A stretch of 38,753 nt of DNA, taken from Clostridia bacterium (GTDB taxonomy: Bacteria; Bacillota; Clostridia; Oscillospirales; Acutalibacteraceae). The translations under genes and the position numbers were made by a program. Positions within the stretch are counted from its first letter, which is position 1; every line of letters starts with the position of its first letter. Where the stretch lies: assembly GCA_017380615.1 (NCBI GenBank), contig JAFODQ010000029.1, forward strand, positions 1 through 38,753, given 5' to 3'. Shown one piece after another: positions 1 to 38,753 of this stretch. The notes beneath the pieces were generated by a model. The model did not search any database, was not told the origin of the DNA, and saw only the letters and a program-made list of their open reading frames with translations.

Positions 1-3000
1 CTGTAGCTTATGGGATTACCGATTTCATCATAATCAATTGTTTCAACTGTGGTTGTATTATCAGTATAATTGCTTATGGTAATATTTGTCAACAGGTTTT
101 CCCAACCACAGTCTGAATCTGCACCGTAGTTGTATGTTACCTGAGCTGTGGGTGTGCCGTTAACGGTTGTTTCTCTCTTTATAATGTTACCCAAACCGTC
201 ATAAACCCACGTGTTCTTTGTGGAGCCCATGGTTTCACTTTCGAGCTGATGCTTGCCGTCATAGGAATATTCTTTGTAAGGAGCAGCATTTGCAAAGCTT
301 GTGTTAACACCTGTGCCTTTTCTGATTTGAGTGATGTTGCCCACATCATCATAAGCATAGTGATAAGAAACACCGTTTGTTTCCTCTGCACGGAGCTGAT
401 GGCTGTAATATGTTGTTTCTCCCACCAGCCTTGACACGTAGCCATATTTTGTGACAATATCGCTTGTGGTGTCCACAACCTTCTGCGAAAGCCTGTTAAG
501 CGAATCGTGGGTATAGTTGGTGTTAACCTCCAGCGCCCTGTATTGGGTGGGAAGGTTATCCTTGGCATCTGCCTCGGAGCTTGAAACACCGTCCACCTTG
601 CGATAACGGTAATACTGAGCAAAGGTGAGACCACCCACATCGTTTGAAATGGATGTCAGGTTGTTTCTTAAATCATAGCCATATTCCGTTGCACCCACAT
701 AATCCCCTGAGGTGCTCTTTGAAATGTCTGTGCGGATAAGTCTGCCGATTGCATCATAGCTGTAGTCATACCTTAAGCCGGCATAGCCATCCTTGTGAAC
801 TCTAGGCAGACCGTTTGAGGAATAGCCCCAGGTAAATGCAGGGCTTGCACTTTCGGAGTTATTGTCCTGATAAATGCCTGTGGTGAGACCTGCCTTGCTG
901 TACTCATAACGGATCGAGTCACCGTTTGCATAGTTGCTCTGTTTCAAAACACCGTTGTTTGTGCCGTAGATATTGGTTACAAGAGACTTTTTGCTTGCGC
1001 CCTGACCGATGTTGGTGTTGATAACATTACCAAAGCTGTCATAGGTGAAGCTGTAAGTCTCCTTTGTGCCCTTTTCGGTGTCTTTAAAGAGAAGCTGTGA
1101 GATTCTGTTGCCCTCGTAGGCATATTCAATAGCTGTGCTTCCTGTCTGAGTTTTTAAAAGCCTTGTGTAATTATCATTGTAGCCATAGGTGGTTTTTGTT
1201 CCCCCTGCATCGGTTACACTTGTTTGTGCACCTGTTGACAAATCATGGCCGTAGGTGGTTGTTTTGCCAAGCTCATCAGTTGTCTGGTAGAGATATGCAC
1301 CATCACTTAAACCGTATGACGGATAGGTACCGGTGTATGTGTTGGCAGTCTCAATTTTCATGTTGCCACCCTTGTTTACGGTTTCAACAGCCGTTACCTG
1401 ACCTCTTGTGTTGTAGGAATAATTCACCTTGACCTCTTTTGGTGACTTTGCCTGAGTGAGCCTGTGATGTGTGTCGTAGGTGTACTCTGTGGTGTAGCCT
1501 GCAGCATCTGTGTAGGATTTCAGGTCTTCACCCTCATATTCCATGTTGTTTTTCTGCTCTGCATTTGCAGAAACAGATGTTGCATTACCCTCTGAGTCAT
1601 AGGTGTATGACTGTGCCACATCCTTGATAAGCTGAATGTTATCAAAATATGCGAAGTTGCCCTGATAGTTGTATCTTGGCATAATCATGATGTGGGTTGG
1701 GGTGTAGGTCTTTGTGTCGTTTTTGTTTGCCTTTACATATTTCAGGCTGAAGGATGATGCAGCATACTGCCACTCTGCAACTGTGGTGTTAAACTGTGCA
1801 GAGTCCTTGTACTGAGTGACGGTGCTGCCGTCGCTGCAGGAATATGTTACTCTTGCGGCAAGCTCAAAGGCAAGATTCTCGTGGTAGCTTTTGTTCACAG
1901 AGTAGGCTGCAGCCCAGCCACTTAAAATATATGTGTCATTTTCATTGGGGCTGACAACCACATACTGATTAAAGCCCTTTGCTGTGTTGCCGTCTCCCGT
2001 GATTTTGAGTGACCTTGTGCCATCCTTGGATTTTTCTGCAGTGGAGCCATCCTTATCGGCAACATAGGAGATATTATCAGTGTTCGACCAATTGGAGATT
2101 GAGGCTGTTGAGACCTTTTCGAAGCTGCCGTTCTGAAGAAGGTTAACGCTGTTTGCTGTCACTCCCTCTTCAAGCTGAAGCGCATCAAAGTTTGCAGAGC
2201 CTGTGGCACAGCCCAGGATAACATAAGCAATCACATAAGATGCATTTCCGGGCATCTTCATTGTTGCGTTGATTCTTCGCCAGCCACTGTTGATTGTTTC
2301 ATTTGTGTCTGCAGTTATGAAGGCTGAGCGTTGTGCACCCAGATATGTTCCGTCTGCACTGTGGGAAACAAGCATGAGATATGCGCCCTTGTAGCTGTTG
2401 AAATTTGCAAGGGTTAAATTTTTTGTTTTCACAAAGGCAGAGAAGGTGTAGTAATAACCGGGCTTTATGTTATTGACCCTTTGTCCTGCATAGGAATAGC
2501 CTGCCTGAGGAACAGATGTGTTTGTGAGCTTCAGGCTTTGCTTGCCTGTGTAGCTTTCTGTGGTGTCTGCTGCGTATGAATATGCAACATTGCCCGTTGA
2601 GCTGTGGATTGTCCAGCCCGAGGTACCCTCTGCATTGGGGTTGGTGAGAAGGTTAACGGTGTTTTTGTTGAGTGTTGCAGAGCTTCGGATTCTGTTTCTG
2701 CTTTCCTCGTTTTCGTCGCCGGTGTAGGTGTATGCACCTGCACCCACAGCTTCACCGTTGCCGTATTTCACCTGCTGTGAAACTGTTCTGCCGAAATTAT
2801 CAAACTGCAGTGTTGCAATGATATCGTCATTTCCGTTGCCTGATGTGACAGCACCATTGATGCCATCGATACCCGGTGAACGGATAACTGTTGTGTTATA
2901 CGCTACTCTGTCAAAGGTGGAAATTGCACCGATTGTTCTTGCAGAGGCAGCAACATCTGCACCTGTGGCAGAAAACTCTGTTACCCTTGCAATTCTTGAA

Positions 3001-5288
3001 GCCTTTGCACGGGTGGTGTAATCAAAGGCAAGACCGTTTTTGTCATTGCACCACACATAGCTGAGAAGGTGCTCATCATTGGCGATATATCTGAAATATG
3101 CCTTTGTCTGTGTATCCTGAAGGATAACGCCCTTGAGAAGACAATCCTCTGTTATGAATCTTATGACTCTGCCTGCATTGTCTGTGATTGTTTCAATGAA
3201 ATCTGTATCGGCAGTGTCGGTTGAATTGCGATAATATGCAATCTGGTAATAGTGGCCTGTTCCGTCTGTGATTCTTTCGAGCTTTTTGCCTGTGGAATCA
3301 TAGGTGAGAAGAATTTTGTTGCCACTGTTATCCACAATCTGAGTCAGGTTGCCCTTGGTGTTGAAGAGCATATATGAGCCATCATCCTGAGAAAGCTTCA
3401 TGGTGTTATCCGAAAGCTTTGTGAAGGTGTAGCCAAGACCGTCTTCATCCTTGTAAACTGTTTCGTTATCTTCTGTGGTTTTAGCAATGTAGTGCTCTGT
3501 GCCGTCACCATCTGCATAAACATAGGGGAAGTTTTCGGCTGACTCACCTGTGAGACCATACTCCGAGGATGGCAGAAGAGTCTGCTGATAATTCAACCTC
3601 CAGCCTTTACCGGGGCTTGTGAGGTTTGAGCTGTTCTTGCCTGCTGTGTAGATATATTGTGAGCAATATGCGTTATACACCATGCTCAACGAAACAGGCA
3701 TAATCTCGCTGACTGTGGAGGCAAGAGGAACAACATGTGCAAGGTTACCTGTGTAATCATTCACATTTGCAACGCCTGCTGAGCCTGCAGAAAAGCCTGA
3801 ATAGCTCCAATAGCTTTCAATACCCTTGTTGTTACGGTATGTAATGGAGATAAAAGGTATGCCCTCTGTAATGCCTGTTGCGTTTTCCGAACGGAAAATC
3901 GCTCTTGCCGGAGCAAGTGTTTCATCGTGATTTTTAATCATGATGCCGTAATTTGCAAAAGAGCCTTCATACCAGCCTTTAACTGCTTTGGTAATATCAA
4001 AGCTTTTCCAGCTCTCTTCACCGTTATTCATGAAAGCATAGTCAAGAACTGTTGCATTGTATGATGGCTTAGTGCTCCAGGTTACGGAATTTTCTGCCCA
4101 GGAAGAGGTTATGATGTGTGCATCAAGCTGTCTTTTTGAAGAGCCACCGTCAAAGCTTGTGGAATGCATATATATATTCAGACTTGCACCCACAACCATA
4201 TCACCCTTGTTAAGGGTGGGAAGCGTGTTTTTGAAAAGTGCATGGCAAAGACCGTAGTTTGATGATTCGTGACCAACATATATATCCTGTCTGCTGCCAT
4301 AGTTGGCAGTTGGTACATCAGATGTAACAAAGGTTGAGGAAACGCTTGTGGATGTCTGCTTTGTGTATATCACAGGGTCAATTGTCACGGGATAAAGGCG
4401 TGCTTCATCCTTGAGCCACTCTTCATCTGCCACAATTGTGATTGTGTATGAATCCTTCTGTGCTTCAATTTCGTATGAAGCATCGTAGGAATAGACATCG
4501 TTTGAGTCGAACATAAATGGAGCAGGGATAAAGAATATTTCTTCACCCTGTGCATTTTTAGCTGAGATGCTTCCGTCTGCATTTTTGAGGAGATTCAAGC
4601 CCTCTGCTGTGACAGTGAAGCTGAACTCATTTTTATTCACCGGTGAATTGAGGATAATGTTCTCCTTAACACCGTTGTTTGTCACAACATATTGGAGCTC
4701 ACAATCCGATTCAATGTTTTTGTAGGTGATTGAATCCTCGGATTTTTCAGCAATCTGTGATATCTTGTCCGAGGATAATTTTCTTTCTTCATATTCAACC
4801 CTTGTCAGTGCTCTTCTCAAAAGCCCTGCGTTGTATTCCCAGGAGATTGAATAGCCACCATTTTCGAGTGTGAACATATCACCCTTGCCGGTGCTCTCCT
4901 TGAAGGTCGCCTTGAAGCTGTTTTGTGTGTTGGTATATTCTTTTTTGTCTTTATCGTAAGAAAGGATGTTGTTGATTTCGCGAAGCTTTCCGTTTGCGTC
5001 TGCATAGTGCACTGCATTGCCGTAGATAACAGCCTTGCGTGTGCCGTCGCTCATGAGAAAATGCTTGGTGTTTTCGGTTCTTCGTGTTTCGTCTTCACCG
5101 ATAACAAAAGGTTCATTTTCGGCATTAACAGAATCCTCAGCCGACTCCTGCACTTGTGCTGAAGAGACAGCATTTTCTGCCGCTGCACTCTGCACATCTG
5201 CCGCAATCACAGGTGTGGCAACTGAGAAAACGCTCATTATTGTGAGGACGGTTAAAAGCACCGCTAAAAATTTTCTAAAAATCCTCAT
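1..5288 (-). CDS. Giant secreted DNRLRE / YD-repeat (RHS-type) surface protein, C-terminus outside window
   Basis: The frame opens with ATG at 5288 and stays open to the left edge, giving about 1,762 residues without a stop. It starts with a signal peptide (MRIFRKFLAVLLTVLTIMSV, then a hydrophobic stretch ending VIAAD). Near residue 296 is YPVTIDPV, the usual lead-in to a DNRLRE domain, which fits residues about 300-480. Two jelly-roll, carbohydrate-binding-like modules start with NLLTNPNAEGTSGW (about residue 880) and NLLQNGSFEKVS (about 1045). From about 1230 to the edge come YD repeats, such as YTYDSEGNATSV, YSYDAIGRLIRT and YDEIGNPISY. Known relatives are clostridial wall-associated proteins, some of which carry variable C-terminal toxins, but the C-terminus is not visible here. 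The ribosome binding site AAAGGA lies 9 bp upstream. Domain assignments are by motif reading; the secreted YD-repeat nature is secure. Confidence 0.93.
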   Translation of the reverse strand, partial: MRIFRKFLAVLLTVLTIMSVFSVATPVIAADVQSAAAENAVSSAQVQESAEDSVNAENEPFVIGEDETRRTENTKHFLMSDGTRKAVIYGNAVHYADANGKLREINNILSYDKDKKEYTNTQNSFKATFKESTGKGDMFTLENGGYSISWEYNAGLLRRALTRVEYEERKLSSDKISQIAEKSEDSITYKNIESDCELQYVVTNNGVKENIILNSPVNKNEFSFTVTAEGLNLLKNADGSISAKNAQGEEIFFIPAPFMFDSNDVYSYDASYEIEAQKDSYTITIVADEEWLKDEARLYPVTIDPVIYTKQTSTSVSSTFVTSDVPTANYGSRQDIYVGHESSNYGLCHALFKNTLPTLNKGDMVVGASLNIYMHSTSFDGGSSKRQLDAHIITSSWAENSVTWSTKPSYNATVLDYAFMNNGEESWKSFDITKAVKGWYEGSFANYGIMIKNHDETLAPARAIFRSENATGITEGIPFISITYRNNKGIESYWSYSGFSAGSAGVANVNDYTGNLAHVVPLASTVSEIMPVSLSMVYNAYCSQYIYTAGKNSSNLTSPGKGWRLNYQQTLLPSSEYGLTGESAENFPYVYADGDGTEHYIAKTTEDNETVYKDEDGLGYTFTKLSDNTMKLSQDDGSYMLFNTKGNLTQIVDNSGNKILLTYDSTGKKLERITDGTGHYYQIAYYRNSTDTADTDFIETITDNAGRVIRFITEDCLLKGVILQDTQTKAYFRYIANDEHLLSYVWCNDKNGLAFDYTTRAKASRIARVTEFSATGADVAASARTIGAISTFDRVAYNTTVIRSPGIDGINGAVTSGNGNDDIIATLQFDNFGRTVSQQVKYGNGEAVGAGAYTYTGDENEESRNRIRSSATLNKNTVNLLTNPNAEGTSGWTIHSSTGNVAYSYAADTTESYTGKQSLKLTNTSVPQAGYSYAGQRVNNIKPGYYYTFSAFVKTKNLTLANFNSYKGAYLMLVSHSADGTYLGAQRSAFITADTNETINSGWRRINATMKMPGNASYVIAYVILGCATGSANFDALQLEEGVTANSVNLLQNGSFEKVSTASISNWSNTDNISYVADKDGSTAEKSKDGTRSLKITGDGNTAKGFNQYVVVSPNENDTYILSGWAAAYSVNKSYHENLAFELAARVTYSCSDGSTVTQYKDSAQFNTTVAEWQYAASSFSLKYVKANKNDTKTYTPTHIMIMPRYNYQGNFAYFDNIQLIKDVAQSYTYDSEGNATSVSANAEQKNNMEYEGEDLKSYTDAAGYTTEYTYDTHHRLTQAKSPKEVKVNYSYNTRGQVTAVETVNKGGNMKIETANTYTGTYPSYGLSDGAYLYQTTDELGKTTTYGHDLSTGAQTSVTDAGGTKTTYGYNDNYTRLLKTQTGSTAIEYAYEGNRISQLLFKDTEKGTKETYSFTYDSFGNVINTNIGQGASKKSLVTNIYGTNNGVLKQSNYANGDSIRYEYSKAGLTTGIYQDNNSESASPAFTWGYSSNGLPRVHKDGYAGLRYDYSYDAIGRLIRTDISKSTSGDYVGATEYGYDLRNNLTSISNDVGGLTFAQYYRYRKVDGVSSSEADAKDNLPTQYRALEVNTNYTHDSLNRLSQKVVDTTSDIVTKYGYVSRLVGETTYYSHQLRAEETNGVSYHYAYDDVGNITQIRKGTGVNTSFANAAPYKEYSYDGKHQLESETMGSTKNTWVYDGLGNIIKRETTVNGTPTAQVTYNYGADSDCGWENLLTNITISNYTDNTTTVETIDYDEIGNPISY

Positions 5289-5341
5289 ACTGCTTTTTCC
5301 TTTCAAAATACTAAATATTGGTAATTTATTATTCTGAAAAA

Positions 5342-5370
5342 ATAATACAATAAATACACGGAAAATTCAA
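5342..5370 (-). promoter_or_regulatory. Sigma-A-like promoter of the YD-repeat gene
   Basis: On the minus strand TTGAAT (5365-5370) and TATTAT (5342-5347) are separated by exactly 17 bp, and the start codon follows about 54 bp downstream. It sits just past a terminator (5397-5425), which suggests the surface protein gene is an independent transcription unit. Confidence 0.6.
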
Positions 5371-5396
5371 ATATATTCCAATGAAATGATATACAA

Positions 5397-5425
5397 AAAA
5401 AGTTGCCCCTTATTGGCAACTTTTT
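5397..5425 (-). terminator. Intrinsic terminator, 11-bp stem
   Basis: AAAAAGTTGCC and GGCAACTTTTT form an 11-bp perfect stem with a 7-nt loop. On the minus strand the stem runs into a T7 tract, so it would stop transcripts coming from the PAP2 side before they enter the YD-repeat gene. It could also work on the plus strand. Confidence 0.7.
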
Positions 5426-5480
5426 ATACTTGTTATTAATAGACAAAAAATATATTTCTCATGAATTCAACAAACACATA

Positions 5481-5609
5481 GGTGTCACAAGCGTGACAGC
5501 TTTCGTATCATTACCATTTTATAAGCATTAACGCCTTTATTACAAGGAAAACAATCAAAAATGTTGCCGCATAGGGTTGCTGACTTATAACAAAGAGAAG
5601 CACACCCAC
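5481..5609 (-). repeat. 129-bp direct repeat, copy A: displaced 3' end of the XRE regulator gene plus its hairpin
   Basis: This stretch is the same as 6521-6649 except at one base (5499 G versus 6539 C). It therefore carries a copy of the last 33 or so codons of the XRE-membrane regulator, its stop codon and the downstream hairpin. The mismatch spoils one base pair of that hairpin. The copy has no start codon and no upstream part of the gene, so it is a gene fragment. The two copies lie 1,040 bp apart and flank the PAP2-like gene. The interval 5289-5803 holds no complete gene. Confidence 0.95.
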
Positions 5610-5637
5610 TTGTCTGAACAAGTGGGTGAATTTTATT
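5603..5637 (+). terminator. Perfect 11-bp hairpin at the break point of the 129-bp duplication
   Basis: CACCCACTTGT and ACAAGTGGGTG pair perfectly around a CTGA loop (5614-5617), followed on the plus strand by AATTTTATT. The left arm starts inside the duplicated block and the rest lies just beyond where copy A stops matching copy B. It could be an intrinsic terminator. It could also be the end hairpin of a lost IS200/IS605-type element. No terminator role is needed for a plus-strand gene here, as none ends nearby. From 5638 to 5803 I see no gene. Confidence 0.5.
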
Positions 5638-5803
5638 AGCTGTTTATATTTATCTTACAACTGAAGAATGCCATAGATATATACTTTTCCTGTACAAAGC
5701 TCGTCTGCATCCGGTTTACATGTCCCCGAATGCTTCGCAGGTTAACGCTGATGCTCTGTAATCTTTTTTCAACGAATGGTAACATTATACATAAAAAAGT
5801 TCT

Positions 5804-6460
5804 TTAATAATCAGTTTTAAGAGATATAAAAAATCTGTACATCAGAACAAGTCCTGCACTGAGCAAAGCACCACCAACAATATCCGTAAGCCAATGCACA
5901 CCTGAAACGAGGCGTCCGATTACCATAAAGATAATAAATACAGCAATTAAAAGCGAGAGAAATTTTTTGAGTGTTGCATTTTTTATTCGGCTGTTAAACT
6001 GCATTATCGCTGTGGGCATAACACACATAACCAAGAGTGTTGTTGATGACGGATAAGATGCTTCCAGAAAGCCGTTGATAAGCACAGGACGGTAGTTTAT
6101 CGTAATCATCTCAAACAACACATACACTGCAATTACAGAAATATAGAAACCACCGAGAACAAAAAGACTGTAATCAACCTTTTTTAATCTTTTTCTTTTA
6201 ATCCACTGTACAAGTCCAAATAACCCAAAGCCCATTGCAACAAAAATCGGCACAAGACCAAGCCAATCTGTAATGTTATAAAGATCCATGTGCACACCCG
6301 TGAGCTTATGAAACCAGGAGTTAATTGCTGCAAAACCTACGCTTGATCCATTCGGACCGATTGCCTTAACATCAACAAAGCAAATGGCTGCTGTCCACAA
6401 AACAAACGCAGCAAGCATAAATACGCAGATATACAAGTTATTACAATTTTTCTTTTTCAT
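5804..6460 (-). CDS. PAP2-superfamily membrane protein with degenerate phosphatase motifs
   Basis: The 218-residue protein has about six hydrophobic segments and the PAP2 layout. Motif 1 is reduced to NYRP (about residue 128), motif 2 reads YPSSTTLL where active enzymes have PSGH, and motif 3 is GRLVSGVHWLTD (about 183-194), keeping the nucleophile-type His and the Asp but with GR in place of SR. Active members dephosphorylate lipid phosphates such as undecaprenyl pyrophosphate at the membrane. Loss of the motif 2 His and of the motif 1 Lys makes normal catalysis doubtful. The start is supported by AAAGGTAGG upstream. The gene lies between the two copies of the 129-bp repeat, downstream of and in line with the XRE regulator. 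Confidence 0.82.
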   Translation of the reverse strand: MKKKNCNNLYICVFMLAAFVLWTAAICFVDVKAIGPNGSSVGFAAINSWFHKLTGVHMDLYNITDWLGLVPIFVAMGFGLFGLVQWIKRKRLKKVDYSLFVLGGFYISVIAVYVLFEMITINYRPVLINGFLEASYPSSTTLLVMCVMPTAIMQFNSRIKNATLKKFLSLLIAVFIIFMVIGRLVSGVHWLTDIVGGALLSAGLVLMYRFFISLKTDY

Positions 6461-6520
6461 TTTTTCAACCTACCTTTCCACTTAATTTTAAGGTAAGCTG
6501 AAAAAACACACAAGAAACAA

Positions 6521-6540
6521 GGTGTCACAAGCGTGACACC
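6521..6540 (-). terminator. Terminator hairpin of the XRE regulator gene
   Basis: GGTGTCAC and GTGACACC form a perfect 8-bp stem around a 4-nt loop, 10 bp after the stop codon at 6551. On the minus strand it is followed by a T-rich run (TTGTTTCTTGTGTGTTTTTTC). The repeated copy at 5481-5500 has one stem mismatch. Confidence 0.6.
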
Positions 6541-6649
6541 TTTCGTATCATTACCATTTTATAAGCATTAACGCCTTTATTACAAGGAAAACAATCAAAA
6601 ATGTTGCCGCATAGGGTTGCTGACTTATAACAAAGAGAAGCACACCCAC
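6521..6649 (-). repeat. 129-bp direct repeat, copy B (in place at the end of the XRE gene)
   Basis: Copy B spans the 3' end of the intact XRE-membrane gene and the hairpin after its stop. It is the source-like copy because it continues into a full gene. Copy A is at 5481-5609. Confidence 0.95.
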
Positions 6650-7153
6650 AATATTCAAAAACAAGGATATTTTACTTTTATTGTGCATCCAAAAAATGTT
6701 TGAGAAGTTCTGCAAGGCGAGAGCTAACACTCCCACAACAACTATCGCAGTCACGACAAAACAATACCCTGCCTGCAAATAAGGTGCAATATCTGTAAGT
6801 GCTAAAAGAGAAACACCCTGAATTACATCCCCCGTCTTCTGTCCGAAGATGGGCAGAAAAAAGAGCATTGCAACACCAACATCAAGAAGACCAAACACAA
6901 GGTCATGGATATGATTTTCTTTTTGTTTAGTATCTTCTTCGGATATGGCAATCAATTCTTCACCTGACAGAAGCTCATCCACCGTTACACCGAAAAAGAC
7001 AGAGATTGCTTTCAATGATTCTATATTGGGATAACCCCTCCCCGACTCCCACTTTGAAACAGCAGTACGGGAAACAAAAAGGAGCTCAGCCAATTCTTCC
7101 TGAGTGAGATTTTTTTGTTTTCTGAGTTCTTGTAATTTTTCATTAAAATCCAT
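6551..7153 (-). CDS. XRE-family HTH regulator with C-terminal membrane domain
   Basis: A 200-residue protein. Residues 1-60 form an XRE/Cro-like helix-turn-helix (LRKQKNLTQEELAELLFVSR, then TAVSKWESGRGYPNIESL). Residues from about 85 on hold three or four membrane segments. Such fusions are common in Firmicutes as small membrane-tethered regulators; the target is not visible. I chose ATG at 7153 over the GTG three codons upstream because AAAGAG lies 8 bp before it. The PAP2-like gene follows on the same strand 90 bp downstream and may be regulated with it, although a hairpin lies between them. Confidence 0.9.
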   Translation of the reverse strand: MDFNEKLQELRKQKNLTQEELAELLFVSRTAVSKWESGRGYPNIESLKAISVFFGVTVDELLSGEELIAISEEDTKQKENHIHDLVFGLLDVGVAMLFFLPIFGQKTGDVIQGVSLLALTDIAPYLQAGYCFVVTAIVVVGVLALALQNFSNIFWMHNKSKISLFLNIVGVLLFVISQQPYAATFLIVFLVIKALMLIKW

Positions 7154-7216
7154 AATAAGCACTCTTTTTTGTAAATTCTCGTTTATCTGATTATATAAAT
7201 AGTGATTTGCATCCTT

Positions 7217-8383
7217 TTACTTATTAAACTCTGTATGCTTATAGTTTTTCATTTTGAAAGCACCATCTTTGGCTATATCGATTGTGTTAACACCATAATG
7301 CCAGGTGCTCGCATCAGCATTCATAACCTTACTGTCATATAATCTATAGCAATTATAGCCACCGGTCTGATTATAAGCAAGATAAATTCCATCGTACTTT
7401 GCACAGAAATCATTACAGTGATCGTGGCCACAGAACATTGCCTCTGTGCCACTTCTTTTCATTGCTGCAAAAAGACCTGAGTTAAATGGAGAGCAACCGA
7501 TCGGCTCACGCATTTCGCCATAAAGCACATCAACATTTTCATTGGGAATGAATTTACCATCTTCATTCTGAGTAAATAAAGCACTATATTCCGGTACAGG
7601 TATATGTAAAAAAATCATAGATTTCAAATCATCACCATACTGCTTTTTGAGGGTAATGATTTCTTCCTCATACCATTTGATTTGCCCGGGCTTAACATAG
7701 TCAGCACCTGACATATCCGCAGGCACACCATCCCTTGTGCAATACGGCTCACGAACATATCTGCCCGAATCAAGAAAAACAAGAGCTTTTCTTATGGTGT
7801 TTTCGTCGCTCATAATATTTATGGTGAAATTACCATATCCATAAAGTGAATCATCACCGAATTTACAAAGGCAATAGGGTGAATCAATGAAGCTTTTATA
7901 AAGCTGATATTTGAATGATCCTTTTTCTTCCCTTGCTTCGTGATTACCAAAAACATAGGTCCAATAAACGCCTATACGCTCCATCATTTTCGCAAACTGA
8001 ATTGCATCAAGCTGCTGGTATTTTGAAAGAATGCAATCACCTGTGAGCACAACAAGGTCCGGCTTTAAATCTGCAATTCTGTCTGCAAGATGCTGAAGAG
8101 TTCTGTTATTGAGCTCATAATCCTCATCAATGTGCAAATCAGTGGTGCAAAGAATCCTGAAATCATCATCTGAAAAGCTTCCGTCGGGATTGATTTTTGC
8201 AATACATGTTGAATTTTCAGTTGATTTAAGAATTTTAACGCTCGTGACAACGCTCTGTGTTTTCACAGCTGATAAAAACCTGTTTTTGCAGAGCTTACCT
8301 TTTGTTAAATTATAAATTGGCTTTTCAAAGGCGATAATCGCCTTCATCAAATTTTGTAATACAAAGCATTTAAATCCGTACAT
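7217..8383 (-). CDS. Calcineurin-like metallophosphoesterase
   Basis: The 388-residue protein has all five metallophosphoesterase blocks: TTDLHID (D82, H84), VVLTGDC (D116), FGNHEA (N147, H148), FLHIP (about residue 266) and CGHDHCN (about 325). These ligate a two-metal centre that hydrolyses phosphomonoesters or diesters. The closest style is the DCR2/purple-acid-like group of single-domain enzymes. No clear signal peptide is present, though the N-terminus is mildly hydrophobic. It starts 43 bp after the GH78 gene with GAGGGA upstream, so the two are probably co-transcribed. The substrate is unknown; a role in removing phosphate from glycan or sugar-phosphate intermediates is inference from the neighbours. 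Confidence 0.88.
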   Translation of the reverse strand: MYGFKCFVLQNLMKAIIAFEKPIYNLTKGKLCKNRFLSAVKTQSVVTSVKILKSTENSTCIAKINPDGSFSDDDFRILCTTDLHIDEDYELNNRTLQHLADRIADLKPDLVVLTGDCILSKYQQLDAIQFAKMMERIGVYWTYVFGNHEAREEKGSFKYQLYKSFIDSPYCLCKFGDDSLYGYGNFTINIMSDENTIRKALVFLDSGRYVREPYCTRDGVPADMSGADYVKPGQIKWYEEEIITLKKQYGDDLKSMIFLHIPVPEYSALFTQNEDGKFIPNENVDVLYGEMREPIGCSPFNSGLFAAMKRSGTEAMFCGHDHCNDFCAKYDGIYLAYNQTGGYNCYRLYDSKVMNADASTWHYGVNTIDIAKDGAFKMKNYKHTEFNK

Positions 8384-8426
8384 TACTTTCCCTCGTTAAA
8401 TTAAATTTCATCTTATTCGTCACAGC

Positions 8427-10751
8427 TTACTTTTCCACAATTTCAACATTACCGATTTCACCATTAACATACTCACCATTCTGGTAATATGCTTGTGAAT
8501 TGATGCTCACTGCTGCACCTGCCGGCACATACAAAACAGCCTTTGCCTCCTGTGGAATGGTGAGGTTTATAGTATAGCCCGAGTCAACCTTCTTATAATC
8601 AAGAGTAATCAAGCCCTTCACGCTTGGCACAGTACAACTCATACTGCTTGAGAGTGTGTATTGAGGATCAATTTTCACCCTTTCATAACCTGCTTCAAGA
8701 GGTGTTATGCCTGCAAAATGCTTACTCATTATAACGAGAGGTCCGCCACTCCATGCGTGATTCATAGTGCCACGCCATGACTCCCAGAACTCCCAGAGAG
8801 TTGAGTAATCCTCACACATCATGTCATTGTATCTGTCCTTGATTCTGTCATATGCCACCTCATATTCGCCCATTTCGCAGAGTGCCTCAAGAACATAATA
8901 CTCCATATATGGGCTTGAATTTTTAGTGCTTATGAGCACATTTTTAATGGTAGCATACTGCTGCTTATCTGCAAGTCCTGACAAAACAGCCAGGGCGTTT
9001 GCTCTGTCATCGGGTTCTTTGACATCATCACTTTTGAAGCCACCTTCTGTCCAGAGAGACTCGTAACCCTTTGCAATGGCTTCTTTTCTTCCGGTAATAT
9101 ACGAGATATCATCAACCTTTCCCAGAACCCGTGCCATTTCCTCCGTTGCAGAAAAAGCATAGTAAACCCATGCATTTTCAATAGCCGTCATATCGGCTTT
9201 TTTGCCCCAATCGGGCCAATCCCAGGAACCTCCACGATGAACAACAAGATTGTTTTCTCCGATTTCCCAAAGCTTCAGGTAATCAAGAGAAGCGCTGTAA
9301 ACCTTTTCTAAAAACGCCTTGTCACCCGTGTATTCATAGTAGGTTTTAAAGCCCACAATACCTGCAAGCTGCTGCACGGGAAGCTCAAAATAATCTCCGT
9401 TTATAGGGACAACTGTCTGAAGCACCTTTGTTTCATCCACATGAGAAAGCATTGCCTCCACACCCTTCTGATACAGCAGATATGAATTGCTGTCCATAGA
9501 GTACATCGTCATAATCATTTCGCTTGTGACATCACCCCACCACTGCGCTCTTTCTCTGTCGGGACAATCCATATAATTATCGCGCATGGTAACATAAAGT
9601 GTGCGAAGGGATTTTTGCCATAACGAATTCATAAAATCATCATCGCACTTAAAATCGCCACTGAATGAGCTGTCATAACCCGTTTCGCGATACTTCAAAG
9701 AAACAACAGTTACACCCTTGGGTATTTTATAGGTTATATGCTCTCCGTTAACCCAGCCCAATGCCTCAAACTCCTGCTCTCCCTCTTTTGTTATATAGGT
9801 GCTTGAAACAGCTCCTATTAAGGTATTTTCTGTTGTTATGCGAATCTTTTTTCCAGCAGGTGCTATGACCTTGAGATAAGGTGTAACCTGAGCATTATAT
9901 GGGATATCCACAGTAATTTTTTCACCGAAGGATTTGCTTACTGTGTAGTTCTCATAATCCCTTGAATTTTCATAATCCTTCAGACCATAATCCTTCAGGA
10001 ATGGTATGCCTCTGGGATAAAGCTTTCCGTAAGCCCCCTCGCCACCAACAGCATATTCTGTTGCTTTTTCCCAGGACGAAACATCATATGAGTCATTCAA
10101 CCAATCGCTCATCTCTTCCTGTGCATCAAAATATATGCTGTATTCCGGAAGACGGTAATTAGGTGGATAAAGCGAGCTGTCAACATACGCACTGTTTCTT
10201 TTTGCTCGCCAGCTGCTGTCGGAAATTATATTTACGCCCCCACCTATTGCTTCAAAAATGAAGCCACCTTGTCCGCTACCACAATAGGAATAGCTCGTTT
10301 CATTATCCCAATACCACACCAGAGCACAGATTGTGTTTTCACCCTTTCTGAGATACGGTGCAATATTTATACTGTCATAATAACCACTGTTTTTTGCAGG
10401 CCCACGCTTCACACTACCCTCAAAAACAACTGTTTCACCGTTTATGTAAAGCCAGTATTTTGAGTCTGCTGAAATGTGAGCGATAAGCTCCTCGGGGACC
10501 TTATCGAGCTTCACATTTTTATTGAAGCACATCCATGTGTTTTTCTCCGTAAGGTTATCCTTATCCCAAATCCACTTTGCTTTCCAATCAGATTTTTCCT
10601 CAGTGGAAATAACACTATATACGGGAATGGTGTCGGGAATGGTATATTCATTTGTGTATGGTATCATTGCTGCATCTCCCCATGAAAAAACTGATGAAAT
10701 AAAAGCTGCTGCTATTACAAGATAAGAAATTATGGTCTGTAAAATTTGCAT
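8427..10751 (-). CDS. Secreted GH78-like alpha-L-rhamnosidase
   Basis: The 774-residue protein starts with a signal peptide or anchor (about residues 1-28, hydrophobic, ending SWGDAAM). Next come beta-sandwich modules typical of GH78 (jelly-roll with WKAKWIWD near the start), then the (alpha/alpha)6 barrel. The hallmark DCPDRERAQWWGD lies at about 395-407 and corresponds to the DCPQRxERxGWxGD motif that supplies the acid catalyst. WEFWESWRGTMNHAWSGG near residue 640-660 is the conserved C-terminal barrel segment. The enzyme would remove terminal rhamnose from plant pectin or glycosides outside the cell. I chose ATG at 10751 over a GTG five codons upstream because GGAGG at 10757-10761 is ideally placed. 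Confidence 0.9.
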   Translation of the reverse strand: MQILQTIISYLVIAAAFISSVFSWGDAAMIPYTNEYTIPDTIPVYSVISTEEKSDWKAKWIWDKDNLTEKNTWMCFNKNVKLDKVPEELIAHISADSKYWLYINGETVVFEGSVKRGPAKNSGYYDSINIAPYLRKGENTICALVWYWDNETSYSYCGSGQGGFIFEAIGGGVNIISDSSWRAKRNSAYVDSSLYPPNYRLPEYSIYFDAQEEMSDWLNDSYDVSSWEKATEYAVGGEGAYGKLYPRGIPFLKDYGLKDYENSRDYENYTVSKSFGEKITVDIPYNAQVTPYLKVIAPAGKKIRITTENTLIGAVSSTYITKEGEQEFEALGWVNGEHITYKIPKGVTVVSLKYRETGYDSSFSGDFKCDDDFMNSLWQKSLRTLYVTMRDNYMDCPDRERAQWWGDVTSEMIMTMYSMDSNSYLLYQKGVEAMLSHVDETKVLQTVVPINGDYFELPVQQLAGIVGFKTYYEYTGDKAFLEKVYSASLDYLKLWEIGENNLVVHRGGSWDWPDWGKKADMTAIENAWVYYAFSATEEMARVLGKVDDISYITGRKEAIAKGYESLWTEGGFKSDDVKEPDDRANALAVLSGLADKQQYATIKNVLISTKNSSPYMEYYVLEALCEMGEYEVAYDRIKDRYNDMMCEDYSTLWEFWESWRGTMNHAWSGGPLVIMSKHFAGITPLEAGYERVKIDPQYTLSSSMSCTVPSVKGLITLDYKKVDSGYTINLTIPQEAKAVLYVPAGAAVSINSQAYYQNGEYVNGEIGNVEIVEK

Positions 10752-10807
10752 AAAAACCTCCGACACGACTCAGACATTTCTTTTGTTAAATCGAATTCAC
10801 TCAGATA

Positions 10808-10837
10808 ATTATACCACCCAACCAAAACAAAAAGCAA
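10808..10837 (-). promoter_or_regulatory. Possible promoter of the GH78 gene
   Basis: On the minus strand TATAAT (10808-10813) is preceded at 18 bp by TTGCTT (10832-10837). The -35 box lies inside the arm of the upstream terminator hairpin, so the two signals would overlap. The -10 box is perfect and the -35 box is weak. Confidence 0.4.
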
Positions 10838-10860
10838 CAGTTTTCACTGTTGCTTTTTTG
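10826..10860 (-). terminator. Intrinsic terminator of the GH31 gene
   Basis: AAAAGCAACAGT and ACTGTTGCTTTT (10830-10857) form a 12-bp perfect stem with a TTTC loop, with T-rich DNA following on either strand. It lies 20 bp after the GH31 stop. Confidence 0.85.
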
Positions 10861-10878
10861 TTCCCCCATAATTAAAGC

Positions 10879-12831
10879 TTAATCAAAACATGCAATAACA
10901 TCCGAGTCAGCTTTTACAAATGCGATAAATTCATCGATACTTGCCGAAATTTCATAAGTGCCTTTGGTGTAAACCTTTTTGTCCTTTGTGAGAATCCATT
11001 CACCATCGGGAATATAAACAGTTTTCACTGTTTGTCCCCTTTCCACAATGGGTGCAAAAATAATATCATCACCAAAGAAATACTGACTATCAAGAGTGTA
11101 GCAGATTTCATCTTCGGGATAATGGAAAAACATTGGTCGCATAATGGGATATCCCTTCGTGCTTGCAATATCCATCTGTTTTTTAATATATGGTCTTAAT
11201 CTTTCACGGATAACAATGAGATTTTTGAGAATATGGAAATTTTCGTCTCCGAAGCTCCATATTTCATTCGGATCACCACTCGGCTCTTTAAGTCCCGGTG
11301 TTGGCTCAAAGTGGCGTATTCTTGACCCATGAAGGCGCATAACAGGGCTGAAAAGACCAAACTGAAACCAACGCACGATAAGCTCCCTGAAATAATCACT
11401 TGTGATATCTGCACCATAGAAGCCGCCAATATCCGTATTCCACCAAGGAATACCACACATTGACATATTAAGACCTGCCTTTACCTGACAAGCCAGACTT
11501 TCAAAGGTGGATTCAATATCCCCCGACCAGACAAGTGAACCGAATTTCTGACTACCCAGATATGCACAACGAGTCAAAGTGATTATATCATTTCTACCAA
11601 TGGACCTGAAGCCATCATATGCCAGCTTGGAATAGTAATACGAATATAACAGACCAACCATATCGGCTCTGCCTGCATACCAGATCAGATTATCAAAATG
11701 CTCAGGATGAATTTCAGGCTCTGCTTCATCAAACCAAAGAGCATCAACTCCGTTGTCAATATAATTCTCTTTTATTTTGCTCCATACATATTCTCTTGTG
11801 GCAGGATTTGTAACATCAATTTCACCCTGCCAGCCATAGAAATCAAACACTCTGTCGCATCCACGGGCTGTGCGCATAAGCATATTGTTGTTTCGCATAT
11901 AATGATAGTTTTCGCTACCACCATTTATGGTGGGCCACACTGAAACCACGAGCTTTGTGTTCATGCTATGAAGCTCATCAGTCATAGCTTTAACATCGGG
12001 CCAGTATTTCGGGTCAAATTTATAGTCACCCTGCTCAGTCCAATGGAAATAGTCAGCAATAATTACAGAAAGAGGAACACCAAGCTCTTTATATTTTCTT
12101 GCAACCGAAAGCAACTCCTCCTGAGTTTCATAACGGAGTCTGCACTGCCAGAAGCCTGTTGCCCATTCAGGCATTTCAGGTGCATAACCTGTTAAATCGG
12201 AGAGAGTTGTGCATACCTCTTTGGGTGTGCCTGCAATAACAACAAAATCCATAAATCTGCAGCAATCACAGCTCCAACGGGTGCGATTGTTCGAAAGCTC
12301 ACAAAGACCTGTTGAAGGGTTATTCCAAAGGAAGCCATATCCCAAAGAGGAATAAACATACGGGATTGTACATTTTGCATTAACATTTCGTATATCGATA
12401 GAAGAGCCCTTAAGGTCAAACTCATTATCCCAGCTATGCCCCAATCCAAAGAAATGCTCATTTTTATCAGGCTCAAAAGTAACTCTTGCAGACCAAAGGC
12501 CGCTGCCCTTGTTATCAAAATGACGATAGTTGCTTTTAAATGTAAGCTCCGGCTTTTCTTCAAGAATTATTTTACCATTCTTATAAAAGGTCAGCTTTCC
12601 GTTTAGCTCAACCTTAACCTTAAGAATACCACAGGTAAGAGTTGCGAAGTTATCAAACTCCTCAATTTCACACTCTGCCTTTTGGGGCATAAGAGTATAG
12701 TTTTCGTTAATGACCTGAGCATCAGGAAAAGACTGAAAACGAATAGCATTATTACCACAGGCGGTTATTCTTATCAGCTCCGTATATCTCATTAAGAGAA
12801 GTTCATTTTCCTTAATTGTAAGATTATCCAC
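10879..12831 (-). CDS. GH31 family alpha-glycosidase (alpha-xylosidase/alpha-glucosidase type)
   Basis: A 650-residue protein with the GH31 beta-sandwich followed by a (beta/alpha)8 barrel. VDALWFDEAEPE carries the nucleophile D368; LVWSGDIEST carries the likely acid/base D438; GIPWWNTDIGGF (about 460-471) is the conserved substrate-loop segment. No signal peptide is present, so it acts in the cytosol on imported oligosaccharides. The ALWFDEAEPE version resembles alpha-xylosidase-like rather than classic maltase (WxDMNE) members, but the specificity is not fixed by sequence reading. The start is GTG at 12831 with AAGGAG 9 bp upstream. A terminator follows. Confidence 0.92.
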   Translation of the reverse strand: MDNLTIKENELLLMRYTELIRITACGNNAIRFQSFPDAQVINENYTLMPQKAECEIEEFDNFATLTCGILKVKVELNGKLTFYKNGKIILEEKPELTFKSNYRHFDNKGSGLWSARVTFEPDKNEHFFGLGHSWDNEFDLKGSSIDIRNVNAKCTIPYVYSSLGYGFLWNNPSTGLCELSNNRTRWSCDCCRFMDFVVIAGTPKEVCTTLSDLTGYAPEMPEWATGFWQCRLRYETQEELLSVARKYKELGVPLSVIIADYFHWTEQGDYKFDPKYWPDVKAMTDELHSMNTKLVVSVWPTINGGSENYHYMRNNNMLMRTARGCDRVFDFYGWQGEIDVTNPATREYVWSKIKENYIDNGVDALWFDEAEPEIHPEHFDNLIWYAGRADMVGLLYSYYYSKLAYDGFRSIGRNDIITLTRCAYLGSQKFGSLVWSGDIESTFESLACQVKAGLNMSMCGIPWWNTDIGGFYGADITSDYFRELIVRWFQFGLFSPVMRLHGSRIRHFEPTPGLKEPSGDPNEIWSFGDENFHILKNLIVIRERLRPYIKKQMDIASTKGYPIMRPMFFHYPEDEICYTLDSQYFFGDDIIFAPIVERGQTVKTVYIPDGEWILTKDKKVYTKGTYEISASIDEFIAFVKADSDVIACFD

Positions 12832-12949
12832 AATAATCTGCTCCTTATACTTTTATTCAACAAATCAAAATTTAGCGGATTGATTTTCGTACCATAAGGC
12901 TCAACTTTATTTTATTGATTTACAAGCTCGAAAGCTTAATTGGTTTTAT

Positions 12950-14563
12950 TTACGAATATCTGTAAAACGGTTCTTGATGTTTTTTTGCTTTTTTTCTCTT
13001 CTTTACCGTGAGCACAGGCAATCCAATTGCAATGGCAATTGGTGTGAGTGGTGATAACAAGAGTGCAAGAACACAAATAATACCCATCAAAACAGATCCT
13101 GCGTGAGATTTGTAAACGGGCGTTTCCATACGCAAGGTTGGAATATCCCTCAGATTGAGTTCGCCTGCTCTGTCGGGGACGGAATTATTAAAAAGCATTG
13201 GCTCAATAATATCAGAAACAGAATAACCACCAAGAAGCTTATCTTTTACATTAACAAAGGGCTGTGTGTCAACAATACTGTCGAGCATCGCAGAAGCTGA
13301 CATTAATACTTTATATTCCGCTGTATCAGGAGTATATGCGCCGTCACCAATAAGCATATTAAAAGCAGTTTCAATGATAAGATCAAACACCTTCATATCT
13401 TTAATTGCCTTGTACTCCTCCGAGCTAAGACGAGCCTTACCTTTTACAAGGAAATAAATATCCTTTACAGTTAACCGATCCATAAGTTTTTTTACTGTTG
13501 CATTTGAGCCAGTAACCACGCGGTAATAGTCATTGTAAAACACATTATGGTAATGCTCAAAAAGTGATTTTTCTTTTATTTTTATATTTTCATCAGCATC
13601 TACATATTTGCAATTATAGGTTACTGCTTCGCTTTTTCCGTCAAGCTCAATTTCTCTGTAAGCAGGAGGATAGAATCTTACACTGGGAGTGGTGATATCC
13701 CACAGAAGGCTTCCGTTGTCACTTTTTACATAACCCACATCGCAGAAGTGGGAATGACCTGTAAACGCAAGATTAAATCCCATATCGGCAAGCATATGTC
13801 CAACAACGGAAGAACGCATATCACGGTTTTCTTTTCCTGCTCCAATACGATGCGCAGGCACTGCAGGAAGCATGGGGTGGTGTGAACAAAGAAATATATA
13901 TTTCCCGTCCCTTTTTGCTTCGTCATACATCTGCTTTATCCACCTCAGGCAAGATGGAGCATATGTGGGGCTCTTATCCTTCAAAGCCTCTTCATTACGG
14001 AAAATATCATTGAGCATAAGGCACCGTGTATTTTCATCAAGATCAAGACAATATGAAAAGCTTGACTCGTGAACAGAATAAGCTTCATCCGGTCCGAATT
14101 CACGATAAATTTCCCATATTTCTTCCGGGCAAAGCGCAGGCACAAGCCCGGGAACAAGCTCTTCTTCGGGAAGTGAGGAAAATTCGTCCTTTACCAGACT
14201 TTTCCAATCTGCGCTCTCAATATCAAACCAAGGGTTGTCCCAAGGAGTGCTTTTATACTCAATTTTTTCACCGTGCTTTCTTACATAAGCCTTGTGGTGA
14301 TGAAAGTCATGTGTCGCAAAAATGACATATATTTTAGTTCCGTTCGCTTTTACCTCACGGAGAAAAGCTGAAAAATCCTCATGAGAAAAACGGTCTCCAC
14401 TATTGGTAAGGTCTCCGACTATGAACAGTACATCACTGTCTTTGGAGGCCTGTAAAACAGCTGCTTCTGTTACTGCAGGCTGAAGCATCAGCTCCTCATC
14501 CGTTTTATCTGTTATCATTCTGCGTGAAATATAATGTGTGTCTGACATCATCGCAAATTTCAT
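12950..14563 (-). CDS. Metallophosphoesterase with C-terminal membrane anchor and altered NHD motif
   Basis: The 537-residue protein begins directly with the catalytic fold: SDTHYI (D8, H10), VGDLTN (D51), ATHDFHHH (about 83-90), CSHHP (about 226) and TGHSHF (about 266). The third block normally reads GNHD; here the metal-binding Asn is Thr (T84). The C-terminal third is alpha-helical, and a hydrophobic hairpin near residues 488-520 precedes a Lys-rich tail, so it is a tail-anchored protein with the enzyme probably on the cytosolic side. No signal peptide is seen. The start is supported by AAGGTG 5 bp upstream. It lies upstream of the GH31 gene on the same strand (118-bp gap). The gap carries only a weak TTCG hairpin. 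The substrate is unknown. Confidence 0.87.
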   Translation of the reverse strand: MKFAMMSDTHYISRRMITDKTDEELMLQPAVTEAAVLQASKDSDVLFIVGDLTNSGDRFSHEDFSAFLREVKANGTKIYVIFATHDFHHHKAYVRKHGEKIEYKSTPWDNPWFDIESADWKSLVKDEFSSLPEEELVPGLVPALCPEEIWEIYREFGPDEAYSVHESSFSYCLDLDENTRCLMLNDIFRNEEALKDKSPTYAPSCLRWIKQMYDEAKRDGKYIFLCSHHPMLPAVPAHRIGAGKENRDMRSSVVGHMLADMGFNLAFTGHSHFCDVGYVKSDNGSLLWDITTPSVRFYPPAYREIELDGKSEAVTYNCKYVDADENIKIKEKSLFEHYHNVFYNDYYRVVTGSNATVKKLMDRLTVKDIYFLVKGKARLSSEEYKAIKDMKVFDLIIETAFNMLIGDGAYTPDTAEYKVLMSASAMLDSIVDTQPFVNVKDKLLGGYSVSDIIEPMLFNNSVPDRAGELNLRDIPTLRMETPVYKSHAGSVLMGIICVLALLLSPLTPIAIAIGLPVLTVKKRKKAKKHQEPFYRYS

Positions 14564-14633
14564 ACAAGCACCTTCTTTGCTATATTTATGATGTATGCAT
14601 TAAGTAAAATTCTCATTTATTAAACTGCCACAT

Positions 14634-15473
14634 TTAACAAGTGCTTAACCACCATTCGGTATAAGCATCGGGGTAATTGGTTTTGAAGCCTGTTACACCC
14701 ATATCGCAAATCTGCTGCCACCATTCGGGGTAATCCCCAAGATTCGAAAACACTTTGATGCCCATAGCCTCAAGCATACGGACATCCTCTTTGGTAAAGG
14801 CCTCGTTATTCAGACCCACCTCCCAAAGATCGGAGCGCTTGACAAAATCCATTGTCTTTTCGTTTATGAAACGGATGTTGGCTCCTAAACGCAGCCCCGC
14901 AGGCTTTCCTGCCTTTCGATAATGCTCCTGCATTTCTTCAAGCACTTCCCAATCACCCGAGAAGAAAATATATCTTGACACATTTGTAGATTTTGCCAGA
15001 ATTTCATCCATACGAGGGCACATACCCTTGCACTTGAATTCAACCTCAACGATAAGGTCATACTGCACTGTCGATAACCAAGCATCAAACTCCTCGAAGG
15101 TAATTATATGGGTCACCCTGTCTTCGTGATAATCAGGTGGTGTAATCATACGTCTGCCGCCAAAATGCTCTGTCCAAGGATAGGGAGGATATTTGAGCTT
15201 AAGTGCATTACGATACGGTATATCGAACCTTTTTACATCTTCGGCTGTCAAATCCTTGAGAGCATCACGATGCTTTTCAAAGGTCATATAACCCATATTG
15301 TCATTATGAATTACAACAATTTCGCCGTCGCCACAAAGTTGGATATCCAGTTCAATCCCCTCACACCCTAGCTCGGCAGCCTTTTGGAATGCCTCCAGAG
15401 AATTTTCCGGAGCAAACTGTGTAACTCCCGTATGAGAAAACCTCATCGGCATGGCACAATACTCTTTTTTCAC
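14634..15473 (-). CDS. Glycerophosphodiester phosphodiesterase-like protein (cytosolic), HT in place of HR
   Basis: The 279-residue protein is a GDPD TIM barrel: FSHTG (H14, T15), PENS (E23), IELDIQ (E41, D43) and VVIHND (H56). These are the metal and catalytic positions of the family, which releases sn-glycerol-3-phosphate from deacylated phospholipids or cleaves related phosphodiesters. The usual catalytic pair His-Arg is His-Thr here. The start is GTG at 15473 with AGGAGGA 8 bp upstream; an ATG just before it runs into a stop. It is transcribed divergently from a second GDPD-like gene that shares the His-Thr change. It lies 70 bp upstream of the metallophosphoesterase on the same strand. 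Confidence 0.88.
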   Translation of the reverse strand: MKKEYCAMPMRFSHTGVTQFAPENSLEAFQKAAELGCEGIELDIQLCGDGEIVVIHNDNMGYMTFEKHRDALKDLTAEDVKRFDIPYRNALKLKYPPYPWTEHFGGRRMITPPDYHEDRVTHIITFEEFDAWLSTVQYDLIVEVEFKCKGMCPRMDEILAKSTNVSRYIFFSGDWEVLEEMQEHYRKAGKPAGLRLGANIRFINEKTMDFVKRSDLWEVGLNNEAFTKEDVRMLEAMGIKVFSNLGDYPEWWQQICDMGVTGFKTNYPDAYTEWWLSTC

Positions 15474-15516
15474 AATTTCATCCTCCTGTATTGTTTCAAT
15501 TGACCTGGTTGATTCG

Positions 15517-15545
15517 ATTGTATCACACAGTAATCATTTTTTCTA
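15517..15545 (-). promoter_or_regulatory. Promoter of the cytosolic GDPD gene
   Basis: On the minus strand TAGAAA (15540-15545) and TACAAT (15517-15522) are separated by 17 bp, 44 bp before the GTG start. It lies back to back with the plus-strand promoter at 15569-15597. Confidence 0.5.
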
Positions 15546-15551
15546 CATATA

Positions 15552-15570
15552 AATGATATATTTTATCATT
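15552..15570. promoter_or_regulatory. Dyad between two divergent promoters, candidate operator
   Basis: AATGATA (15552-15558) and TATCATT (15564-15570) form a 7-bp perfect dyad with a 5-bp spacer. It lies between the two -35 boxes of the divergent GDPD-like genes and overlaps the plus-strand one. The position fits an operator shared by both genes; no regulator for it is recognised. Confidence 0.4.
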
Positions 15571-15597
15571 GATTTGCATTTGTTTATATTATATAAT
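15569..15597 (+). promoter_or_regulatory. Promoter of the membrane-anchored GDPD gene
   Basis: TTGATT (15569-15574) and a perfect TATAAT (15592-15597) are separated by 17 bp. The transcript would have an untranslated leader of about 75 nt before the ATG at 15680. Confidence 0.65.
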
Positions 15598-15679
15598 CAT
15601 TTGGTAAATAAGATAAGAATGAATTCAGGAGCACCTTCACGGAAGCCTCGCAAAACATAAATAAAAAGAGGTTTAAAAA

Positions 15680-16438
15680 ATGAAAAAAATAACTAAAATC
15701 TTTATAGCCTTGGTGGCTTTGGTAGTTATCGTTACAGCTGCCATCCTGGGTTATCATTACATTGAATTCAGAAAGGCAGTTTTACCTATGAATTTCACTT
15801 TAACAGCACATACAGGTTGCGAGGAGACACAGGAAAACTCTCTCGAATCAATACGAAAGGGTTATGAAAGTGGTGCAGACATAGTTGAATTTGACCTTAA
15901 TTTCACCACAAAGGGTGAAGCTGTGCTATCTCACGACGAGGTTGAGGGTGATTGTGTTACTCTTGATGCAGCCTTTGCTTTAATATCAGATTTCCCCAAC
16001 ATCAAAGCAAACGTTGACTGTAAAAGCGTCAGTAACCTTAAGACAGTTACAGAGCTTGCCGAAAAACATAATATAAGTGACCGCATTTTTTACAGCGGCA
16101 TAAGGGAAGAGGATGTGCCAGCAGTAAAGGAGCAGACTCCTGAGGTTGCTTATTGGCTCAATTACGATGTGGATGTGAAAAAAAACACCGATGAGGAATA
16201 TCTTCTTTCTCTTGCAAGAAAAACCCGAGAGCTTGGTGCTGTGGGACTTAATATAAACTATGAGACCTGCACCAAGGAGCTTGTTGAGATTTTCCACCGT
16301 GAAGGACTTCTTGTTTCAATATGGACTGTCAATAAGACCCAACATATGATATCTGCCTCAAATCTTGGAGCTGACAATATTACTACCCGCAAGCCTTCTC
16401 AATTGCGAGAGATTGTCGAACTCAAGCAGACCCAATAA
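15680..16438 (+). CDS. Membrane-anchored glycerophosphodiester phosphodiesterase-like protein
   Basis: The 252-residue protein has an N-terminal hydrophobic anchor (about residues 6-26) followed by a GDPD barrel: AHTG (H44, T45), ENS (E52), VEFDL (E70, D72) and LSHDE (H85). As in its divergent neighbour, the usual His-Arg pair is His-Thr. The barrel is short compared with most GDPDs, about 210 residues beyond the anchor. The predicted location is outside the membrane, where it could act on lipoteichoic-acid-type or phospholipid-derived diesters; this is inference. AGAGG lies 9 bp before the ATG. A strong terminator follows. Confidence 0.87.
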   Translation: MKKITKIFIALVALVVIVTAAILGYHYIEFRKAVLPMNFTLTAHTGCEETQENSLESIRKGYESGADIVEFDLNFTTKGEAVLSHDEVEGDCVTLDAAFALISDFPNIKANVDCKSVSNLKTVTELAEKHNISDRIFYSGIREEDVPAVKEQTPEVAYWLNYDVDVKKNTDEEYLLSLARKTRELGAVGLNINYETCTKELVEIFHREGLLVSIWTVNKTQHMISASNLGADNITTRKPSQLREIVELKQTQ

Positions 16439-16456
16439 TTACAACGCAAGCAAAAG

Positions 16457-16507
16457 CACCACCTGATATTTTGAAAATATCAGGTGGTGTTTTATATTAT
16501 TGTTTTA
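16457..16507 (+). terminator. Intrinsic terminator between convergent genes
   Basis: CACCACCTGATATTTT (16457-16472) and AAAATATCAGGTGGTG (16474-16489) are exact inverted repeats, followed by TTTTATATTATTGTTTT. It ends the plus-strand GDPD gene and faces the end of the GH127 gene. Confidence 0.88.
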
Positions 16508-16528
16508 ATTTGTGGTTATTACAGATTT

Positions 16529-18364
16529 TCACACTTTTAAAGGAACCCAGACGAGCATATCAGTCTCTCCCCTATTCTCCATACCGTAATAAGGAATGAA
16601 TTTTATTTTTCTTTCTTGATATTTAACTGAATCCATATCAGAATAAAGATTCCCGTTATCAATCAACGCACAACCCTCAACCGTAATCACAGGCAAGCCG
16701 AAATACCCATCCTGCTTCAGGTCAAATGAAGTAGCTTTATTTACCGAAAGACCAAAAATATCACCTTCATTATCAACACCCTCAACGCAATAAACAACAG
16801 GACCTAGCATAAGAGCTGTTTTCCCTGCATTTTCGTGAACACCGGGTGCAGAAACAACAAAGCGTGGGGCAATATTAAAATCAAAAGTGATAATCTCTGC
16901 CATATCGAAATATGCATAGCCGTCTTTAATATCATAAGGAGCTGATGCATCAAAATTTTTGCACCACGACGGAACACGAACTGCAATTTTCTTGTAATCT
17001 CCCATTACCGTCAGCTTGACTTTACCGCAAGAAGGATAATTTGTTTGCTGACTGATTTTTTTATTTTCAAATTCAGTTGAGCTGTTCATATAATGATGCA
17101 CAAAAAGAGTATCATCATCCTCTGTGTAAAGAAAATCACCAATAGAGTTTATGTAACGAAGAATATTGGGAGGACAGCAGGAGCAATCGAACACCTTGAC
17201 TCTTTGGGTAATGGGATAGCGCTCTTTACTTTGGGTTGCATGGTTTTTATCGTGGTCGGCAAGATCTATGGTTAATGGGTTTTCGTAGAAAAACTCATCA
17301 CCTTTTATGGAAACACCCGAAATACTACCATTATACATTGCAAGCTCTGCAATATCTCCATAAAGACCAAGCGGCTTAATTCTGGACATTCTCTGGCAAA
17401 AAAGCGAAAGAGCGAGAGTTGCACAGGTTTCTGTGTAGGCTTCTTCGTTTTTCAGATCATAGTCCACGGTAAATGCTTCGCCGATGTGTGATGAGCCAAT
17501 GCCTCCTGTGATATACATACGCTTTTCGGCAACATTATGAAAGATTTTATCACAAGCATTAAAGAGTGCTTCATCCTTACACTCAAGAGCAAGGTCAGCC
17601 ATTGCCATATACAAGTACATTGCACGCACAGAATGACCCTCGGCTGTTGTTTGCTCACGAACCGGAAGATGGTCCTGCGGGTAATGGGCTGTCATCCAAT
17701 CTCGATGACCTGCTATGTCAAAATCATTATTTCCCCGGTTATCAATAAAAAACTTTGAAAGTTCAAGATATTTTTCTTTACCTGTTAAACGATAAAGCTT
17801 AACAAGAGCAAGCTCAATTTCCTCGTGTCCCGGAGTAACAAATCCTGCACTTTTTTCACAAACAAAGGTTTTTATAACGAAATCCACATATCTTTCAACC
17901 ATGTGGAGAAGCTTATCCTTTTTTGTTGCATGGTAATATGCGATAGCTGCTTCAATAAGGTGACCGAGGCAATAAAGCTCGTGGTTATCTCTTACAGTAA
18001 AACGCTTGTCGGTTTCATAAACATTAAAATATGCATTATAATAGCCGTCTTCCAGCTGACTGTTGCACATCATATCAACGAGTCTGTCGATTTTATTTTC
18101 CAGCTCCTCGTTCTTTTCGTATTCAAGAGTAAATGCTGCGCCCTCTATCCATTTAGCAGCATCAGAATCCCAAAAAATATGGGGCTTCCACCCTTCTCTC
18201 TCGTGCTGCTCACGATCGCATTTCATAGCCTCAAAGCGATGTGTTTCTTCAAATCTGTCGTAAACTGCATCCACGGTAACATTCCTTGAGGTCTTCTGTT
18301 TTTCAGCCCAGAAGCCTTCCTCAAGTCTTGTGCTGTAAAAAGGTATCTGTTTCATCTTTGACAC
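16529..18364 (-). CDS. GH127 family beta-L-arabinofuranosidase
   Basis: The 611-residue cytosolic protein matches the GH127 (formerly DUF1680) layout and length. The zinc and catalytic residues known from Bifidobacterium HypBA1 are in place: GEAF with E296 (acid/base position), YTETCA with E312 and C314, and FDCSCCPPN with C396 and C397, one of which is the cysteine nucleophile. It removes beta-L-arabinofuranose units, as found in hydroxyproline-rich plant proteins and some arabinans. The start is GTG at 18364 close behind GAGGATGG; an ATG three codons in (18355) is also possible. It is 133 bp downstream of the pyrophosphatase-like gene; that gap holds no gene. Confidence 0.92.
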   Translation of the reverse strand: MSKMKQIPFYSTRLEEGFWAEKQKTSRNVTVDAVYDRFEETHRFEAMKCDREQHEREGWKPHIFWDSDAAKWIEGAAFTLEYEKNEELENKIDRLVDMMCNSQLEDGYYNAYFNVYETDKRFTVRDNHELYCLGHLIEAAIAYYHATKKDKLLHMVERYVDFVIKTFVCEKSAGFVTPGHEEIELALVKLYRLTGKEKYLELSKFFIDNRGNNDFDIAGHRDWMTAHYPQDHLPVREQTTAEGHSVRAMYLYMAMADLALECKDEALFNACDKIFHNVAEKRMYITGGIGSSHIGEAFTVDYDLKNEEAYTETCATLALSLFCQRMSRIKPLGLYGDIAELAMYNGSISGVSIKGDEFFYENPLTIDLADHDKNHATQSKERYPITQRVKVFDCSCCPPNILRYINSIGDFLYTEDDDTLFVHHYMNSSTEFENKKISQQTNYPSCGKVKLTVMGDYKKIAVRVPSWCKNFDASAPYDIKDGYAYFDMAEIITFDFNIAPRFVVSAPGVHENAGKTALMLGPVVYCVEGVDNEGDIFGLSVNKATSFDLKQDGYFGLPVITVEGCALIDNGNLYSDMDSVKYQERKIKFIPYYGMENRGETDMLVWVPLKV

Positions 18365-18497
18365 CCATCCTCTGTTTTATAAACTTTATTTTTGACAATG
18401 TATTTTTATGACTTCACAAATAAACGCCGCTTTACCGTCAGCATGCTCCTATACGCCTCGGTTCTGCCCCGTTTCGTCTCAGCCTCTTACTTGAAAA

Positions 18498-18866
18498 TCA
18501 TTTTAACACCTCAACCTCAGTATCATAATACTGCTCCTGAAAATGGATCGCGCTTTCGATCTCTTCTTTGGTAAAGCTGACACCGGCAGGTGCACCAACA
18601 AGCTTATCCTCCACATCATTATGTCGGTGAACGATTGCAATAATCCGGCATTCATATTCATCTACCGGTTCATTGACACCCAAAAGATAAACATCAAGCT
18701 CCTCACCATCTCCACCTATAACACCAGGGATATAGCCATAGTTTATGGGGTATGTGAGTGAATACGTTTCCTTCTGGTGAACATAGCCCATAGGTCTGTC
18801 AATGCCGATAACCACGGTTTTACCAAGATAAGACTTCACCTGTGCTTTTCTTTCCTCAAATTTCAT
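18498..18866 (-). CDS. Short family I inorganic pyrophosphatase-like protein
   Basis: The 122-residue protein has the family I core: YPINYGYIPGVIGGDGEELD (about 40-59), with the paired acidic residues D and E-L-D, and a preceding strand with GYVHQKETY. Typical bacterial family I enzymes are about 170-180 residues, so this is a short variant; the region with the third catalytic Asp is shortened to RHNDVEDKL. It would hydrolyse pyrophosphate or a related diphosphate in the cytosol. I chose ATG at 18866 over TTG three codons earlier. It is 15 bp downstream of the clan GH-A gene, with GGGTGG in the gap, so it belongs to the glycan operon. Confidence 0.78.
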   Translation of the reverse strand: MKFEERKAQVKSYLGKTVVIGIDRPMGYVHQKETYSLTYPINYGYIPGVIGGDGEELDVYLLGVNEPVDEYECRIIAIVHRHNDVEDKLVGAPAGVSFTKEEIESAIHFQEQYYDTEVEVLK

Positions 18867-18881
18867 ATTCAGCAACCACCC

Positions 18882-20660
18882 TTATATCAGCTCAAACAAA
18901 GCTGTTTCATGCTTTTGCATATAAAGCGAAATAACATCTGTTTCCTGCTCATCAAGGTTTGCTCCAAGAAGAGATTTCACCTTGTATTTTTCAGGCAATC
19001 TGATTTCAACATCACCCTCGCGAGAGGTGTGGATACCAAGATACCCACCACCACAATATATTACATTGTTATCTCCGTTGTAGCAATGCACACCCTTGGA
19101 AACAAGGAATTCACGGAGCTCGGGTGTGGAAATACAGATTTTATCTCCCTCAGGAAAAAGATACGGAATGTTGTGGGCTTCGCAAAGTGACATTGCTTTT
19201 ATGCCACTTTCCGAAGGCAAAGGGGTGGTAAAAATCGCAACCTTATATTTATCCATAACCTTTTGGGCATCCTCTGTCATACATAAATCGAACGGAATAC
19301 CCGTGTTACCCATTGCCACCCTGATGTTATTAACGCTGCAGACAACATCCGTGCAACGCGGATTATTAAAATACGCCTTTTCATCTATAAAAACCACTGT
19401 TTGAGCAGAGGGATATGAAGTGTTTTTATTTACAGAGCTTTCAGCAATAGCTCTCATTCTGCTCATTTCAAGCATAATGTTTTCATGGTGATACCAGCCA
19501 CCCCACATATCAAACCACCATATACCGGAAAACCGTGTCAGCTGATGTGCAAAGGCTTTTCTCACAGCAGATATCGAAAGCTCAAGAGTATCGGGACCAC
19601 ACCATACAGTTTTATTGCCATCTTCGTTTCGGAGAGCAAAATAATTGCCCGAAAAGCTTCCCGGGCGAGATTCCTGCATCTGCCTTGTAAGGTAAGTTCT
19701 TATATCACACTCAACAAAATACAGCTTATTATGAAGCCTGAGGGAGCTTTCAGCTATCATATCTCCCCAATCAACACCAAGCTCTCTTGTGCAATCATAA
19801 CAGCACGGCGAAGAGAAAAAATCGATATGTGGTGAATCAATAATATGCCTTAAGCCGGCAAGACCGAGAAGCGGGTCATTCACAAAAGCATTGTAACCAT
19901 AAAAAGCGCCAACAATCTGCTCGTTGTTTATTAGTGCTTTCGTTGCTCTGCAAAAATACTCAACAGCATTGGCTGCCGTTTCGCAACAGAACTCACAATA
20001 ACGGCTCACAGTTTCGTTAAAGCCCCTCTTGAATAAATCTTTTTTTGTGATTTCAGGAACTGAATCGTCATTATACTTTTCTTTCATCCACAAGCGGAAC
20101 TTTTCAACACCTTTTGGTGAGAAAGAGCCTGCCATATCGTGATGCATCCATTCCTGAGTTGTGCCACCACAAATCTGATACCCTGCAATTCTGCTGCTAT
20201 AATCAGCAGATCGAATATGCGAAATGAGCTTTTCAAGAAGCGCTGCACCATCTTGCAGATATTTTTCGGACCAGAGTGCCTCTCTCATACCCGAAGGAGT
20301 TGAAACACATTCATCCGTGTTTTTTTCAATCCATCCACAAGGCATTGCAACATTTATCCTGGGAAAGATAAGTGCTTCAGGGCACTCGGCTAAAATTTCA
20401 CCGACAACACCATCAAATTCGCTATAATCGGGAGCAGAGCTCTCAAAAACACCTGTTCTGAAGGGTGAAAAACCACTTACATTGTTTATCGGAAGTCTGG
20501 TAAAAGAAGTATTTACAAAAAACATTTTGTAGCCGGCGTTTATAAAGCCACTAAATTCACCACATTCCTCAAAATATGTGGTGTAAGCAAGAGGATAATG
20601 CCGTGCTCCGTCTATGGATATATAAGGTTTCCCGTTTTTAAATTCAATTGAAGAATGCAT
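18882..20660 (-). CDS. Putative clan GH-A glycoside hydrolase, family unassigned (GH42-like layout)
   Basis: The 592-residue protein reads as a TIM-barrel glycosidase. YQICGGTTQEW carries a Glu at 170 at the end of strand 4, the acid/base position; LYFVECDIRTYL carries E317 at the strand 7 position. IWWFDMWGGWY (about 369-379) resembles the barrel-closing aromatic segment of GH42. The C-terminal part (about 400-530) looks like a Rossmann-like, beta-galactosidase trimerisation-type domain, then a small beta domain. No signal peptide is present. I do not recognise a characterised family with certainty; a beta-galactosidase- or arabinosidase-like role fits the neighbours. The start has GGGG 5 bp upstream. 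It is 49 bp after the GH95-like gene. Confidence 0.75.
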   Translation of the reverse strand: MHSSIEFKNGKPYISIDGARHYPLAYTTYFEECGEFSGFINAGYKMFFVNTSFTRLPINNVSGFSPFRTGVFESSAPDYSEFDGVVGEILAECPEALIFPRINVAMPCGWIEKNTDECVSTPSGMREALWSEKYLQDGAALLEKLISHIRSADYSSRIAGYQICGGTTQEWMHHDMAGSFSPKGVEKFRLWMKEKYNDDSVPEITKKDLFKRGFNETVSRYCEFCCETAANAVEYFCRATKALINNEQIVGAFYGYNAFVNDPLLGLAGLRHIIDSPHIDFFSSPCCYDCTRELGVDWGDMIAESSLRLHNKLYFVECDIRTYLTRQMQESRPGSFSGNYFALRNEDGNKTVWCGPDTLELSISAVRKAFAHQLTRFSGIWWFDMWGGWYHHENIMLEMSRMRAIAESSVNKNTSYPSAQTVVFIDEKAYFNNPRCTDVVCSVNNIRVAMGNTGIPFDLCMTEDAQKVMDKYKVAIFTTPLPSESGIKAMSLCEAHNIPYLFPEGDKICISTPELREFLVSKGVHCYNGDNNVIYCGGGYLGIHTSREGDVEIRLPEKYKVKSLLGANLDEQETDVISLYMQKHETALFELI

Positions 20661-20709
20661 GCTATCCCCTTACATCATTTTAATCGGCTTATATATCTGC
20701 GCAATGCAA

Positions 20710-22803
20710 TTATATAAGAACATATTCTGTATTTTCTCTTGTTTCAAAGTTAATTGTGTTCCCGGCTGCTGTAAATGATATTTCTGTTTTGGTCTGCGCA
20801 TCAATCACAGAGCTGATACCCTCACACTCAACAACACATTTTCTACCTCTGAGGCTCTTTATTTTCAGAGAAGAGATTTTCTCATTTTTAAGCTCTGCAG
20901 AAACCAGAAACGCTCCATTCGCACGAAGATTCTCAAAAGATGCATCAGATTTTTTGTTCCAACAAGGGAACAATCTGATAACACCCTCATAGCTCTGCAT
21001 AAGCATTTCATTAATGGTTGCAGGAATCGTTGTAAGGTGCTCGATACCTCCACCGTGGTGACGGAAAAGCCTGTTAGGCAATGCAAACTCATCAATATTC
21101 TGATGAATGCCGTCAATAAGGAATTGTGGATCAACGCCTATTCTTGCGCCTGCAGGAAGGTAAGAGTTCGAGCCGTTATCATCAAGCCTTCTGTCGTTCA
21201 TAAAATATGAGTTTTTAGCTATCCTGAGAAGCTTTTCCCCCGAAGATAAGCCTATCTGAGATGCAGGATAAATGTGCTGAAGACCAACCGTATTATCATC
21301 TCTCCAACGTATGCCGAATTTCGCATATCTGAAGCATCTTTTACCCTTCTTTATGAATGTTGGGAAATCGCTCAAATTCTCAATGATATCTGCCCATAAA
21401 GCGTATTTCTCCGTATTCAGACCCAGTTCCCTTGCCATATCATAAACACCGTGGAACAACAGCTTCACAAGTCCGAGAGAGTTTATGGCGTTAATGGTGT
21501 TGACCTGACCGAAATGGGTGATATACTTAAACTTCCTACCACGATAATATGGGATCTCGTGAGCAGCATCACCCTTAATTACATATCTGCCATTTTTCTT
21601 AACAAGATAATCCTCCCAGAAGGCTGCTGTATTGAGCACAAAATCATAATAATTCTCACGGGCATATTCCTTATCATAGGTTGAAAACCAATGCATTATG
21701 GGAATCACACAGGCATAGGCTGCGTGGCTTTTCTGTCCAAGGAAAAGGATGCCGTGCTCCTTACAATCCGGTAATGTATAAACATCAAGTGCTTTCGGAC
21801 CGAAGCTAACCGGAAAAGCATAGCCCTTGCAGCCAAACATTTCTGCCATTCTTTTTGCTTCACTCTTCATATCGTTAACGGGTGTCATATATCCATCAAA
21901 AAGCTCCGGATGGTTCGCGGAAAAAATGCAATAGTATGGAGCCTCATAGTTATAATTCATGTGATAATCCCCTGCCCAAGGGAAAAAGTCATCTGTTACA
22001 AAGTTGCCGAAAAGACCGGGTGGAAATCCCTTGTTACCCATGCAATCTGCAAGGTGATAAAGGCTGGAATTATAAAAGCTTTCAATTTCTTTATCCTGAA
22101 GTGTTACCTTTGAGGCAGAGAAAAAGCTTTCCCACTTTTCCTGAGTTTTAACTTTATCTGTATCGTAATCGCAATCGCAAACCATCTCAAAGGCTTTATT
22201 TACATAATCCTCTGCATCAAAGTTTGTAACAACTGATATGCAATAGCGAGTGGTTTTAATCCCCTCTGCTTTGTCTGAACTGATCTCCCTAAGACAAACT
22301 GCAACAGCAGATTCTCTTTCAACATCTGCACCACTGAATTCACGAACTCGGCAAACAACACCACTTTTATCAAGCTGAGAGTTCACTGAACCACAGGTGT
22401 CAGGAAGGCAGATACCAACACCATGATCAGACTCTGCCTCAGGTGCTTTTACTTCAAAATAAATCAGATTTTCGGGAGCAACAAAAAACTCCATTTCGGT
22501 GCTGCCAAACTTACAAAGAAGGAGACCTTTGTCAAAATATTGCTTAATGCTATACTCCTCCAAATCGATATTTTCGATTTTTAAATCACCTACGGTTTTT
22601 ATTCCACCCGTACCATGAGCACCGGAATCAAATTTCCAAAAATCGCACTTTGAAATGTGAATGACCAGGTCTCTTTCATTATTATCAAAAACAACGCCCA
22701 GATCACCATTACCACACATGGCTCCTGAAGGAATTTTATAAACGACCTTACCGTCAACTGTATTTATCGGCTTTGAGGTTATTTCATTGTAATATGTATT
22801 CAT
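20710..22803 (-). CDS. GH95-like glycoside hydrolase (alpha-L-fucosidase/galactosidase type)
   Basis: The 697-residue cytosolic protein has an N-terminal super-sandwich with CGNGDLGVVF (GNG-type motif), then an (alpha/alpha)6 barrel. GDYHMNYNYEAPYY (about 288-301) matches the DFHxNxNxQ-type catalytic segment. HHGGGIEHLTTIPATINEML, then MQSYEGVIRLFPCW, match the well-known GH95 C-terminal stretch ending in LLQSHEGxIxLLPALP. Members remove terminal alpha-1,2-fucose or alpha-L-galactose, as in xyloglucan side chains. The specificity is inferred. AAGGTGAT lies just upstream and overlaps the end of the kinase gene, so both are in one operon. Confidence 0.82.
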   Translation of the reverse strand: MNTYYNEITSKPINTVDGKVVYKIPSGAMCGNGDLGVVFDNNERDLVIHISKCDFWKFDSGAHGTGGIKTVGDLKIENIDLEEYSIKQYFDKGLLLCKFGSTEMEFFVAPENLIYFEVKAPEAESDHGVGICLPDTCGSVNSQLDKSGVVCRVREFSGADVERESAVAVCLREISSDKAEGIKTTRYCISVVTNFDAEDYVNKAFEMVCDCDYDTDKVKTQEKWESFFSASKVTLQDKEIESFYNSSLYHLADCMGNKGFPPGLFGNFVTDDFFPWAGDYHMNYNYEAPYYCIFSANHPELFDGYMTPVNDMKSEAKRMAEMFGCKGYAFPVSFGPKALDVYTLPDCKEHGILFLGQKSHAAYACVIPIMHWFSTYDKEYARENYYDFVLNTAAFWEDYLVKKNGRYVIKGDAAHEIPYYRGRKFKYITHFGQVNTINAINSLGLVKLLFHGVYDMARELGLNTEKYALWADIIENLSDFPTFIKKGKRCFRYAKFGIRWRDDNTVGLQHIYPASQIGLSSGEKLLRIAKNSYFMNDRRLDDNGSNSYLPAGARIGVDPQFLIDGIHQNIDEFALPNRLFRHHGGGIEHLTTIPATINEMLMQSYEGVIRLFPCWNKKSDASFENLRANGAFLVSAELKNEKISSLKIKSLRGRKCVVECEGISSVIDAQTKTEISFTAAGNTINFETRENTEYVLI

Positions 22804-22807
22804 TTTA

Positions 22808-23299
22808 TCACCTTAAATTCTCAATATAAGAATCTGCATCCTTTCTTGATTTGAAAATTATTATTTCCTTTTCTGACATATATTTTTCAATCAGACTGTA
22901 AATTTTTGGCAGAGTGTTTTCAGGAAACTCCCTTATAAAAGCTTCAAACTCAGGGTCAAGCTCCGTTTCAAGCCAGGGCAGGTCATATCTCCCCTTACCT
23001 ATTCTTTCACTTGCACCCTGAATGCAGACCTCTGTGGGCAAATCAAACAGAAACACAGTGTCACACTCTTTGAGCCTCATTTCAATTGTTCTGGCATAGT
23101 TCCCATCAATTATCCAAGCACTTGTGCAGAATATTTCATTTATTCTCTCATCAAATTCTTCTCTGGAAACATGAGTTTTATCAGGCTTATGCCATATTGC
23201 ATCAAGATAGTACAACGGTAAGCCTGTATATTTTTGAAGTTTCTCGGAAAACGTGGTTTTACCACTTCCCGGACAACCTATAACGATTACTTTTTGCAT
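22808..23299 (-). CDS. Small P-loop kinase, adenylate-kinase-like
   Basis: The 163-residue protein starts with a Walker A motif (GCPGSGKTT, residues 8-16), followed by a YYLDAIWHKP segment, a DxxW-type switch (WIIDGNYART) and a lid-like GKGRYDLPW region. This is the FlaR/topology-modulation-type family of small nucleotide-monophosphate-kinase-like proteins. The substrate is unknown. I chose ATG at 23299 over a GTG three codons earlier. It is the first gene of the minus-strand glycan operon, and its stop is 4 bp from the GH95-like start. Confidence 0.85.
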   Translation of the reverse strand: MQKVIVIGCPGSGKTTFSEKLQKYTGLPLYYLDAIWHKPDKTHVSREEFDERINEIFCTSAWIIDGNYARTIEMRLKECDTVFLFDLPTEVCIQGASERIGKGRYDLPWLETELDPEFEAFIREFPENTLPKIYSLIEKYMSEKEIIIFKSRKDADSYIENLR

Positions 23300-23369
23300 T
23301 AAAATCACTCTGTTTAAATTAATACCTTCATCATATCACAAATAAATGTATTCTTCAATGAAATATATA

Positions 23370-23398
23370 TAGACTTTCGAGAATTATCGTGATAAAAT
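23370..23398 (+). promoter_or_regulatory. Promoter upstream of the S51 peptidase gene
   Basis: TAGACT (23370-23375) and TAAAAT (23393-23398) are separated by 17 bp, 41 bp before the start codon. It would drive the peptidase and the GH36 gene. Confidence 0.5.
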
Positions 23399-23439
23399 CA
23401 ACTCACAATATAACAAAACTTAATTAAATGAGATAAATA

Positions 23440-24015
23440 ATGAAACTTATTCTTTCCTCCTGTGATTTTGATAACGCTCAATCACGAATCACTATACTAA
23501 AAAACCTACCAAAGCCCATTGATGAATGCATAGTTCTTTTCATTCCGAACGAAAAGGCTACAGCTGAAATTATTGAAGCAGGTATTTATCATAGCAGACT
23601 CTCTGCCTATGGCTTCAGCAAAGAAAACATTTTCGTCTTCAATCACGAAAGCCCTGATGATTTCCGTGGACTTTCTGTTGATGTGATTTACATCAGTGGT
23701 GGTAACACCTTCGGCACACTTAAGAAAATCCGTGATTGCGACTTTTCTCAGGATATTATTGATTATGTCAAATCCGGTGCTACATACATTGGTGGAAGCG
23801 CAGGAGCACACATTGCAACAAAAAGCATTGCCCATGTTGCCGAATACGACGAAAACAATGTGGGGCTGACGGACCTTGAGGGTCTTGGCCTCTTCGATGG
23901 AATTCTTGTATGTCACTATTCATATCACCGCAAGGCGCACCTTGACAGGCTTATTGCTGAAAGTAAATACAATGTGGATTTCCTCACGGATTCTGACAGC
24001 CTTGTTATTGAATGA
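23440..24015 (+). CDS. Peptidase E (S51) family protein
   Basis: The 191-residue protein has the S51/DJ-1-like fold: VIYISGGNTF (about 85-94) and the nucleophile elbow GGSAGAH (about 117-123, Ser120). A His at CHYSYH (about 166-171) is the expected catalytic partner. Known relatives are aspartyl dipeptidases and cyanophycinase-like enzymes. It is somewhat short at the C-terminus, ending at LVIE with TGA. The GH36 gene follows after 36 bp, suggesting an operon. Confidence 0.86.
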   Translation: MKLILSSCDFDNAQSRITILKNLPKPIDECIVLFIPNEKATAEIIEAGIYHSRLSAYGFSKENIFVFNHESPDDFRGLSVDVIYISGGNTFGTLKKIRDCDFSQDIIDYVKSGATYIGGSAGAHIATKSIAHVAEYDENNVGLTDLEGLGLFDGILVCHYSYHRKAHLDRLIAESKYNVDFLTDSDSLVIE

Positions 24016-24051
24016 TTTCTCAAATAAAATTTCTCATATGGAGATGTCAAT

Positions 24052-26520
24052 ATGGAAAAGAAAAACAAGAAAATACGAATTATTGAAGCGAGCGTAACCA
24101 CTGTTCTGTTCGGGCTTCTTATTTACGCAGCATACTCACTGTGGTACATATTCGGTGGTACAGAAAGCAGCTTTGACGTTCACCTTTACACTGTGCTTTC
24201 AGGAACTGCCCTGGGCTGGTTTGTCGCAATGCTCGTTGGAGCAATACGCAAAAAAAGCTCCTGGCTCACAAACCTTATCTGCCTCCTTCTTGGTAATGGC
24301 ATTTTCCAAGGTCTTATATGGGGCACGAATGCAGCCATAAACAAAGAAAATTATCTTAACGAAGCCGTGGTTATAAACACATTCACAGTTGCATTTGCAG
24401 CTTCTGCGATCGTGCTGCTGATTGCGTTTATTATGCGTGCCAAAAGCTCACTCAAGGCTATGAATATTATTCTTGCCATCATATATTTTGTAGTTTCCTG
24501 TGGAGGTGTTTATGTTTTGAATATCGAAAACATAAAAGCACTCAGCTACAAAAAGAACATTGAATTCGGTACAATAAGCGCCGAGGAAATGAAGCTCACC
24601 AACAACGAAATGAACTTCTGCACACAGTGGTTTAACAATAATTTCTACGGTGACGATAACAAATACCCCTTCACCTTCAAGCTTGACGGAAAAGAATTCG
24701 ACCCTGAGCAATGGGAGCAGAATTTGACAGAATCACCTGCATTCGGCACAGTTTATGCAGATGGGCAGACAGAATATATTGTTCTCACAAACAAGAATAA
24801 CGGTCTCGAGGTTACAGTTGAGGCAACGCTTTTCCTTCGGAATGCTACCTGCCAGTGGATTGTATATATCAAAAACACAGGCGATAAAAACTCCGGTGTT
24901 ATAAGTGATTTCTATGCACTCAATTCTTCATTTGCCTCCGGCAAGGCTGATATTTATTATTCAATGGGCAGTAATACTGCAGCAAGTGATTTTTCTCTCA
25001 TCAAGAAAAGCCTTGGCTCCACAGAAAGAATATTCAGTGGTGTGGACGGAAAACCAACAGAAAGCTATCTCCCCTATTTCAATGTCTGCGGCGAAAAATA
25101 TGGATTCGTGCTTGGTATTGGCTGGACAGGACAATGGGCCTCATCATTCTCAAGCAAAAATGGTGAAACAGCTATCACTGTAAAGCAAGATAGCCTTAAG
25201 GCATATCTTCTTCCGGGTGAAGAAATTCGCTCCCCGCTTGTTTCAATAAGCTTCTATGACAACGAAAATCCGCTCAAGGGCTTCAACAGCTTCAGAAGGT
25301 GGATTATGGACAGTGTTTATCCCGAGAACGTGACACAAAACTCCTATACTGTTATGGAGGTCGCAGGCCCTGAATCCACAAGAACAGCAGACGAAATCAT
25401 TGAAATTCTCAACGGACTTGATAACTCCGTTTATGAAAACATTGACGCCTTTTGGATGGATGCAGGCTGGTACAGCTACAACGAGGGCTGGTACGATGGC
25501 GTTGGCAACTGGACAGTTGACACAACGCGCTATGATAACGGCATTTCCGAGCTTTCCGGATATGCTGCCGGAAAGGGACTCGGCCATGTTTTGTGGTATG
25601 AGCCTGAAAGAGTTTTCCCGGGCACTGAATTCCACAAGGCAGGCAGTGAAAAACCACAGTGGTTAATTTCCGTTGATGGCAACGACAACCTTATGTGGAA
25701 TCTCGCAAACGAAGATGCGTTCAAATATTATTGTGATTATATTTTAAACTCCCTTAAAGAAAACGGTGCTACTGTTTACAGGCAGGATTTCAATTTTGCA
25801 CCTTTGAAATATTGAGAAAAGGCTGATGCTGAATATTACGACGGAAGAACAGGCATCTGCGAAAACCACTATGTAACAAACCTTTACAGATTCCTTGATT
25901 ATCTCACAGATAACATTGATGGTCTTATCATTGACAACTGTGCTTCAGGTGGTAAGAGACTTGACCTCGAAATGACATACAGAAGCATCCCATTCTGGAG
26001 AAGCGACTACAACTGTAGCTATCACCCGGATTTGTTTGATGCCACACAATCGCACACTTATGGCATTTCCTTCTGGCTTCCGATTACCGGCTCTGCCCTC
26101 TATATGACAGATGAATATTCCGGCAGGTCAGACATCATGCCGCTTATGCTTATGGATTTTTTCTCACACACTCATCCCGAATTCAGCTATTACAACGAGC
26201 AGAAGGCACTCATGAGCGAAAAGTATTATCCACTGGATTTCGGCAGCTTTGATAACGACAAAATGCTTGCAATGCAGTTCTCCACAGAGGATGCACAGCA
26301 GGGCACAGCACTCATCTACAAGCGCGAAAAGGTTTCTGACAAGGAATACACAGTGAAGCTCAATGGACTTATGGGTGAAAAAACATACAAGGTATATGAC
26401 ATTGACACTCCCGATAAAATTTACACACTCACAGGTAATGAGCTTATGAATGATGGTCTCACACTCCCTCTTCCCGAAGGCAGAAAAGCAATCATCCTGA
26501 TGTTCAGCACCGAGAAATGA
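24052..26520 (+). pseudogene. Membrane-anchored GH36 alpha-galactosidase interrupted by an in-frame TGA
   Basis: One frame of 823 codons runs from ATG at 24052 (GGAG 8 bp upstream) to TGA at 26518-26520, broken only by TGA at 25813-25815 (codon 588). The protein starts with five predicted membrane segments (about 10-36, 44-65, 70-91, 105-127, 133-155), then a GH36 enzyme: FWMDAGW, VLWYEPERV, VYRQDF with nucleophile D579, DNCASGGKRLD (about 628-638), and WRSDYN with the likely acid/base D652. The TGA replaces Trp in the expected PLKYW, so it reads as a TGG to TGA change. The truncated 587-residue product would lack the acid/base. It would remove alpha-galactose at the membrane. A nonsense mutation or assembly error is most likely; readthrough is possible. 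Confidence 0.9.
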
Positions 26521-26537
26521 AGCTTTTGACATTAAGA

Positions 26538-26783
26538 AATCACCACCACGAGTCTTAACGATTATAGTTAGTCGAAACAGTGTAAAATTACACTGTTTCG
26601 ATACCAAATTATGATTTGGTATCGAATTTTCTTCGAAAATTCGACTATAATCCTTTCAATGAATGTAATGCAAAATTGTATTTATAAAAAACAATTTTGC
26701 TAAAAGCCGATAAAATCGGCTTTTGCGAAACGCGACTGCGTTTCGACAAATTACAATCATTATAACGACTTGTGGTGGTGATT
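26538..26783. repeat. Hairpin-array element with terminal inverted repeats (MITE-like or structured RNA)
   Basis: Outer ends AATCACCACCAC (26538-26549) and GTGGTGGTGATT (26772-26783) pair exactly, and the pairing extends imperfectly inward for about 30 bp. A second stem, GATTATAGT (26560-26568) with ACTATAATC (26644-26652), encloses three hairpins. These are 26572-26601 (14 bp), 26597-26626 (13 bp) and 26622-26644 (10 bp), and neighbouring arms share TTCGA. Three more follow: 26670-26700 (10 bp), 26702-26724 (10 bp) and 26726-26745 (8 bp). No reading frame explains it. It begins 17 bp after the GH36 stop and may also act as its terminator. The stretch 26784-26902 shows nothing else. Confidence 0.88.
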
Positions 26784-26902
26784 ATTTTGTGGCTACGCTA
26801 TGGCATCGGATACATAATCGAGCATATCTTCCATTTTGCCCGAACCATAATCTTCCGTTATTTTCTCCTTTTAAAAATATGGATATTATCTTACCATTTC
26901 AA

Positions 26903-26931
26903 TTTACTTTTTACATTATCTATGTTAAAAT
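26903..26931 (+). promoter_or_regulatory. Promoter of the ICMT-like methyltransferase gene
   Basis: TTTACT (26903-26908) and TAAAAT (26926-26931) are separated by 17 bp, 24 bp before the GTG start. AAAGGTG lies between. Confidence 0.55.
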
Positions 26932-26955
26932 AATTGGCAGAAAGGTGATGTTGGG

Positions 26956-27627
26956 GTGAACACTAAATTATTAATTCAGGCAATCGGGAAATTTCTTTTG
27001 GGTGTTTTGCTTGTAGGTTTGCTGGTTTTTCTGCCTGCAGGATCTCTGCATTTTACCCAAGGGTGGCTTATGATGGGTATCCTTTTTGTACCTATGCTCA
27101 TTGCAGGACTTGTCATGATTTTCAAACGCCCACAGCTTCTCGAAAAAAGGCTCAATGCAAAAGAAACAGAAGACGAGCAAAGCCTCGTTGTGAAGCTCAG
27201 TGGTCTCATGTTTCTTGGTGGCTTCATTGTGGCAGGGCTGGATTACCGCTTCGGATGGTTGCCACTCCCTGTTGGCATCTCAATAGGGGCTGCGGTGGTG
27301 TTTCTGATTGCTTACATTCTCTATGCAATTGTGCTCAAGGAAAATGAATATCTTTCCCGTACAATTGAGGTACAGGAAAACCAAAGGGTTATTGACACAG
27401 GGCTTTACGGAATCGTGAGACACCCCATGTATTTTGCCACTTTACTTCTTTTTCTTGCTATCCCACTTGTGCTCGGCTCGATGATTTCTTTTGTGATTTT
27501 CCTTGCATACCCCTTCATCATTGCTAAAAGAATCAACAATGAAGAGAAGGTATTGGAAGAAGGTCTCCCCGGCTACAAGGAGTATAAGCAAAAAGTTAAA
27601 TACAGACTTATTCCATTCATTTGGTAA
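26956..27627 (+). CDS. Isoprenylcysteine carboxyl methyltransferase-like membrane protein
   Basis: The 223-residue protein has five or so membrane segments and the signature GLYGIVRHPMYFATLLLF (about 155-172), the RHP motif that binds S-adenosylmethionine in ICMT/PEMT-like enzymes. EEKVLEEGLPGYKEYKQKVK near the end is the usual C-terminal E-x-Y region. The bacterial substrate is not known. The start is GTG at 26956 with AAAGGTG 8 bp upstream; the nearby ATG at 26948 meets a stop after three codons. Confidence 0.9.
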   Translation: MNTKLLIQAIGKFLLGVLLVGLLVFLPAGSLHFTQGWLMMGILFVPMLIAGLVMIFKRPQLLEKRLNAKETEDEQSLVVKLSGLMFLGGFIVAGLDYRFGWLPLPVGISIGAAVVFLIAYILYAIVLKENEYLSRTIEVQENQRVIDTGLYGIVRHPMYFATLLLFLAIPLVLGSMISFVIFLAYPFIIAKRINNEEKVLEEGLPGYKEYKQKVKYRLIPFIW

Positions 27628-27654
27628 ACACAAATTCAAGAAAGGTTAAATTTT

Positions 27655-28320
27655 ATGAAAAAGCTTTTATCTGCATCTCTTATGTGTGCTGACCTCACAG
27701 ACCTTAAGCCTGCCATTGCACAGCTTGAGGATGCGAAAATTGATTATCTTCACATGGATGTTATGGATGGTGCATTTGTGCCAAACATCACACTCGGCTT
27801 TGACCTGATTAACGCAGTGAAAAAGTCAACAAGCATTCCCCTTGATGTTCACATGATGGTTAATGAGCCCGGCAGATTCATTGACAGAATGGAGCTTTCT
27901 GCAGATGACATAATCTGCGTTCACTATGAATCAGATGTGCACATTCATCGTACACTTGAAATGATTAAAAACAAAGGTTGCAGGGTTGGGCTCGCAATCA
28001 ATCCACAGACACCTGTGGAAAGCATAAAATATCTGACAGAGTATATTGATATGCTTCTTGTAATGACAGTCAGCCCCGGCTTTGCAGGACAGAAAATGTT
28101 CCTTGGTGCAAAGAAAAAGGTGCAGGATGCAAGAAAGCTCCTTGATGAAGCAGGTCTCAGGAATGTGCCCATTGAGGTTGACGGAAACATCAATCTTGAA
28201 AACGGAAAGAGCATGTGTGAAAGTGGTGCTGAGATATTTGTACTGGGCACAAGCGCCCTGTTCCTTAAGGACAAGGCGATCAAGGCTGCTGCTGAGGATT
28301 TCAAAAACTTTTTAGGGTGA
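27655..28320 (+). CDS. rpe: Ribulose-phosphate 3-epimerase family protein (Rpe/AlsE type)
   Basis: The 221-residue TIM barrel has all Rpe hallmarks: LSASLMCAD, YLHMDVMDGAFVPN, PLDVHMMV, the phosphate-loop segment VSPGFAGQKM and the catalytic VDGNI (Asp near residue 176). It interconverts ribulose-5-phosphate and xylulose-5-phosphate, or a ketohexose-6-phosphate pair in AlsE. The kinase gene starts 4 bp after its stop, so the two are an operon. With a ribokinase-like partner, a pentose or rare ketose utilisation role is plausible (inference), and the housekeeping role is not excluded. Confidence 0.92.
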   Translation: MKKLLSASLMCADLTDLKPAIAQLEDAKIDYLHMDVMDGAFVPNITLGFDLINAVKKSTSIPLDVHMMVNEPGRFIDRMELSADDIICVHYESDVHIHRTLEMIKNKGCRVGLAINPQTPVESIKYLTEYIDMLLVMTVSPGFAGQKMFLGAKKKVQDARKLLDEAGLRNVPIEVDGNINLENGKSMCESGAEIFVLGTSALFLKDKAIKAAAEDFKNFLG

Positions 28321-28324
28321 ACTT

Positions 28325-29233
28325 ATGTATAAAGATATCAAGGCTGCTGTGGTGGGCAGCATAAATATGGACTTCATTCTCAAGGCTGAAAAGCTCCCTG
28401 AAATCCACGAAAATGTTCTCGGCTCAACCTACGGCTACGCCAATGGTGGCAAGGGTGCAAATCAGGCAACTGCCCTTGCACGACTTGGTGCACAAGTGAA
28501 AATGATTGGCAAGGTTGCTGACGATGATAACGGAAAATCTCTCATTGCAAATCTCAAGGCGAATAACATAGACACCACCTGCGTGGCAACAGACGGCTCA
28601 CAAACAGGTCTTGCAGCCATCCTCATTGATGGTGAAGGTAGAAACAGGATAATTGTTTATGAGGGTGCAAATGCAGAGATTGACCCTAAAAAAGCCTGTG
28701 AAGGTATTACAACTGATACAGAGCTTTTGCTCATTCAGTTTGAAACCCGTGAGGATGTTGTTATAGAGTGTGTCAATAAGGCAATTGAAATGGGAATTAC
28801 TACTGTCATTGACTGTGGACCTGCTAAAAGCTTTTCACTTGAAAGAATGCAGGGAGCAACAATTCTCTCCCCTAACGAAAGTGAGACAAAGGCACTCACG
28901 GGCATTTATCCCGACACCGATGAAAACATTTTAAAGGCTTCAGAAATTCTTATGGAAAGAAGCCGGGCAAAATACATTGTGCTCAAGCTTGGAGAAAGAG
29001 GCTGTACCGTGTGGGATGGCGAGACAATCAAAGCACTGCCACCATATAAAACTCAGGTAAGGGACACCACCGCCGCCGGAGACTGCTTCACAGGGGCAAT
29101 GGCGCTTGAATATGTGCGCTGTGGCGACATTTACAAGGCTTGTGAGCTTGGAAACAAAGCCGGTGCGATTGCTGTGAGCAGAGTGGGCGCACAAGACTCA
29201 ATGCCAACGATTGAAGAATTGGATAATTTTTAA
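28325..29233 (+). CDS. rbsK: PfkB-family carbohydrate kinase, ribokinase-like
   Basis: The 302-residue protein has the N-terminal PfkB signature GGKGANQATALARLG (about 39-53) preceded by GSINMDF, and the C-terminal signature DTTAAGDCFTGA (about 241-252) with the catalytic Asp of GAGD replaced in context as AAGD. This is the ribokinase layout, with phosphorylation of ribose or a similar sugar at the terminal hydroxyl. The ribosome site AGGGTGA overlaps the rpe stop, indicating translational coupling. A terminator follows right away. Confidence 0.88.
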   Translation: MYKDIKAAVVGSINMDFILKAEKLPEIHENVLGSTYGYANGGKGANQATALARLGAQVKMIGKVADDDNGKSLIANLKANNIDTTCVATDGSQTGLAAILIDGEGRNRIIVYEGANAEIDPKKACEGITTDTELLLIQFETREDVVIECVNKAIEMGITTVIDCGPAKSFSLERMQGATILSPNESETKALTGIYPDTDENILKASEILMERSRAKYIVLKLGERGCTVWDGETIKALPPYKTQVRDTTAAGDCFTGAMALEYVRCGDIYKACELGNKAGAIAVSRVGAQDSMPTIEELDNF

Positions 29234-29236
29234 CAA

Positions 29237-29276
29237 AAAGAGAAGACGGCTAACAGTAAGCCATCTTCTCTTTAGT
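29237..29276. terminator. Bidirectional terminator between rbsK and the TlpA-like gene
   Basis: AAAGAGAAGACGGCT (29237-29251) pairs with AGCCATCTTCTCTTT (29259-29273), a 15-bp stem with one C-A mismatch. It separates convergent genes and touches the stop of the TlpA-like gene. Confidence 0.85.
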
Positions 29277-29843
29277 TTATTCTGTTATCATCTCAATGCC
29301 CTTTTCAAGATTCTCTGCACTAAGCATTCCGTTTGCATAGGTAACAAGATTACCTTGTGCGTCTATAAAAAATGTTGACGGAAAGCTGTTTATATAATAG
29401 GCATCCACTGCCTGCTGTTCAGTATCAAAAAACACAGGAAAGCTGTATCCTTCGTTCTCAACATATTGCTTTGCAACCTCAACGGTTTCCTGATACCCAT
29501 CCGTGGCGTTCACCATAAGAAACTGAACCTCAGGGTGAGCCTTTGATGCCTTATCGAAATCAGGCATCTCTTCTTTGCAATAATAGCACCAGGTAGCCCA
29601 AAAGTTGAGAACGATGGGTTTTCCTTCATAATCCGAGAGCTTAACCTCATTACCATCGTAATCAAGCACTGTGAAATCAGGTGCTTTGATTTCCTCCTCT
29701 GATTCGCTGCTTTGTGCATCTGCAGAAGAAGAGAGATTACCCCTTTCATAATCCTTCCCGAGCTTATTATAAAGCAGTGTTGCGCCACCTATTACTCCCA
29801 CAAGAAGAATTATCACTATTACTAATTTTATTGTTTTATTCAC
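29277..29843 (-). CDS. Membrane-anchored TlpA/ResA-type thiol-disulfide oxidoreductase
   Basis: The 188-residue protein has an N-terminal anchor (about 6-25), an acidic Ser-rich linker (about 38-52), then a thioredoxin fold with the active site WATWCYYCK (C86, C89) and the cis-Pro segment INSFPSTFFID. The extracytoplasmic domain is the TlpA/ResA kind, which reduces protein disulfides outside the membrane using electrons from CcdA. It is coupled to the ccdA-like gene 9 bp upstream: its GAGG overlaps the ccdA stop. The start is GTG. Confidence 0.92.
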   Translation of the reverse strand: MNKTIKLVIVIILLVGVIGGATLLYNKLGKDYERGNLSSSADAQSSESEEEIKAPDFTVLDYDGNEVKLSDYEGKPIVLNFWATWCYYCKEEMPDFDKASKAHPEVQFLMVNATDGYQETVEVAKQYVENEGYSFPVFFDTEQQAVDAYYINSFPSTFFIDAQGNLVTYANGMLSAENLEKGIEMITE

Positions 29844-29852
29844 GCTATCACC

Positions 29853-30509
29853 TCAAGATAAAATTGAAAGGAGCTTTCCAAAAAGTCCCGTTACCATCAA
29901 AACTCCCACAACCACAAGTAACGCTCCACTTACGATGTTAATAATTTTGTAGTGTTTTTTAATAAAACCAAAGGTTGACTTAAGCTTATCAATCAACACA
30001 GAGCTTATGAGAAAAGGAAGTCCGAGACCAAGAGAGTAACACAGAAGCATCAGCACACCCTCAGTCAAACTGCCTCTATTTGCCGCAAGCATCAGAGCCG
30101 AACCGAGAAATGCACCAACACACGGAGTCCAACCGATTGAAAAAACAATCCCGAAGAGCACCGATGAAAAAAAGCCTGTGGATTTCACACTGAAACCGTT
30201 TCCCTTGAAAACATTAATTTTAAAAACTCCGAGAAAATTCAAGCCAAAGAAGATTACGATAACACCCGTTACGATGTTGACGATTGTTTTGTATTGACTC
30301 AAAAATCGTCCGAAGGTACCCGCAAGTGCTCCCATAAGCACAAAAACTGTGGTGAAGCCAAGAATAAATCCTGCCGTGTTTCGCATCACCTTGCCGGTGG
30401 ATTTCTCCTCTCCCCCTGCAAAATATGAAATATAAACCGGGAGCATTGGCAGAAGACAAGGAGAAACGAATGTGACTATTCCTTCAAGAAATGATATAAA
30501 ATATTGCAT
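29853..30509 (-). CDS. ccdA: CcdA-like cytochrome c biogenesis / thiol transporter
   Basis: A 218-residue, six-helix membrane protein of the DsbD/CcdA family. The redox pair is C18 (VSPCLLPMLP) and C130 (IGWTPCVGAF), and the GxTPC and SPC motifs are intact. It passes reducing power from cytosolic thioredoxin to the TlpA-like partner encoded directly downstream. GGAGG lies 5 bp before the ATG at 30509. No cytochrome c genes are near, so the target may be other secreted disulfide proteins. Confidence 0.93.
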   Translation of the reverse strand: MQYFISFLEGIVTFVSPCLLPMLPVYISYFAGGEEKSTGKVMRNTAGFILGFTTVFVLMGALAGTFGRFLSQYKTIVNIVTGVIVIFFGLNFLGVFKINVFKGNGFSVKSTGFFSSVLFGIVFSIGWTPCVGAFLGSALMLAANRGSLTEGVLMLLCYSLGLGLPFLISSVLIDKLKSTFGFIKKHYKIINIVSGALLVVVGVLMVTGLFGKLLSILS

Positions 30510-30641
30510 TGAAGCCTCCGTATCATATATTATATTTATAGTTTACTCGATTTTTATAAAAACTACAATACATCTTTTAAAATTACGAAACCGATAACAA
30601 ACAAGCGTTTAATCTTGAAATAAACAGTAAGGAGAGTCGAT

Positions 30642-31367
30642 ATGAAGAAAATATTTGTGGTTTCGGACATTCACGGTCACTGTACCCTTCTCCAAAAAGC
30701 TCTTGAGCGTGCAGGCTTCGATGACGCAAACGAAGACCACCTGCTCATTTGCTGTGGCGATTATTTTGACAGAGGCACCGAAAATGCTGAGGTTATGAAA
30801 TTTTTTGAACGGATAAAGCACAAAATCCTCATTCAGGGTAACCATGAAGAATTACTAATGAAGGTGTTTAACACAGGGAAAATGCAGCCTCACAACTATG
30901 TAAACGGAACATTACAAACCCTGGAAAGCTTTTTCGACAAATATTCCATCGACCCAGTAGATGACAGCATTGATTTTTCCGGAAAAACTCGCACAGTTGA
31001 CAGAATATGTGATTTCATTTCCGAAATGGTGGATTATTACGAAACGGAAAAATATCTATTCGTGCACGGATGGTTTCCACCTCAATGCCTTTCAGCAGAG
31101 GACAGATTAAAAGCCTCAGAGGAGGATTGGCGCAAGGCAAGATGGCTTTTGTGGACAGACCACTACAACGGTGAGAGACCTCTCCCCGATAAAACTGTGG
31201 TTTGTGGTCACATGCCCACATTACACGCCCACCGAATTGATCCGACAAGAAAACAAGCAAACGCCGACATTTATCAAGGAAATGGTCTTATCGCAATAGA
31301 CGCAGCAACCTTTGACACAAAGCAGGTTAATGTGCTTGTTATAGAAGATGAACTCAGGCAGTCATAA
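30642..31367 (+). CDS. Metallophosphoesterase, bis(5'-nucleosyl)-tetraphosphatase/PrpE-like
   Basis: The 241-residue protein is of the small serine/threonine-phosphatase-like kind: VSDIHGH (D8, H10), CGDYFDRG (about 38-45), IQGNHEE (about 66-72) and CGHMPT late in the protein. The GDxxDRG and GNHE motifs group it with ApaH/PrpE-type enzymes, which cleave dinucleoside polyphosphates or protein phosphates. AAGGAGA lies 7 bp before the start. The terminator hairpin overlaps the last codons. Confidence 0.88.
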   Translation: MKKIFVVSDIHGHCTLLQKALERAGFDDANEDHLLICCGDYFDRGTENAEVMKFFERIKHKILIQGNHEELLMKVFNTGKMQPHNYVNGTLQTLESFFDKYSIDPVDDSIDFSGKTRTVDRICDFISEMVDYYETEKYLFVHGWFPPQCLSAEDRLKASEEDWRKARWLLWTDHYNGERPLPDKTVVCGHMPTLHAHRIDPTRKQANADIYQGNGLIAIDAATFDTKQVNVLVIEDELRQS

Positions 31368-31389
31368 AAACGACTGCCTGAGTTTTCTG
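31351..31389 (+). terminator. Terminator overlapping the end of the phosphoesterase gene
   Basis: AACTCAGGCAGTC (31351-31363) and GACTGCCTGAGTT (31372-31384) form a 13-bp perfect stem, followed by TTTTC. The left arm encodes the last codons (ending LRQS) and the loop holds the stop codon. The hairpin is symmetrical enough to serve the convergent PcfJ-like gene as well. Confidence 0.85.
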
Positions 31390-31395
31390 TCTGAA

Positions 31396-33042
31396 TCAAA
31401 TAAATTGCTCATCAAATTCTATATAAGCCGGTTCATATTTGTTTTTCACACACCAGCGTGTTAATGCCTTTTTAACACCCTTATCTCTTTCGATGGGTTT
31501 ATTTTGGGCAAGATATGCTTGCACAACCTCTTTACTGTCTGTGTCAATCTCAAGTGCAGCAACATAGCGCTTTCCCTTGATTATGCCTACAATCGGATTA
31601 GTAAACCTTCTTTGCGCAAGACAATTTTTCAATTGACCGGCAGCCTTCTCATAATCCTCAGCAGTGCGCAGAAGTGAGAAGGTATAGCCATTGAGACGCT
31701 GACTCATAATATTTGCAAACTGTTTTGTTTCCGTCTGAGCATTAAAGTAGAGTGTCGCGCCACCCCGTGCCATTGTCACGCAGTGGTAATCCTTCTTCCA
31801 TAGCTTTTGCGCCCGTTCTTTTTTACTCGGACTGAAGCTGTTATAAAGCACAGCATACTCACTCAATGCAGCGGGATAATCAAGAAGAAGCTGCGGCAAA
31901 TATTTTTTAAATCCATTCTTGCAAAAATCCTCAATGAAGCACAAGGCACCCGGACAATCCTCCAGAAAGGCAAGCCAGAGAAATACACTTTTATTTTTAA
32001 GGATGCTACAAAAAATGTTAGGGTCCTTTCCTATACACATCCACAAACGTTCAAGCACATCTATGTAAAAGAAGAACGCAGGATTCACTGAATACATCAG
32101 CTTCTTAACCGATTTGATATCGGGAAGCTCTGATGCCTCATAAAGGCTGATAAGATTTTCAGCTTTATGAAAGAATCCAAGCTTTTCGCCAAGATGTGCA
32201 CTAACCTCCACAAGCTGTGCCCCACGGGGAACTGAAAAGAAAAATTCCTTGTTATATCCAATATACTGAGCCATTAAGGAAAAGCTTTCAAAAACAAGCT
32301 CGTCCTCCTTAAACGGAAGAGACTTATCCCAAAAAGATTCAAATGCCTTTTTGAGCTTACGTCTGAGCACTGTGTTTTGCGAAATTGCTTCAAGAAGAGG
32401 ACTGTAAAGCTCTTTCGTGCACTCACCATTAACAACCCTTTCCGATGCCACAATTTCCCTTGTGCTGCTTCTGAGAAGAAGCCTTGTTTCGCCTTTATCA
32501 AAATCAAACTCACAGATTTCTTTTATTGGAAAATCATAGCAATCGGGGTCATCTGCCCAGGAAACAGAAATCAAGTCGCGGATATTTTCGATGGGATAAG
32601 ATACCGATATTACATTCGAATTTACCGACAGAGATATTTCCTTTATTTTGTCCGAATAGTTTGAAACAGCACCACAATGTACACATGTTACCTCGGCAGA
32701 AGAATCAATGGGATAATAAAGATTATACACACCATTTTCCGAGAAAAGTGACCTGGTCTGCTCTGCCAACTCAAGACAAAGCTCCCTCGTCAGCTTCCTT
32801 TTCACCTTTTTATCTGAGGTAAAGCGTGGATATGCAGGCATCTGCTGTGAGCAAGCGGGACAAACACAGACATGTGAAATCAGCTTAACTGTACATGAAT
32901 CCGAGAAAAACTCTGCACGGGTATATTTGAACTGCTTCTCCTTTGCAAGAATCTCAGCAAATGCAAATGAGGCATCCAACACCTTTTCCCTTTGAAAAAG
33001 TCTGAAGCCCACAGAAAGCGGGATAGTAATATTATAATTCAT
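31396..33042 (-). CDS. PcfJ-like protein with an N-terminal zinc-ribbon pair
   Basis: The 548-residue protein carries CPAC (61-64) and CVHC (120-123), an apparent four-Cys zinc site. The C-terminal part matches the PcfJ domain pattern: an EDYEKAAGQLKNC segment, then a strand pair with IIKGKRYVAALEID and a final VVQAYLAQNKPIERDKGVKK stretch. PcfJ is named after a gene of enterococcal conjugative plasmid pCF10, but its biochemical role is unknown. There are no other conjugation genes here. It lies 12 bp after a metallophosphoesterase gene, with AGGAG 6 bp before the ATG, so the two are co-transcribed. Confidence 0.8.
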   Translation of the reverse strand: MNYNITIPLSVGFRLFQREKVLDASFAFAEILAKEKQFKYTRAEFFSDSCTVKLISHVCVCPACSQQMPAYPRFTSDKKVKRKLTRELCLELAEQTRSLFSENGVYNLYYPIDSSAEVTCVHCGAVSNYSDKIKEISLSVNSNVISVSYPIENIRDLISVSWADDPDCYDFPIKEICEFDFDKGETRLLLRSSTREIVASERVVNGECTKELYSPLLEAISQNTVLRRKLKKAFESFWDKSLPFKEDELVFESFSLMAQYIGYNKEFFFSVPRGAQLVEVSAHLGEKLGFFHKAENLISLYEASELPDIKSVKKLMYSVNPAFFFYIDVLERLWMCIGKDPNIFCSILKNKSVFLWLAFLEDCPGALCFIEDFCKNGFKKYLPQLLLDYPAALSEYAVLYNSFSPSKKERAQKLWKKDYHCVTMARGGATLYFNAQTETKQFANIMSQRLNGYTFSLLRTAEDYEKAAGQLKNCLAQRRFTNPIVGIIKGKRYVAALEIDTDSKEVVQAYLAQNKPIERDKGVKKALTRWCVKNKYEPAYIEFDEQFI

Positions 33043-33054
33043 AAATAACTCCTG

Positions 33055-33753
33055 TTAATCCAAGTAATCAATGCTTTGATACATTATTTTAATTCTGTCA
33101 GAATCGTTTGCATATTTATTCTCGTGGAAATGACCTGCAAACCACCTCGTATAACTGACATTTTCTCTCACGAAATCGAGAAAATCGGTCAATGGCTTAT
33201 CAGGCATTTTATCATCGATATAATATCCGTTAAGCTTGATAACCGAGGTAGGCATGGTATGAGTAACAATATAATCAACCGTGTTATTGTGAGCTTCAAG
33301 GTTTCTTTTGCCTTCCTCAAGCTCTTCAACAGAGGGTATCTCCTCATTCCAATACGACTCTCCGAGTCTCCTGAAGCCACGGTCAACGCTGAAGGCACCA
33401 CCGAAGGTAAAAACCTTTCTGTGCTCCCATTCGGAAATAGGAAGTTCAAAGACCTGTCCTCTCATAAGATGAATAACATTGTGACGAATTCTGTGAATTT
33501 TGCCGCCATACCAGATTTCAACAGGATAAGTATTCAGCAAAGGATGATTTTCGTGATTGCCATCCACAAAAAGAATTGTATAGCTCTTTTTGGCAAGAGC
33601 ATCGAGAATCAATTCATCGTGCTCTCCCCCATCAAAAATGAAGCCGAAATCACCGGCAACAATGACAGAATCACCCTCCGCCGGCTCAGCCTTGAACTCA
33701 AATTCATTCAGTCTTTCCCAAACACCATGGGTGTCGCCTGTTACGAAAATCAT
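33055..33753 (-). CDS. Metallophosphoesterase in an operon with the PcfJ-like gene
   Basis: The 232-residue single-domain enzyme has GDTHG (D6, H8), VAGDFGF, VDGNHEN, THTMP and AGHFHEN, so the two-metal centre is complete. It is of the small bacterial kind with an F-G-F-x-x-D-G-G-E insertion after the second motif. No signal peptide. AGGAG lies 12 bp upstream of the ATG, a little far. It is the first gene of a two-gene unit; the substrate is unknown, but pairing with PcfJ suggests a nucleic-acid- or nucleotide-linked job (inference). Confidence 0.87.
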   Translation of the reverse strand: MIFVTGDTHGVWERLNEFEFKAEPAEGDSVIVAGDFGFIFDGGEHDELILDALAKKSYTILFVDGNHENHPLLNTYPVEIWYGGKIHRIRHNVIHLMRGQVFELPISEWEHRKVFTFGGAFSVDRGFRRLGESYWNEEIPSVEELEEGKRNLEAHNNTVDYIVTHTMPTSVIKLNGYYIDDKMPDKPLTDFLDFVRENVSYTRWFAGHFHENKYANDSDRIKIMYQSIDYLD

Positions 33754-33884
33754 AAAACAATCAAACTCCTGAAATAGATATAAATAAGGTTAGACAATAG
33801 AGTAAACCTGCTCCTTGCTTCATTTTCGCAGAAACTTTATTGATTAAATAATATTTCTGTGGTAATATTGAAAGGGTGATTATT

Positions 33885-34685
33885 ATGTACAATAAAAACT
33901 CTTTGGACACTGTTTGTGGCGCACTTTGTTACGCTCTGGGAATTGAAGCGCCAAATTCTGCAGCACCGGGAAACGAGGATATGAAAGCCTTTGCGGACAA
34001 TGCATTCGGCAGCCAAAAAGCCGACAGAATGTTTATTTACAACCCTGATGCTGTGGCACAATGGATTTGTGACAAATACCCTGAATATATTAAAGATATC
34101 AGTGAGCTGACACAGCTTCAGGTACCACTCAAAAGTGTTATGCCATCGGTCACACCTGTTTGCTTTGGAACATTTTACACAGGAGTGCAGCCTGAAATCC
34201 ACGGAATCAGGCGATATGAAAAGCCTGTTATAAAAACAGACTCCTTCTTTGATGCTCTTATCCGTCAAGGCAAAAAGGTTGCAATTGTTGCTGAAACAAA
34301 ATCAAGCATGTCAATGATATATCTTGAGCGTGAAATGGATTATTTCATTTATGACACCATTGCAGAGGTCAACGCAAAAGCAATGGAGCTGATTGCCGAA
34401 AACAGACACGATGTGATTTGTGTTTACAATGGAAACTACGATTCCATAATGCACAAGGTGGGTCCTGAAGGCACACGTGCAATGGCCGAGCTCAAGTGCA
34501 ATACAGATGCATTCTGCACCTTTGTTAACCTCATTAAGCACTATTGGAAGCACCACAACACCTTCTACGGCTATGCAATGGATCACGGCTGCCATGAGAT
34601 TGATGGCGAAAGCGGCTCTCACGGACTTGATATGGAAGAGGATTTGAATATAAGACACTTTTACGGTGCAATTCAAGGAATTTAA
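33885..34685 (+). CDS. Alkaline-phosphatase-superfamily (type I phosphodiesterase-like) protein
   Basis: The 266-residue protein has the nucleophile-type segment VMPSVTPVCFGTFYTGVQPE (Thr at the position of the NPP nucleophile), then IHGI. It also has the metal-binding NYDSIMHKVGPEG and the final AMDHGCHEI with GSHG. The first metal-binding Asp, normally in an N-terminal VxIDG motif, is not obvious: the matching stretch is RMFIYNPDAVA. The length is short for the family. It may be an active phosphodiesterase or phosphoglycerate-mutase-like enzyme, or a degenerate one. I chose ATG at 33885 (AAAGGG 8 bp upstream) over a GTG three codons earlier. Confidence 0.78.
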   Translation: MYNKNSLDTVCGALCYALGIEAPNSAAPGNEDMKAFADNAFGSQKADRMFIYNPDAVAQWICDKYPEYIKDISELTQLQVPLKSVMPSVTPVCFGTFYTGVQPEIHGIRRYEKPVIKTDSFFDALIRQGKKVAIVAETKSSMSMIYLEREMDYFIYDTIAEVNAKAMELIAENRHDVICVYNGNYDSIMHKVGPEGTRAMAELKCNTDAFCTFVNLIKHYWKHHNTFYGYAMDHGCHEIDGESGSHGLDMEEDLNIRHFYGAIQGI

Positions 34686-34776
34686 GATTGCCGTTACAAA
34701 TCCGGAGCAAGATGACTTCTGCACATGTAGTATAATCCCAAGCATTAGAAAAACCAATACCATAAATGGGACACAA

Positions 34777-34815
34777 AACCCGGACGGAAAATATCCGTCC
34801 GGGTTATTTTGTTCA
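34777..34815. terminator. Bidirectional terminator between convergent genes
   Basis: AACCCGGACGGA and TCCGTCCGGGTT (34777-34805) form a 12-bp perfect G+C-rich stem with an AAATA loop, followed by ATTTTGTT on the plus strand. It lies 12 bp from the stop of the MFS gene. Confidence 0.88.
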
Positions 34816-34817
34816 TG

Positions 34818-36059
34818 TTATTTATTCTGCCCTTTATTGAAATATTTTCTCACAAAAAGAAGCAGGAGCACACCGATTACAGGGAATATTGATGCAACGA
34901 GCATTCCCGATTTCATGCTTATTTGCTCAATTGAAACGCCCGTCTGACTACACAGCTCCACTGCAAAGGTGCTTTCAGAAACCTTATCCACAACAATTCC
35001 TATAAGCTGTGGTGCAACAGATGCACCAAAATCACCACCTGCAGCCATAAGCGCATAGGCAGCAACGCCAGGCGAAGGAATTTTTTCCTCCATAAGAATG
35101 AGTGTACCAGGCCACAACATTGATGTGCACATACCTGTGACGATACACGCCATAAAGGAAAGCACCACATTATCCGAAAGACCTGCTATAAGATAGCACA
35201 CAACTGCACCTGCCATTCCGGCAAGAAGCACATTTGATATATTTTTGCCATACTTTGCATAAAGGACTCTACCGAGACCGAGAAGCACTGCAAAAACTGC
35301 CATTCCCACAATGTCGCCTACGGTTTTCGGGATTTGCAAAGCGCTCTCCATATAGCTTGAAATCCAGTTTGTCATTGAGTTTTCTGCAGCACTGCCAAAG
35401 AAGATACATCCAACACACAGGAGAAGCCCCATGGCTCTGTTTTTCTTTGGTGCTTTACTGTCTGTGTGAGATATATCCATCTGCGGAAATGGTGACAAGC
35501 AGAAGGAAACACAAGCAATCAACGGAAGCACAGCCCAGAAAAGAGTAAGATACATCCAATTTGTTTTACCAAAAACAACAAAGAACAGTGAACTGATTCC
35601 CACAACTGTCACAACGCCCCAGGCATATAACGAGTGAAGAAGACTCATATCCTTATCGGTGGAGCCGGGAATTGCAGCTACAACAGGGCTGAGAAGAACC
35701 TCACTCAGGCCTGCCGAAACAGAGAAAATCACTGTGCCTATAACAAGCCCTATGTAAATATTATCTTTAAAAATAACGGGAGAAAGTGCATAGATACCCA
35801 TACCGATTGTTGTCAGAACGGGCATTACCCTCACTGTCTTTTTTATATTAAAATGCTTTGAAAAAAAGCTAAAAACCAAATCCACACCCAGCTGTGTGCA
35901 GAAATTCACAAGCACAAGGGTACCAAGCAGGGTAAAGGATATATTATACATATTATGAAATGTAATAAACAGCATTGGAGGAAGGCTGAATATTGAAGAC
36001 ATTGACAAATATGCAAAATAGCATGACAGCTTTGTTCTTTTAAATTCACCTGTTATCAT
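34818..36059 (-). CDS. MFS-family transporter
   Basis: The 413-residue protein has about twelve hydrophobic segments and the MFS two-bundle layout; a charged central loop (SHTDSKAPKKNRAMG, about 190-210) separates the halves. The VAAYALMAAGGDFGASVAPQ segment in the second half resembles sugar-type MFS carriers (FucP/GlcP-like), but the substrate is not certain. GGAG lies 6 bp before the ATG and 9 bp separate it from the rsmF-like stop, so it is the last gene of the rsmE operon. No other transporter is in the window. Confidence 0.87.
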   Translation of the reverse strand: MITGEFKRTKLSCYFAYLSMSSIFSLPPMLFITFHNMYNISFTLLGTLVLVNFCTQLGVDLVFSFFSKHFNIKKTVRVMPVLTTIGMGIYALSPVIFKDNIYIGLVIGTVIFSVSAGLSEVLLSPVVAAIPGSTDKDMSLLHSLYAWGVVTVVGISSLFFVVFGKTNWMYLTLFWAVLPLIACVSFCLSPFPQMDISHTDSKAPKKNRAMGLLLCVGCIFFGSAAENSMTNWISSYMESALQIPKTVGDIVGMAVFAVLLGLGRVLYAKYGKNISNVLLAGMAGAVVCYLIAGLSDNVVLSFMACIVTGMCTSMLWPGTLILMEEKIPSPGVAAYALMAAGGDFGASVAPQLIGIVVDKVSESTFAVELCSQTGVSIEQISMKSGMLVASIFPVIGVLLLLFVRKYFNKGQNK

Positions 36060-36068
36060 TTCATTCTC

Positions 36069-37427
36069 CTAAAACTTTAATCTTAATCCCTTTGGATAGT
36101 GATTCTTAGCTACACCATTGACAACCTTTACACCACCGGTGGCGCAACCATCAACACACACAACAGCCCATCCATTTTCACAGTCCACGGGAATTTCCTC
36201 ACCGTGAAGATATTTTTTTAATCGCTCATCATCTGCAGACAATTCAATTTTTCTTTTGAACAGATTTCCCATTGCCATAAAAAACTGATGATGAGGCTGA
36301 ATATAATTCTTCTTCAATTCACCGATTGTGACACCACAGGAAAAAGCAGCTCCATCCTTCACCTGAAAATCAGGTGTGAAATAAACAGGATTACCCTTAT
36401 AAAGCGTTACATAAGTTTTGTCGTAATCTGTTAGTGTACTGTCAAGAAACTCAAAAACAGCCTTATCAACAGATGATTTCCTGACAGGCTGTTGCCTTGT
36501 GGCACTGCCTACGCCTAAGTTATTGTGAAGCACTGCTGCAAATTGCCCTTCACCTTTATTTATGTGTGGATATGAACGCCTTGTGTAGCTTATATTTTCA
36601 CATTTACAGCCATCGAAGGCAACACCATCGGATGTGCATTTTATAACAGCCTCACAAGGCTTTACAAGCTCAAACTCAGGATGCTTCTGCAAAAATGAAT
36701 CAATCATCATTTCATTTTCCTCAAGAGAAAATGTACATGTAGCATAGATTATGTAACCACCATTTTTGAGCAGCTTCACTGCATTGTCAAGAATCTCTGC
36801 CTGCCTTTGGGCACACATTCTAACATTTTCCTCGCTCCACTCAGAAACAGCAATCTCCTCTTTACGGAACATCCCTTCCCCTGAGCAGGGTGCATCACAC
36901 ATTATCAGATCAAAGGTATTCGGAAAGGTGTCTGCCAACCTTTTTGTATCCATACAGGTTGTCACAGTGTTTTTAAGTCCAAGACGCTCAATATTGCCTG
37001 TGAGAATCTTGCACCTTGAGGGAATAATCTCATTGGAAACAAGAACTCCATCCTCACCGAGTTTATTCTTAAGCTGTGTCGATTTACCACCCGGGGCAGC
37101 ACACATATCAAGAACAGCCCAATTCTCCTCAATTTCGATGCACTCCGCAGGCATCATTGCAGCAGGCTCCTGAACATATATCATTCCTGCATGGTGATAC
37201 GGATGATTTCCGATTTTGTCATAGTCAAGATAAAAACCATTTCCCACATAAGGAATTTTGCCGTTTGAGAAAACATCTATCCTGCTGAAATTCTCAAGTG
37301 AGATTTTATCCGTGTTTACACGGAATGCCTTCACTGGCTCTTGTGACAGTGTTTCTAAATACTTTTCATACTCATCACCCAAAAGTGATTTCATTCTTTC
37401 ACTGAATGCAACAGGTAAATCAATCAT
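36069..37427 (-). CDS. NOL1/NOP2/Sun (RsmF-type) rRNA cytosine-C5 methyltransferase
   Basis: A 452-residue protein with the SAM site LDMCAAPGGKSTQL (107-120), the release cysteine in CDAPCSGEGMF (C181) and the catalytic cysteine in YATCTF (C231). The remaining C-terminal part, from about 300, is the PUA-like RNA-binding region of the RsmF group. It would methylate 16S rRNA cytosine. An upstream GTG/ATG start would give 57 extra residues that overlap rsmE and look non-homologous. I chose ATG at 37427, which overlaps the rsmE stop by 8 bp with GGAG 7 bp before it. Confidence 0.92.
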   Translation of the reverse strand: MIDLPVAFSERMKSLLGDEYEKYLETLSQEPVKAFRVNTDKISLENFSRIDVFSNGKIPYVGNGFYLDYDKIGNHPYHHAGMIYVQEPAAMMPAECIEIEENWAVLDMCAAPGGKSTQLKNKLGEDGVLVSNEIIPSRCKILTGNIERLGLKNTVTTCMDTKRLADTFPNTFDLIMCDAPCSGEGMFRKEEIAVSEWSEENVRMCAQRQAEILDNAVKLLKNGGYIIYATCTFSLEENEMMIDSFLQKHPEFELVKPCEAVIKCTSDGVAFDGCKCENISYTRRSYPHINKGEGQFAAVLHNNLGVGSATRQQPVRKSSVDKAVFEFLDSTLTDYDKTYVTLYKGNPVYFTPDFQVKDGAAFSCGVTIGELKKNYIQPHHQFFMAMGNLFKRKIELSADDERLKKYLHGEEIPVDCENGWAVVCVDGCATGGVKVVNGVAKNHYPKGLRLKF

Positions 37428-38169
37428 CTGAAAGCTCCGTTTCTGCATAAAGCATAAGCATTGATAATGCTGTGATTGCTGCTGTTTCTGTTCTGAGAAT
37501 CCTCTTACCGAGTGATATGATTTTTCCGTTATTTTCCCGTGCAAGCTCAATCTCCTTGGGTGCAAAGCCCCCCTCTGAGCCAATAAAGATACCGACATTC
37601 ATTCCTTTTTTTAAGCTGAGAAGAGCACTCTTGGTTGCAGCCATACCATCGGCACATTCATAGGGCACAAGAAAGGCATCCATTTCCTTTGCTCTTATCA
37701 CAGCCTGCTTATATGTAACCACCGATGAAACTACGGGTATTGAATTTCTCTTGCTTTGCTTTGCTGCACTTTCGGAAATTGCCTGCCAGCGAGTCTGCTT
37801 TGATTTTTTCTTCTTGTCATCAAGCTTCACAACACAGTTTTCCATTTCAACAGGAATGATTTCCTCAACGCCCAGCTCAACAGCCTTCTGAATGACAAGC
37901 TCCATCTTGTCACCCTTGGGAAGCCCCTGAAAAAGAAAAAGCTTAACAGGAAGACTTGTGTCATTGAAGTTTTCTTCAATAATTTCTGCCACAAGAGAAG
38001 CTGTGTAAATCTCAGTTATTTTACAAAGATTGCTCACGCCCTCACAGCTTACAAGGAAGGTTTCTCCCTGCTTCATTCTGAGAACATTTACAATATGATT
38101 ATAATCACCGTCTGCAATAACAAAGCTGTTACCCTGACGGTTTTCTTTTTCTGCAAAAAAGTTGAACAT
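37420..38169 (-). CDS. rsmE: 16S rRNA (uracil-1498-N3)-methyltransferase RsmE
   Basis: The 249-residue protein is a SPOUT methyltransferase with the RsmE marks: N-terminal PUA-like HIVNVLRMKQGE, FLFQGLPKGDKMELVIQKAV (79-97), IGSEGGF (196-202) and LGKRILRTETA (220-230), the last two forming the SAM-binding knot. It methylates U1498 of 16S rRNA. It heads an operon with the rsmF-like and MFS genes. Confidence 0.96.
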   Translation of the reverse strand: MFNFFAEKENRQGNSFVIADGDYNHIVNVLRMKQGETFLVSCEGVSNLCKITEIYTASLVAEIIEENFNDTSLPVKLFLFQGLPKGDKMELVIQKAVELGVEEIIPVEMENCVVKLDDKKKKSKQTRWQAISESAAKQSKRNSIPVVSSVVTYKQAVIRAKEMDAFLVPYECADGMAATKSALLSLKKGMNVGIFIGSEGGFAPKEIELARENNGKIISLGKRILRTETAAITALSMLMLYAETELSDD

Positions 38170-38204
38170 TACACCATCTTCTCCAATAATTAGTCGGTTT
38201 TTAT

Positions 38205-38233
38205 ATTATAACAAAAGTTTTTTTATTAGTCTA
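38205..38233 (-). promoter_or_regulatory. Promoter of the rsmE operon
   Basis: On the minus strand TAGACT (38228-38233) and a perfect TATAAT (38205-38210) are separated by 17 bp, 36 bp before the start codon. Confidence 0.65.
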
Positions 38234-38291
38234 TAAATTTATGTGGTAAATATTATTTTATTGTGATAGAATTATTCACGGTGATGAAGAA

Positions 38292-38753
38292 ATGATTAAG
38301 GCTGTTATTTTCGACCTGGATGGTGTTGTCATTGACAGTGAGCCTATTGCATACAGCATTTTGCAGGAGCTTGCAGGTCAATATGGTCATGCTATCCCTC
38401 TTAAGGATTATACAACAAAATATCTCGGAAGAACTGTTGCAAAGGGAATGGAAACAATGGTGGAGTCATTCAATCTGCCCATTGAACCCGATACCCTCTT
38501 TGAAATGTACTCCCATAAGGAAAAGATAAAAAATGAGGAAGGTATCCCCTTGAAGCCCGGTGCTGAGGACATATTGAAATATTTGAAGCAAAACGGATAC
38601 AAAACAATTGTCGCGTCCTCAAGCACAAGAGAAAGAGCAGAAAAAATCCTTGCTGATAATGGTATTCTTGAATACTTTGATGACCTGGTTTTCGGCTACG
38701 AGGTGCCCCGAGGAAAGCCATATCCCGATATTTTTCTGAAGGCTTGTGAGAAG
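38292..38753 (+). CDS. HAD-superfamily phosphatase (beta-phosphoglucomutase-like), cut by the right edge
   Basis: The first 154 residues are visible. FDLDGVVIDSEP (7-18) holds the nucleophile and acid Asp pair of motif I; a helical cap follows; VASSST (about 113-118) is motif II with its Ser; GKPYPDIF near the end is motif III with the Lys. This is the PGM-like subgroup that dephosphorylates or isomerises sugar phosphates. The frame is open at the edge. Confidence 0.92.
   Translation, partial: MIKAVIFDLDGVVIDSEPIAYSILQELAGQYGHAIPLKDYTTKYLGRTVAKGMETMVESFNLPIEPDTLFEMYSHKEKIKNEEGIPLKPGAEDILKYLKQNGYKTIVASSSTRERAEKILADNGILEYFDDLVFGYEVPRGKPYPDIFLKACEK

Follow-up and report, generated by a model that had tools for sequence, protein, structure and literature searches.

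A probable MITE-like repeat of two cloverleaf palindromes in uncultured gut Clostridia

The window, a stretch of 38,753 nucleotides from Clostridia bacterium (GCA_017380615.1, contig JAFODQ010000029.1), contains within positions 26538-26783 of the forward strand a repeat of 205 bp, which is probably a non-autonomous, MITE-like transposable element composed of two cloverleaf palindromes 2 nt apart. The repeat is short, non-coding and dispersed, with inverted ends, a target duplication and, for one sister copy, an empty site. Two features of MITEs are missing: the autonomous partner, none being found among the searches made, and the usual end-to-end stem. Integration takes place at the centre of TTATAA-like palindromes with duplication of AT, and an enzyme supplied in trans, acting with a 2-bp stagger on double-stranded DNA, would move the element. 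The pairing is probably kept by template switching between the hairpin arms in replication, and selection for DNA that folds possibly helps to keep it. The repeat has a conserved DNA fold with several branches and belongs to a family that spread recently and is widely distributed among uncultured gut Clostridia; no transposase was matched to it among the families searched. In such a family one can ask, on natural material, whether the covariation of palindromic repeats comes from selection or from template switching, and the family cautions against taking strong covariation by itself as proof of an RNA. In addition, MAG contigs break at the repeat, and a terminator can be divided by it. The features of the region are collected in Table 1.

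Table 1. Features of the repeat and of its host site, in window coordinates
Feature	Position	Strand	Basis or remark
Mobile unit, AACGATTATAG...TTACAATCATT	26557..26761	+	205 bp; homology limits across copies and tandem spacing
Left duplicated dinucleotide	26555..26556	+	TT in the window copy; AT in 99% of 110 distinct left flanks
Right duplicated dinucleotide, AT	26762..26763	+	Evidence of duplication from the sister copy that has an empty site
Left cloverleaf, three hairpins in closing stem AACGATTATAG/CTATAATCCTT	26557..26655	+	Fold, covariation
Spacer of 2 nt between the cloverleafs	26656..26657	+	TC in the window copy
Right cloverleaf, three hairpins in closing stem AATGAATGTAAT/ATTACAATCATT	26658..26761	+	Fold, covariation
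Hairpin 1, 14-bp stem 26572-26585/26588-26601	26572..26601	+	Stem search, covariation
Hairpin 2, 13-bp inverted repeat 26597-26609/26614-26626	26597..26626	+	TTCGA in common with hairpin 1
Hairpin 3, 10-bp stem 26622-26631/26635-26644	26622..26644	+	Stem search, covariation
Hairpin 4, 14 nt, 93%, stem 26670-26683/26687-26700	26670..26700	+	Stem search, covariation
Hairpin 5, 10-bp stem 26702-26711/26715-26724	26702..26724	+	Stem search, covariation
Hairpin 6, 8-bp stem CGAAACGC/GCGTTTCG, 26726-26733/26738-26745	26726..26745	+	Read from the sequence, covariation
Host terminator-like hairpin (split), left arm, outside the element	26538..26554	+	Joined-flank fold
Host terminator-like hairpin (split), right arm, then ATTATTTT	26767..26783	+	Joined-flank fold
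Upstream gene, 182 aa, whose probable terminator is split	25972..26520	+	Gene call, joined-flank fold

Limits, copies and insertion sites

Homology among the copies extends from about 26556 to about 26763 and ends there, according to the search of the window's own genome and the copy profile, which sets the boundary at AT/AACG...CATT/AT. Tandem copies in this genome follow each other with a period of 206-207 bp, which corresponds to the unit plus AT. The inverted ends of the protein-free unit are imperfect over about 22 bp (AAYGRTTRTRGTTWGTCGAAAC), and in one subfamily they are degraded (left GGAATAGG vs right CTACAATC). A sequence-only reading of the region had listed its stems, and all of these are present, including the enclosing stem, the 12-bp exact ends (26538-26549/26772-26783) and the TTCGA shared by neighbouring hairpins at 26597-26601. 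The same reading took the AATCACCACCAC ends for the element's own inverted repeats, an assignment which fails as they lie outside the homology among copies. As candidate element ends they were also sought with at most 3 mismatches: the right arm gave six matches in 5 of the 22 genus genomes, two of them in the window, and in the window's genome the AATCACCACCAC arm matched the window itself alone.

Across the 119 contigs (1.97 Mb) of the window's genome the search produced 53 matches, a number that includes self-hairpin hits, and from these 17 places on 16 contigs were read; several of these places sit at contig ends, and some may be halves of one copy. Carriers amount to 12 of the 60 genomes searched, the own one included, and to 4 of 39 genera. 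The non-autonomous mobile element proposed in the sequence-only reading is therefore supported by dispersed copies with constant ends, by the 2-bp AT duplication and by one empty site. The right-end pattern occurs as 107 exact stretches in the genome collection, and the sources, where named among 80 of the 107 titles, are the guts of herbivores, namely goat, sheep, roe deer, water buffalo, water deer and yak. The pattern had no match in viral contigs, and the window copy had none among plasmids and phages (blastn, E up to 0.01). Of 54 copies, 30 have their closest counterpart within their own genome, against a mean of 6.0 and a maximum of 18 in 2000 shuffles. Since the copies resemble those of their own genome, lineage-specific spread is indicated. 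Genome G009, which is 95% complete, holds five full copies that are 95.7-100% identical. No description of this repeat was recognised in the literature among the matches listed.

Copies adjoin one another at nine places. The arrangement is clearly direct at seven of them, direct with a distant subfamily at L275, and weakly inverted at L214. Related distinct subfamilies (L265 1277-1506 and L275 792-1005, with ends TAATGATTGTAGTGTGTGGAAACGC and TAATGATTATCGAATGTCGAG) stand in tandem mutually or beside family members, which suggests a wider superfamily. Shorter forms at L105 (1111-1217), L092, L024, L124 (3653-3704) and L271 are probable deletion derivatives between internal direct repeats, and they include a lone left cloverleaf (L105) and short single hairpins. 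The possibility that mini-forms of about 50-65 bp (L124, L167, L181, L271) are the smallest units able to move was set aside, because deletion between repeated GTTTCGAC arms explains them equally well.

The insertion itself was followed at a sister copy in the window's genome (G000:C25, locus L016), whose joined flanks were searched in 22 genus genomes and matched in 13 of them, the own one included. Eleven orthologous loci (L248-L258) were aligned; the element is absent from all of them, and the 12 bases at the junction are gap-free in 11 of 11. The local match begins 5 bases left of the junction in five of these loci and at least 39 bases left in the other six, and the intergenic DNA farther left is diverged. 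The old site reads TTATAT in eight loci, TTATAC in two and TTATAA in one, and the occupied site carries AT on both sides. The eleven empty loci thus show insertion for this sister copy, the one insertion for which empty sites were resolved; the search at L012 yielded no alignment across the junction.

Flank statistics were drawn from 110 distinct left and 134 distinct right flanks, with tandems removed and intact end letters required. Against a background of about.35, the left flank shows T at.78, T at.87, A at.99 and T at.99, and the right flank A at 1.0, T at 1.0, A at.75 and A at.71. The junctions and the one empty site show a symmetric, TTATAA-like target in which AT is duplicated. At most copies the junction can alternatively be read as a shifted TA duplication. 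Such a duplication is disfavoured, because the T that it needs is missing in 13% of the 110 distinct left flanks, and AT is present in 99% of the left and 100% of the right ones. The element sites avoid genes: 62 of 77 lie outside all ORFs of at least 100 aa, though ORFs cover 86% of the flanks, 12 have an ORF end no more than 98 bp away, and three are deep in an ORF.

The host sequence around the window copy explains the outer arms. When the flanks were joined in a script, one 17-bp hairpin followed by ATTATTTT was formed (-34.1 kcal/mol for 82 nt), beginning 18 bp past the stop codon of the 182-aa gene, to which no NCBIfam family was assigned. The site was judged by this neighbouring gene, the intergenic DNA being too diverged for base-by-base alignment, and the element stands next to the gene in 0 of 10 orthologues. 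By eye, six of the ten orthologous gene ends carry a different terminator-like hairpin at the same place and four run into a downstream reading frame. The hairpin that the joined arms form after the gene, together with the gene ends in the orthologues, makes it most likely that AATCACCACCAC...GTGGTGGTGATT serves the upstream gene as its terminator and that the insertion divided this terminator within the loop. The AATCACCACCAC arms, which form this terminator-like hairpin with the element in its loop, are therefore host sequence and not element ends. The terminator so interrupted is probably an intrinsic one. The window copy's own duplication has decayed, since the left dinucleotide is TT and not AT. 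One of the ten orthologous loci (L337) has an element copy at a contig end, away from the site. Downstream in the window lie genes for an isoprenylcysteine methyltransferase-like protein (26956-27627), a ribulose-phosphate epimerase (27655-28320) and a ribokinase-like protein (28325-29233), the last two adjacent.

Fold and covariation

The RNA minimum free energy of the region is -113.6 kcal/mol, compared with -46.2 +/- 4.5 kcal/mol in shuffles (z = -14.9; 0 of 200 reach it). The minus strand folded as DNA departs similarly from its shuffles (z = -15.9; 0 of 200). The predicted fold consists of two side-by-side three-hairpin cloverleafs, with the 26538/26783 arms as the outer stem. The hairpin plan of the sequence-only reading holds for the left closed set and has to be extended in the right half, which is a closed three-hairpin cloverleaf as well.

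Covariation was measured in 36 representatives, less than 90% alike, over the 86 pairs of the double cloverleaf and against 500 shuffles. Two-sided changes occur in 55 of the 86 pairs and 87.8% of cells are paired, where the counts refer to sequences and not to events and the structure was taken from one of those sequences. None of the 500 shuffles attains any of the five covariation measures, and the pairing falls to 35-50% when the partners are slid out of register. The left closing stem has two-sided changes in 10 of 12 pairs, with variants such as GATTATAG/CTATAATC in the window, GGTTATAG/CTATAACC at L213 and GGAATAGG/CCTATTCC at L112. Such changes are present in 5 of 12 pairs of the right closing stem and in all 13 counted pairs of hairpin 4. 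The end-to-end pairing of the element shows no covariation: two-sided changes occur in 1 of 19 pairs, which is matched by 359 of the 500 shuffles. Since the closing stems covary whereas the end-to-end pairing does not, the two separate cloverleafs are conserved and the terminal stem is not. Two positions of the right closing stem (columns 121/221 and 125/217 of alignment A1) are unpaired in 30 and 28 of the 36 sequences, and these mismatches look as if they were themselves retained. The spacer between the cloverleafs reads GC in 21 of the 36 representatives, TC in 5, GA in 5 and GT in 3.

Candidate mobilisers and related repeats

The families DDE_3, DDE_Tnp_1, PDDEXK_2, IS30 and Resolvase were searched in the 12 carriers. 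IS630-type DDE_3, DDE_Tnp_1 and PDDEXK_2 were each found in 0 of 12, and an IS30 transposase in one (G046). Resolvase domains were found in 10 carriers, the exceptions being G009 and G015 (80% complete). Among the 22 genus genomes, DDE_Tnp_1 had hits in two and DDE_3, IS30 and PDDEXK_2 in none, and the repeat is abundant in part of the genus; the genus looks poor in transposases of these four families. MAG bins often lose repeated genes, and the absence of a transposase is therefore weak evidence either way. An autonomous parent was not seen among the matches listed for the end pattern in seven genomes, and the 107 right-end stretches had no partner end at gene-length distance within at most 8 kb each. 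End matches outside the known copies in G031 and G046 were also considered as an autonomous parent, and these 16 stretches, read by eye, disclosed none. The same reading assigns them to chance matches, to other subfamilies, or to copies that have decayed or suffered deletions.

IS30 produces a 2-bp duplication in a palindromic target and forms direct dimers spaced by 2 bp. The duplication length, the palindromic target and the direct 2-bp-spaced dimers of the present repeat resemble this behaviour, and for IS630 a precedent is given by RUP with IS630-Spn1, in the passages of PMC2229807 that treat it. That a 2-bp-stagger DDE transposase of one of these known families mobilises the element and was lost from the bins is nevertheless unlikely. 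The TA duplication of IS630/Tc1 (RUP-like) elements is disfavoured here, and DDE_3 has no hit in the carriers. The five IS30 loci, two of which are in G046 with full-length genes, have no convincing matching end pair within 4 mismatches, so that an IS30 transposase with the same ends was not found.

A rather doubtful alternative is that mobility depends on the folded double-cloverleaf DNA, as a cruciform or a single strand, and on an undescribed recombinase with a 2-bp AT stagger in TTATAA. If this were true, the closing stem would be the recognised feature, which would account for its covariation in the face of end matching that does not covary.

The Resolvase domains in 10 of 12 carriers would fit a circular cassette that a serine recombinase inserts, with AT as the crossover dinucleotide, and whose head-to-tail tandems arise as circle insertions. 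The 2-bp overlap, the symmetric site and the seven clearly direct arrangements among nine agree with it, but the lack of a Resolvase hit in G015, and in G009 with its five nearly identical full copies, makes such a cassette improbable. Even less credible is a single-strand element (HUH/Y1, of IS200/IS605 or REP-RAYT type) recognised through its hairpins. Hairpins do lie near both ends and TTAT stands left of most copies, but the right flank is constrained too (ATAA), the ends are inverted, and the target is symmetric, which is not expected of strand-specific Y1 insertion.

The non-autonomous, MITE-like reading can be compared with several known repeats. The BOX elements of Streptococcus pneumoniae are likewise modular palindromic intergenic repeats, and are set apart by a different module plan. 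BOX and RUP are both named in the relevant passages of PMC3049150. RUP of S. pneumoniae and other bacterial MITEs of 100-200 bp (Correia/NEMIS, ERIC) are, as described in passages of PMC2229807, similarly short, AT-rich, non-coding and intergenic, and similarly have inverted ends, a target duplication and many copies. The differences are that these MITEs duplicate TA and form one end-to-end stem, whereas here AT is duplicated at the centre of TTATAA-like sites and two cloverleafs are formed; the hosts also differ, and here no partner IS was found. A further comparison is with the CIR repeats of Caulobacter and Brucella, which in the same source's account also consist of two separate paired arms with a linker, rather than of one stem (PMC2229807). 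The CIR arms, as portrayed there, are long inverted repeats, whereas each arm of the present repeat is a stem with three hairpins, and its ends and duplication are clear.

DNA or RNA level of the pairing

A strand acting as RNA is expected to tolerate G.U and not A.C. In the 36 diverse representatives, the pairs that are at least 70% Watson-Crick contain 39 G.U and 53 A.C cells, and all 86 pairs contain 67 and 80, in a structure that came from an RNA fold and is thereby biased toward G.U. The acceptor and T stems of 17 tRNAs (204 pairs), a control set chosen by a tRNA finder that favours pairing, contain 16 G.U and 0 A.C, and the two tables differ (p = 9e-6). The genus-only set of 38 copies is less clear, with 76 G.U and 16 A.C cells and 17 and 14 distinct states; 57 of the 76 G.U cells are at two positions, and 38 of them represent one G.T pair fixed in 38 of 38 copies.

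A structured transcript, the other proposal of the sequence-only reading, finds little in its favour here. In positions 26000-27400 no Rfam family reached the gathering score, the best being cspA (E = 0.29, 15.2 bits vs 78). That the repeat is a structured RNA (a regulator, a terminator or an RNase III substrate) maintained by selection on the fold, with dispersal as a secondary event, has a very slim chance, since the extreme folding energy, the covariation, one terminator-like site inside the element and the genus-only excess of G.U are opposed by the A.C cells of the diverse representatives, the missing Rfam match, the inverted loops described below and an orientation of 18 co-oriented to 15 opposed at the 33 sites where both neighbouring genes share a direction. 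The covariation that the sequence-only reading had suggested looking for is present, and the G.U/A.C balance of the 36 representatives points to the DNA level, the genus-only count less clearly so.

Among 177 distinct hairpin loops, summed over hp1short and hp2-hp6, the reverse complement is in the set for 50, the reversal for 14 and the complement for 30, as raw counts. An example of such inversion is the hairpin-3 loop in two copies of genome G002 (L096 and L099), which reads TTC in one and GAA in the other within nearly identical flanks. Template switching at inverted repeats yields arm homogenisation and spacer inversion, as passages of PMC8794818 and PMC8604942 describe. From the similar numbers of G.U and A.C, the inverted loops and this precedent we infer that the pairing is maintained at the DNA level, where added selection for folding is possible. 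The template-switched palindromes of these sources, as characterised in those passages, are alike in compensatory changes, arm homogenisation and spacer inversion; unlike them, the present repeat is mobile, belongs to bacteria and keeps to a fixed plan of several hairpins. As a minor observation, a lone right end at L130 (about position 728) immediately precedes the ribosome-binding site and the start of a gene that by eye we take to be pyruvate formate-lyase-like.
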